The position numbers and the translations under genes are program-made. From an uncultured Holophagaceae bacterium (GTDB taxonomy: Bacteria > Acidobacteriota > Holophagae > Holophagales > Holophagaceae): a DNA stretch of 45,545 nt. This document shows positions 1-45,545 of the stretch, piece after piece. The notes below the pieces were generated by a model. It was not told the origin of the DNA, did no database searches, and saw only the letters and a program-made list of their open reading frames with translations. Each line of letters opens with the position of its first letter. Position 1 is the first letter of the stretch. The stretch is from assembly GCA_903873655.1 (NCBI GenBank), contig CAIQPH010000316.1:1-45545 (forward strand). Direction: 5' to 3'.

Positions 1-99
1 GCCTGGGCGCAGCGAGCAACCGCCCTGGGGTGGCCGGAGGGGGTGCTGGAGCCGGTTGTCAGCGAAGACGGCCACGGCCCTGCGAGTCCCCCGTGGTGA
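1..99 (+). CDS. 3' end of an unidentified protein gene (partial)
   Basis: Frame 1 is open from the first base and ends at the TGA at 97-99, giving a 32-residue tail that ends in GPASPPW. The start lies outside the window. The reason to believe it is real is the junction: its TGA overlaps the GTG at 96 of the next gene in the compact GTGA arrangement used repeatedly in this genome. The tail is too short to assign a family. Confidence 0.45.
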   Translation, partial: AWAQRATALGWPEGVLEPVVSEDGHGPASPPW

Positions 100-377
100 G
101 CACAATCGCCATCATCCTCGGGGCTTACCTTGTGATCGGCAGCATCATGGCGGCCAGGTCGATGTCCCGGATCTACAGCCCAGGTCGGCATTCGTGGCGA
201 CGCGAAGCCCTCGGTTTGAGCGCCTTCGAAGCTGAACGCAGGACACGGTTCTTCGCCTCCGCCAGTGGCTTTCTCAGCGTTTTCGTCTGGGCACAGTTCG
301 GATGGCCCTTGGTGGCTGGTGCGGTGCTGAAGGACAAGTGGCACGAATTTCAGCGGGCTCAAGGGAATCGCAGGTAG
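96..377 (+). CDS. Small membrane protein, unknown function
   Basis: This 93-residue protein is not one I recognise. A hydrophobic segment at the N-terminus (STIAIILGAYLVIGSIMAA, about residues 2-20) should be a membrane anchor. A second weaker hydrophobic stretch near residues 55-75 (GFLSVFVWAQFGWPLVAGAVL) makes two transmembrane segments likely, with a basic loop between them. I chose GTG 96 because it overlaps the previous stop codon as GTGA; GTG 93 is equally in frame, and the reading frame stays open further upstream but reads as low-complexity Gly/Arg. It looks translationally coupled to the partial gene before it. Confidence 0.5.
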   Translation: MSTIAIILGAYLVIGSIMAARSMSRIYSPGRHSWRREALGLSAFEAERRTRFFASASGFLSVFVWAQFGWPLVAGAVLKDKWHEFQRAQGNRR

Positions 378-491
378 CTAGGGCGTGAGGAGCGCCCATG
401 ACGAGACGGGGTGTGGTGATGCAGAAGGAAGGTGCCTTCGTCGTAAGGACAGGTCTGGAGACGCCAACGTCCTCGGCCTACACTGCCGTGT

Positions 492-710
492 TTAGGTTGC
501 CTTCCGTTCAAGGAAAGCAGTGAGTTCACTCACGGAGATGATCGTTCGTCCGCCAAGCTTGACGACCTTGATCTCTCCGTCCTTTATCAGTCTGAACATG
601 GTGGTTCGACTGAGGCCGAGTGCTGAACCGGCTTCTTCAATGCCAAGTGCGAGGCGGATAGGAGTGTGCAGAGGCTGTGTGCTGGCGTTCGGAGTGGTCG
701 GATCGTTCAT
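492..710 (-). CDS. Excisionase-family (MerR-like) helix-turn-helix DNA-binding protein
   Basis: This is a 72-residue protein whose C-terminal 50 residues match the small winged-helix HTH of excisionase and DNA-binding domains: GIEEAGSALGLSRTTMFRLI, then a Gly-containing wing (KLGGRTIISVSEL) and a closing helix. Such proteins act as recombination directionality factors or small transcription regulators. Two ATGs are possible, at 722 (76 aa) and 710; 710 is preceded by GGGGA at suitable spacing. The frame is open up to 968, but that upstream part is rich in Arg, Cys and Trp and reads as non-coding. The gene lies 3' of a tRNA-Ala gene on the same strand, a common place for integrated-element genes; no integrase is seen in the window. 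Confidence 0.65.
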   Translation of the reverse strand: MNDPTTPNASTQPLHTPIRLALGIEEAGSALGLSRTTMFRLIKDGEIKVVKLGGRTIISVSELTAFLERKAT

Positions 711-723
711 GGAAGTCCCCATC

Positions 724-739
724 GGAACGTAGGCGTTCC
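724..739. promoter_or_regulatory. Perfect inverted repeat just upstream of the HTH gene
   Basis: GGAACG-TAGG-CGTTCC is a 6+6 bp perfect palindrome ending 14 bp before the chosen start of the HTH gene (and touching the alternative start at 722). The position suits an operator bound by the gene's own HTH product, which is inference. A second cluster of CGTTC half-sites occurs at 897-911, including the palindrome CGTATACG at 901-908. Confidence 0.4.
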
Positions 740-956
740 AAAGGGGGGCTTGAAAGTTGGACTTCAGCGAGCCGCATTGCCTCCGCCGCCACCCGCAGTT
801 ACAAGGACAGTGCACTGATGTCAGGCGCAGGTCGCGGTCCCTGTGTGCGCGGTAGCTGTCCCCCCAGCCAAGGTGTGGTTTCCCTGGATGCACAGGCGTT
901 CGTATACGTTCACGAATCAAGTGTGGGGATGGTTTGGGGATGGACACCCCAGACGC

Positions 957-985
957 AAAAAACGGCACTCGTAAGTGCCGTTTTG
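957..985 (-). terminator. Intrinsic terminator after tRNA-Ala
   Basis: On the minus strand a stem AACGGCACT / AGTGCCGTT with a TACG loop is followed directly by a run of T. It starts about 15 nt past the tRNA CCA end, so it should end the tRNA transcript and insulate the downstream HTH gene. A T-rich stretch on the other side means it may work in both directions. Confidence 0.85.
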
Positions 986-995
986 TTGTTACTTA

Positions 996-1071
996 TGGTG
1001 GACCTGATCAGGATCGAACTGACGACCTCTGCATTGCGAACGCAGCGCTCTCCCAGCTGAGCTACAGGCCC
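996..1071 (-). tRNA. tRNA-Ala, anticodon CGC
   Basis: All cloverleaf elements can be folded by eye: acceptor stem GGGCCTG/CAGGTCC, D-arm GCTC...GAGC, anticodon stem CTGCG/TGCAG with loop TTCGCAA, T-arm GTCAG-TTCGATC-CTGAT and an encoded CCA. The anticodon CGC reads GCG (Ala). The acceptor stem has the G3:U70 wobble pair, the established identity element for alanyl-tRNA synthetase, which supports the assignment independently. The length is 76 nt with no intron. Its 3' end faces the excisionase-like gene, so it may be or have been an attachment site. Confidence 0.95.
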
Positions 1072-1081
1072 AAGAAACTCC

Positions 1082-1109
1082 AGTTTATCGGGCTGCTGAA
1101 TTGGGTCAA
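1082..1109 (-). promoter_or_regulatory. Sigma-70-type promoter of tRNA-Ala
   Basis: On the minus strand, TTGACC (1104-1109) and TAAACT (1082-1087) are separated by 16 nt. The -10 box ends 10 nt before the first tRNA base, the right distance for transcription to begin close to the mature 5' end. Confidence 0.6.
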
Positions 1110-1122
1110 TGGCGCAGCCTAA

Positions 1123-1156
1123 CGCAGAGGGCCGCCCGATCGGGCGACCCTCTGCG
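1123..1156 (-). terminator. Strong hairpin after korB, probable terminator
   Basis: A 9-bp stem CGCAGAGGG/CCCTCTGCG encloses a second perfect stem CGCCCG/CGGGCG, so 34 nt fold almost completely. It starts 15 nt after the korB stop and precedes the tRNA promoter. The following T run is short (TTAGG), so it may be a Rho-aided or 3'-stabilising structure rather than a classical intrinsic terminator. Confidence 0.65.
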
Positions 1157-1170
1157 CAAGTAGGCCTTGC

Positions 1171-2208
1171 CTACATCAGGCTCCGCATGATCTCCTCCAG
1201 CACGGCGGGGCTGGGCTTTACCAGGCTCTCGTCCAGCGTGGCCAGGGGTTCGTCCACGAGATTCAGGACCTGGGGCAGGGGCGGTTGGGTGGGGTTGATG
1301 TAGAGCAGGCCCGTAAGGAACTCTCCTTTGGCCATGGACTCGTGGATGGCCTTCATGGCGCTGAAGCGATCCGTGGGGTCGTAGGACTCGTGGATGGCCT
1401 TGATGGCGACCTTCGAGCCGTCAGGGAAGGTGACGACTTCCGTCTGGCCCGCGGGGATCTCGACCTCCTCGATTTCCGAGTACTGGATGAAGCCCAGGTC
1501 GTGTAGGGGGAAGTCGTGGTCTTTGACGTGCTTGTAGGAGCGCGTGGAGGTGTCGTGGTTGTTGAAGGTCACGCAGGGGCTGATGATGTCCAGCACCACC
1601 GTGCCCTCGTAGGCGAAGGCCGCCTTCAGGATGGCGTTCAGCTGCTTGGGATTGCCGGAGAAGCAGCGGGCCACGAAGCCGCAGCCCAGTTCGATGGCCA
1701 GGGTGCAGGGGTCGATGGGCGGCAGGTTGTTCACGGACCCGGACTTGAGGTGGGAGCCCTGGTCGGCGGTGGCGGAGAACTGGCCTTTGGTGAGGCCGTA
1801 GACGCCGTTGTCCTCGATGATGTAGATCATCGGGATGTTGCGGCGCACCGCGTGGACGAACTGGCCCATGCCGATGGACATGGAATCACCGTCGCCGGAG
1901 ACGCCGATGTTGATGAGGTTCCGGTTGGCGAGGGAGGCGCCCGTGGCGATGGCGGGCATGCGGCCGTGGACGCTGTTGAAACCCCAGCCCTGGTTGATGA
2001 AATAGGCGGGCGTCTTGGAGGAGCAGCCAATGCCGGAGTATTTGGTGACGCGGTGACCCTCGATGCTGGACTCGAAGGCGGCGCTGATGATCTGGGCGGT
2101 GATGGCGTCATGGCCGCAGCCGGCGCAGAGGGTGGACTTGGAGCCCACGTAGTCCTGCTTGGTGAGGCCGAGCTTGTTCGTGGGAGCGGAGGCGGTGGCG
2201 GTGGTCAT
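1171..2208 (-). CDS. korB: 2-oxoacid:ferredoxin oxidoreductase, beta subunit
   Basis: This is the thiamine-pyrophosphate subunit that, with KorA, converts 2-oxoglutarate (or a related 2-oxoacid) and CoA into the acyl-CoA, CO2 and reduced ferredoxin in the cytoplasm. Visible features in its 345 residues are the CAGCGH motif (C28, C31) and C62, which with a later Cys should bind the 4Fe-4S cluster, HGRMPAIATG (81-90), and the TPP/Mg motif GDGDSMSIG (105-113) with EDNGVYGLTKGQ after it. The start has a good GGAGAAG site and lies 12 nt after the korA stop, so the two genes form an operon. The exact substrate cannot be fixed from sequence; 2-oxoglutarate is the usual one for this two-subunit form. 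Confidence 0.92.
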   Translation of the reverse strand: MTTATASAPTNKLGLTKQDYVGSKSTLCAGCGHDAITAQIISAAFESSIEGHRVTKYSGIGCSSKTPAYFINQGWGFNSVHGRMPAIATGASLANRNLINIGVSGDGDSMSIGMGQFVHAVRRNIPMIYIIEDNGVYGLTKGQFSATADQGSHLKSGSVNNLPPIDPCTLAIELGCGFVARCFSGNPKQLNAILKAAFAYEGTVVLDIISPCVTFNNHDTSTRSYKHVKDHDFPLHDLGFIQYSEIEEVEIPAGQTEVVTFPDGSKVAIKAIHESYDPTDRFSAMKAIHESMAKGEFLTGLLYINPTQPPLPQVLNLVDEPLATLDESLVKPSPAVLEEIMRSLM

Positions 2209-2220
2209 GGTCGGCTTCTC

Positions 2221-4044
2221 CTACTTCTGCTCAAAGGCGGTGATCTGGTCGACGATGCACTTGGCGTCAATGGCATGGCCGTTGTAGTGGAGAACGCTCT
2301 TGAATTTGGTAGCGAACTCCGGGTAACCCTCTTTGAAGAGATTGGCCAACTGCCCGTCGCGGTTCTGCTCCACCACGTAGACCACCTTTTTCTCGCTGAC
2401 GAAGGCATCGACCTCGGCCGTGAAAGGCAGGGCTCGGAGGCGCAGGTAATCGGTCTTCAGCCCACCTTCCGCCAGGATGTCCTGGGCCTCGATGACAGCG
2501 GGATCGCTGGAGCCGAAGGCCAGGATGCCCTTGGCTGAGCCGAGGTTGCGGAACACCGGTTTGGGCACATGAGTCTTGGCAGTTTCGTACTTCCGCTTCA
2601 GGCGGTCCACCACCTCGACATAGTCCTCGGGCTTTTCGGAATACTGGGCATAGGCATTGTGGCCCGAACCGCGCGTGAAGTAGGAGCCCTTGCCGCCGGG
2701 GGTGCCGGGGAGGGAGCGGTAGCAGATGCCATCGCCATCCACGTCCTTGTAGCGCCCCCAGTCTTTGGCCTCCGCCAGCTGCTGTTCGTTCAGCACCTTG
2801 CCGCGGTTGTAGGGCCTTGTGGGGTAGGTGAAGGGCTTGGAGGACCAGTTCTGCATGCCCAGGTCCAAGTCGGTGACGACGAAGATGGGTGTCTGGAACC
2901 ACTCGGCCAGATCGAAGGCGTCGTAGGCGAACTGGAAGCACTCCTCCATGTTCCCGGGGAAGAGGTTGATGTGCTGCGTGTCGCCGTGGCTGCACTTGGC
3001 GCAGAGTTCCACGTCCGACTGCTGGGTGCGCGTGGGCAGCCCCGTGCTGGGGCCCGTGCGGGCCACGTTGAAAAACACGCCGGGGGCCTCGACATAATAG
3101 CCCAGTCCGATGAACTCGCTCATCAGGGACACGCCGGGACCTGCCGTAGAAGTCATGGAGCGGGCCCCTGCCCAGCCCGCGGCGAGCACCACACCGGCCG
3201 ATGCGAGTTCGTCTTCCATCTGCACGATGGCCACGGTGGACTTGCCGGTCTTGGGATCCTTGCGGTACTCCTCCGCATATTCAATGAAGGTCTCGACGAG
3301 GCTGGAGGCGGGGGTGATCGGATACCAGCCCACCACGGTGACGCCTGCGAACAGGGCGCCCAGAGCGCAGGCCTCGTTGCCGTCCACAATGATGAGGCCC
3401 TGGGTCTTGTTGTCGCGGACGACTTTGATGTGGTCCTGATCGGGCAGGTTCTCCAGGGCCCAGTCGTAGCCTGCAACAGCCGCAGCCTGGTTGATCTCGA
3501 TGGCCTTGGCCTTGCCCTTCAGCTGCTTCGTGATGGCCTTCTTGACCTCCTCCATGTCCACGTTCAGCTGGCGGGCGGCCACGCCGACGTAGATCATGTT
3601 CTTCACGAGCTTGTGCAGTTTGGGCTCAGGACAGGAAGCGGTGACTAGCTTCTGGAAGGGCACCGGGATGAAGGCGAGATCGCTGCGGAGCTTGTCCAAC
3701 TGCAGAGGCTCGTCGTAGATCACCAGGGCGCCCACGTCGGCCTTCGCGATGTCCTCCTTGGCCGTCTCGGGGTTCATCAGGATCAGCATCTCGTTGCTGG
3801 CCTTGCGAGCAACATAGCCCTTGGCGCTGGCGCGGATGGTAAACCACGTCGGCAGGCCGGCGATGTTCGAAGGGAACAGGTTCTTGCCGCTCACGAAGAC
3901 GCCCATCTGGAAGATGGCGCGGAGCAGGACCGTGTTCGCCGTCTGGGAACCCGATCCGTTGACCGTGGCCACCTGGATGGAAAAATCATTGATCCTGGTT
4001 TTCGCTCCCAGGGCGGGGGCAGGGGTGGCGAGACTGGCGGCCAT
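2221..4044 (-). CDS. korA: 2-oxoacid:ferredoxin oxidoreductase, alpha subunit (gamma-alpha fusion)
   Basis: This 607-residue protein joins two modules usually called gamma and alpha. The N-terminal gamma part (about 20-190) has the NGSGSQTANTVLLRA nucleotide-fold start, and the alpha part (from about 215) has GWYPITPASSLVETF and ASAGVVLAAGWAGARSMTSTAGPG, the substrate and CoA side of the enzyme. With KorB it supplies low-potential electrons to ferredoxin for the TCA cycle or its reductive direction. No ferredoxin-type delta subunit gene is adjacent. The start has a strong AAAGGAG five bases before ATG. The 213-nt gap to the divergent lexA holds the promoters of both. Confidence 0.92.
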   Translation of the reverse strand: MAASLATPAPALGAKTRINDFSIQVATVNGSGSQTANTVLLRAIFQMGVFVSGKNLFPSNIAGLPTWFTIRASAKGYVARKASNEMLILMNPETAKEDIAKADVGALVIYDEPLQLDKLRSDLAFIPVPFQKLVTASCPEPKLHKLVKNMIYVGVAARQLNVDMEEVKKAITKQLKGKAKAIEINQAAAVAGYDWALENLPDQDHIKVVRDNKTQGLIIVDGNEACALGALFAGVTVVGWYPITPASSLVETFIEYAEEYRKDPKTGKSTVAIVQMEDELASAGVVLAAGWAGARSMTSTAGPGVSLMSEFIGLGYYVEAPGVFFNVARTGPSTGLPTRTQQSDVELCAKCSHGDTQHINLFPGNMEECFQFAYDAFDLAEWFQTPIFVVTDLDLGMQNWSSKPFTYPTRPYNRGKVLNEQQLAEAKDWGRYKDVDGDGICYRSLPGTPGGKGSYFTRGSGHNAYAQYSEKPEDYVEVVDRLKRKYETAKTHVPKPVFRNLGSAKGILAFGSSDPAVIEAQDILAEGGLKTDYLRLRALPFTAEVDAFVSEKKVVYVVEQNRDGQLANLFKEGYPEFATKFKSVLHYNGHAIDAKCIVDQITAFEQK

Positions 4045-4112
4045 GAGTACTCCTTTCTCATCTGGGCGGGGGCGCCGGAGAGGGCGGAAAGATGACGAAT
4101 AGGGCTTAAATA

Positions 4113-4125
4113 CTTGACCCTCAAG
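4113..4125. promoter_or_regulatory. Perfect 13-bp palindrome upstream of korA
   Basis: CTTGA-CCC-TCAAG lies about 70 bp upstream of the korA start in the gap shared with divergent lexA. It overlaps a weak korA -35-like TTGAGG on the minus strand. An operator role is possible but unproven. Confidence 0.3.
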
Positions 4126-4176
4126 GCCGTCGTCCAGTATGGCAGAGGCGGATGACAGGTTCTATTGCGGGTCTTG

Positions 4177-4191
4177 CGGGAGTGTCTCCCG
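4177..4191. promoter_or_regulatory. Perfect inverted repeat in the lexA-korA gap
   Basis: CGGGAG-TGT-CTCCCG is a 6+6 bp palindrome 30 bp upstream of the lexA -35 box. No T run follows it, so an operator or an RNA stem is more likely than an intrinsic terminator. Which protein, if any, binds it cannot be told from sequence. Confidence 0.3.
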
Positions 4192-4221
4192 AGGGTCTGA
4201 AATTAAGCGAAAAAAAAGGGA

Positions 4222-4250
4222 TTGACGGCCTTGGCCTCGACTCCTATCTT
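4222..4250 (+). promoter_or_regulatory. Sigma-70-type promoter of lexA
   Basis: TTGACG (4222-4227) and TATCTT (4245-4250) are separated by exactly 17 nt. The -10 box ends 7 nt before the lexA ATG, placing the transcript start at or next to the A of the start codon. That predicts a leaderless mRNA, in agreement with the lack of a Shine-Dalgarno sequence before this start. Confidence 0.7.
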
Positions 4251-4257
4251 GAAGTCC

Positions 4258-4923
4258 ATGAAAACCAGCGATCTTACCAAACGCCAGCAGGCCGTGCTGA
4301 AGTTCATCCGCGCCTTCGTGCAGAGCGACGGACGAAGCCCCACTTTGGCTGAAATCGCCAAGGGCGTGGGCTCCAGCGCCGTGTCCACGATCCACAAGCA
4401 TGTCCAGCACCTCATGGACAAGGGCTTCCTCGTCCGCAGCCACGGCAAGGGCAACAACCTGGTCGTGGCGACCGGAACCGACGAAGGCTCCGGCCCTTCT
4501 CGCGCTCTGACGGGCGCTTCCCGCTCGGAGACGGCCTCCAATGTGCGCATCTTCCCCTTCTGCGGAGATGTGGCTGCCGGCTCACCCATCCTTCCGGAAA
4601 GCCGGGCTCTGCCCATCGAAGTGCCCAACAGCATCCACCGGCAGCGCGACGAGTTGTTCGTGCTGCGGGTGCGGGGCGACTCCATGGTTGATGACGCCAT
4701 TCTCGATGGGGATCTCGTGGTGCTGCAGCGCAAGGGCGAATACCGGAACGGAGATCGCGTGGTGGCCCTCATCGACCGGGAGGAAGTCACGCTCAAGGAG
4801 TTCCGGAGGGACGCCAAGGGTGTGTGGCTCATCCCCCACAACCCCGAGCTCCAGCCCCGCTGTTATCCACCGCAGCGCATCGACATCCAGGGACTGCTGG
4901 TCGGCGTCATGCGCAGCTGCTGA
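4258..4923 (+). CDS. lexA: LexA repressor, SOS regulator
   Basis: LexA represses DNA-damage genes and cuts itself when stimulated by RecA filaments. The 221 residues contain a winged HTH (about 5-65, LAEIAKGVGSSAVSTIHKHV), the self-cleavage site Ala107-Gly108 in FCGDVAAGSP, the nucleophile Ser142 in RGDSMVDDAILDGD and the general base Lys180 in EEVTLKEF. It is about 20 residues longer than E. coli LexA, mostly in the linker at 68-95. I chose ATG 4258 because MKTSDLTKRQ matches the usual LexA N-terminus; the in-frame TTG at 4222 is part of the -35 box. The gene is divergent from korA and seems monocistronic. Confidence 0.95.
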   Translation: MKTSDLTKRQQAVLKFIRAFVQSDGRSPTLAEIAKGVGSSAVSTIHKHVQHLMDKGFLVRSHGKGNNLVVATGTDEGSGPSRALTGASRSETASNVRIFPFCGDVAAGSPILPESRALPIEVPNSIHRQRDELFVLRVRGDSMVDDAILDGDLVVLQRKGEYRNGDRVVALIDREEVTLKEFRRDAKGVWLIPHNPELQPRCYPPQRIDIQGLLVGVMRSC

Positions 4924-4929
4924 GGGCGG

Positions 4930-5961
4930 TCAGGCGGGCAGGCGGTCCCTGATGGCCTTTCCCATGACAGTCGTACTCAAGGCGCCTCCCAGGTCGCAGG
5001 TCTTCGCACCTGCTCCCAAAGCGCCTGCCACGGCTGCCTCCAATGCGGCCGCCTCAGGCTCCCATCCCAGGTGCCTGAAGAGCAGGGCGGTGCTGAGGAT
5101 CATGCCGATCGGGTTCGCCAGGCCTTTCCCGGCGAGATCCGGGGCCGAGCCGTGGACGGGTTCGGCCAGGAGCGAACACCGGAAGGGCCGGTGGGGTGCC
5201 CAGCTGATGGAGGGCGCCACGCCCATGCCGCCCAGGTAGGCCGCGCAAAGGTCGCTGATGAGGTCGCCCAGGTAGTTGTCGGCCGCGATCACGCCGAAGG
5301 CCGACGGCTCCTGCACCAGGGCGCAGAGCAGCGCATCCGCATGCATGGCCCGGGCAGCCACTTCTGGATGTTCCCCGCGCAGGTCCTGGAACACGCGCAG
5401 CCACAACCCATGCCCGTGTTTCAGCACGTTCGCCTTGTGGGCCAGGGTGAGCGGGCGACTCCTTGCCGCCGCGTGGTGGAAGGCGGCCTGCAGCAGGCGC
5501 CGGATGGCGGGTTCCGTGTGGATGGCCAGATCAATGGCCCTGCCGGGCTCAGTCGAGCCTTGCAGGCAGTAGGGGCCTTCTGTATTTTCGCGAAAGACTT
5601 CGATGTCGAGCCTGGTGCCCTGACCTGAGAGGGAGGAGTGGCAAGGGCGGTAGTTCACGGTCAATTCCAGGCCCTGGCGCAGTCGCAGCAGGATCTCCTC
5701 CGCATGGCGGCCATCGGGGATGCGGGGATCGCCTACGGAGCCGAACAGGATGGCGTCGCACTGGTCCCTGATATCGACGAAGACGGCCTCGGGCAGGGTC
5801 TCCCCGGTGGCGAGGAAATGGTCGGCCCCGCAGGGGAGGCTGACGGTTTCGATGCGCCGGCCCCGGGAACGCGCCCAGTCCAGGCAGAAAAGGGCCTCGG
5901 CCATAACCTCCTTGCCAACCCCGTCGCCGGGGAGGACGGCAATCCGGACTGATTTACTCAA
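4930..5961 (-). CDS. Isocitrate/isopropylmalate dehydrogenase family protein, LeuB-like
   Basis: The family oxidatively decarboxylates 2R,3S-malate-type substrates with NAD(P)+. In 343 residues one sees LPGDGVGKEV (10-19), the substrate loop FRENTEGPY (123-131), catalytic Lys176 in HKANVLKHG, the metal-binding AADNYLGDLISD (226-237) and HGSAPDLAGKGLANP (270-284). The TEGPY variant recalls actinobacterial-type LeuB more than isocitrate dehydrogenase, but no leuACD genes are nearby, so tartrate or another malate analogue is also possible. The start is a TTG with GGGAGG 7 nt upstream; the frame remains open further upstream but without family similarity. It converges with lexA, 6 nt apart. Confidence 0.85.
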   Translation of the reverse strand: MSKSVRIAVLPGDGVGKEVMAEALFCLDWARSRGRRIETVSLPCGADHFLATGETLPEAVFVDIRDQCDAILFGSVGDPRIPDGRHAEEILLRLRQGLELTVNYRPCHSSLSGQGTRLDIEVFRENTEGPYCLQGSTEPGRAIDLAIHTEPAIRRLLQAAFHHAAARSRPLTLAHKANVLKHGHGLWLRVFQDLRGEHPEVAARAMHADALLCALVQEPSAFGVIAADNYLGDLISDLCAAYLGGMGVAPSISWAPHRPFRCSLLAEPVHGSAPDLAGKGLANPIGMILSTALLFRHLGWEPEAAALEAAVAGALGAGAKTCDLGGALSTTVMGKAIRDRLPA

Positions 5962-6016
5962 GATTTTTCCTCCCAGTTCCCTGGATGGTGCCACACTCCT
6001 CTCCCCGGAGGTGGAT

Positions 6017-6529
6017 ATGAACCGGAATCGGAGGGTTGCTATGGGCATCATGACGATGTTGGGATTGGCTTCAGCAGCAGAGGTGGCAGAAGGGACCAAG
6101 GCGCCGGCCTTCGAGGCGCAGGACCAGAACGGCGCCCAGGTGCGCCTTGCCGATTTCCAGGGCAAGGCGGCGGTGGTGCTCTATTTCTATCCCAAGGACG
6201 ACACGCCTGGCTGCACGGCCCAGGCCTGCAGCCTCCGGGATGGCTTTGCCGCCATCAAGGCAGCGGGTGCGGTGATCCTCGGCGTCAGTGCGGACACGAG
6301 CCAGAGCCACAAGGCCTTCGCGGAGAAGTATCACCTTCCGTTCAGCATCCTCGCTGATCCGGATCACCGCATCATCGAGGCCTATGGTGTGAAAATGCCT
6401 GTGGTAGGGATCGCCAAGAGGGTCACCTTCCTCATCGACCGCAAGGGCACCGTAAGAAAGGTCATCACGGATACCCGCACCAAGGATCATGACCAGCAGG
6501 TACTCGCCCTTCTGAAGGGGATGTCTTAG
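6017..6529 (+). CDS. bcp: Peroxiredoxin of the BCP/PrxQ type, probably exported
   Basis: This thiol peroxidase reduces hydrogen peroxide and organic hydroperoxides using reduced thioredoxin. The core motif DDTPGCTAQACSLRD gives the peroxidatic Cys66 and the resolving Cys71 five residues later, the 2-Cys BCP pattern. The 170-residue product has an extra N-terminus (NRNRRVAMGIMTMLGLASAA) that looks like a short signal peptide, so the enzyme may work in the periplasm, unlike most BCPs. The ATG has GGAGGTG just upstream. It is divergent from the LeuB-like gene, with 55 nt between them. Confidence 0.92.
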   Translation: MNRNRRVAMGIMTMLGLASAAEVAEGTKAPAFEAQDQNGAQVRLADFQGKAAVVLYFYPKDDTPGCTAQACSLRDGFAAIKAAGAVILGVSADTSQSHKAFAEKYHLPFSILADPDHRIIEAYGVKMPVVGIAKRVTFLIDRKGTVRKVITDTRTKDHDQQVLALLKGMS

Positions 6530-6547
6530 GAAATACCGGCCTTCGCG

Positions 6548-6577
6548 TTGAGCGGGGGCCTGGTTCCGGGCTAGACT
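6548..6577 (+). promoter_or_regulatory. Promoter of the mglA-like gene
   Basis: TTGAGC (6548-6553) and TAGACT (6572-6577) are 18 nt apart in the gap after the peroxiredoxin gene. Initiation near 6584 would give a leader of about 19 nt containing the GAGG before ATG 6603. Confidence 0.5.
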
Positions 6578-6602
6578 TCGTGGGACTACACGAGGTCTGT
6601 TG

Positions 6603-7526
6603 ATGGTTTTCTTCAACCACGCCACCCGGCAGATGACGGTGAAAATCGTCTACTACGGACCCGGTCTGTGCGGGAAGACCACCAACCTCAACACCATCTA
6701 CGGCAAGACGAGCCAGAAGGCCCGGGGCGAGATGGTCAGCCTCAACACGGAAACGGACCGGACCCTGTTCTTCGACCTGCTGCCCATGGATGTGGGCATG
6801 GTCGGCGGCTTCAAGACCAAACTCCAGCTCTACACCGTGCCGGGCCAAGTGTTCTACAACAGCACCCGCAGGCTCGTGCTGAAGGGGGTGGACGGCTTGG
6901 TCTTCGTGGTGGACAGCCAGACGCCCATGCTGGGCGCTTGCAAGGAAAGCTACCAGAACCTCGAGGAGAACCTCCGCGAACTGGGTCTGGATCTGGCCGA
7001 CATTCCGATGGTCTTCCAGTGGAACAAGCGGGACCTCCGGAACGTGCTGCCCCTGGAAGAGCTTGAGGCCACCTTCAACCCGAAGGGCTTCCCGAGCTTT
7101 CAGTCCATCGCCTCGGACGGAACAGGCGTGTTCGAGACCTTGCGCGGCATCACCAGGCTGGCCCTCGCCCACATCAAGGTCCATGTCCTGGGTGAACCCC
7201 ACCTGGTTAAGGCACCTGCACCGGCACCCCCTCCACAGATGGTTGAAGCCCTCACCCTGTCTGACCTTCCCGTGGGCCCCGACCTCCCTGACTTGGAAGC
7301 CCCGGTGCTTCCCGATCCCGCAAAGGTGGAGTTGACCCGGGATGGGAATTCCAATCCGCCTTTGGTGCTCCGTCTGGAGGTCCCCCTGGACCTGGATGGC
7401 CCCGAGGTCGAGGTGGTGGTCCACCTGCGGCGCCAGGGCCAGGTCCTTGTGGAAGGCGTGATCAGCTGTCCCGTGCCCGGGAGAGGCGGCGACTCCAAAC
7501 TCAGCGTTGAATTGATGCGGAGCTGA
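6603..7526 (+). CDS. mglA: MglA-like Ras-superfamily GTPase with C-terminal extension
   Basis: MglA GTPases set cell polarity and drive gliding or type IV pilus motility. The first 195 residues hold the family hallmarks: VFFNHATRQ at the N-terminus, P-loop GPGLCGKTT (19-27), the G3-region YTVPGQVFYNSTRR (77-90) and NKRD (141-144). As in MglA, the G3 region has Thr-Val-Pro-Gly-Gln rather than DxxGQ. The remaining 110 residues are unusual: a Pro-rich linker (APAPAPPP) leads to a beta-strand-rich tail rich in Val and Asp. Stand-alone MglA is about 195 aa, so the extension may be a partner- or PilZ-like domain, which I could not identify. No mglB (Roadblock) gene is adjacent. The LolA-like gene follows after 1 nt. 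Confidence 0.88.
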   Translation: MVFFNHATRQMTVKIVYYGPGLCGKTTNLNTIYGKTSQKARGEMVSLNTETDRTLFFDLLPMDVGMVGGFKTKLQLYTVPGQVFYNSTRRLVLKGVDGLVFVVDSQTPMLGACKESYQNLEENLRELGLDLADIPMVFQWNKRDLRNVLPLEELEATFNPKGFPSFQSIASDGTGVFETLRGITRLALAHIKVHVLGEPHLVKAPAPAPPPQMVEALTLSDLPVGPDLPDLEAPVLPDPAKVELTRDGNSNPPLVLRLEVPLDLDGPEVEVVVHLRRQGQVLVEGVISCPVPGRGGDSKLSVELMRS

Positions 7527-7527
7527 G

Positions 7528-8109
7528 GTGCGTCTGCCCCTGCTGTTCTGTGTGGCTGCATTTCCCGCCTTGGCCGCGATGCCGGCGTGGTGGACTGCCT
7601 TCACGAGGGTGCCGACGATGGAGAGCCGGTTCCGCCAGGAAAGCGACAGCCTGGTCTTCGGCAAGCTGTCCAGGGAAGGGCACCTGACCCTGGCCCGGGG
7701 CGGACACTTGAAGGTGGCCTACGACGGTGGGTTGACGGTCACCTGCGACGGACGGCATCTGGTGCAGTACGACCCGGACACCCGCACAGCCCAGCGGGTG
7801 GAGTTGGCCCAGGCCGTGCGCGATTTCCCGCTGCTGGGCATTCTGCTCGATCCAGCCCGCCTCGATCGCCTTTACCGGATCGACGTGTTTGGAGGGGAGA
7901 CGGTGAAGCTCACGCCCAGGGAGGCGGGGCTGCCGGATCTGAAAGCCACCGGCCGCAAAGGCCTGCTGCATGCCCTGGAGTGGACAGACCCGACCGGGGC
8001 GAGGCAGAAACTGGAACTGCTCGACCCGAAGACACCCGCGAGACTTCCGCCCGGCACTTTCAGTCCCAAGCTCCCGGCGGGTACCCGGTGGTCTACTCCG
8101 AACGGCTGA
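7528..8109 (+). CDS. LolA-like periplasmic lipoprotein-carrier protein
   Basis: LolA proteins carry lipoproteins from the inner to the outer membrane. The 193-residue product begins with a signal peptide (RLPLLFCVAAFPALA) and has the LolA pattern: ESRFRQESDSLVFGKLSREGHL, the strand VTCDGRHLVQYDPDTRTAQRV and a C-terminal strand pair ending LEWTDPTGARQKLELLDP. Sequence match to classical LolA is modest, so it could be a LolA-fold relative with another cargo. The GTG start is 1 nt past the mglA stop, so the two are surely cotranscribed. Its 3' end overlaps the convergent HAD gene by 17 nt. Confidence 0.7.
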   Translation: MRLPLLFCVAAFPALAAMPAWWTAFTRVPTMESRFRQESDSLVFGKLSREGHLTLARGGHLKVAYDGGLTVTCDGRHLVQYDPDTRTAQRVELAQAVRDFPLLGILLDPARLDRLYRIDVFGGETVKLTPREAGLPDLKATGRKGLLHALEWTDPTGARQKLELLDPKTPARLPPGTFSPKLPAGTRWSTPNG

Positions 8110-8797
8110 AGGCGTCGAACCGTTCCGACTGCGGGAAACGGAGCCTGAGCCAGGCATCGAGGTCCGGCACCGAATCGAAAAGGTGCTTCGCCCCGGCGGC
8201 GGCCAGTTCCGCCCGGCTGCCGTAGCCCCAGGTCACCCCGACCGGCTCCAGACCGTGGTCACAGGCTGCGGTCATGTCCACGCCCCGATCGCCGATGAAC
8301 ACGCCGCCTGGCCAGATGGTGCCCTGCTCCGCCAGAGCCGCCAGTACCTCAGTCTTGGGCTGCCAATGGCCCTTGAGGGCACTCCCGAAGATGTCGTCGA
8401 AGATGAGGTTCAGGTCGAACTGGTAGGCGATGCGGCGGGCGAACAGGCTGGGTTTGGCGGACACGACGTAGATCCGGTGGCCCTGGCGTTTCAACCGGTG
8501 CAGCAGGTGGAAGATGCCGGGGTACAGCTCATGCTCGAACACCCCCTCCTCGCGGTAGCTTTCCCAGTAGAAGTCCAATGCGGCCTCCAGACGAGCGGGA
8601 TCCTCGAGCCCGCGCAATGAGGCCAGGGATTCCCGCATGCCGAAGCCGATCCAGTCGCGGAGGGTGGCCTCGTCCGGCAGGGCCAGGCCGAAGGCGGCAC
8701 AGGTCTTCGCCAGACAGTTCCGGACGCCCAGCAGGGGATCCACGAGGGTCCCGTCCAGGTCGAAGCAGACGAGCCCGGGAGCCGCCTCCTGCGTCAC
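8093..8797 (-). CDS. HAD hydrolase, phosphoglycolate-phosphatase-like
   Basis: This haloacid dehalogenase-superfamily phosphatase has 234 residues. Motif I is CFDLDGTLVD (Asp13 nucleophile, Asp15), motif II is the VVSAKP stretch, the conserved Lys lies in GHWQPKTEV, and motif IV is IGDRGVDMTAACDHG. A helical cap (about 20-90) sits between motifs I and II. The motif layout is that of Gph/PpaX-type enzymes, but the substrate cannot be told. The GTG start has AGGGGGCAGGG upstream and is 9 nt after the ppa stop, so it is likely transcribed with ppa, both acting on phosphate esters or pyrophosphate. Confidence 0.82.
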   Translation of the reverse strand: MTQEAAPGLVCFDLDGTLVDPLLGVRNCLAKTCAAFGLALPDEATLRDWIGFGMRESLASLRGLEDPARLEAALDFYWESYREEGVFEHELYPGIFHLLHRLKRQGHRIYVVSAKPSLFARRIAYQFDLNLIFDDIFGSALKGHWQPKTEVLAALAEQGTIWPGGVFIGDRGVDMTAACDHGLEPVGVTWGYGSRAELAAAGAKHLFDSVPDLDAWLRLRFPQSERFDAFSRSE

Positions 8798-8806
8798 CCC
8801 TGCCCC

Positions 8807-9340
8807 CTATTTCTTCTTCTTGGGCTGCTTGTTATAGGCCTCAACGCAGGCGCGCACAAAGGCATGAGCCTCGTCCTTGCCACCCCAGCCGTCACTGGTG
8901 ACCGTCTTCCGCTCCAGATCCTTGTAGGTGAGGAAGAAGTGCTCCACTTCCAGGAGGAAGTGCGGGGGCAGGTCACTGCGGGAGGTCACGTGGGCGTAGG
9001 TGGGGTCATCGGTGGCCACGGCCAGGATCTTCGAGTCAGGGCCGTTCTCATCGGCCATCCGCAGCAGGCCGATGGGTCTCGCGCGGATCACCACGCCGGG
9101 ATAGGTGGAGCCGTTGATGAGCACCAGGACATCCGCCGGATCCCCATCCTCGGCCAGGGTGCCCGGGATGAAGCCGTATTCGGCCGGGTAGTGGAAGGGC
9201 GAGAACAGCACTCGGTCCACATGCACCAGGCCCGTGTGGTGGTCGATCTCGTACTTGATGCGGGAGCCCGTAGGGATCTCGATGATGGCGTTCACGATCT
9301 CGGGAGCCTGCCGGCCTGGGTTGAGATGGGTCAGTGGCAT
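8807..9340 (-). CDS. ppa: Inorganic pyrophosphatase, family I
   Basis: The soluble enzyme hydrolyses pyrophosphate and so pulls biosynthetic reactions forward. The 177-residue length fits the bacterial hexameric class. Visible family features are IIEIPTGSRIKYEID at the N-terminus, FSPFHYPAEYGFIPGTLAEDGDPADVLVL with the metal-binding EDGDPAD, and FFLTYKDLERKTV near the C-terminus. It ends in a Lys-rich tail (QPKKKK). ATG 9340 gives the standard PLTHLNPG beginning; the longer frame to 9394 has no family similarity. Confidence 0.95.
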   Translation of the reverse strand: MPLTHLNPGRQAPEIVNAIIEIPTGSRIKYEIDHHTGLVHVDRVLFSPFHYPAEYGFIPGTLAEDGDPADVLVLINGSTYPGVVIRARPIGLLRMADENGPDSKILAVATDDPTYAHVTSRSDLPPHFLLEVEHFFLTYKDLERKTVTSDGWGGKDEAHAFVRACVEAYNKQPKKKK

Positions 9341-9422
9341 ATAAGCTCCGGGGAGGCTTCGATGGTCGCATGTCCGTCGGAGGTCGTCACGCAACCGGGC
9401 TGGCCGCCAACGATGGCGTGGA

Positions 9423-10505
9423 TCATTCCGTTCCAGCCCCTAACCTCAAATGGACCGTGGTTCCCCGGCCCATCTGGCTCTCGAGGAACAGCAGCCCCCC
9501 GTGGGCCACGATGATCCGGTGGCAGACGGCCAGCCCCAGGCCGGTGCCCCGCCCGAAGGTGCTGAAAAAGGGATCGAACACCTTCGACAGCGCCTCGGCG
9601 GGGATGCCGCAGCCATTGTCGGACAAGGTGACATGCCAGCAGGGCTGTCCATCCATCTGCTCCTCGACGGCGGCCAGGACGACGCGGGGCTTTTCCGAAT
9701 CCTCCAGGGCCCGGAGGGCGTTCTGAACCAGGTTCTGGGCGACCTGGCGCAGCAGATCAGGATCACCCCGCCACGTGGCCTGGGCGGGGATCTGGTTCTT
9801 CCAGGGGACGGCTTCCACCAGGGTGGTTCCCCGCAGTACCTCCTCCCAGAAATGTTTCAAGGGGATGGATGCCATTTTGGGGTGGAGATCCCGGCTGAAG
9901 GCCAGGGTGTTACCCACCAGATTGTTCAGCCGGCCCACACTCTCCTGCATCTTGCGGGCGAGTTCCATGGGGCCAGCCTGATCGGCCAGATCCTCCACCA
10001 GCATGCCGGAGAAGAGGGCCAGGCTCCCCAGAGGGTTCCGGATCTCATGGGCCAATTCCGCGGCCATGCGCCCCATGGCGGCCAGACGGTCCTCCCGAGT
10101 GGCCTGCTGAGCTCGCAGCACGGCCTCCGTCACATCCCGGAGGGTGACGATGGCGCCCCCGTGCGGCGCGGAACGCCGCTCCTCTTCGAAGATCAGCTCC
10201 CGGCCTTCGGGGGTCTGGAACCGGCGCTGGCCGCCGGGGCTGCCGGGTTCCCAGGGGGCCGGATCCTGCAGGAAACAGCCTTCCAGTCCCTGAGGCCGGT
10301 TGGTGAAACGCAGAGAACCATCTTCGGCCAGGACCCAGATCGCGAAGGGGACGGCCTCGATGACGGTCTGGAGTTCGCCCTGGAGCTGACCGAGCTGGGT
10401 CTGGAGCGCCTCGTAGCGCGCCTGGAGGTGCTCTGAGGCTGCCGTGAAGGCTTCAAAGGCTTCCAGCAGCTGCCGGGGGTCCGGATGGGCCTGGACCTCG
10501 GTCAC
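9423..10505 (-). CDS. Soluble PAS-type sensor histidine kinase
   Basis: This 360-residue kinase has a coiled-coil-prone start (about 10-50), one degenerate PAS-like domain (50-130), HisKA with His153 in ELAHEIRNPLGSL, and the HATPase with N-box Asn262 (QNALRAL), DNGCGI (296-301) and GTGLGL (320-325). No transmembrane segment or receiver domain is seen, and no response regulator is adjacent, so its partner is unknown. The GTG start overlaps the stop of the Gly-Gln/HEAT gene by 4 nt (GTGA), so the kinase is translationally coupled to it. The frame is open up to 10925 but that part is the shadow of the HEAT gene. Confidence 0.88.
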   Translation of the reverse strand: MTEVQAHPDPRQLLEAFEAFTAASEHLQARYEALQTQLGQLQGELQTVIEAVPFAIWVLAEDGSLRFTNRPQGLEGCFLQDPAPWEPGSPGGQRRFQTPEGRELIFEEERRSAPHGGAIVTLRDVTEAVLRAQQATREDRLAAMGRMAAELAHEIRNPLGSLALFSGMLVEDLADQAGPMELARKMQESVGRLNNLVGNTLAFSRDLHPKMASIPLKHFWEEVLRGTTLVEAVPWKNQIPAQATWRGDPDLLRQVAQNLVQNALRALEDSEKPRVVLAAVEEQMDGQPCWHVTLSDNGCGIPAEALSKVFDPFFSTFGRGTGLGLAVCHRIIVAHGGLLFLESQMGRGTTVHLRLGAGTE

Positions 10506-13500
10506 GGCGCCACCGGCCCCTGCAGAAGGCGCTGCAGCAGGTCGCGCTCCTCGCCCTTCGGCTCGGTGGCCGCCATCTTCTGGAGCGCGGCCCTGGCCTC
10601 GGGCGTCCCCAGGGCCACCAGAGCCTTGGCCGCCGCCATGCGGATGGCTGAGGGTTCCCCGGGATTGAAGAACCCCTTCCGGCGCATGCACTCCAGCAGG
10701 GCTGGCATGGCTCTGGGAGAGGCGATGTGGCCGAGGGTCTCCAGCGCCTGGATCCGGAGGCGCTCCAGCACCCGCTTGTCCTGGGCCAGTTCGGAGATCG
10801 GTCCCACGCTTTTTTCGGAGTGCAGTTGCCCCAGGGCGAACAGGAGCTCCTGCATGGTCTCCGCATCCGTCTCCTTCATCCGGGCCAGCAGATGCGGCTC
10901 CGCAGCCAGTCCGCACAGCTTCCACAGGGCGCGCACCGCCGCCCGGCGTACCCGGGGTTCGGGATGGTTCACCTGAGGTGTGATCGCGTGCAGGCAGCTG
11001 GCATTGCCGAGTTCAGCGAGGAGCGTCAGCGCGTTCCGGACCAGGTACCAGCTGGATGACCCCAGGGCGGTCAGGAGCGAGGGCAGGGCGGTCGGTCCGA
11101 TGTAGCGGATTACATCGACCAGCCGTCCCCGGTTGGTGCGGTCCTGCTCTCCTTCGAGGCGGGCCAGCAGGTGCTGGAGGAAGGCGTCCCCGGTCGTTTC
11201 GAGGTACGAGGGCGCTTCCTGGCTCAAACGGAGCCGATCCAGGCTAAGGAAGTGGTCGATCGCCGCATCCAGCAGCTCGGGCCGCAGGAGGGCCGCGTGC
11301 AGACGGGTGATGGCCTCGCCACGCCAGGGCTGCTGGTTGCCTTGGAAAGCGCAGAGGGATTCGAGTTCATGGAGGTCCGCAAGGGCACTCAGGAGTTCCC
11401 CGCGCAGGACCTGGGCCACGAGCAGAGCTTCCAGAGCCTCAGTGATCCAGCGGTGGATGGTGAGTTCCTGCTCCGAGGGGAAATGGGCCCTCAGCCCCCC
11501 GGTCAGGGGGCCGACACCCTCGGCAGGCAGCCCGGGTCGATGGGCCCACCGGGCGATGCCAGCCAGGGTCCGCGCGCCCTTCATGCGGAAATCCGGCCAG
11601 TCGCTGTGGAGTGCATCCAGCAGCACGTCCTGGATCCGCAGGAACTCGTCGTAGCGGCGGAGGTCGAGCAGTTCGCGCAGGAGCGCCAGCCGCTGTTCCT
11701 GGCTCAGCTCAAACAGGAAGCCGTGTTCCAGGATCTTGAGGAGCTTGGCTTCCAGGCTGAGGTCATCCCAGGCCAGATCCCTCAGGATCGGTTCGGCCTG
11801 GGTTGGATCCATCCCACGGGTCCTCAGATGGGAAGCGAAGGCCCGGACCAGGGCTTTCCGGTCGGGAAGCGGATTCAGGATGCCCTGGATGGGGCCCCGG
11901 AGTTGCGGCCAGGAAGCCCCGCCGGAAAGCGCGGTCATGGTGGCGGCGGCCAGAACTTCGGCGGACAGGGCTTTCAACCCCAGGGCGAGCCCTTCGGGGG
12001 CACCGGGCTGGTTCGTCAGGCCTGCCATCAGGCTCAGCTGGACTTCAGGCGTCAATCCCATGAGGGCCGAGCGCAGTGCGGAAAGCTGCTCGGGCGTGGG
12101 GCCACCCTTGCGAATGCCCAGGGCCTTCTCAAGGGGGCCGAGTGCCCCAAGGTCCGCCGGTCCGAGGGAGCCGAGGGAAGCAAGGTCCTCGCCCTCCTTG
12201 CCACCACCGGAGGGTTCCTCCAGGCCGCGCAGGGCGGACCCGGCGGACACTCCCTGGCCCAGGGCCTGGAGGTTGGCCAACAGATTGCCGGCAATGTGGT
12301 CCCGGTCCGGAAGCGCCCGCAGAGCGTTCTGAATCGGCCCCTGCAACTGTTCCCAGGAGGCCCCCTGGGTGCGCGCAGAGCTGACCGCAGCGGTCAGGAG
12401 TTCGCCGGCCAGGGCATTGATCCCAAGCTGAAGGCCCGAGGGGAGTTCCTTCGGGAGGCTCGACACGCTCATGAGGAGACTCATCTGCTCCATCGGCGTC
12501 CATTTCATCAAAGCCTGGCGGAGGGCGCCGAGCTGGGCTGAACTCGGCTTGTCCTCGCTGAGGCCGAGTTCGTGGCTTAACGCGAAGAGGCTGCCGAACT
12601 CGGCCGGGCCGAACCCCCGCGCGATCCAGGGCTGCCCTTGGCCGTGAAACTGGCCCTGGCCTTGGCCCTGGCCTTGACCCTGGCCCTGGCCTTGGCCCTG
12701 GCCTTGGCCCTGGCCTTGGCCCTGGCCCTGGCCCTGGCCTTGGCCCTGGCCTTGACCCTGGCCTTGACCCTGGCCCTGGCCTTGGCCCTGGCCTTGACCC
12801 TGGCCTTGACCCTGACCTTGACCCTGACCGAGGCCCTGACCTTGACCCTGACCTTGGCCGAGGCCCTGGCCGAGACCTTGACCCTGGCCCTGACCTTGGC
12901 CCAGACCCAGACCCTGACCTTGGCCCTGACCCTGGCCCTGGCCGAGACCCTGGCCCAGCCCTTGACCCCAGCCCAGCCCACGCTCGGCGGACCCCTCAGA
13001 AGAACCGCCACCCTTGGCCATGGAGGCCATGAGGGCTTCGCGGATCAGCTCGGCGAGTTCCTCATTGGAGGCCTCACCCTTGGCCGGCGAGGCTGGATTC
13101 AGGAGGGGCGCCTGGTCGCCCGATCCAGTAGCCTCCTGGCCCTCCCGGATCTCCTGATATTTGACCTGCGCCACTTTGATGTGCACGACCTCGCTGGCTT
13201 TCAGGAACGCCTCGAATCCTCCCAGCTCCTCCAGCTTCTGCGGCTTGGTCGCCAGCCCCTGAAGGAAAACGAGGTATTCCTCTGGTGTCACCCCCCACTC
13301 GAAGATGAACCCCCCGATCGCGCGTTCGGACACCTGCTTCACGACTGCCACCACGTGGGGGCTCTTGGTGTCCTGGATCTGCCCATCGACGAAGGCCTTG
13401 GTTCCGGAGACGACGAATTGGAGCTTCCGATGTTCTTCGAGCCAGCGGTCCATCGCCGCGTAGGCCGAGGCCAGGGCCTGCTGGGCCCGGGGATGGGCTT

Positions 13501-13567
13501 CGGTGTACATCTGCACGGCCTTGAGGGCCACGGCGAGCGTCTGGGCGATCTGTTGGAAGTCGCTCAT
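10502..13567 (-). CDS. HEAT-repeat protein with a long Gly-Gln repeat tract
   Basis: The 1021 residues fall into clear parts. Residues 1-145 form an alpha/beta N-terminal domain (LAVALKAVQMYTEAHPRAQQAL) of a kind I associate with HEAT proteins of deltaproteobacteria and Acidobacteriota. Residues 146-196 are a linker. Residues 197-312 are almost purely alternating Gly with Gln or Leu. Residues 320-437 and 468-584 are two copies of one domain, sharing LxALRxALM and GASWxQLxGPIQ. Alpha-helical sequence follows, with HEAT repeats from about 815 to 1015 (RRAAVRALWKLCG, LRIQALETLGHIAS). There is no signal peptide or membrane segment. A scaffold role between the HD protein before it and the kinase after it is inference; both junctions are 4-nt overlaps. 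Confidence 0.85.
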   Translation of the reverse strand: MSDFQQIAQTLAVALKAVQMYTEAHPRAQQALASAYAAMDRWLEEHRKLQFVVSGTKAFVDGQIQDTKSPHVVAVVKQVSERAIGGFIFEWGVTPEEYLVFLQGLATKPQKLEELGGFEAFLKASEVVHIKVAQVKYQEIREGQEATGSGDQAPLLNPASPAKGEASNEELAELIREALMASMAKGGGSSEGSAERGLGWGQGLGQGLGQGQGQGQGQGLGLGQGQGQGQGLGQGLGQGQGQGQGLGQGQGQGQGQGQGQGQGQGQGQGQGQGQGQGQGQGQGQGQGQGQGQGQGQGQGQGQGQGQFHGQGQPWIARGFGPAEFGSLFALSHELGLSEDKPSSAQLGALRQALMKWTPMEQMSLLMSVSSLPKELPSGLQLGINALAGELLTAAVSSARTQGASWEQLQGPIQNALRALPDRDHIAGNLLANLQALGQGVSAGSALRGLEEPSGGGKEGEDLASLGSLGPADLGALGPLEKALGIRKGGPTPEQLSALRSALMGLTPEVQLSLMAGLTNQPGAPEGLALGLKALSAEVLAAATMTALSGGASWPQLRGPIQGILNPLPDRKALVRAFASHLRTRGMDPTQAEPILRDLAWDDLSLEAKLLKILEHGFLFELSQEQRLALLRELLDLRRYDEFLRIQDVLLDALHSDWPDFRMKGARTLAGIARWAHRPGLPAEGVGPLTGGLRAHFPSEQELTIHRWITEALEALLVAQVLRGELLSALADLHELESLCAFQGNQQPWRGEAITRLHAALLRPELLDAAIDHFLSLDRLRLSQEAPSYLETTGDAFLQHLLARLEGEQDRTNRGRLVDVIRYIGPTALPSLLTALGSSSWYLVRNALTLLAELGNASCLHAITPQVNHPEPRVRRAAVRALWKLCGLAAEPHLLARMKETDAETMQELLFALGQLHSEKSVGPISELAQDKRVLERLRIQALETLGHIASPRAMPALLECMRRKGFFNPGEPSAIRMAAAKALVALGTPEARAALQKMAATEPKGEERDLLQRLLQGPVAP
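12634..12981. repeat. Hexanucleotide repeat tract encoding (Gly-Gln/Leu)n
   Basis: On the minus strand about 350 bp consist of degenerate 6-bp units (GGCCAG, GGCCAA, GGTCAG, GGTCAA, with some CTC-type Leu codons). Since the unit is 6 bp, gain or loss of units changes protein length without changing frame. The 5' part mixes Gln and Leu and the 3' part is uniform Gln, which suggests the uniform part expanded more recently. The tract leaves all frames open and creates false ORFs on the other strand. Confidence 0.95.
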
Positions 13568-14241
13568 GGGGGTGTCATCTCCAAGGGGTCAGACCATTCC
13601 CGGCGCAATTGGGCATAGTGAGCCTCGATGAAGGCGAGCCGTCGCCGGCCCTCCTCTCTGGCCAGTTCGGTGTTGAAGCAGGCAGTAATGCTGCGGGCCA
13701 GATCCAGCCAGGCTTCGCCGCGGTGGAGAATTTCCCTGGTGGTGATGGGCTGGAAAGCCCCACTGATGCAGCCGAAGTGGATGAGGCTGGCGGCCCCGAT
13801 CTTGCTGAGCTTGTCGCAGTCCCAGAGACATGCCGTTTCGATGGGTTCAAGCCGCTGCCGGAGTGTCAGTCCCACATGGTGCTCGATGGCGTGGTGGACC
13901 GCCGGGATCTTGCCGGGCGGGAAGTCCGTGCCCGCGAGAATCTCCTCCACCCGCGCGGAGGCATCCAGGGCATGCGTATCCTTGGCATGAGGCTCCTTCA
14001 GGCGCTTGGCCACGTCGTGCAGCCAGGCCGCGCACTCCACCACCTCCAGGTCCGCACCGACCGCGGGCGCCAGCCAGCGGGCCAGCAGCACGGCGGCATA
14101 GGTGTGCTCGAAACGGTAGTTGAAGATGGGCCGGTAGGTCCCTTCCACCTCGTGGCCGATGCCCCAGAACCGGATCGCATCCGCATCCGAGAAGCACCGC
14201 AGCGCCTGTTCGCAGGCGGTCCGCCAGGGGCTGGGGTTCAT
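13564..14241 (-). CDS. HD-domain phosphohydrolase
   Basis: The 225-residue protein has a metal-dependent HD fold: His46 in FEHTYAA, the His75-Asp76 pair in AAWLHDVAKRL, His116/His117 and His121/His122 in AVHHAIEHHVG, and the closing Asp in DCDKLSKIGA (141-150). This arrangement fits HD nucleotide or nucleic-acid phosphohydrolases rather than HD-GYP cyclic-di-GMP phosphodiesterases, because no GYP motif is seen. The substrate is unknown. It overlaps hutH before it and the Gly-Gln/HEAT gene after it, each by ATGA. Confidence 0.85.
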   Translation of the reverse strand: MNPSPWRTACEQALRCFSDADAIRFWGIGHEVEGTYRPIFNYRFEHTYAAVLLARWLAPAVGADLEVVECAAWLHDVAKRLKEPHAKDTHALDASARVEEILAGTDFPPGKIPAVHHAIEHHVGLTLRQRLEPIETACLWDCDKLSKIGAASLIHFGCISGAFQPITTREILHRGEAWLDLARSITACFNTELAREEGRRRLAFIEAHYAQLRREWSDPLEMTPP

Positions 14242-15728
14242 GGTTGGGCTTCCTCGTAAGAGCGCAGTGCCTCGAGGGTGTGCTGGATCTCCTCAAACAT
14301 GGCGCGGTCTGCCCAGGGAGCGCAAGCCCTGGAGAGACAATCCATCAGGGGCTGGAGACCAGCGGCAGGGGTCAGCCCGATGAGTCGCACGCCTTCGAGG
14401 GCCATGCGGGCCTCGATGGCCAGCACCTGCTCCAGGGCGTCCAGGGCGCGGACGAGCTTGCGGGCCGCGATGGGACCCATGCTCACATGGTCCTCCTTGC
14501 CCGCACTGGTGGGGATCGAGTCCACGCAGGCTGGATTGGCCAGGCCCTTCATCTCGCTGACCAGGGCCGCGGAGGTAACCTGGGCCATCATGAAACCCGA
14601 TTCGAGGCCGCCATTCTGGGTGAGGAAGGCCGGGAGATCCGAATAGGCCGGATTCACCAGGCGCTCCTGCCGTCGCTCGGACATGCTGGCGAGGTCCGCA
14701 GCCGCGATGGCGAGCACATCACAGGCGAAGGCGGGGTACTGGCCGTGGAAGTTGCCGCCGGACCTGGATTCCTGGGTATCGGTGAAGATCATCGGATTGT
14801 CCGTGGCGCTGTTGAGTTCCCGCTCCAGGATGGCTCCCGCGAAGGCCAGGGCGTCCCGGGTCACGCCGTGCACCTGGGGGATGCAGCGCAGGCTGTAGGC
14901 GTCCTGCACCCGGTGGCAGTCGCGATGGCTTTCGCTGATGGCGCTGGTCTCGCCGAGGATGCTGCGCATGCGGTCAGCGACGAGGAGCTGCCCGGGATGG
15001 GGTCGGGCCGCATGGATGCGGGGGTCGAAGGCCTGGCGGCTCCCGCGCAGGGCCTCCAGGCTGAGGGCGGCGATCAGGTCCGCCAGACTCGCCAGCCGGT
15101 TGAACTTCTCCACGGCCAGGTTGCCGAGGGCCGTGATGAGCTGGGTGCCGTTGATGAGGGCAAGGCCCTCTTTGGCTTGCAGGGTCACCGGCGCGAGACC
15201 CGCTTCTGCCAGGGCTGATCCGCCTGGAATGTGCCGATTCCGTGACCAGGCCAGCCCTTCCCCCACGAGCAGCAGGGCCATGTGGGCCAGGGGGGCCAGA
15301 TCGCCGCTGGCGCCGACGCTGCCCTGGCAGGGTACGCGCGGCAGCACGTCCCGGTTCAGGCACTCGGTCAGCAGGCGGATGGGCTCAGTCCGGATGCCGC
15401 TGTGGGCTTTCAGCAGGCAGTTGATGCGGGCGGCCATGAGGGCCCGGGTCTGCTCTTTCGACAGCGGCTCGCCCACTCCTGCGGCGTGGCTGCGGATGAG
15501 ATTCAGCTGGAGCTGCTGGAGCTGGTCCGGAGGGATGACGATGGTGGCGAACTGGCCGAACCCGGTGTTGATGCCGTAGACGGTGCGGCCCTCGGCGACG
15601 ATGCGGTCCACCACGGCCCGGTTCTCGGCCACCCGGGCCAGGGCGCCCTCGTCCAGCGTGATCCCTTCCCCCCGGGCGATGCGCGCCAGCAGGGGTGCCG
15701 TCAGGGAACAGCCATCCAGGTGGATCAT
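14238..15728 (-). CDS. hutH: Histidine ammonia-lyase
   Basis: HutH deaminates L-histidine to trans-urocanate, the first step of histidine breakdown. The catalytic MIO group forms from Ala140-Ser141-Gly142 in SVGASGDLAPLAH; Tyr51 in VYGINTGFGQF and HVSMGPIAARK are also typical. The 496 residues match the usual length of about 500. ATG 15728 overlaps the MFS stop by ATGA; the frame continues upstream to 16868 only as a shadow of the MFS gene. hutU, hutI and hutG are absent from the window, so urocanate use must be encoded elsewhere. A role as another aromatic ammonia-lyase is less likely but not excluded by eye. Confidence 0.92.
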   Translation of the reverse strand: MIHLDGCSLTAPLLARIARGEGITLDEGALARVAENRAVVDRIVAEGRTVYGINTGFGQFATIVIPPDQLQQLQLNLIRSHAAGVGEPLSKEQTRALMAARINCLLKAHSGIRTEPIRLLTECLNRDVLPRVPCQGSVGASGDLAPLAHMALLLVGEGLAWSRNRHIPGGSALAEAGLAPVTLQAKEGLALINGTQLITALGNLAVEKFNRLASLADLIAALSLEALRGSRQAFDPRIHAARPHPGQLLVADRMRSILGETSAISESHRDCHRVQDAYSLRCIPQVHGVTRDALAFAGAILERELNSATDNPMIFTDTQESRSGGNFHGQYPAFACDVLAIAAADLASMSERRQERLVNPAYSDLPAFLTQNGGLESGFMMAQVTSAALVSEMKGLANPACVDSIPTSAGKEDHVSMGPIAARKLVRALDALEQVLAIEARMALEGVRLIGLTPAAGLQPLMDCLSRACAPWADRAMFEEIQHTLEALRSYEEAQP

Positions 15729-16993
15729 CGAGCCCCTTTCGGCGAGATCGTCATCGCCAGCACCACGGCCAGGCCCAGGGTCAGCCCGGCAATGGTATAG
15801 GCGGACTGGCCGCCCCAGCGCGCCAGGGCGAAAGTGCCGACGGCCGGGCCGATGATGCGGCCCATGCCCGTCATCGCGTTGATCACGCCAAAAAGAGCCC
15901 CCTGGTCCTCGGGGGGCGTGAGTTGGCTGGCCAGCGCAGTACCCGCCGTATTGCCCATGCCGCTGCCCCAGCAGAGCGGGATCAGGAGGAGCAGGAAGGG
16001 CCACATCCAGGGCGCCTTCGGCATCAGGGGCAGGGACACCGCCATGAGCACGAGCCCGGTGATGAGGGCCACGCGCTCGGGTATGCGCTTGGCCACCACC
16101 CGCACCAGGCCTCCCTGGTAGATCACCAGCAGCACGCCGATGCCGGCGAAGAGGAAGCCCACTTCCCGCTGGTGGAAATGGAAGTTCTCGTGGACCAGGA
16201 GGGCGAACGTGCCCTCCATCATGGCGAAGCCGGCCATGGAGAGCAGGGAGACGCCCAGGATCTGGGGCATGCCGGTCCGCTGCATGGCCTTGACCAGGGC
16301 GTGGCCCCGGCTCTCGTGGGAACGGGCGCGGGCCCGGACCGCATCCGTGAGGGTCTCGGGCAGCCAGAACAGCACCATCAGCGAGGCCAGGAGGGAGAGT
16401 CCCGCCGCCACGAAGAAGGGCAGGTGCCAGCCCCGGGTGGCCAGCAGCTCGTGGCCGAAGGCGCTGCCGCTGAGGACGCCCGCCATGGCGGGACCCAGCA
16501 CGAAGCCGAGGCCGAAGGCCGCTCCGATCATGCCCAGGACTTTGGAGCGTTCCTCCGGCTCCGAGCTGTCGGCCATGGCCGCCTGGGCCACGGAGATGTT
16601 GCCGCCGGTGATGCCATCCAGGAGCCGGGCCGCCAGCATCCACTCGAAGCGGCTGGTGAGCGCGAGCATCAGATAGCCCAGGGCCGAGCCCACGAGGCTG
16701 ATCCAAAGCACGGGTTTCCGTCCCACCATGTCCGACACCCGGCCGAGGATGGGCGAGGCGATGAACTGCATGAGGCTGAAGCTCAGGAAGCCCACACCGG
16801 CCCAGAAGGCGCCTGGCGTGGTGCCGGCGCCGCCCAGTCCGAGGAAGTGGTTGACGCCCTCCATCCAACGGCTCGGGTGGTCGGCGATGGCTTGCGCGTA
16901 GAGCGGCAGGATCGGGATGACGATGCCGAAGCCCAGGAGGTCGACGAAGACCGTGAGGAAGATGGCTGTCCGGGCGCGTTTGGAAGACTGCAT
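15725..16993 (-). CDS. MFS efflux transporter, TetA/multidrug type
   Basis: This 422-residue membrane protein belongs to the major facilitator superfamily with about 12 transmembrane segments. Features are TM1 with VDLLGFGIVIPILPLYA (about 17-33), the motif A loop GRVSDMVGRKPVLW after TM2, and LLDGITGGNISVAQA in the fourth region, as in TetA-like drug:proton antiporters. A loop of about 25 residues with GLGGAGTTP lies between TM1 and TM2. The substrate is unknown; since it opens an operon with hutH, export of an amine or import of a hut substrate are both conceivable. It starts 38 nt after the hybrid kinase stop. Confidence 0.85.
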   Translation of the reverse strand: MQSSKRARTAIFLTVFVDLLGFGIVIPILPLYAQAIADHPSRWMEGVNHFLGLGGAGTTPGAFWAGVGFLSFSLMQFIASPILGRVSDMVGRKPVLWISLVGSALGYLMLALTSRFEWMLAARLLDGITGGNISVAQAAMADSSEPEERSKVLGMIGAAFGLGFVLGPAMAGVLSGSAFGHELLATRGWHLPFFVAAGLSLLASLMVLFWLPETLTDAVRARARSHESRGHALVKAMQRTGMPQILGVSLLSMAGFAMMEGTFALLVHENFHFHQREVGFLFAGIGVLLVIYQGGLVRVVAKRIPERVALITGLVLMAVSLPLMPKAPWMWPFLLLLIPLCWGSGMGNTAGTALASQLTPPEDQGALFGVINAMTGMGRIIGPAVGTFALARWGGQSAYTIAGLTLGLAVVLAMTISPKGAR

Positions 16994-17031
16994 GGGGCTC
17001 TCCAGCCTCCCAGTGTAGCCCGTGGAACCGT

Positions 17032-19827
17032 CTAGCTACCCAGCACCCGCTGCAGCATTTCCCGAAGGTCCTTGATCTGGTACGGCTTCTGAATGAAACC
17101 GGCAGGCCCCTGGCCCGTCATGGTCTGCAGGGAATCCTGTTCGGTGAAGCCACTGCTCAGCACCACCGGAATCGACGGGTCCAGGTCGTGCATGACCTGG
17201 AAGGCTTCCCGGCCATTCAGGCGGGGCATGGTGACATCCATGAGGACCAAGTCGGGTCGCGGCCTGGCCTCCCGGAACCGTTCCAGGGCCTCCAGGCCAT
17301 CCCTGGCCGTAATGACTTTCAGTCCCAGTGCCGCGAGGGCGGAACCGATGGTCTGCAGGATGTAGTCTTCGTCATCGACCAGTAGGACCAGCCCCTGAAG
17401 CGGATGGGAAGCGGCCTCTTCGGTAGTCCGGGCCGGGTCGCTGGGTCGTTCCGTGGAAGCGGGGAAGCAGAGGCGGAAGGTGCTGCCCCGACCCGCTTCA
17501 CTGGTGATTTGTAGTCCGGCCTTGTGGCCACGGAGGATACCGAGCATGGCCGAGAGGCCCAGTCCGCGTCCGGATGCCTTGGTCGTGAAGAAGGGGTCGA
17601 AGATCCGCGCCAGCACCTCCGGCGTCATGCCCATCCCGGTATCGGCGACTTCCAGGATGACATAGGGGCCGGGCTTCAGGGCTTCGCCGCGGAAATCTGC
17701 CCGGAGTTGCCGCTCATTAAGAGTGGTCGAGGAAGTCGAAAGGTGGATGACGCCTTCCCGTTCGCCGATGGCATCGGATGCGTTGGTCACCAGGTTCATG
17801 ACCACCTGCTGGATCTGGCCTGCGTCCGCCTGGATGGCCTGCAGCCCTGGTTCCAGATCGAATTTCAGTTGGACGCTCTTGGAAATGGAGACTTCGAGCA
17901 GGTGGGTGACGTCATGCACCACATGGTTGAGGTCCTGGGGTTTCACGAGGAAATGCCCCCGGCCCGAGTAGGCCAGCATCTGCTTGGTGAGTTCCGTGGC
18001 CCGCATGACCGTGGACTCCATCTTGGCAAGATAGGGCTGGGCCGGGGCGTCCTCGGGCAACTGCATCTGGGCGAGGTTCAGGTTGCCCAGCACCGCTGTG
18101 AGCAGGTTGTTGAAGTCATGGGCGATGCCACCGGCTAGGAGCCCCAGGCTTTCCAGCTTCTGGGACTGCCGCATGGCCTCCTCGATTTGCTGGCGCTCCG
18201 TGACATCCATCGCGATGCCGATCACGCTTTCCAGGTGACCATCCTTGTCGAAGACCGGAGTGGTCAGGTTGTCGAAGATGCGGCCCGCCGCCCGGGTGGT
18301 CCGGCGGGAGGCCTGCCCGCGCAGGGCCAGCTGCAGCTGGTCGATTGTTTCTGGGTCATCCCGGTAGACCTCCAGGGCATTCAGCCCCACCACCTCACCC
18401 GGGCTCAATCCCAGGTTGGAGAGACCCAGGCCTTCCGAGAGGAGGAATTTACCCTCAGGGTCCAGCTGGTAGATGATGGCCTGCGAGTTGGCCAGCACGG
18501 TTCTGAGGCGCTGTTCCGCTGTGCGCAGGGCCGCTTCGGTGGTCTTCCAGGCCGTGATGTCCCGCGTGATGGAAAGCATGCAGGGGACCCCGCTCACATC
18601 CAACACCCGGCCGGACATCATTCCCCAGATCCGGCTGCCGTTTTTATTGAGGAACGGAAATTCCAGTTCCGTGAACCCTCCCTGTTTCCGGATGAGTCCG
18701 ATCGCCAGTTGGCGGTCTCTGGGATTGGCCCAGAAGTTCAGTTCGGTCGAGGTCCGGCCAATGGTTTCTGCCAAGGTCCAGCCGCTGATCTTCTCGAAGC
18801 CCTCGCTCGCGTCCAGATAGGTCCCGTCATCAAGGCGGGTGATGTTGATGGCATCGGGGCTGGCGTGGAAGGCCCGCGAGAACTTGTCTTCGCTGAAGCG
18901 GAGGGCGTCCTCGGCAACCTTCCGGTCAATGGCCATCGCGATCTGGGCCGAGACGAAGGAGAGAATGTCCAGGTCCTCGGGCCGATAGCGATAGCCCCCT
19001 TCGTAGCTCTGGATGACCAGGGCACCGAAGACGCGCCCGTCGTTCTGCAGGGGGACGCCCATCCAGGCCATCGACTCGGTGCCAAAACCGACAGCCTCGC
19101 CCGCCTCTGCGAGGTTGGCCAGCCGCTTTTCGTCAATCAACTGCGGTTGGCCTGTACGAATGACGAACTCGGTCAGGCCTCTCGCGAAGGGGCGGGTGGG
19201 CGGGGCCCCATCCACCTGGTCAACCCAGTAGGGCCAGCTGAGAGTGTCTGTTTTCACCTCATGCAAGGCGATGTAGCAGTTCTCAGCCGGGATCAGCGTT
19301 CGGAGGATGTCATGGACTGCTCTGTACAGGGCTGGCAGGTCCTTCGCCCTTATGGTCGCCTCGGAAACCCGATAGGCGGCATCCCGGATCTGCTCCGCCC
19401 GCTTCCGCCCGGAGATGTCCTGGGCGATGGCGATGACCACCTTCTGTCCGAGATAGGTTCCTGGGTAGACGCGGACGTCCTTGGGGAACACGGTGCCATC
19501 CGCCTTGAGTCCCCAGTATTCGAACTCTTGCGGTTCGCCCTGCAGGGCTTTGCCGAAGGCCTGGGCCACCGCGTCCATGTCATTGCGCCCAGGGGCTGAG
19601 AGGACCTCCGGTGTCTTGCCGATAAGGAAATCGCGCGGGTGGCCATACATCCGTACGGCGCCTTCGTTGACGTCCAGGAAATGCCCTTCGGCATCCTGGA
19701 TATAGATGGCCTCTGCAATCGCATCAAGAATGCCCTGGGCCCCGTCCAGGCGCGCCTGCAGACCCTCGACCCGCCGCTCGGAGGTGTCGAGCGCTTCCCG
19801 GAGGTCCTGCCGTGGCTGGTCCATCAT
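17032..19827 (-). CDS. Hybrid sensor histidine kinase (PAS-GAF-PAS-PAS-HisKA-HATPase-REC)
   Basis: The 931-residue kinase has no membrane segment. In order: a coiled start, PAS (about 30-145), GAF (150-310, with the GVPLQNDGRVFGALVIQSYE signature), two more PAS domains (about 315-430 and 435-555), HisKA with His570 in GGIAHDFNNLL, HATPase (ADTGMGM, GRGLGLSA) and a C-terminal receiver with phospho-acceptor Asp864 in LVLMDVTMPRLNG and Lys in IQKPY. The HDFNN class often signals through its own receiver to a separate output. A GAGGG lies before the two ATGs at 19827 and 19824. It starts 48 nt after the ABC permease gene on the same strand. Confidence 0.93.
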   Translation of the reverse strand: MMDQPRQDLREALDTSERRVEGLQARLDGAQGILDAIAEAIYIQDAEGHFLDVNEGAVRMYGHPRDFLIGKTPEVLSAPGRNDMDAVAQAFGKALQGEPQEFEYWGLKADGTVFPKDVRVYPGTYLGQKVVIAIAQDISGRKRAEQIRDAAYRVSEATIRAKDLPALYRAVHDILRTLIPAENCYIALHEVKTDTLSWPYWVDQVDGAPPTRPFARGLTEFVIRTGQPQLIDEKRLANLAEAGEAVGFGTESMAWMGVPLQNDGRVFGALVIQSYEGGYRYRPEDLDILSFVSAQIAMAIDRKVAEDALRFSEDKFSRAFHASPDAINITRLDDGTYLDASEGFEKISGWTLAETIGRTSTELNFWANPRDRQLAIGLIRKQGGFTELEFPFLNKNGSRIWGMMSGRVLDVSGVPCMLSITRDITAWKTTEAALRTAEQRLRTVLANSQAIIYQLDPEGKFLLSEGLGLSNLGLSPGEVVGLNALEVYRDDPETIDQLQLALRGQASRRTTRAAGRIFDNLTTPVFDKDGHLESVIGIAMDVTERQQIEEAMRQSQKLESLGLLAGGIAHDFNNLLTAVLGNLNLAQMQLPEDAPAQPYLAKMESTVMRATELTKQMLAYSGRGHFLVKPQDLNHVVHDVTHLLEVSISKSVQLKFDLEPGLQAIQADAGQIQQVVMNLVTNASDAIGEREGVIHLSTSSTTLNERQLRADFRGEALKPGPYVILEVADTGMGMTPEVLARIFDPFFTTKASGRGLGLSAMLGILRGHKAGLQITSEAGRGSTFRLCFPASTERPSDPARTTEEAASHPLQGLVLLVDDEDYILQTIGSALAALGLKVITARDGLEALERFREARPRPDLVLMDVTMPRLNGREAFQVMHDLDPSIPVVLSSGFTEQDSLQTMTGQGPAGFIQKPYQIKDLREMLQRVLGS

Positions 19828-19875
19828 GCCCTCAGCATCGGCCAGGGATGGACAGGAGCAAAGTCCTAGATGCGT

Positions 19876-20934
19876 TCAGGCCCACCGGAACCGCCGCACG
19901 GCCAGGACGAAGGCGGCCAGCCCCCAGGCCCCGACAAGCAGCAGGCCGAAGCCGTGGCCGGCCAGTCCGGCCCCGTCGTTGAACACCGCCCGCAGGGCCC
20001 GGAGGAAGGGTGCGAGGGGCAGGAGGGCCACCGTGTGCTGTAGCCACACTGGTGCCGCGTCCAGGGTGAAGTAGACGCCACTGAGCATCATGAGGGGGAA
20101 GAACACCAGGTTGGAGATGGCGGCGTAGCCCTCAGAGGTTTCCGCGAAGCCGCTCAGGGCGAAGCCGAAGGCCATGAAACAGCCGGTGCCGAGGGTCATG
20201 ATGAGCAGCAGGTGGAGGAAGGAGCCCTGGTTCTGGATGCCGAATACCAGCTCGCCTACCAGCAGGAGGATGCCTGCCTGGAGCACGGTGACGGTGAGGC
20301 GGTGGAGGACCTGCCCGAGCAGGAAAATCCACTTAGGGAGCGGTGTCACGGCGAGGCGGCGAAACTTCCCCTTCTCCCGGTAGGACACGTTCACCATGCC
20401 CACGCTGAAGAGGCCCATGCTGACGAGGTTCAGGCCTAGCAGGCCTGGCAGGAGGAAGGAGGCATAATTGGTGGAACGCTTGTGGCCGGGGCTTTCCACT
20501 TGAGTCGGGATCCGCTGCGGTTCGGGGGCACCGCTCAGGCGAGCCTGGGCCACCAGCCAGGCCTGGTTGACCAAGCCCGCCGTGGCGCCTGCCTGCGCCA
20601 TGAGGTAGCTGTTCAGCCGCAGGCGATAGCCCTCGCCCGCCGGCTCGAGCTGGGCGGCCGTCTCCCCCCGGGACCAGCGGGCTTCTGCCTCGGACTTGGT
20701 CAGCGTCTGGACCTGGAGGTGGAGGTCCGTCAGAGCCTGATCCAGGGCAGCATCCCGGGCGGAAGGGGCAGGAGCCTGCACCCTCACGACGGCGAGCTTG
20801 GGGCTTCCCCCGCCCCGGAAGATCGTCCCGAAGCCCAGGAGCAGGAGCACTGGGAAGGCCATGGTCCAGAACATGGCCAACCGATCGCGGCTGTAGAGTC
20901 GCCATTCCATCGCGAACTGCCGCCAGAGGATCAT
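19876..20934 (-). CDS. ABC-2 type transporter permease
   Basis: This is the membrane subunit of an exporter with the ATPase encoded just upstream. The 352 residues have an N-terminal anchor (FWTMAFPVLLLLGFG), a soluble loop of roughly 140 residues, then five or so C-terminal transmembrane segments with the ABC-2 signature region (FGFALSGFAETSEGYAAISNLVFFPLMMLSG). Type and size match Drr/Nod-type exporters of drugs, lipids or polysaccharides; the cargo is unknown. ATG 20934 is 2 nt after the ATPase stop; an in-frame GTG at 20940 overlaps that stop as GTGA and may be the true start. Confidence 0.88.
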   Translation of the reverse strand: MILWRQFAMEWRLYSRDRLAMFWTMAFPVLLLLGFGTIFRGGGSPKLAVVRVQAPAPSARDAALDQALTDLHLQVQTLTKSEAEARWSRGETAAQLEPAGEGYRLRLNSYLMAQAGATAGLVNQAWLVAQARLSGAPEPQRIPTQVESPGHKRSTNYASFLLPGLLGLNLVSMGLFSVGMVNVSYREKGKFRRLAVTPLPKWIFLLGQVLHRLTVTVLQAGILLLVGELVFGIQNQGSFLHLLLIMTLGTGCFMAFGFALSGFAETSEGYAAISNLVFFPLMMLSGVYFTLDAAPVWLQHTVALLPLAPFLRALRAVFNDGAGLAGHGFGLLLVGAWGLAAFVLAVRRFRWA

Positions 20935-20936
20935 GG

Positions 20937-21857
20937 TCACTCCCTCAGACTTCGGCCTGTGCGGTGCAGGAATACATCCTCCAGGGTGGCGCGGCGGATA
21001 TGGACCTGCTGGAAGGGGACGGCGGCGGCCTCGGCCGCTTCCAGCAGCCTCGGCAGCAGGGCCTTCGGGTCGGGCGTGGGGATTTCCCACAGGTCCACCC
21101 GCCGCTCCACGGCCTGGCCCAGGCGTCTGGCGAAGGCGGCGGGATCCGGCGCCGCGCCGTCGAAGGTCAGCTCCACCACGCTGGGGATGGCCAGGTTCGC
21201 GATGAGCGAGGCGGGCGTACCCGTGGCGATGACCTTGCCGTGATCCATGATGGCCAGCCGGTCACAGAGGGCCTCGGCCTCGTCCATGTAGTGGGTCGTC
21301 AGCACCACGGTCCGCCCTTCTGTCTTCATGCGGCGCACCACGTCCCAGAGGCTGCGCCGGGCCTGGGGATCAAGGCCGGTGGTCGGTTCATCGAGGAACA
21401 CCATCTCCGGATCGTTCACCAGGGCCAGGGCCAGGGCCAGCCGCTGCTGCTGGCCGCCGCTCAGGGTGATGTGGTAGGCATCGGCCTTTTCCTCCAGCTG
21501 GACCAGGGCCAGCAGCTCCGAGGTGCTCCGGCGCTTCGGGTAGTAGCTGCCGTAGAGATCCAGCGCCTCCCGGGGCGTGATCTTGTTGAAGAGGCTGGTG
21601 CTCTGGAGCTGGACGCCGATGCGGCAGCGGATCTCCTGGCCCTGATGGGCCCAGGTCAGGCCGAGGATCTCGATCTCGCCGGAATCGGCCGCGGTCAGGC
21701 CCTCGATGATCTCCAAGGTGGTGGTCTTGCCTGCGCCGTTGGGGCCCAGCAGGCCGAAGACTTCGCCCCGGGCCACTTCCAGATCCACGCCAGCGACGGC
21801 GACGACCTTGGGAAAGGCCTTCTTGAGACCGCGGATGCGGAGGGCAGGGGCGAGCAT
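20937..21857 (-). CDS. ABC transporter ATP-binding protein (exporter)
   Basis: The 306-residue ATPase drives the permease that follows. It has Walker A GPNGAGKTT, the signature LSGGQQQR, Walker B MVFLDEPT with the catalytic Glu, the D-loop GLDP and the switch His in TTHYMDEAEAL. The tail (about 215-306) is the extra domain common in DrrA-like exporters. ATG 21857 has TTGAGG upstream and gives the usual distance to Walker A; the longer frame to 21911 has no similarity. Confidence 0.93.
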   Translation of the reverse strand: MLAPALRIRGLKKAFPKVVAVAGVDLEVARGEVFGLLGPNGAGKTTTLEIIEGLTAADSGEIEILGLTWAHQGQEIRCRIGVQLQSTSLFNKITPREALDLYGSYYPKRRSTSELLALVQLEEKADAYHITLSGGQQQRLALALALVNDPEMVFLDEPTTGLDPQARRSLWDVVRRMKTEGRTVVLTTHYMDEAEALCDRLAIMDHGKVIATGTPASLIANLAIPSVVELTFDGAAPDPAAFARRLGQAVERRVDLWEIPTPDPKALLPRLLEAAEAAAVPFQQVHIRRATLEDVFLHRTGRSLRE

Positions 21858-21930
21858 GGAAACCTCAAAATCTTTCGGCGACGGGATGGCGCGTGAGTGG
21901 GGCTGAGCCACTGTTTTGCCTCATTCTTGC

Positions 21931-22033
21931 TTTCTTCGTGTCCTTTGTGGCCAATCGTTCTTTTCCATTGAACCTTGCGGAACAAAGAATAGAAAAGGAT
22001 GAGCCACAAAGGACACAAAGGACACAAAGAAAT
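21931..22033. repeat. Inverted repeat with 9-bp tandem units between an ABC gene and ispE
   Basis: The left arm TTTCTTCGTGTCCTTTGTGG (21931-21950) is matched in reverse complement by the right arm 22003-22033. The right arm holds ACAAAGGAC twice plus a third partial copy. The arms are separated by about 50 bp with weaker complementarity. Repeats of this type are widespread extragenic elements in many bacterial genomes and give false translations such as HKGHKGHKE. It is AT-rich compared with its surroundings, and lies between two minus-strand genes. Confidence 0.7.
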
Positions 22034-22074
22034 ACCGTGGTGTTTTCGGCTGGACTCTCAGGCCTCGGCGGAAT

Positions 22075-22908
22075 CTAGATGGGCCAGATTCGCCATTCAC
22101 CATGGTCTGAGGAGATTCGTTCCACAGCAGCATCCCGATCCGCGATCGTTGAGTACCGCGCCGCCCAGCAGCTGCCGGAACCGCAGAGCAGGGGTTCGCC
22201 GCCGGTGTCGCGCAGGGCATCACGCACTTCGGCGAGCAGTGGGCATACCCACAGGGCCGCGCCCGTCAGATCGTTGCGCCAGGGTGGCGCGATGCCTGCC
22301 GGCTGGGAGGCCAGAGGCTGCGGAAAGGGATAGCCGACCTGTTGCAGAGCCCGGTACACGCTGGGCGTGCTCACGTGCAGGCCTGGGTACACGAGGAGGA
22401 TGGGCTCCAGGGGCACGGGCCGCAGGGGGAAGACCCGTTCCCCGCGACCCAATCCCAGCACCGTTCCGCCCAGGAGGAACAAGGGCACATCGCTGCCTAG
22501 GCGTGAGGCCATTCCGAGCAAGGCGCCTTCCTTGAGACCAAGCTCGAAGAGGCGGTTGCCCAGCCTCAGGGCCGCCGCCGCGTCGCTGCTGCCGCCCCCG
22601 AGGCCAGCGCCGTGGGGGATCCGCTTCTCCAGCCGAAAGGTTGCCGGCAGCGGGCGTCCGGCCGCTGCTTCAAGCAGGCGCCAAGCTTGGACCACCAGAT
22701 TGGTCTCGTCGGCCACCAGTCCCGTGCCCATGGGACCTGTAATGGCGAGGGAGAAGTCCGCGGCGATTTCACCCTCGAGCACGTCCGTCAGTGCCGGTAC
22801 GCCCTCAACTACCGTGGTAACCAGCTCCAACTCGTGGAAACCGTCGGCCCGCCGTTCCAGCACGGCGAGAAAGCGGTTGAGCTTGGCGGGACAAAGCTCC
22901 GTCGGCAT
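22075..22908 (-). CDS. ispE: 4-diphosphocytidyl-2-C-methyl-D-erythritol kinase
   Basis: IspE phosphorylates CDP-methylerythritol in the non-mevalonate isoprenoid pathway. The 277-residue GHMP kinase shows the N-terminal CPAKLNRFLAVLERRADGFHELELV and the ATP-binding IPHGAGLGGGSSDAAAAL (about 96-113). The C-terminal PLLCGSGSCWAA motif is a variant of the family's usual MSGSGSxxF. GGAGGT lies 4 nt before the ATG. It sits 118 nt downstream of gltD, behind a strong hairpin, so it probably has its own promoter. Confidence 0.93.
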   Translation of the reverse strand: MPTELCPAKLNRFLAVLERRADGFHELELVTTVVEGVPALTDVLEGEIAADFSLAITGPMGTGLVADETNLVVQAWRLLEAAAGRPLPATFRLEKRIPHGAGLGGGSSDAAAALRLGNRLFELGLKEGALLGMASRLGSDVPLFLLGGTVLGLGRGERVFPLRPVPLEPILLVYPGLHVSTPSVYRALQQVGYPFPQPLASQPAGIAPPWRNDLTGAALWVCPLLAEVRDALRDTGGEPLLCGSGSCWAARYSTIADRDAAVERISSDHGEWRIWPI

Positions 22909-22976
22909 CGGACCTCCGGAGCCCAGCTTAGCTCAGACGCCGAGACAGGGCTTTGCCCGGTGGAGGCGTGGGGGCT

Positions 22977-23019
22977 CCGGGGGGACATGGCGAGCAGAGC
23001 GAGCAGGCGGTCCCCCCGG
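22977..23019 (-). terminator. Long perfect hairpin between gltD and ispE
   Basis: CCGGGGGGAC (22977-22986) and GTCCCCCCGG (23010-23019) form a 10-bp perfect stem with a 23-nt loop holding two GCGAGCAG-like repeats. It lies 8 nt past the gltD stop. No T run follows, so it may be a transcript-stabilising element or a copy of a dispersed palindromic repeat as well as an attenuator of read-through. Confidence 0.45.
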
Positions 23020-23026
23020 GACGGCA

Positions 23027-24511
23027 TCAGAGCAGGTAGGTTTTGCCGTACATCAAGTAGCGGTCCACGCTGCGGGCGGTGTTGCGCCCTTCGTGGATGG
23101 CCCAGACCACCAGCGATTGGCCGCGAACCATGTCGCCCGCGGCGAAGACGCCCGGGATGCTGGTCATGCGCTGGCCGTCGGCCACCACGTTGCCGCGGCC
23201 ATCCAGCTTGAGGCCCAGTTCGGTGATGGGGCCCTTCCGCTCGGGACCGAGGAAACCCAGGGCGAGCAGGACCAGGTCGGCGGGAATCACGCGCTCGCTG
23301 CCCGGGATCTCCTCGTTCTGCATCCGTCCTTCGGAACTGCGGGTCCACCTCAGGCCGACGGTCTGGACCTCCTTCACGGAACCCGCCTCCCCGGTGAAGC
23401 GCAGGGTCTGCGTCGCGTAGATGCGGGGATCGGCGCCCTGCAGGGCTGCGGCCTCCTCCTGGCCGTAGTCCATGGAGTTGACCTTGGGCCACTGGGGCCA
23501 GGGATTGTCCACCGCCCGCCGTTCAGGAGGCTGGGGCAGGATCTCCAGCTGGGTGACCGAGCGGGCCCCGTGTCTCAAGGCGGTGCCCACACAATCGGTC
23601 CCCGTGTCGCCGCCGCCGATCACCACAACGCTCTTCCCCTTGGCAGAGATGAAGGCGCCATCCGCGTGGGCGCTGTCCAGGAGGCTCCTGGTGTTCAGCG
23701 TGAGGAACTCCATGGCCTGGTGGACGCCCTGGAGCTGGCGGCCTTCCAGGTCGAGTTCCCGGGGCAGGGTGGAGCCGCAGCAGAAGACCGTGGCGTGGTA
23801 ATCCCGCAGCAGGCTTTCGGAGGAAATGTCCCGGCCGATCTCCACACCGGTGACGAAGCGGACGCCGTTCCGCGCCATGAGTCCCACCCGGCGGTCCACC
23901 AGGCGCTTGTCCAGCTTCATGTTGGGGATGCCGTACATCAGCAGCCCGCCCACCCGGTCCGCCCGCTCGAACACCGTGACCGTGTGGCCGGCGCGGTTGA
24001 GCTGGGCGGCACAGGCCAGACCCGCGGGACCCGAGCCCACGATGGCCACGGTCTTGCCGGTGAGTACCGGGGGGACCTCTGGTCCGACCCAGCCCTCTTC
24101 GAAGGCCTTGTCGATGATGGAGACCTCGATGGCCTTGATGGTGACCGGGTCGCCACCCAGGCCCACGGTGCAGGAACCCTCGCAGGGGGCGGGGCAAACC
24201 CGGCCTGTGAACTCGGGGAAGTTGTTGGTGCGGAGCAGGCGGCGGAGCGCCCGCTGCCACTGGCCGCGGTAGACCAGATCATTCCAGTCGGGGATGAGGT
24301 TGTTGAGCGGACAGCCCGAGGCCATGCCGCCCATGAGCTTGCCCGTGTGGCAGAAGGGTGTGCCGCAGTCCATGCAGCGGGCGCCCTGGCGCATGAGCAC
24401 GTCATCAGGGACTCTGGGGTGGGATTCGTTCCAGTCCTTCACCCGCTCCAAGGGCGGGCGGTCCTGGGGAAGTTCGCGCGAATACTCGATGAAGCCGGTG
24501 CTTTTGCCCAT
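23027..24511 (-). CDS. gltD: Glutamate synthase, small (beta) subunit
   Basis: GltD takes electrons from NADPH through FAD and passes them by 4Fe-4S clusters to GltB. The 494 residues begin with two Cys clusters (CMDCGTPFC around 46-54 and CPAPCEGSC about 100-110), followed by the FAD motif VAIVGSGPAGLACAAQL and the NAD(P) motif VVIGGGDTGTDCVG. The C-terminal FAD part has GVFAAGDMVRGQSLVVWA. The start lies 8 nt after the gltB stop, and its ribosome site TAGGAG overlaps that stop, so the subunits are coupled. Confidence 0.96.
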   Translation of the reverse strand: MGKSTGFIEYSRELPQDRPPLERVKDWNESHPRVPDDVLMRQGARCMDCGTPFCHTGKLMGGMASGCPLNNLIPDWNDLVYRGQWQRALRRLLRTNNFPEFTGRVCPAPCEGSCTVGLGGDPVTIKAIEVSIIDKAFEEGWVGPEVPPVLTGKTVAIVGSGPAGLACAAQLNRAGHTVTVFERADRVGGLLMYGIPNMKLDKRLVDRRVGLMARNGVRFVTGVEIGRDISSESLLRDYHATVFCCGSTLPRELDLEGRQLQGVHQAMEFLTLNTRSLLDSAHADGAFISAKGKSVVVIGGGDTGTDCVGTALRHGARSVTQLEILPQPPERRAVDNPWPQWPKVNSMDYGQEEAAALQGADPRIYATQTLRFTGEAGSVKEVQTVGLRWTRSSEGRMQNEEIPGSERVIPADLVLLALGFLGPERKGPITELGLKLDGRGNVVADGQRMTSIPGVFAAGDMVRGQSLVVWAIHEGRNTARSVDRYLMYGKTYLL

Positions 24512-24519
24512 GTCGGCTC

Positions 24520-27500
24520 CTAGTTCCCATCGGCGCGGGCAAGGCTCCGCGCATTCTCTTCGAAGGCCGCGAGCACGGCCTCATCCTCAGGCAGGCCCTT
24601 CTCCCGCATCCGGGCCTGGCTTTCCAGCACCCGCTCATAGTCATGGGGCATGACCCGCACAAAGCGGGGGAGCCAGAGGTCCCAACCCCGGAGGATCGTG
24701 GTGGCCCTCAGACTGCGTGTGGCGGTGGCGTGGCGGGCGATGAGATCCTTCAGGTGCGCCGCCTCCAGGGGATCTTCGATGGGGCCCATGCCCACCAGAT
24801 CCCGATTGGACCTGAAGGCGAAATCACCGCTCTCATCGAGCACCCAGGCCACGCCTCCCGACATGCCGGCCGCAAAGTTGCGTCCCGCCCTGCCCAGGAT
24901 GACCACCTCGCCCCCGGTCATGTATTCGCAACCGTGATCACCGATGCCTTCGACCACTGCGGTCGCGCCGGAGTTGCGCACGCAGAACCGTTCGCCCGCC
25001 AGTCCGCGGATGAAGACTTCACCAGAGGTGGCTCCGTAACAGGCCACGTTGCCGATGATGACGTTCTCCTCGGGCACGAAGGTGGCCGTGCTCGGCGGGA
25101 AGACCGCGATGCGGCCACCGGAGAGGCCCTTGCCCAGGTAGTCGTTGGCATCGCCCTCCAGGGACAGGCTGAGCCCCTTGGGGATGAAGGCACCGAAACT
25201 CTGGCCCGCGGAACCCTGGAAGCGCAGGCGGATGGTGTCAGGCGGCAGGCCCTCGGCGCCCCAGCGGCGGGTGATCTCGCTGCCCAGCATGGTTCCCACG
25301 GTCCGGTTGACGTTGGAGATCGGCAGGGTGGCGGAAACCGGCGTCCGGGACTCGATGGCTGGCCGGCAGAGGGGGATGAGAGTGGTGGCGTCCAGGGCCT
25401 TCTCGAGGCCGTGCTCCTGGCTCACGCGGAAGGTGCGCTTGACGTCCTTGGAGACGGTGGGTTTCCAGAGCAGGCGCGAGAAGTCGAGGGTCCGGGCCTT
25501 CCAGTGGTCGATGCCGCGGCGCATCTCCAGGTGCTCGCTGCGGCCTACCATCTTGTAGAACTGGCGATAGCCAAGCTGGGCCATCAGCTCCCGGACCTCC
25601 ATGGCGATGAAGCGCATGAAGTTCACCACATGCTGCGGATCACCGGTGAAGCGCTTCCGCAGCTCCGGGTCCTGGGTGGCGACGCCCACGGGACAAGTGT
25701 TCTTGTGACAGGCCCGCATCAGCACGCAACCCAGGGCCAGGAGCGGGGCGGTGGCGAAACCGAATTCCTCGGCCCCGAGCAGGGCGGCCACGACCACGTC
25801 GCGGCCGGACTTCAGCTGGCCATCGGTCTCCAGCACCACGCGACTGCGCAGGTTGTTCATCACCAGGACCTGCTGAGCTTCGGCCAGGCCGAGTTCCCAG
25901 GGGGCACCGGTGTGGCGGATGCTGGTGAGGGGCGCGGCACCGGTGCCGCCATCGAAGCCGCTGATGAGAATGACATCCGCATGGGCCTTGGCGACTCCGG
26001 CAGCGATGGTGCCTACGCCGCTCTCCGAGACCAGCTTCACGCTGATCCGGGCCCCGGAATTGGCGTTCTTGAGGTCATGGATGAGCTGGGCCAGATCTTC
26101 GATGGAGTAGATGTCGTGGTGGGGTGGCGGAGAGATGAGGCCGACGCCCGGGGTCGCGTGGCGCACCTTGGCGATCCAGGGATAGACCTTGGGGCCGGGC
26201 AGCTGGCCACCTTCACCGGGCTTCGCCCCCTGGGCCATCTTGATCTGGATCTCCTTGGCCTCGACCAGGAACTGGCTAGTAACGCCAAAGCGTCCAGAGG
26301 CCACCTGCTTGATGGCGCTGTTCTTGGAATCGCCGTTAGCCATGGGTGTGTAGCGGGTTGGGTCCTCGCCGCCCTCGCCGGTATTGCTCTTGGCGCCGAT
26401 GCGGTTCATGGCGATCGCCAGGGCCTCATGGGCCTCCTGGCTGATAGAGCCGTAGGACATGGCGCCGGTCTTGAAGCGTGCCAAGATCGCCTCGATGGGC
26501 TCGACCTCATCGATGGGGACGGGCCGGGCCTGGGACCGGAAGTCCAGCAGCCCGCGGAGCGTAATGGGCTGCTTGCCTGGATGGTCGATGAGCTCTGTAT
26601 ACCGCTTGAAGAGCTTGTAGTCCCCCGTGCGGCAGGCGGACTGGAGTAGGTGGATCGCCTCGGGCGAATTGAGGTGAGCCTCGCCGTCCCGGCGGTATTT
26701 GTAGCGGCCGCCGGAGCTGAGGCTCGGGGCGTCCGCGGGGCGTTCGGGATAGGCCTGGTCGTGGCGCATGGCCACTTCCCGGGCGATCACGTCGATGCCG
26801 ACGCCACCCATCCGGGTGGGTGTACCGGAGAAATATTCGTCGACGAAATCCTGACTGAGTCCCAGGGCCTCGAAGATCTGGGCGCCGTGATAGCTCTGCA
26901 CCGCGGAAATGCCCATCTTGGACATCACCTTCACGATGCCCTTGTTGACCGCCTTGACGTAGAGCATCTCAGCCTTGGCGGCATCACCGGTGATCATGCC
27001 CTGCCGCAGCTGGTCGTGGATGGTCTCGAAGGCCAGGTAGGGGTTGACGGCGCTGGCGCCGTAGCCGATGAGGGTGCAGAAGTGGTGGACCTCCCGGGGC
27101 TCGCCGGTCTCGAGCACGAGACACACCTTCTCGCGTTCGCCGGACCTGAGCAGGTGGTGCTGGACGGCGGCCAGGCCAAGCAGGGCAGGGATGGGCGCAT
27201 CGGTGGCGTCATGGCCCCGATCCGACAGGATCAGGATGTTGTGGCCTTCAGCGATGGCCTCGCTGGACTGCCGGCGGAGGTCCTCGATGGCCTTGCGGAG
27301 ACCCTTCCCTCCGGCGTCCGCCTTGAAGAGCATGGGCAAGGTGATGGAATGGAAGCCCCTGGAGCCAGGGCGGCCATCCAGAGAGCGGATCTTCTCCAGT
27401 TCCCGGTTCAGTAGCACGGGCGTGGGCAACTCGAAATGAAGCGCTGATTCCGCCACCGGTTCCAGCAGATTGCCCTCGGGTCCGATGGCGGTGTCCACGG

Positions 27501-29127
27501 CGAGGACGATGCTCTCGCGGTCGGCATCCACGGGGGGATTGGTCACCTGCGCAAACAGCTGCCTGAAGTAGTCGTAGAGGAGCTGAGGTTTCTCGGAGAG
27601 CACGGCCAGGGGGATATCCGTGCCCATGCTGCCGATGGGCTCCGCGCCGTCGGTGGCCATGGGGTTCACGATCATGTTCACGTCTTCGAGGGTGTAGCCG
27701 AAGGTCTCCTGCCGACGCAGCACCGTCTCGTGGTCCGGCGCGTTGACATGCGGGGGCTCGGGCAGGTCGTTGATGCGGACCAGGTTGTCCTTCACCCACT
27801 GGGCATAGGGTTCGGCCTTGGCCAGCTGGTCCTTGATCTCGTCATCCGGGACGATCCGCCCTTCCTTGGTGTCCACCAGGAACATCCGGCCCGGCTGGAG
27901 GCGGCCCTTCTGGAGGATCTTCTCGGCCGGGATGTCGAGGACGCCGACTTCGCTGGCCATGACCACGAGCCCATCCTTGGTGTGGATCCAGCGGGCGGGG
28001 CGCAGGCCGTTGCGATCAAGGATGGCGCCGATCCGGGTGCCGTCCGTGAAAGCGATGGAGGCAGGGCCGTCCCAGGGCTCCGTCAGGCAGGAGTGGTACT
28101 CGTAGAAGGCTTTCCGCAGCGGGCTCATGGATTCGTGCCGGCTCCAGGGCTCCGGCACCATCATCATCAGGGCGTGCGGCAGTGACCGGCCCGCCATATA
28201 GAGCAGTTCGAGCACGTTGTCGAACATCGAGGAGTCCGAGCCGTCCAGGTCGATGACCGGCAGCACCTTCTGGAGGTCGTCTCCGAAGATGCGGGAGGCG
28301 AAGAGTGGCTGCCTGCCCTGCATCCAGTTCACATTTCCGCGCAGGGTGTTGATCTCGCCGTTATGGGAGATGTAGCGATAGGGGTGGGACCTGGACCAGC
28401 TTGGGAAGGTGTTCGTGGAAAACCGCGAATGCACCATCGCGAGGCCGGACACGAAGGTGTCCTCTTGCAGATCGGGGTAGAAGGCGCCGAGCTGCTCGGC
28501 ATTCAGCATCCCTTTGTAGACGATCGTGCGGCTGGAAAGGCTGGCGATGTAAAAATGCCCCCGGCCCGGCAGCACCGAGCGGGATACCCGCTTCTCCGCC
28601 AGGCGGCGGATCACGTAGAGCTTGCGCTCGAAGTCGTCTCCAGCCGGGGTCTGGGCTCCGCGGGCAATGAATACCTGGCGGATGACCGGCTGGCTGGTCC
28701 GGGCCGTGACGCCTAGGCTGGCGTTGTCCGTCGGCACATCCCGCCAGCCGAGCACCCTCTGGCCCTCGCCCTCCGCGGCCTCTTCAAGTAACCGCTCGCA
28801 GGCGTGGCGGTTGCGGTCATCGGGCGGCAGGAACAGCATCCCGACGCCGTATTCTCCCGGTGCGGGGAGTTCCACCCCCGTGGGACGGCAACGGGCCGCG
28901 AGGAAGGCATGGGGAATCTGGGTGAGGATTCCTGCACCGTCCCCCGTGGATTTTTCGCTGCCCGAGGCACCCCGGTGCTCCAGGTTGCAGAGGACCTGCA
29001 GCGTCTTTCGAACGATCTCGTGAGAGGGGCGGCCCTGAGTATCAACCACGAATCCAAAGCCACAGGAATCATGTTCCTGGGATGGATCGTATAGACCTTG
29101 GGTCTGGATGGGGCGATGCCTCTCCAT
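24520..29127 (-). CDS. gltB: Glutamate synthase, large (alpha) subunit
   Basis: GltB makes two glutamates from glutamine and 2-oxoglutarate, so it completes ammonium assimilation with glutamine synthetase. The 1535 residues match the usual 1500. Cys22 in EHDSCGFG is the class II glutaminase nucleophile after removal of a propeptide. The FMN barrel has [27 protein letters not shown], the 3Fe-4S motif is [18 protein letters not shown], and the C-terminal GXGXG beta-helix domain ([25 protein letters not shown]) is complete. It heads the gltBD operon. Confidence 0.97.
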
Positions 29128-29243
29128 CAGTGGCTCCGGAGTTCAAATCGAAGGTTCGATGGGCGGGGCGGCCAAGGGATTCCGTCCGGCGGATGCTTTA
29201 ACCGGGACGCCCAGATGCATGCGCGGACGACGTTCCATGGCCA

Positions 29244-29272
29244 AGTTTACCACGGCCAGGGGTTCCGGTGAA
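29244..29272 (-). promoter_or_regulatory. Possible gltB promoter
   Basis: On the minus strand TTCACC (29267-29272) and TAAACT (29244-29249) are 17 nt apart. The leader to gltB would be about 110 nt. Each box matches the consensus at 4 of 6 positions, so this is only a reasonable candidate. I see no other gene or clear structure in the 194-nt gap. Confidence 0.35.
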
Positions 29273-29321
29273 CTGTTATTCCATTTGCCTGTGCAAGATC
29301 GGAACTCTGGGCCCACGGGCC

Positions 29322-30119
29322 TTACAATCCGTCTTCCAATTCGAATTCCGCGTCCGGAATGCTCAGGATTTCCGGTCCGTTCCGCGTAATGACGATGTCA
29401 TGTTCGAACTGGGCGGAGAGGCCGCCGTCCTTGGTCCGCACCGTCCAGCCATCGGCTTCCACCAGGCATTTGTGGCTGCCGGTGTTCAGGATGGGCTCGA
29501 TGGTGATGGTCATGCCCGGCTCCATGCGGAAACCCGTGCCGGGTTTCTGCTCGGCGAACACCACCTGGGGATCCTCGTGCAACTCTCGCCCTAGCCCGTG
29601 GCCGATGTACTCGCGCACCACCGAATAGCCGCGCTCTTCAGCGAAGGACTGGACGGCCGTGGACATGTCGCCCAGGCGCAATCCGGGTCGGCAGTGCTCG
29701 ATGCCCACGAACATGGCCAGCTGGGCGGTCTGGATGAGCATGCGGGCCTCGTCGCTGATCTTCCCCACGCCCACGGTGAGACAGGTGTCGCCGTGAAAAC
29801 CATCCAGCTTCGCCCCGCAGTCGATGGCGATGATGTCGCCTTCCTGAAGCACGTATTTGGAGGGGATGCCGTGCACCACCCGGTCGTTGACGGAGGTGCA
29901 CAGGGTGCCAGGGAAGCCGTGGTAGCCCTTGAAGCTGGGGCTGGCGCCCTGCTGGCGGATGTAGGTCTCGGCGATCCTGTCCAGCTCCAGCAGGCTCACG
30001 CCGGGCCTCGCGGCGCGGGCGGCCAGGCGCAGGGCATTGGCGGCCACGCGGCCCGCTTCGCGCAGCTTGTCGATCTCCTTGCGGCTCTTGTAGTGGATCT
30101 GTTCGCGGATCAGGACCAT
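29322..30119 (-). CDS. map: Methionine aminopeptidase, type I
   Basis: Map removes the initiator Met from new proteins. The 265-residue enzyme keeps the five metal ligands: the Asp pair in AIDCGAKLDGFHGDT, His in GHGLGRELHEDP, Glu in ITIEPIL and Glu in AQFEHDI. The substrate His lies in HGFPGTLCTSVND. The length matches type Ia without an N-terminal zinc extension. The start has GAGGGGGC immediately upstream. It is divergent from the lipoprotein gene, 38 nt apart, and a TAGGAT -10-like box for map faces the opposing promoter. Confidence 0.95.
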   Translation of the reverse strand: MVLIREQIHYKSRKEIDKLREAGRVAANALRLAARAARPGVSLLELDRIAETYIRQQGASPSFKGYHGFPGTLCTSVNDRVVHGIPSKYVLQEGDIIAIDCGAKLDGFHGDTCLTVGVGKISDEARMLIQTAQLAMFVGIEHCRPGLRLGDMSTAVQSFAEERGYSVVREYIGHGLGRELHEDPQVVFAEQKPGTGFRMEPGMTITIEPILNTGSHKCLVEADGWTVRTKDGGLSAQFEHDIVITRNGPEILSIPDAEFELEDGL

Positions 30120-30145
30120 GCCCCCTCGACCCTTATCCTAACGGG

Positions 30146-30151
30146 TAGAAT
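30146..30151 (+). promoter_or_regulatory. -10 element of the lipoprotein operon
   Basis: TAGAAT matches the -10 consensus at 5 of 6 positions and ends 6 nt before the ATG at 30158, which predicts a leaderless or nearly leaderless transcript. No convincing -35 box is seen and no ribosome-binding site precedes the start. Confidence 0.45.
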
Positions 30152-30157
30152 GTCGGC

Positions 30158-30499
30158 ATGGCGCCACCTTCTAAGATCCTGGTGATGACAACAGTCCTGG
30201 CGGGGGCTCTAGCCGGGTGCGGTCGCGCGCCTTCCCGTCCAGTCCATGTGCCGGCCAATGCCGTGTGGAGCGGGGACGGGCGCCAGGGGGTCTTCCTCAA
30301 GGTAGGTGCGCATCAGGGCACCCTCTGGCAACTGGACGTGTGGGACCGGGAGGGCCGCCTCCTGGCTTCGGGATCCTTCCGTTTGCGCGGGTTCGGGAAG
30401 GCCCAGATCGTCCCGGAAGAGGTTCTGGCCTGGGAGAATGGGGCCCTGCACCTGAAGGATGGCACCTGGCTGGTGCCTGAGCCCTCGGCGGCGCACTGA
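30158..30499 (+). CDS. Small lipoprotein, unknown function
   Basis: The 113-residue product has a type II signal: hydrophobic MTTVLAGALAGC gives the lipobox LAGC with the lipidated Cys at about residue 21. The mature part of some 90 residues is predicted to be mostly beta strands (TLWQLDVWDREGRLLASGSFRLRG), perhaps a small beta barrel or sandwich. Gly follows the Cys, so the lipoprotein should reach the outer membrane if E. coli rules apply. I do not recognise the family. The stop overlaps the next start by 1 nt. Confidence 0.7.
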   Translation: MAPPSKILVMTTVLAGALAGCGRAPSRPVHVPANAVWSGDGRQGVFLKVGAHQGTLWQLDVWDREGRLLASGSFRLRGFGKAQIVPEEVLAWENGALHLKDGTWLVPEPSAAH

Positions 30500-31122
30500 T
30501 GCCCTACACTAGAGAGGAGAAGGACTGGCTCGAGCGCGAATGGGCCTTCCGGGCCTGGGGCCGCGCCGGGCTGCTGTCCACGGACGACTACCGGCAGGTG
30601 CTGGCCTGGGAGGCCGGAGGCGTACCCATGGATCTCGTGGTGTCGGCTCTCAACGTCTTCTTCGACCGGCGGGAGAAGCGCTCGAAGCCGCGCACCTTCG
30701 TGGCCCTCAAGCACCTGGACCGCGACGTGGCCAAGGCCGTGAAACTGAGGGAGGCCCTTGTGCGTGCGGGCCCTGAGCTGGATGCCGGGAAGGAGTGGAA
30801 CCAGGTGAAGGTCCCCCTGCGCGATGATCCCGCCGCGAAGGCGGCCTTTGAGACCTGGCAGCGCCTGCGGGCATCAGCGCCCTCGCCCGAAGCGGCGGGC
30901 TACCTCGCCCACCACGACCAGGAGCGGGAGGCCCGCGCCGCCTTGCTCGGCATGGCCGAAGCCGCGCTGGGGCCGGTGGGCGATACCCTGCGTGCAGGCC
31001 TGCACCAGCGCCTCGAAGCCGCGGACATGAAGGAGGGCAGCCTCGTGTGGAAGCGGGCCTGGAACCACCACTGGGCCCGTCTCGTGGCCCAGGCTTGGGC
31101 CCTGCCGCTGGAGGGCGCGTGA
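30499..31122 (+). CDS. Unknown conserved-type protein, 207 aa
   Basis: The protein seems soluble and mostly helical. Its N-terminal 85 residues (LLSTDDYRQVLAWEAGGVPMDLVVSALNVFFDRREKRSKPRTFVAL) recall a family of unknown proteins in Acidobacteriota and deltaproteobacteria with LSxxDxxxIExWxxxGVPLxxVxxxI and a basic stretch; this is from memory, not from a search. The rest is Ala/Arg/Glu-rich helices. It is coupled to the lipoprotein gene (ATG overlapping TGA by 1 nt) and to the following gene (GTGA overlap). Confidence 0.7.
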   Translation: MPYTREEKDWLEREWAFRAWGRAGLLSTDDYRQVLAWEAGGVPMDLVVSALNVFFDRREKRSKPRTFVALKHLDRDVAKAVKLREALVRAGPELDAGKEWNQVKVPLRDDPAAKAAFETWQRLRASAPSPEAAGYLAHHDQEREARAALLGMAEAALGPVGDTLRAGLHQRLEAADMKEGSLVWKRAWNHHWARLVAQAWALPLEGA

Positions 31123-32426
31123 CTATTGAATTGCGTTGGCAGCAGGAGCTGGAAGTTCCGACAGCAGGTTTCTTCGCAACCTTCGCGGATCGTGTCGCGG
31201 TGCCTGACGGCGTGCGAGACGCGGTGCGGGAGGCGGTGAAGCTCCTCGTTCCGCGCATCGACTGGGAGGGCTACCAGCCCCATGTGCCCCACGGCATCCT
31301 GGGTCTGCGCGCTGTGCTGCGCCTGCGGCCGCTCCTGGATGAATCCAGTTTTCGGAGGGGCCTCGCCACCCAGCTGCACATGGCCGCCCATGAGGGACGA
31401 CGGCCTCCCCAGACCCTTGCCCAGGTGCTGGCCGCCAAGGGCAGTGGCAGCTGGCGCAACCTGGAGGATTACATCCGTTCCCGCCGGCCGGGGCTGGCCT
31501 ATGCGGAGGCCCAGGGTTTCGAACTGCCCGAAGCAGCTGACTTCCTGCGCCTCAGGCAGCTCACGGACACAGACATGGCCAACGTCGGCCACAAGGCAGT
31601 GCTGACCTGCGATCTGGCCGATCTTCACGAAAGGCTGGAGCGCCCCAAGGCGACAGGCCGGCGTCTGTTCGGTCTCGCGGCTTGGCTGGCGGCCACGCCA
31701 GAGGACACTTTCTGGGCTCGCCGGGCAGCCAAACGCTTGGTGGACGGTGAGGTTTCCGTGCCCTGGCTTCCGGCGACCCTGGATGGGAAAGGATTGGCCC
31801 CCCAGGTGCGGGACCTCTGCGATCTCGGCCTGGTGGCCCTTCTGGACCGGTTCACGGCCCGGGTGGCGGCGGGGCAGGGGGCGGGCGACTTGCTGGCGGC
31901 CCTGGTCCTCGCCGCCTCGGAAAAGCAGCTGGATGCCCGGCGGGATCTGGAAGGGAAGACCGCCTGGGCCTTCGTCTACCTGGCCAGCCTGGCCCGCACC
32001 CATCCGGCGGACCCCCGGATCTGGTGCCAGGCCGCGGCTCTGGTGAACCTCTTTCCCACGGACGAGCCGGACGGGCGGATCCGAGCGGCAAAAAGGGGCA
32101 CTGCCGATGTAGGCTCCCTCCTGGAAGCAGTCCTGGATGCGGAGCCGGCCCCGGCGATGGGTTGCGCGGCTGCCCTCATCGAGCAAGGGCAGGGCGACGA
32201 AGTGCTGAAGGTCCTTGCCGAGGCCTCCACCCAAAATGACCCGGCCTTCAACCATGCCCAGCAACTGCTCGCCGTGGCAGCGGCGGCGGATCTGCTGCCC
32301 CACCTGCCGCCTCCGGCGCAGGGGGCCATGCTGGTATCCCTCGCCAAGAGCCTCGCCAACAGCCAAGGCAGCGGAGACCTGGGGCGACTGGCAGACCGAA
32401 ACCTTCAGGGGGTCAGTTCGCGCTAG
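31119..32426 (+). CDS. Unknown protein, 435 aa, with His-rich N-terminal half
   Basis: I do not recognise this 435-residue protein. It has no signal peptide and appears all-helical. His pairs at PHVPHGILGLRAVLRL (about 52-67), QLHMAAHEGRR (about 85-95) and NVGHKAVL (about 153-160) resemble a metal- or heme-binding helical bundle, perhaps of the questin-oxidase or heme-oxygenase-like kind, which is only a suggestion. The C-terminal half is Leu/Ala-rich. The GTG start gives a 4-nt overlap with the previous gene; its end overlaps the convergent Lrp gene by 14 nt. Confidence 0.7.
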   Translation: MTIELRWQQELEVPTAGFFATFADRVAVPDGVRDAVREAVKLLVPRIDWEGYQPHVPHGILGLRAVLRLRPLLDESSFRRGLATQLHMAAHEGRRPPQTLAQVLAAKGSGSWRNLEDYIRSRRPGLAYAEAQGFELPEAADFLRLRQLTDTDMANVGHKAVLTCDLADLHERLERPKATGRRLFGLAAWLAATPEDTFWARRAAKRLVDGEVSVPWLPATLDGKGLAPQVRDLCDLGLVALLDRFTARVAAGQGAGDLLAALVLAASEKQLDARRDLEGKTAWAFVYLASLARTHPADPRIWCQAAALVNLFPTDEPDGRIRAAKRGTADVGSLLEAVLDAEPAPAMGCAAALIEQGQGDEVLKVLAEASTQNDPAFNHAQQLLAVAAAADLLPHLPPPAQGAMLVSLAKSLANSQGSGDLGRLADRNLQGVSSR

Positions 32427-32889
32427 GCGCCCGGTAGTTCGGCAGCACTTTCCCCTTGGCGCATTCGAAGATGAGGCTGGTCTGGATGTGGGCCACTTCG
32501 GAGCGGGTGGTGAAGGCGTCCAGGGCCAGGTCGCGCAGGTGGTGGGCGTCCCGCACGGCCACGTGGACCTGGAAGTCATGGGTGCCGGCCACATGGAAGA
32601 CCGCCAGCACCTCGGGCAGGCCCAACATGTGCTTCCAGAAGGCCTTCACCTGGGCGCGGCTGTGCTGGCGGAGCTGCACGGCGATGAGGGCCTGGAGCCC
32701 GATCCCCAGGGCGTCGGGATTCACTTCGGCGTGGGCGCCCTTCAGCACCCCCTCGGTCCGCAGGCGCTGGACACGGGCCAGACAGGAGGAGGGCGCCAAG
32801 CCCACGGCGGCGGCCAATTCCTTATTGGAAAGCCGAGCATCCTTCTGAAGAAGCTCGATGATGACGAAGTCAATTCGATCAAGATCCAT
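32413..32889 (-). CDS. Lrp/AsnC-family transcription regulator
   Basis: The 158-residue regulator has the N-terminal winged HTH (DRIDFVIIELLQKDARLSNKELAAAVGLAPSSCLARVQRLRTEG in outline) and the C-terminal ligand-binding domain (GTHDFQVHVAVRDAHHL). Such proteins respond to amino acids and often control the gene next door. Here the divergent neighbour is a Cys/Met-metabolism enzyme and a perfect palindrome lies between them, so control of that gene by methionine or a related amino acid is a fair inference. Confidence 0.93.
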   Translation of the reverse strand: MDLDRIDFVIIELLQKDARLSNKELAAAVGLAPSSCLARVQRLRTEGVLKGAHAEVNPDALGIGLQALIAVQLRQHSRAQVKAFWKHMLGLPEVLAVFHVAGTHDFQVHVAVRDAHHLRDLALDAFTTRSEVAHIQTSLIFECAKGKVLPNYRAPSAN

Positions 32890-32912
32890 GATTCATATCA
32901 TTTCACGAAATA

Positions 32913-32933
32913 AATTCGGCAGATTGCCGAATT
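32913..32933. promoter_or_regulatory. 21-bp perfect palindrome, probable Lrp/AsnC operator
   Basis: AATTCGGCA-GAT-TGCCGAATT has 9-bp arms with no mismatch in the 79-bp gap between the divergent regulator and PLP-enzyme genes. Both its place and its size fit an autoregulatory Lrp-family site that also controls the enzyme gene. Confidence 0.7.
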
Positions 32934-32968
32934 GATCGAACCTACATTGAGGTCAGAGGAGTTCTGCC

Positions 32969-34177
32969 ATGGCCCATCCTTCCGCAACAATGTCGCTGGA
33001 AACCCAGGCCGTGCACGCAGGTCGCGAAGTGCTGCATGAACAGGGGATCCATGCCATGCCCATCGACCTCAGCAGCACCTACCCCCTGCATGACCTGGCG
33101 ACGGGGGGCCAGAGCCTCGAGTCCCTGGCGATGGGCGGCCTGCCCATCGGAAGTCCGGTCTATGCGCGCCTGTTCAATCCCACGGTGGCCCGGTACGAGC
33201 AGGCCTTGGCCCAGCTGGAAGGGGCCGAGGAAGCCGTGGCCTTCAGTTCCGGCATGGCAGCGGTGACTGCCAGCCTCATGGCCGCCAAGCAACGGGGCAA
33301 CCATGTGGTGGCGGTACGGCCCCTCTATGGCGGCACGGATCACCTGCTGGACTCGGGGATGCTGGGTCTTGAGGTGACCTGGGCCGAAGCCGATGGCATC
33401 GCCGCGGCGATCCGTCCGGATACCGCCATGATCCTGATCGAAACCCCGGCCAACCCGACCCTGGCCATGCTGGATCTGGAGGCGGTGGTGCGCCAGGCCC
33501 ATCGGGTTCCAGTGCTGGTGGACAACACCTTCGCCACACCCATTCTGCAGAACCCCCTCCGCCACGGCGTGACCCTGGTTCTCCACAGCGCGACGAAGTT
33601 CCTGGGCGGCCATGGTGATGTGCTGGCTGGTCTGGTGGCCACTAACCAGGACTGGGCCACTGAGCTGCGCAAAGTCCGCGTCATCACCGGTAACGTGCTG
33701 CACCCCTTCGCGGCCTACCTGCTGCACCGGGGCCTGCCCACGCTGCCGCTGCGGGTGCGGGCCCAGCAGGAAGGCGCCAGGGTTCTGGCCGAACGCCTGA
33801 GCAGACACCCCGCGGTATCAGCCGTCCACTTCCCCGGCCTTGCTGGACAGGATCCCAAGGGGTTGATGGGTCGTCAGATGAAAGGCCCAGGTTCCCTGAT
33901 CGCGTTCGACCTGGTGGGCGGTTTCGAGGCCGCCGCGACGGTGATGGCAGAGGTGAAGCTCATGACGCCGGCCGTCTCCCTGGGCAGCGTTGATACCCTC
34001 ATCCAGCACCCCGCGGCCCTGACTCACCGGGTCGTAGACGCTGCGGCCCGTGAGCACAGCGGCGTCTCCCAATCACTCATGCGGCTGTCGGTCGGCCTCG
34101 AAAGCCCCGACGACCTGTGGGCGGATCTGGAACAGGCCCTGGTCAAGGCCATGGCCCGCGCGGCCGCCCACGCCTGA
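32969..34177 (+). CDS. Cys/Met-metabolism PLP-dependent enzyme, methionine gamma-lyase-like
   Basis: These PLP enzymes cleave or form thioether amino acids. In 402 residues, Lys210 in HSATKFLGGHGD binds PLP, Tyr65 and Arg67 in YARLFNPTV contact its phosphate from the neighbour subunit, and Asp185 in VDNTFATP pairs with the pyridine nitrogen. The family includes methionine gamma-lyase, cystathionine gamma-synthase and gamma- or beta-lyases; I cannot settle which. Pairing with a divergent Lrp-type regulator is typical of catabolic methionine gamma-lyases. AGAGGAG lies 7 nt before the ATG. Confidence 0.9.
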   Translation: MAHPSATMSLETQAVHAGREVLHEQGIHAMPIDLSSTYPLHDLATGGQSLESLAMGGLPIGSPVYARLFNPTVARYEQALAQLEGAEEAVAFSSGMAAVTASLMAAKQRGNHVVAVRPLYGGTDHLLDSGMLGLEVTWAEADGIAAAIRPDTAMILIETPANPTLAMLDLEAVVRQAHRVPVLVDNTFATPILQNPLRHGVTLVLHSATKFLGGHGDVLAGLVATNQDWATELRKVRVITGNVLHPFAAYLLHRGLPTLPLRVRAQQEGARVLAERLSRHPAVSAVHFPGLAGQDPKGLMGRQMKGPGSLIAFDLVGGFEAAATVMAEVKLMTPAVSLGSVDTLIQHPAALTHRVVDAAAREHSGVSQSLMRLSVGLESPDDLWADLEQALVKAMARAAAHA

Positions 34178-34328
34178 AGTGGATTAATAAAGGTCCTTCC
34201 GGCCTCCTCGGGGAAAGCGCAGAAGAATGACCTGCTGGCAGGCACCGGGATCTGTTCATTCCCCAGTTCGATCTGAGCGTCCTGGATGGTGAGTGGGCCT
34301 GCGGTGCGGCTAGGCTGGTTCATCCGCC

Positions 34329-36416
34329 ATGTCCTTCGCCCCGCTCCCGCTCTCCTCCAAGGCCACCATCCTCCGGGGGATGGGAACGGCGCGGGCCGCC
34401 GCCCTGCAGGAGGCGGGCATCGACACCCTCCGGGACCTGCTCTGGAACCTGCCTTACCGCTACGTGGATCGGGGCAGCCTGAGGCCCCTCGGCAGCCTGG
34501 AGATGCAGGGCCTTGAGACCCAGGACTCCGGCATTGTCACGGTGTTGGGAACCATCCAGGACCTGCGTCAGAGCACCACGCGGGTCCAGCGCATGGCGCT
34601 CACGGAAGTGCTGCTTGCCGATGGTACCGGCACCCTGCGTCTCCTCTGGTTCAACCAGCCCTACCTGGGCCGGACCCTGAAGCCGGGTGATCGCCTCCTA
34701 GTCTTCGGGCCGCTGTTCCCGGGACGGCATGGTCTGGAGATGCGGGGGCCCCAGTTCGAATTGATGGTACGCGAAGGGGACATCGGCTGGGTTCGCCGCT
34801 ACCTGCCCCTATACCGAAGGCTGGGCCAGATCACCGGGCGTGTGCGGCAGAAGCTTGTAACCGAGGCGTTGTCGCGGGCCCACCCCCCCGAAGACTGGTT
34901 GCCCCTGGAGCTTACGAAGGACCTTCCGGACACGCTGACGGCCCTGCGCCTGCTGCACGAACCCCCGGATGAAAGCGAGGCCCAGGAACTTGAAGCGGGT
35001 ACCACACCCGCCCATCTGCGCCTGGCCTCGGAGGAACTTTTCGCCTTCTCCCTCGGCGTGGCGCTGCGGCGGGCCGGTCGGCTGAAGCGGCAAGGCCTCG
35101 TGGTGCCGACCTCTGCGGCCCTGCGCGAACGCCTGAAATCCTTTCTTCCTTTCCCCCTGACCGGCGCGCAGCGCCGGTCATTCAAGGAAATCGTCGGGGA
35201 CCTCACTTCGGGCCGGGTGATGAACCGTCTGCTCCAGGGCGACGTGGGCAGCGGCAAGACCCTGGTGGCCCTCCTTGCCCTGGCGATGGTCGCGGAGACG
35301 GGCGGACAGGGCGCTCTGCTGGTGCCCACGGAAGTGCTGGCCCGGCAGCACGCCGACAGCTTTACGCGCCATCTGGGCGACCAGGCCGGGACCATGCAGC
35401 TGCTGCTGGGCGGCATGAAGGCCGCCGAGAAGCGGGCGGCTCTGGCCCGCATCGCCAGCGGCGAGGCCCGCTACGTGGTGGGTACTCACGCCCTGTTCCA
35501 GGAGGCCGTGGCCTTCCAGCGGCTCCAGTTGGTGGTGGTGGACGAGCAGCACCGTTTCGGCGTGAAGCAGCGCGAGGCACTCAAAGAGAAGGGCGGCGAT
35601 CCCCACTGGCTGGTGATGAGCGCGACGCCCATCCCCCGTTCGCTTGCGCTGGCTATCTTCGGGGACCTGGACCAGAGCGTGCTGGATGAGCTCCCGCCGG
35701 GTCGTCAGCCGATCACATCGAAGCTCTTCAAACCGGAATCCGCCGAGCAGGCCTGGGAGCAGGTTCGTCGCGCGCTGGCTGAAGGCCGCCAGGCCTTCGT
35801 GATCAGCCCGAGCATCGACCCCTCTGACGACGAGGGCAAGGTGCAGCTCCGGGACATCCAGGCCATGGAAGCGCTGCTGCATGGCATCTTTCCAGACGAG
35901 GCCATCGAAGTGGTCCACGGCCGCCTGAAGGCTGAGGATATGGCGACTCGCATGGCGCGCTTCGTATCGGGCCAGGCCAGAATCCTGCTGGCCACCACGG
36001 TGATCGAGGTGGGTGTGGACGTGCCGAACGCCACCGTGATGGTGGTGGACCACGCCGAGCGCTTCGGCCTCAGCCAGTTGCATCAGCTGCGGGGCCGCGT
36101 GGGCCGGGGGGCCCACCGCAGCTGCTTCCTCATGATCAGCGGCTCCGAGGTGGAACGGCTGCAGACACTGCTGGAGACCCAGGACGGCTTCCGCATCGCC
36201 CAGCGGGACCTGGAGCTGCGGGGGCCCGGCGAGTTCTTCGGCGTGAAACAGGCCGGGCTGCCCCGTTTCCAGGTGGCCGACCTGATGCGCGACCGCGTCC
36301 TGCTGTCGCGCTGCCGTGAAGCTGCGGACCGTGCCCTGGTCCTTGGTCTCAGCGAAGGGCAGGTGGAATGGCTGAGGCGGGAGCAGGCGCGGTTGAAACT
36401 GGCTGAGATCAGCTGA
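34329..36416 (+). CDS. recG: ATP-dependent DNA helicase RecG
   Basis: RecG remodels stalled replication forks and branched DNA. The 695 residues include the N-terminal wedge/OB domain (about 60-170, VTVLGTIQDLRQSTTRVQ), Walker A GDVGSGKT at about 304-311, DEQH in VVVDEQHRFGVKQRE, motif III SATPIPRSLAL, and the C-terminal helicase motifs ATTVIEVGVDVPNA and QLRGRVGRGAHRS. The length matches the family. Its last 8 nt overlap the convergent kinase gene. The 151-nt gap before it holds no gene or clear signal I can name. Confidence 0.96.
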   Translation: MSFAPLPLSSKATILRGMGTARAAALQEAGIDTLRDLLWNLPYRYVDRGSLRPLGSLEMQGLETQDSGIVTVLGTIQDLRQSTTRVQRMALTEVLLADGTGTLRLLWFNQPYLGRTLKPGDRLLVFGPLFPGRHGLEMRGPQFELMVREGDIGWVRRYLPLYRRLGQITGRVRQKLVTEALSRAHPPEDWLPLELTKDLPDTLTALRLLHEPPDESEAQELEAGTTPAHLRLASEELFAFSLGVALRRAGRLKRQGLVVPTSAALRERLKSFLPFPLTGAQRRSFKEIVGDLTSGRVMNRLLQGDVGSGKTLVALLALAMVAETGGQGALLVPTEVLARQHADSFTRHLGDQAGTMQLLLGGMKAAEKRAALARIASGEARYVVGTHALFQEAVAFQRLQLVVVDEQHRFGVKQREALKEKGGDPHWLVMSATPIPRSLALAIFGDLDQSVLDELPPGRQPITSKLFKPESAEQAWEQVRRALAEGRQAFVISPSIDPSDDEGKVQLRDIQAMEALLHGIFPDEAIEVVHGRLKAEDMATRMARFVSGQARILLATTVIEVGVDVPNATVMVVDHAERFGLSQLHQLRGRVGRGAHRSCFLMISGSEVERLQTLLETQDGFRIAQRDLELRGPGEFFGVKQAGLPRFQVADLMRDRVLLSRCREAADRALVLGLSEGQVEWLRREQARLKLAEIS

Positions 36417-39400
36417 TAAGTATTGGTGGTGGTGGATCCGCCGCCCGGGTTCCCGTGGCGGTAGCCGGGGGAGGTCCGGAGGTCGGGATCTTCAAGGTGA
36501 AGGTCGTGCCTTCTCCAGGGATCGAGTGCAGCGTGAGTTCGCCACCCAGCAGACCCGTGAACTTCTTGACGAGGGTAAGCCCCAGACCGGTTCCGCCGAA
36601 TTTCCGCGTGGTGCTCTCATCGGCCTGCTCGAATTCCTCGAAGACCTTCTCCTGCTGTTCCTGCGTCATCCCGATGCCGCTGTCCTGGACCATCACCAGC
36701 AGGCATTCACCTTCGGACCAGGTCTTGACATGCACCAGTCCGTTGCGCGTGAACTTGGCAGAGTTGCTGAGGAGGTTCACGAGAATCTGACGGAAGCGGG
36801 TGGGATCCGAGAAGAAGTGGTCGGGAACGTCCAGGACTTCCACCTCGAACCGGTTCTTGTTCTTCTCCACCAGGGGACGGACCGTGGCGTCCAGGTCTTT
36901 GAAGAAGGCGCGCAACCCGATTTCACGGAGTTCCAGGCGCAGCCGGCCCGACTCAATCTTGGATACGTCCAGGATGTCATCGATGAGCCCGAGCAGGTGC
37001 CTGCCGGCGCTCTGGATCTTGCCCGCGTCGCTCCTCAGGCCATCCAGGGCCGGGTCCTTCATGTCCTCCTGCAGAATCTCCGAGTAAAGCAGGATCGCGT
37101 TGAGGGGCGTGCGCAGTTCGTGGCTCATGTTGGCCAGGAAGGCGCTCTTGGCCTTGGAGGCCGCCACCAGCGCAGAAGTCTGCCTGGCCACCTCATCGAT
37201 GAGCTCGCGGTTGCGCCGTTCGAGCTGGGCCTGCCTGATCTTCACGAGCAGCATGATCAAGCCTGCCAGGCCCAAAAGTCCCAGGATCCGGACCCACACC
37301 CTCTCCCACCAAGCTGGACGGACGCGGAAGTGGAAACTGGTCACCGGCCCCAAGAGCCCATGCTGGGTGACCCCGCGGAGTTCCAGCACATGCGGCCCCG
37401 CCTGCAGGCCGGCATACCGGAGATAGGGCGTGTCCAGCCGGATCCAGTCGGAATCCACGCCAGAGAGCCTCGCAAGGTAGGAGAAGGCGTCCTGAACCTG
37501 GTAGTTGGGGACCATGAACTGCACCTCGAGTTCGTTGTGGTCGCGAGGCAACTCCGGTGTCGGGCCGACGAGTTCAACTTCACGGGAGGCCACCCGGGCC
37601 GACAGGATCAGAGGGGGCCGCAATTCCTTTGCAATCGGAAGGGAAAGGGGGGCGTAGCTCATCAGGCCGGAGGGCGTTCCGATCCAGATGCGGTCGGATT
37701 CCACCATGATGGCGCCCTGGTTGCACTCGGGGCTGACGATGCGGTCTTCGGAACCCAGCAACCGCAAGCTGTTCGCTTCCCTGTCCACGTAGCCTAGCCC
37801 ATGCACGGTGCCGACCCAGATCCGCCCCTTGGCATCCATGCCGACACTGTAGAGGACGAGATTCCGCCCGGGGGTAGCGAAGTTGATAACCGCCGTTCGT
37901 TCCAGGGTGTCCCCCTGCAGCTTATGGAACGTGAGGGTGGGGCTGGTCCTGTAGCCGATGGCCACTTCGCCATCTGGGCCTGTTGCGGCCACGTAGGGGA
38001 GCTCTGGAAGAATGCCCGGGACGACATGCCACTTTCCATTGCGCCAGATTGAACCGGCCTGGCCGTACAGCATCAGGATCTCACCCCCCGGCAGGGCCAG
38101 GAGCAACTGGACGTCCCTTGGATGCCGCCCTTCCATGGGTAGGGCCTCCCAGACCCAGCCCTGGCCCTCGGGTTTGCCGCGGACCACATGGCCCTGTTCG
38201 TCTGCGACCCAGGGGTGGCCTCCCGCATCCACGGTCATGCCGGCCGTATTCCGGCCGACCGCAAGGGACTCGATGCGAATCGTCTGGTCCGTCAGGGTCC
38301 GTATGTTAACTGCGTGTACGGTGCCGCCAGGGCTGCCTGAAGCCCAGAGAATGTCCTGCTTGCCGATGGCGAGGTTCAGGAATCGACCTGTGAGGACCCG
38401 CTTGAACCGATGTCCTTGGGCGACCCACAGGCCAGTGTCGGTGGCTACCCAAAGACGTCCTAAGGGATCCCTGACCATCTGCCAGGTGGTCTCCTGGGGA
38501 ATGCCTTCATTCCGCCCATAGACATGCCAGCACGTCTGTCCCAGGACCCGCATGACGCCCTTGTCCGTGCGGATCCAAATACCACCCTCCTGATCTACCA
38601 TGCCGCCCCGGGCATCATCCTCGGCATGACCGAACTGCGCGCGGCGGTTGCCTCGTACCCGCCACAGCCCTGCTGCAGAATCCACCCATACCCAGCCTTC
38701 CGCATCGCGGCTCAGCTTCGAGATATGGCTGTAGCCCCCGACCATCCGCGCACTGATCCAGGTGCGGGCGCCTTCAGCAGGCAGCCGCCAAAGGGAGCTG
38801 CTGGTGCGAAGCCAGAGATTCTGGTTGCCGTCCACGGCGATGCCCAGGAAAATTTCACCAGCCGCGATTCTTGGCGGGTTCAGGGGAATCCAGGCGTTCT
38901 GCCGCCAATGCCAGATGGTGCGGTTGGTCGTGACCCAGGCGCCGGGCAGGGACGGATCGGCGAACAGCTGTTGGGGCTGTTCCCGATCCGGCCAGGGGAG
39001 CGGGGCGACGAAGTGATCAGGTGTCTGCGCCATCCTGAGGCCTTGAGAGGTGAGGACCCAGATCTGGCCCTCGGCATCTTGGGCAACCTCTTTGACCGAA
39101 CCCTTCGGAATGCCATCGTCCTCTCCGAAGATCCTTGACTGGCCCTGGCTGATCCGGGCCAGCCCACCGTCGGCGCCGACCCAGATGGCCCCGTCCGAGC
39201 CCACAGCGAGGCACTGCACGAACCCGGGGGGCAGAGCCCCGGAATAGGTGGAGAAGCGGCGCCCGTCAAAGTAGCTGAGCCCACCCTCGGTGCCGACCCA
39301 GAGCCGCCCGGCTTTGTCCTGCACCATGGCGGATACCACCTCGCTGGCCAGACCCTGGTCGGTCCCATAGCGGCGGACCGGGAAGTCGCCCAGCACCTGG

Positions 39401-39465
39401 GCCTTCAACGGCAGGACCAGGGCAAAGCACAGACAGACTAGGACTCGGAACTTCACAGAGGGCAT
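36409..39465 (-). CDS. Beta-propeller sensor histidine kinase (Reg_prop/Y_Y_Y type)
   Basis: The product of 1018 residues starts with a signal peptide (VLVCLCFALVLPLKAQ). It then has two-component-regulator propeller repeats to about 640 (RLWVGTEGGLSYFDGRRF, IWVGADGGLARI), a Y_Y_Y domain (about 640-730), a membrane helix (VWVRILGLLGLAGLIMLLV), a short coil, HisKA with His782 in NMSHELRTPLNAIL, and HATPase (QDSGIGM, GGTGLGLTL). Unlike many such hybrid sensors it ends after the ATPase in a Pro/Ala tail, with no receiver or AraC output. MPSV at 39465 with GAGGG upstream fits the signal peptide better than the in-frame ATG at 39516. Confidence 0.93.
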   Translation of the reverse strand: MPSVKFRVLVCLCFALVLPLKAQVLGDFPVRRYGTDQGLASEVVSAMVQDKAGRLWVGTEGGLSYFDGRRFSTYSGALPPGFVQCLAVGSDGAIWVGADGGLARISQGQSRIFGEDDGIPKGSVKEVAQDAEGQIWVLTSQGLRMAQTPDHFVAPLPWPDREQPQQLFADPSLPGAWVTTNRTIWHWRQNAWIPLNPPRIAAGEIFLGIAVDGNQNLWLRTSSSLWRLPAEGARTWISARMVGGYSHISKLSRDAEGWVWVDSAAGLWRVRGNRRAQFGHAEDDARGGMVDQEGGIWIRTDKGVMRVLGQTCWHVYGRNEGIPQETTWQMVRDPLGRLWVATDTGLWVAQGHRFKRVLTGRFLNLAIGKQDILWASGSPGGTVHAVNIRTLTDQTIRIESLAVGRNTAGMTVDAGGHPWVADEQGHVVRGKPEGQGWVWEALPMEGRHPRDVQLLLALPGGEILMLYGQAGSIWRNGKWHVVPGILPELPYVAATGPDGEVAIGYRTSPTLTFHKLQGDTLERTAVINFATPGRNLVLYSVGMDAKGRIWVGTVHGLGYVDREANSLRLLGSEDRIVSPECNQGAIMVESDRIWIGTPSGLMSYAPLSLPIAKELRPPLILSARVASREVELVGPTPELPRDHNELEVQFMVPNYQVQDAFSYLARLSGVDSDWIRLDTPYLRYAGLQAGPHVLELRGVTQHGLLGPVTSFHFRVRPAWWERVWVRILGLLGLAGLIMLLVKIRQAQLERRNRELIDEVARQTSALVAASKAKSAFLANMSHELRTPLNAILLYSEILQEDMKDPALDGLRSDAGKIQSAGRHLLGLIDDILDVSKIESGRLRLELREIGLRAFFKDLDATVRPLVEKNKNRFEVEVLDVPDHFFSDPTRFRQILVNLLSNSAKFTRNGLVHVKTWSEGECLLVMVQDSGIGMTQEQQEKVFEEFEQADESTTRKFGGTGLGLTLVKKFTGLLGGELTLHSIPGEGTTFTLKIPTSGPPPATATGTRAADPPPPILIS

Positions 39466-39564
39466 CTTTCCCTCATCGGGAGACCGGCGCCATCTCTTCA
39501 ATTTCACAATCATCACCGCGTTCTTAGGCTACTGGAACAAGACGGTGGGGCTCGAATAAACGGC

Positions 39565-39591
39565 TTCAGGCCCCGTGGGGCGGGGCCTGAA
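39565..39591 (-). terminator. Terminator downstream of trpB
   Basis: TTCAGGCCCC and GGGGCCTGAA form a 10-bp perfect stem with a 7-nt loop, 53 nt past the trpB stop. On the minus strand GCCGTTTATT follows, a modest T tract. It separates trpB from the propeller kinase gene further along. Confidence 0.7.
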
Positions 39592-39644
39592 ATAAGGAAA
39601 AGATCTTTTTCTCACCCAGGGCGTCCCAGGCGCCCCAAGGCTGA

Positions 39645-41000
39645 TCATACCTTCGGCAGATGCGCCAATGACTCGTGGATGGCTTCGGCTGGGTAGTCGT
39701 AGTCCTCGAGTTTGCCGGAGAAGTAACGGTCGTAGGAGGCCATGTCGAAGTGGCCGTGGCCGGTGAGGTTGAAGAGGATGGTCTTTGGCTCTCCTGTCCT
39801 CTTGCACTCTAACGCTTCATCGATGGCCGCCCGGATGGCGTGGCAGGACTCCGGTGCGGGGATGATGCCTTCCGCCTTCGCGAAGAGCACGCCAGCCTCG
39901 AAGGTCGCGACCTGGGGCACGGCGACGGCTTCCATCAGGCCCTCGTGAACGAGCTGGGAGATCAGCGGGCTGTCGCCGTGGTAGCGCAGGCCGCCAGCGT
40001 GGATGCCCGGGGGCATGAAGTCGTGGCCCAGGGTGTACATCTTCATGATCGGGGTATAGCCGGAGGCGTCGCCGTAGTCGTAGGCATAGGCGCCCTTGGT
40101 GAGGGTGGGGCAGCTGGTGGGTTCCACGGCGACCAGGCGCAGGTTCGGCGTCTTTCCCGCGGCTTTGTCCGCCAGGAAGGGCAGGGCGATGCCACCGAAG
40201 GAGGAGCCGCCGCCGCAGGGGCCGAAGATCACGTCCGGCCAGTCCCCGGCCTTCTCGAATTGCTTCTTGGCTTCGAGTCCGATGATGGTCTGGTGCAGGA
40301 GCACGTGGTTCAGGACGGAGCCCAGGCAATAGTTGGTGTCCGGGCGCCCTGCGGCCTCCTCCACGGCTTCGGAGATCGCGAGTCCGAGGGAGCCGTCGCT
40401 GTCGGGGTGCTTGGCCAGGACATCCCGCCCAGCCTTTGTCAGGATGCTGGGGCTGGAGAACACCTCGGCTCCCCAGGCCTGCATCATGGAACGGCGGGAG
40501 GGCTTCTGGTCGTAGCTGACCTTCACCATGAACACCCGCACCTCGATGCCGAACATCTGGCCCGCAAAGGCCATGGAGGAGCCCCACTGGCCCGCGCCGG
40601 TCTCGGTGGTGAGCCTTCGGATGCCCACCTGGTGGTTGTAGAAGGCCTGGGGCACAGCGGTATTGGGCTTGTGGGAGCCGGCCGGGGACACGCCCTCGTT
40701 CTTGTAGTAGAGCTTTGCCGAGGTGCCCAGGGCCTGTTCCAGGCGCAGAGCCCGGATCAAGGGGGAAGGGCGCCACAGGCGGTAGATCTCGCGCACGGCT
40801 TCGGGGATGGGGATCCACCGCTCGGCCGACATCTCCTGCTCCAGCAGGGGGCCCGGGAAGATGGCGAGCATCTGCTCGGGGCTGACCACGTTGCCGTCGG
40901 GTCCCAGGGGGGGCGAGGGCGGATTGGGCATGTCCGCCACCACGTTGTACCAGTGGGTAGGGATCTCCTGCTGCTCAAGAACGAAGCGGGTGGTCTGCAT
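39645..41000 (-). CDS. trpB: Tryptophan synthase beta chain-like enzyme, TrpB2 type
   Basis: TrpB joins indole and serine to make tryptophan, using PLP. Lys111 in SPAGSHKPNTA binds PLP; the Gly-rich GPCGGGSSFGG holds its phosphate. The length of 451 residues and the extra N-terminal stretch (residues 1-60, with HWYNVVADMP) are marks of the TrpB2 subfamily, which works alone without TrpA or serves indole salvage. No other trp genes are near. A promoter and a terminator flank it closely, so it is probably a single-gene unit. Confidence 0.93.
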   Translation of the reverse strand: MQTTRFVLEQQEIPTHWYNVVADMPNPPSPPLGPDGNVVSPEQMLAIFPGPLLEQEMSAERWIPIPEAVREIYRLWRPSPLIRALRLEQALGTSAKLYYKNEGVSPAGSHKPNTAVPQAFYNHQVGIRRLTTETGAGQWGSSMAFAGQMFGIEVRVFMVKVSYDQKPSRRSMMQAWGAEVFSSPSILTKAGRDVLAKHPDSDGSLGLAISEAVEEAAGRPDTNYCLGSVLNHVLLHQTIIGLEAKKQFEKAGDWPDVIFGPCGGGSSFGGIALPFLADKAAGKTPNLRLVAVEPTSCPTLTKGAYAYDYGDASGYTPIMKMYTLGHDFMPPGIHAGGLRYHGDSPLISQLVHEGLMEAVAVPQVATFEAGVLFAKAEGIIPAPESCHAIRAAIDEALECKRTGEPKTILFNLTGHGHFDMASYDRYFSGKLEDYDYPAEAIHESLAHLPKV

Positions 41001-41037
41001 GTCTGGCTCCGGGCACTACGGGTCGGGGGAAGAGGGA

Positions 41038-41065
41038 AGTATATCCAGGCGCAGGCAGTTGCCAG
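41038..41065 (-). promoter_or_regulatory. Promoter of trpB
   Basis: On the minus strand CTGGCA (41060-41065) and TATACT (41038-41043) are separated by 16 nt. TATACT matches the -10 consensus at 5 of 6 positions. The leader would be about 30 nt and contains GGAG 6 nt before the ATG. Confidence 0.55.
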
Positions 41066-41084
41066 ATGGCTAATCTGCAGCCCC

Positions 41085-41567
41085 TTAGCCGCCGCTGAGT
41101 CTTTCGGCAATCCGCTCTCGCAGCGTGGCGGGTACCAGGTCCGAGAGATTCCCCCCCATGCTGCCGATCTCACGGACGAGGCGGCTGCTCACGGCGCTGT
41201 ACTTCTCTTTGGGCATGAGGAAGACGGTCTCCAGTTCCGGTGCCAGTTTCCGGTTCATGAGGGCCATCTGGAACTCGTATTCGAAATCGCTGAAGGCCCG
41301 CACCCCGCGGACGATGAACTGCGCGCCCTGGGATTTGGCGAAGTCCACCAGGAGACCGTGGAAGCTCGTGACGGTGACCTTGGGGCGCTCTCCCACCAGT
41401 TCCCGCAGCATGGCCACCCGCTCCTCGACCGTGAAGGCGGATGTCTTGGATGGATTGTGCAGGACCGCCACGACAAGCTGGTCGACCAACCGCTCTGCCC
41501 GCTGGATGATGTCCCAGTGGCCGAGGGTCACGGGGTCAAAAGAGCCTGGATAGATGGCCGTGCGCAC
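41085..41567 (-). CDS. coaD: Phosphopantetheine adenylyltransferase
   Basis: CoaD adenylates 4'-phosphopantetheine in coenzyme A synthesis. The 160 residues match the family length. Visible motifs are YPGSFDPVTLGHWDII, the T/HxGH nucleotidyltransferase signature, RGVRAFSDFEYEFQMALMN and the ATP-binding SSRLVREI. The start is GTG with GGAG 6 nt upstream. It is divergent from ddl with 169 nt between them. Confidence 0.96.
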   Translation of the reverse strand: MRTAIYPGSFDPVTLGHWDIIQRAERLVDQLVVAVLHNPSKTSAFTVEERVAMLRELVGERPKVTVTSFHGLLVDFAKSQGAQFIVRGVRAFSDFEYEFQMALMNRKLAPELETVFLMPKEKYSAVSSRLVREIGSMGGNLSDLVPATLRERIAERLSGG

Positions 41568-41644
41568 GGATACTCCGGAGATTGGCCCTAGCCTAGCGCA
41601 TTGGGCGGAGGCTAGGTGTCACAGTGTTCCGCAAGAGTGGTTGA

Positions 41645-41657
41645 GATTACAGTAATC
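41645..41657. promoter_or_regulatory. Palindrome between coaD and ddl
   Basis: GATTAC-A-GTAATC is a perfect 6+6 bp inverted repeat in the divergent gap. It is AT-rich in a GC-rich context and centred 86 bp before the ddl start, so it could be an operator. No -35/-10 pair could be tied to it. Confidence 0.3.
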
Positions 41658-41736
41658 ACATGAAATGGCAGCGGGAGCAAAGTTCCACCTTGGCGAAGCC
41701 GGAGCACGGCTTGCGAGCATTGCCTGGAGGTGCCGC

Positions 41737-42828
41737 GTGACACAGAGATTGAGCGTCGGACTGCTCTTTGGCGGGGAGTCCCCGGAACACGAAGTTTCCA
41801 TCGTCACTGCGCGGGCCATCGCGGGACACCTGGATCCCGCGCGGTTCGACGTGCGGCCCATGGGTATTGCCCGGAATGGCGTGTGGATTGTGACCGGTGA
41901 TCCCTTCGCGCGGCTGGCCTCAGGAGAACGGCCCGAGCGAAGTACGGTTCCCTTCCTTCCCCTGGAAAAGGGCGCTGAAGCGACCCCCCTCCCGGACCTG
42001 TTCTTCAACGCCCTGCATGGTGCCGGCGGCGAGGATGGTCAGATCAGCGGCTATCTGGAACTGCTGCATCGCCCCTACACCGGTGGTGGGCTGCTGGCCA
42101 TGGCGGCGGGCATGGACAAGTGGATCACCAAGCGACTCTGGGAATCGGAAGGTCTTCCCGTCGTTCCCTATGTCGGGCTCACCGAGGAGCACTGGCAGCG
42201 CGACCGTCTGACCTGCCTGGCGGAATGCGGGAAACTGGGCCTGCCCCTGTTCGTGAAGCCTGCCAACCTCGGCAGCAGCATCGGCGTGGAAAAGGTCAAG
42301 CGCACCGAGGATCTGGCGACGGCCCTGGACCGGGCCTTCACTTTCGATCGGCGGGTGCTGGTGGAGCAGGGACTGGACGTCCGCGAGATCGAAGTGGCGG
42401 TGCTGGGGGGCGACGAGCCGCAGGTCTCCGTGCCCGGCGAAGTGATCGTCGCGGATGAGTTCTACACCTTCGAAGACAAGTACATCCACGGGCAGAGCCG
42501 CACCGAAATTCCAGCCCGGATTCCCGAGGATCTTGTCGACCAGGTTCGTCGGCTCGCGGCCAGGGCCTTCACCGCGACCGATGGGTACGGCATGGCCCGG
42601 GTGGATTTCTTTCTGGAGCGCGGGACAGGTGGACTCTTCCTCAACGAACTCAACTTCATTCCCGGCTTCACCAGCATTTCCATGTATCCCAAGATGATGG
42701 CCGCCAGTGGTGTTCCCTACGACGAACTGCTGACTCGCCTCATCGATCTCGCTCTGGCCCGCCACGCTCAGAACTCCGCAAAACAAAAGGGGTTCCAGTC
42801 CGGCAGCAGCTGGTTCCAGAATTCATAA
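41737..42828 (+). CDS. ddl: D-alanine--D-alanine ligase
   Basis: Ddl makes the D-Ala-D-Ala dipeptide for peptidoglycan. The 363-residue ATP-grasp enzyme starts with LSVGLLFGGESPEHEVSIVTA and holds LPLFVKPANLGSSIGVEKV, YTFEDKY and LNELNFIPGFTSISMYPKM, the nucleotide- and metal-binding end. The length and the EHEVS Glu are typical of the family. GTG 41737 is preceded by GGAGGTG 6 nt upstream. No mur or fts genes are beside it, so it is away from the division cluster. Confidence 0.96.
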   Translation: MTQRLSVGLLFGGESPEHEVSIVTARAIAGHLDPARFDVRPMGIARNGVWIVTGDPFARLASGERPERSTVPFLPLEKGAEATPLPDLFFNALHGAGGEDGQISGYLELLHRPYTGGGLLAMAAGMDKWITKRLWESEGLPVVPYVGLTEEHWQRDRLTCLAECGKLGLPLFVKPANLGSSIGVEKVKRTEDLATALDRAFTFDRRVLVEQGLDVREIEVAVLGGDEPQVSVPGEVIVADEFYTFEDKYIHGQSRTEIPARIPEDLVDQVRRLAARAFTATDGYGMARVDFFLERGTGGLFLNELNFIPGFTSISMYPKMMAASGVPYDELLTRLIDLALARHAQNSAKQKGFQSGSSWFQNS

Positions 42829-42872
42829 AAAAAACATGTTAAGTCCGTATTAGGGGTGCCGATGAATCCCCC

Positions 42873-43190
42873 ATGGACGTGGTCGGCATGGCACTCTCCG
42901 CTCTCAGCGCATCCAGCGCGGGGCTGGCGGTGCAGGCCAACAACGTGGCCAACCAGCTGTCGGACGGATACAAGGCCAAGCGCGTCGACCTGGTGGCTGA
43001 AGCCTCGGGGGGGGTGCGGGTGTCGGGGGTCTCACAAGACCCGACATCCGCCGGCCCCGGAACTTCGAATGTGGACCTCACCACAGAAACGGTTCAGGGC
43101 ATGAGCTTCGACCTGATGTACCGGTCGAATCTCAAGGTCCTCAAGACCGCTGACGAGCTGATGCAGGCGACCCTGGACATGAAGGCCTGA
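42873..43190 (+). CDS. Short flagellar rod-type protein, mini-FlgC-like
   Basis: The 105 residues read as a FlgC N-terminus joined to a FlgC C-terminus. Residues 1-38 (ALSALSASSAGLAVQANNVANQLSDGYKAKR) resemble the conserved helix of rod and hook proteins, and the end (NVDLTTETVQGMSFDLMYRSNLKVLKTADELM) resembles the FlgC C-terminal helix. FlgC is about 135-150 residues; the central domain is largely missing. No flagellar genes are next to it. The frame is clear, but the ATG lacks a good ribosome site. A role in the flagellum or an unrelated envelope axial structure remains open. Confidence 0.7.
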   Translation: MDVVGMALSALSASSAGLAVQANNVANQLSDGYKAKRVDLVAEASGGVRVSGVSQDPTSAGPGTSNVDLTTETVQGMSFDLMYRSNLKVLKTADELMQATLDMKA

Positions 43191-43238
43191 CTGCTGATAG
43201 CTGACAGCCCAGGGCCTGTTTCCACGTAGACTATAGCC

Positions 43239-44480
43239 ATGCATGCTCGAACCTGGCTCTCGGTCCTGTCGCTGCCTCTAGTGGCCGCTTTCACCGTACC
43301 GGTGCTGCAGCAGGGCAACCCGCCTAAACCCCAGCCCCAGGCGGGGGCCAAGATCGCGCCCCAGGATCCACTGGCCGGCCTGTCCGACATTCAGGACGTG
43401 CTCTCCCTAGTGCAGCAGAATTACGTGGATCCGCCTGACATGGAGAAGGTCGTCTCCGGGGGGGTGCAGGCCGTCCTGGAACGCTCCCACCCGCTCAATG
43501 CCTACCTGACCGCCGAGGATCTGCGCCTGCCCGATCCTGGTCCCGCTGAGGCGGGCCTGGTGGTCGTGAAGCGTGGCATCTACGCCACCGTGCTGGCCGT
43601 GGTCCCAGGTGGACCCGCCGCCAAGGCCGGGATCCAGGCGGGGGATGTGATCCGGAAGGTGGATGGTGATTCCGTGGGCCGCATCAGCGCCTGGGCCCTG
43701 GAGCGCAAGCTGCGCGGCCCCGAAAATTCCTCCCTCGACCTCTATCGCTACAACGCCACCGGCGACCTCACCAAGACCACCGTGGAGCGGCAGGTGATAT
43801 CGCCCGGCCCACTCACTATCAAGCAGGGGCAAGGCGCGCTGCTCGTCTCTCTGCCCGATCTGGCTCCCGGCAGAGCGGAGGAGCTGAGGAAGGCCCTCGC
43901 CGCCGCCGACCATGGCCAGACCCTGGTGCTGGACCTCCGTCAATGCCTGAAGGGGTCGATGCCGGAAGCCGCTGCCGTGGCCGGCCTGCTGGGCTCGAAG
44001 GGGGATTTCGCCACCCTGGAGGAGGCGGGCAAGGCTGACCGTGTACTCCCCGTGACTGGCATGGGAACGGCTTTTACCCGTCTGGCCCTGCTGGTGGGTC
44101 GTTCGACCCTGGGGGCGTCGGAAGTCCTGGCCTCTTGCCTCAAGAAAAATGGCGCCAAGACCTTCGGAGAACGGACGCCAGGTTTCGGCGTGGAGCGCGC
44201 CCGTTTCGCCTTGAAGCAGGGCGGGGCGGTGGAGTTGGTCTCCAAGCGCTGGGTGGGCCTGGGCGGCGAAAAACTGGATCGCCAGGGCGTGGTCCCGGAC
44301 CAGGTGCTCCGCATGACTGATGCCGACGACCCCTTGGTCCGGGTGCTGGCCGCGCTGGCGGCGCCTGCCCCGGCTGACAAATCGACGGTCCGCCCTGCCG
44401 ACCGGATCCTGACTCCCGACAGGATCCTGATTCCCGACGAGGGGGTGCCACCTCATCCTCCCAAGAGGCCGAACCCCTGA
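43239..44480 (+). CDS. PDZ-containing S41-family-like protein, probably catalytically inactive
   Basis: The 413-residue exported protein has a signal peptide (LSVLSLPLVAAFTVP), a short helical part with LVQQNYVDPPDMEKVV, a PDZ domain (about 105-190, YATVLAVVPGGPAAKAGIQAGDVIRKVDG) and a C-terminal S41 peptidase fold. Relative to tail-specific proteases (motif GTASASEI ... GERTFGKG), this protein has STLGASEV ... GERTPGFG, so the catalytic Ser appears replaced by Gly and the Lys by Phe. A binding or scaffold role in the periplasm is then more likely than proteolysis. TAGACT ends 6 nt before the ATG. The stop overlaps the next start by 1 nt. Confidence 0.8.
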   Translation: MHARTWLSVLSLPLVAAFTVPVLQQGNPPKPQPQAGAKIAPQDPLAGLSDIQDVLSLVQQNYVDPPDMEKVVSGGVQAVLERSHPLNAYLTAEDLRLPDPGPAEAGLVVVKRGIYATVLAVVPGGPAAKAGIQAGDVIRKVDGDSVGRISAWALERKLRGPENSSLDLYRYNATGDLTKTTVERQVISPGPLTIKQGQGALLVSLPDLAPGRAEELRKALAAADHGQTLVLDLRQCLKGSMPEAAAVAGLLGSKGDFATLEEAGKADRVLPVTGMGTAFTRLALLVGRSTLGASEVLASCLKKNGAKTFGERTPGFGVERARFALKQGGAVELVSKRWVGLGGEKLDRQGVVPDQVLRMTDADDPLVRVLAALAAPAPADKSTVRPADRILTPDRILIPDEGVPPHPPKRPNP

Positions 44481-45391
44481 TGGCAAGAGGCAAGGGTAAG
44501 CGGATGTCCACCCTCGCCCTGGTGGGCTGGGCCGCGCTCACGCTGGCACTTGGTCTGATTGCAGGACTCCTGTTGGGTCAGCAGGGCTGCAATCGGCGCG
44601 AAGCGCCTGCGAAGCACGAACTCCCCAAACCTGAACCCAAGAAACCCGATAAAAAAGCGACTGAGCCGAAGGCGAAGCCTAACGCTGAGATTGCCAAGCC
44701 TCAGCGCCAGGAACCAGCCCCGCTGCCACGATTGGCCTTGGTGATCGATGACCTCGGCTATGTGCCGCCGGAACTGGTGACTCGGTTGTGCAGCCTGCCG
44801 GTGCCCTTCAGCGTGGCGGTGCTGCCCTACCAGGAGCACACCCGGGAAAGTGCGGAGATCGCCCACCGTCTAGGCAAAGAGGTCATGCTCCACCTGCCCA
44901 TGGAACCCATCGGCTACCCCGGCCCTGGCCACGATCCGGGGCCCAACGCCATCCTCTACAACCTTCCGGAAGCCGAGGTTCGCCACCGCGTTCAGATGGC
45001 CCTGAGCGAGGTCCCCCACCGCCTGGGCGTGAACAACCACATGGGCAGCCGCATCACGCCGGACCGAACGCGCATGGCCTGGGTGCTCCAGGAGATCAAG
45101 GCGCGGAAGTGCTTTTTCGTAGACAGCCGGACCGAGAAGGACAGCGTGGCCTACGATGTCGCGGAACAGTTGGGCATCCCGGCGGTCCAGCGGCGCGTGT
45201 TCCTGGATGACGACAAGGCCTTTCCGGCCATGGCGCAGCAGTGGGAGCGGGCCCTGAAGCTGGCGGAGAAGGAGGGCTACGTGCTGATCATCGGCCACAT
45301 CTATCCCGAGACCGTGGAGGCCCTGGAGAAGCTGGTGCCTCGATCCAAGGGCCAGGTGCGCTTCGTGACCGCGGGGCAATTGGTCAACTAA
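44480..45391 (+). CDS. Divergent polysaccharide deacetylase family protein (YibQ-like)
   Basis: The 303-residue protein has an N-terminal membrane anchor (ALTLALGLIAGLLLG, about 19-33), a Lys/Pro-rich linker (about 45-80) and a domain with the divergent polysaccharide deacetylase pattern: LALVIDDLGY, VMLHLPMEPIGYPG, VNNHMGSRIT and CFFVDSRT. These proteins are probably periplasmic and often sit next to a CtpA-type protease and EnvC-like factors. Here the neighbour is the S41-like protein, which keeps that link even though it seems inactive. Deacetylase activity is not proven for the family. Confidence 0.88.
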   Translation: MARGKGKRMSTLALVGWAALTLALGLIAGLLLGQQGCNRREAPAKHELPKPEPKKPDKKATEPKAKPNAEIAKPQRQEPAPLPRLALVIDDLGYVPPELVTRLCSLPVPFSVAVLPYQEHTRESAEIAHRLGKEVMLHLPMEPIGYPGPGHDPGPNAILYNLPEAEVRHRVQMALSEVPHRLGVNNHMGSRITPDRTRMAWVLQEIKARKCFFVDSRTEKDSVAYDVAEQLGIPAVQRRVFLDDDKAFPAMAQQWERALKLAEKEGYVLIIGHIYPETVEALEKLVPRSKGQVRFVTAGQLVN

Positions 45392-45421
45392 GGGGCTGGA
45401 ACGCAATAAGCATTGCCATCG

Positions 45422-45522
45422 CGCAGGGCGCCGGGCAAGCGAGACAAGGAAGCTGAGGTTCCAGCGGAGCGGGACTCCGTGAACCTCAGCCGACGCCGTA
45501 TCGAGCCGCCCGCCGCCCTGCG
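45422..45522. other. Nested perfect stem-loops, possible structured RNA or terminator region
   Basis: CGCAGGGCG (45422-45430) pairs with CGCCCTGCG (45514-45522). Inside, GCTGAGGTTC (45452-45461) pairs with GAACCTCAGC (45481-45490), and inside that CGGAG (45465-45469) pairs with CTCCG (45475-45479). A small GCAAT-AAGC-ATTGC hairpin precedes at 45403-45416. The inner stem starts 61 nt after the deacetylase stop. No known RNA family could be matched by eye; the strand is uncertain and the element touches the window end. Confidence 0.4.
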
Positions 45523-45545
45523 TCCGGGGGATTGACCATAGATCC

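Follow-up and report, generated by a model that had tools for sequence, protein, structure and literature searches.

A long Gly-Gln tract, probably a disordered tether, in a HEAT-repeat protein of an uncultured Holophagaceae bacterium

Introduction

Why does a bacterial HEAT-repeat protein contain more than 100 residues of little but alternating glycine and glutamine? The tract lies in a window of 45,545 nucleotides (the whole stretch of DNA that was analysed) from an uncultured Holophagaceae bacterium. An original prediction, made from the letters alone, placed a Gly-Gln/Gly-Leu tract of ~115 residues at 12634-12981 and held that a folded N-terminal domain lies on one side of it and duplicated domains with HEAT repeats on the other. 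Both points were borne out: the location agrees within a few bases (the units span 12650-12979 and a tail reaches 12632), and Pfam, the structural model, and the comparison of orthologues all give this arrangement. We found no paper on a (GQ)n HEAT protein in the open-access literature, and the terms that we tried for bacterial Q-linkers also gave nothing.

Results

The HEAT-repeat protein and its neighbors

The features of the locus are:

13564..14241, minus strand: HD-domain phosphohydrolase gene (PF01966, 3e-9), which overlaps the HEAT gene by 4 nt (ATGA)
10502..13567, minus strand: HEAT-repeat protein, 1021 amino acids, ATG start, containing the Gly-Gln tract (open reading frame; Pfam)
13148..13567, minus strand: N-terminal alpha/beta domain, residues 1-140 (pLDDT mostly >90)
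12614..13006, minus strand: predicted disordered inter-domain linker, residues 188-318, hypervariable among orthologues (pLDDT <50 at 188-317)
12650..12979, minus strand: Gly-[Gln/Leu/Trp] x55 tract, residues 197-306 (unit count; Tandem Repeats Finder)
12650..12829, minus strand: unbroken (GQ)30 section of the tract, residues 247-306 (unit count)
12269..12613, minus strand: module D1, residues 319-433, a surplus copy in this genome only (49% identity to D2)
12167..12268, minus strand: short D1-D2 linker, residues 434-467, with a low-confidence core at 449-463 (model)
11825..12166, minus strand: module D2, residues 468-581, adjoining the HEAT solenoid (at most 63% identity to the single module of orthologues)
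10505..11824, minus strand: C-terminal alpha-solenoid / HEAT region, residues 582-1021 (Pfam; all-helical high-confidence model; PDB)
9423..10505, minus strand: sensor histidine kinase (HisKA + HATPase_c), whose GTG start overlaps the HEAT stop by 4 nt (GTGA)

The protein matches three Pfam families above their curated cut-offs: HEAT_2 (1.5e-24, 86.5 bits, cut-off 27.7), HEAT (3.8e-8, 33.3 bits, cut-off 23.5), and HEAT_PBS (23 bits, cut-off 20.9). AlphaFold gives a confident all-helical model for residues 321-1016, and the structure matches in the PDB include alphaRep, karyopherin, and PP2A-A chains. The model and these matches fit the stacked superhelix of helical hairpins that typifies HEAT-repeat (alpha-solenoid) proteins, and we assign the protein to this class. 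We rejected a specific identity as a PBS lyase, NblB, or CpcE: the scores were 39.2 bits for NblB and 33.1 for CpcE, and the NCBIfam equivalog cut-offs are 300 and 330.

Residues 1-140 had no matches in Pfam or NCBIfam. Against the PDB, the best Foldseek E value was 0.63 and the best VIA-align Z score was 3.2, neither a confident fold match. This domain (13148-13567, minus strand) is nevertheless kept across the Holophagaceae, has a MYTxxHPR motif, and is unnamed in the libraries that we searched. Among the 77 genomes of the family, the N-terminal domain was detected in 65, and the C-terminal part in 67 (66/76 without this one); the nearest orthologues are ~62% identical to the HEAT protein.

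The genes run in one direction in the order HutH, HD hydrolase, HEAT protein, histidine kinase, with 4-nt overlaps (ATGA, ATGA, and GTGA). Of 52 loci, 48 have the HD gene next to the HEAT gene, and 39 have the kinase gene next to it. This arrangement supports the view that the HEAT gene belongs to a conserved, coupled unit. The HEAT protein is probably an adaptor for signalling; we call it a putative scaffold on the basis of the HEAT fold and the gene order.

An extreme tract of a familiar class

Residues 197-306 are 55 successive Gly-X dipeptides, or 55 Gly, 46 Gln, 8 Leu, and 1 Trp. Beyond these units, a degenerate tail extends to residue 312 (position 12632). The stretch from 197 to 312 (116 residues) contains 57 Gly, 48 Gln, 8 Leu, a single Trp, Phe, and His, and no Tyr, Arg, Lys, Asp, or Glu. 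The Leu units are confined to the N-terminal half of the tract; the C-terminal half is pure GQ.

At the DNA level, Tandem Repeats Finder reports periods of 12, 30, and 42 bp with scores of 267-331, which is far above chance. The original prediction of a 6-bp unit was right in that the tract is built of hexamers, but the array is not homogeneous. Nine hexamer types occur among the 55 units, of which GGCCAG is the most frequent (21), and they follow one another with a pronounced 12-bp period (0/2000 shuffles reached the observed level). The longest exact repeat within the tract is 47 bp.

The tract is in the coding frame: homologous sequence continues in frame on both flanks, and the units differ from each other almost exclusively at third codon positions. 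A chance open reading frame or a wrong strand can be rejected, as homologous domains are in frame on both sides. On the other strand, an antisense open reading frame (12638-13618, plus strand, 326 residues) has Ala-Leu/Thr-Leu repeats that mirror the coding repeat, and automatic gene callers could take this mirror repeat for a gene.

AlphaFold gives a pLDDT of ~31 over residues 188-317, with confident domains on both sides, although this disorder call was built on 40 sequences, none of which align within the tract. As a low-complexity segment between two folded domains that is predicted to be disordered, the tract belongs with the prokaryotic low-complexity disordered linkers. It is real and extreme, yet its class is familiar, that of low-complexity, disordered linkers that arise by repeat expansion.

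Orthologues fill the same site with other sequences

To compare linkers, we defined the linker as the stretch from the N-terminal domain to the solenoid module. The table value for this protein (281 residues) counts D1, and its own linker, without D1, is ~131 residues. In 49 other Holophagaceae genes, the linker has 1-171 residues (median 30). These linkers are hypervariable and mostly Gly-rich, with Ser, Ala, Pro, or Gln as well, and their sequences are poorly conserved while the flanking domains are conserved (linker table versus domain alignment). At the level of this comparison, between species, the proposal that the linker is tunable in length is thus fair.

None of the 49 other linkers contains a GQ tract. 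Also, a search of the 77 genomes for at least 6 consecutive GQ codon pairs gave no other match that codes for GQ. Matches to (GQ)6 in two genomes (G011 and G021) were rejected as GQ proteins: they are antisense to an Ala-Leu-Ser-Leu signal-peptide-like sequence. The original prediction had counted absence from orthologues, together with lack of expression of this copy, against itself. The GQ tract is indeed absent from every orthologue, but the gene and the operon are conserved, and nothing in the sequence suggests that the tract-bearing copy is broken.

Other linkers have gained in-frame repeats of their own: GLGGPGAGGP-type (L055), GAPGFGGPG-type (L053), AYSSGSH-type (L014), and GGQGSS-type (L033, with shorter versions in L036 and L037). 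The orthologous HEAT proteins L055, L053, L033, L036, and L037 resemble ours in having Gly-rich, in-frame tandem repeats at the same site; they differ in that the units and composition are not strict GQ and the module is single. Tandem arrays are ~7 times as dense in the linkers as in the rest of the gene (1.46 versus 0.21 per kb), as counted from ten linker arrays, most of which have two to three copies and three of which score below 50.

The first solenoid module (~115 residues) occurs twice in our protein, as D1 and D2, which are 49% identical. All of the 49 other orthologues that we compared have a single module, so the duplication is found in this genome only. D2 is closer than D1 to the module of the orthologues (up to 63% identity). 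The 49% identity and a tree that leaves D1 and D2 unpaired do not favor a single recent duplication tied to the tract, but pairing them is compatible with the data (AU p = 0.22), so the duplication may be old or recent.

Codon positions and Gly-Gln tracts elsewhere

Among the 55 units, the variants at the first, second, and third codon positions number 0, 0, and 22 for Gly and 1, 9, and 22 for Gln/Leu. That is, 44 of 54 variants are at third positions. In 396 genomes sampled from the Acidobacteriota, (GQ)8 or longer, on either strand, occurred in eight genomes. Besides this tract, four are in the frame of long open reading frames (L066, L071, L072, and L073) and share the third-position bias. 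The other three (GQ)n-type tracts are intergenic (L068, L069, and L070); they are near-homogeneous, with 2-3 hexamer types, and lack the third-position bias. Overall, 108/120 variants are at third positions in coding tracts versus 3/9 in intergenic tracts (Fisher p = 2e-4, as a guide only). Because duplicated units are not independent, this statistic overstates the evidence for selection.

Thus, (GQ)n tracts are also found in Acidobacteriota proteins that are unrelated to the HEAT protein. For instance, a protein from genome G236 (L071:994-3048, minus strand) has 37 Gly-X units in a long open frame, with variation at third positions only. Unlike ours, its flanks are Gln/Ala-rich rather than HEAT repeats, and they had no matches in Pfam or NCBIfam. 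The intergenic tracts (L068:1501-1578, L069:1501-1560, and L070:1501-1614) come from three genomes of one other Acidobacteriota genus; they are near-perfect 6-bp microsatellites with GGTCAG or GGGCAA as the unit, and are candidate length-variable loci.

Simple sequences with scrambled mixtures of codons probably reflect selection at the protein level (PMC1524752), and our tract has the same mixed-codon pattern. Purifying selection may be the cause of the third-position pattern. More broadly, the tract resembles the Gly-rich low-complexity and simple-sequence proteins of prokaryotes, which have been attributed to slippage or recombination (PMC6821194; PMC1524752). It differs in its strict Gly-X alternation over 110 residues, which is unusually long and regular, and the excerpts of these two papers make no mention of Gly-Gln tracts of this kind.

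Discussion

A probable disordered tether at a tolerant site

In our view, the tract is probably a tether, expanded and intrinsically disordered, that joins the conserved N-terminal alpha/beta domain to the HEAT-type alpha-solenoid; the tether role is our reading of the predicted structure. The linker site would tolerate almost any sequence rich in Gly, Ser, Ala, Pro, or Gln, and would repeatedly gain in-frame tandem repeats across the family. In this lineage, slippage or unequal exchange would have multiplied a GGYCAR-type hexamer, in many cases two units (12 bp) at a time; the 12-bp periodicity of the unit order implies that expansion was partly by 12-bp steps. We infer from the sequence that this mutational route was followed by constraint on the protein. 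Selection would have held Gly-Gln while the third codon positions drifted.

The tether would decouple the N-terminal domain from the solenoid and let it reach a larger volume around it. From textbook worm-like-chain values, we estimate that a flexible chain of 131 residues would have a contour length of ~48 nm and a mean end-to-end distance of ~7 nm. Its exact length is probably not critical. Because the sequences at this site are so diverse among relatives, the function probably depends on flexibility and solubility and not on a specific sequence.

The C-terminal linker of FtsZ, which varies among species, offers an analogy of working principle only: FtsZ is another protein, and its linker has another composition and no such repeat expansion. 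Like the tract, which is predicted to be disordered, the FtsZ linker follows a folded domain, which it connects to a part that binds. It has been called intrinsically disordered in a paper that also cites work on its requirement (PMC12607630).

Other explanations

The alternative that survives best, although we still consider it unlikely, is that the tract is a functionless hexamer microsatellite that expanded neutrally in a tolerant linker, so that the regular Gly-Gln pattern merely records the copying of a few hexamers. Its absence from every orthologue fits this, as do the 12-bp periodicity, a sign that units were copied in pairs, and the bare (GQ)n-type microsatellites in the intergenic DNA of other Acidobacteriota. 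But those intergenic cases have just 2-3 hexamers and no third-position bias, whereas the tract has nine and places 44/54 of its variants at third positions. The number of hexamers and the bias suggest age and protein-level constraint.

Another possibility, which we rate as doubtful, is that linker length and composition are an evolving knob for a kinase-linked scaffold, with the 110-residue Gly-Gln tether and the module duplication having been selected because they change the reach of the N-terminal domain.

It is somewhat more doubtful still that the tract behaves like a contingency locus, with gains and losses of whole 6- or 12-bp steps between cells or strains adjusting the output of the operon. 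The linker does vary widely in length among species, and length changes would keep the frame because the repeat unit is a multiple of 3. However, phase-variable contingency loci are marked by a long, perfect repeat array, and these repeats are imperfect and interrupted (nine hexamer types in 55 units, 47 bp as the longest exact repeat). In general, such repeats should change far less readily than pure microsatellites.

We consider it very unlikely that the tract acts as a sticky low-complexity or prion-like segment, making the HEAT protein condense or assemble into amyloid and thereby concentrating the histidine kinase. Gln- and Gly-rich composition does generally resemble that of prion-like domains, and the next gene encodes a kinase. 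But there are few sticker residues (one Trp, one Phe, one His), and the near absence of aromatic residues and lack of charged ones argue against strong phase separation. Also, the alternating Gly would be flexible and would disrupt long Gln zippers. Because the composition is kept in no orthologue, a prion-like role cannot be the function of the family as a whole.

Finally, an assembly artefact or chimera, which the original prediction had named as a way to be wrong, is most improbable of all: the genome is a 3.47-Mb draft in 328 contigs (88.7% complete) and is the only one with the tract and the duplicated module, but the reading frame is intact through both, the neighbors are syntenic, the longest exact internal repeat (47 bp) is shorter than an ordinary short read, and D1 and D2, at 49% identity, are too different for the duplication to be an echo of assembly.

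Implications

The tract is an extreme case, though one that can be understood: with its strict Gly-Gln alternation and free third codon positions, it would illustrate neatly how constraint on the protein shapes a low-complexity sequence. If linker length and composition are an evolving knob after all, then the family re-invents repeat-built linkers at one site. The ~50 orthologues share the same folded domains, have linkers of 1-171 residues, and include some independent expansions, which makes them a clean natural series. With this series, one can ask which properties of disordered linkers are under selection in bacterial scaffolds associated with signalling.
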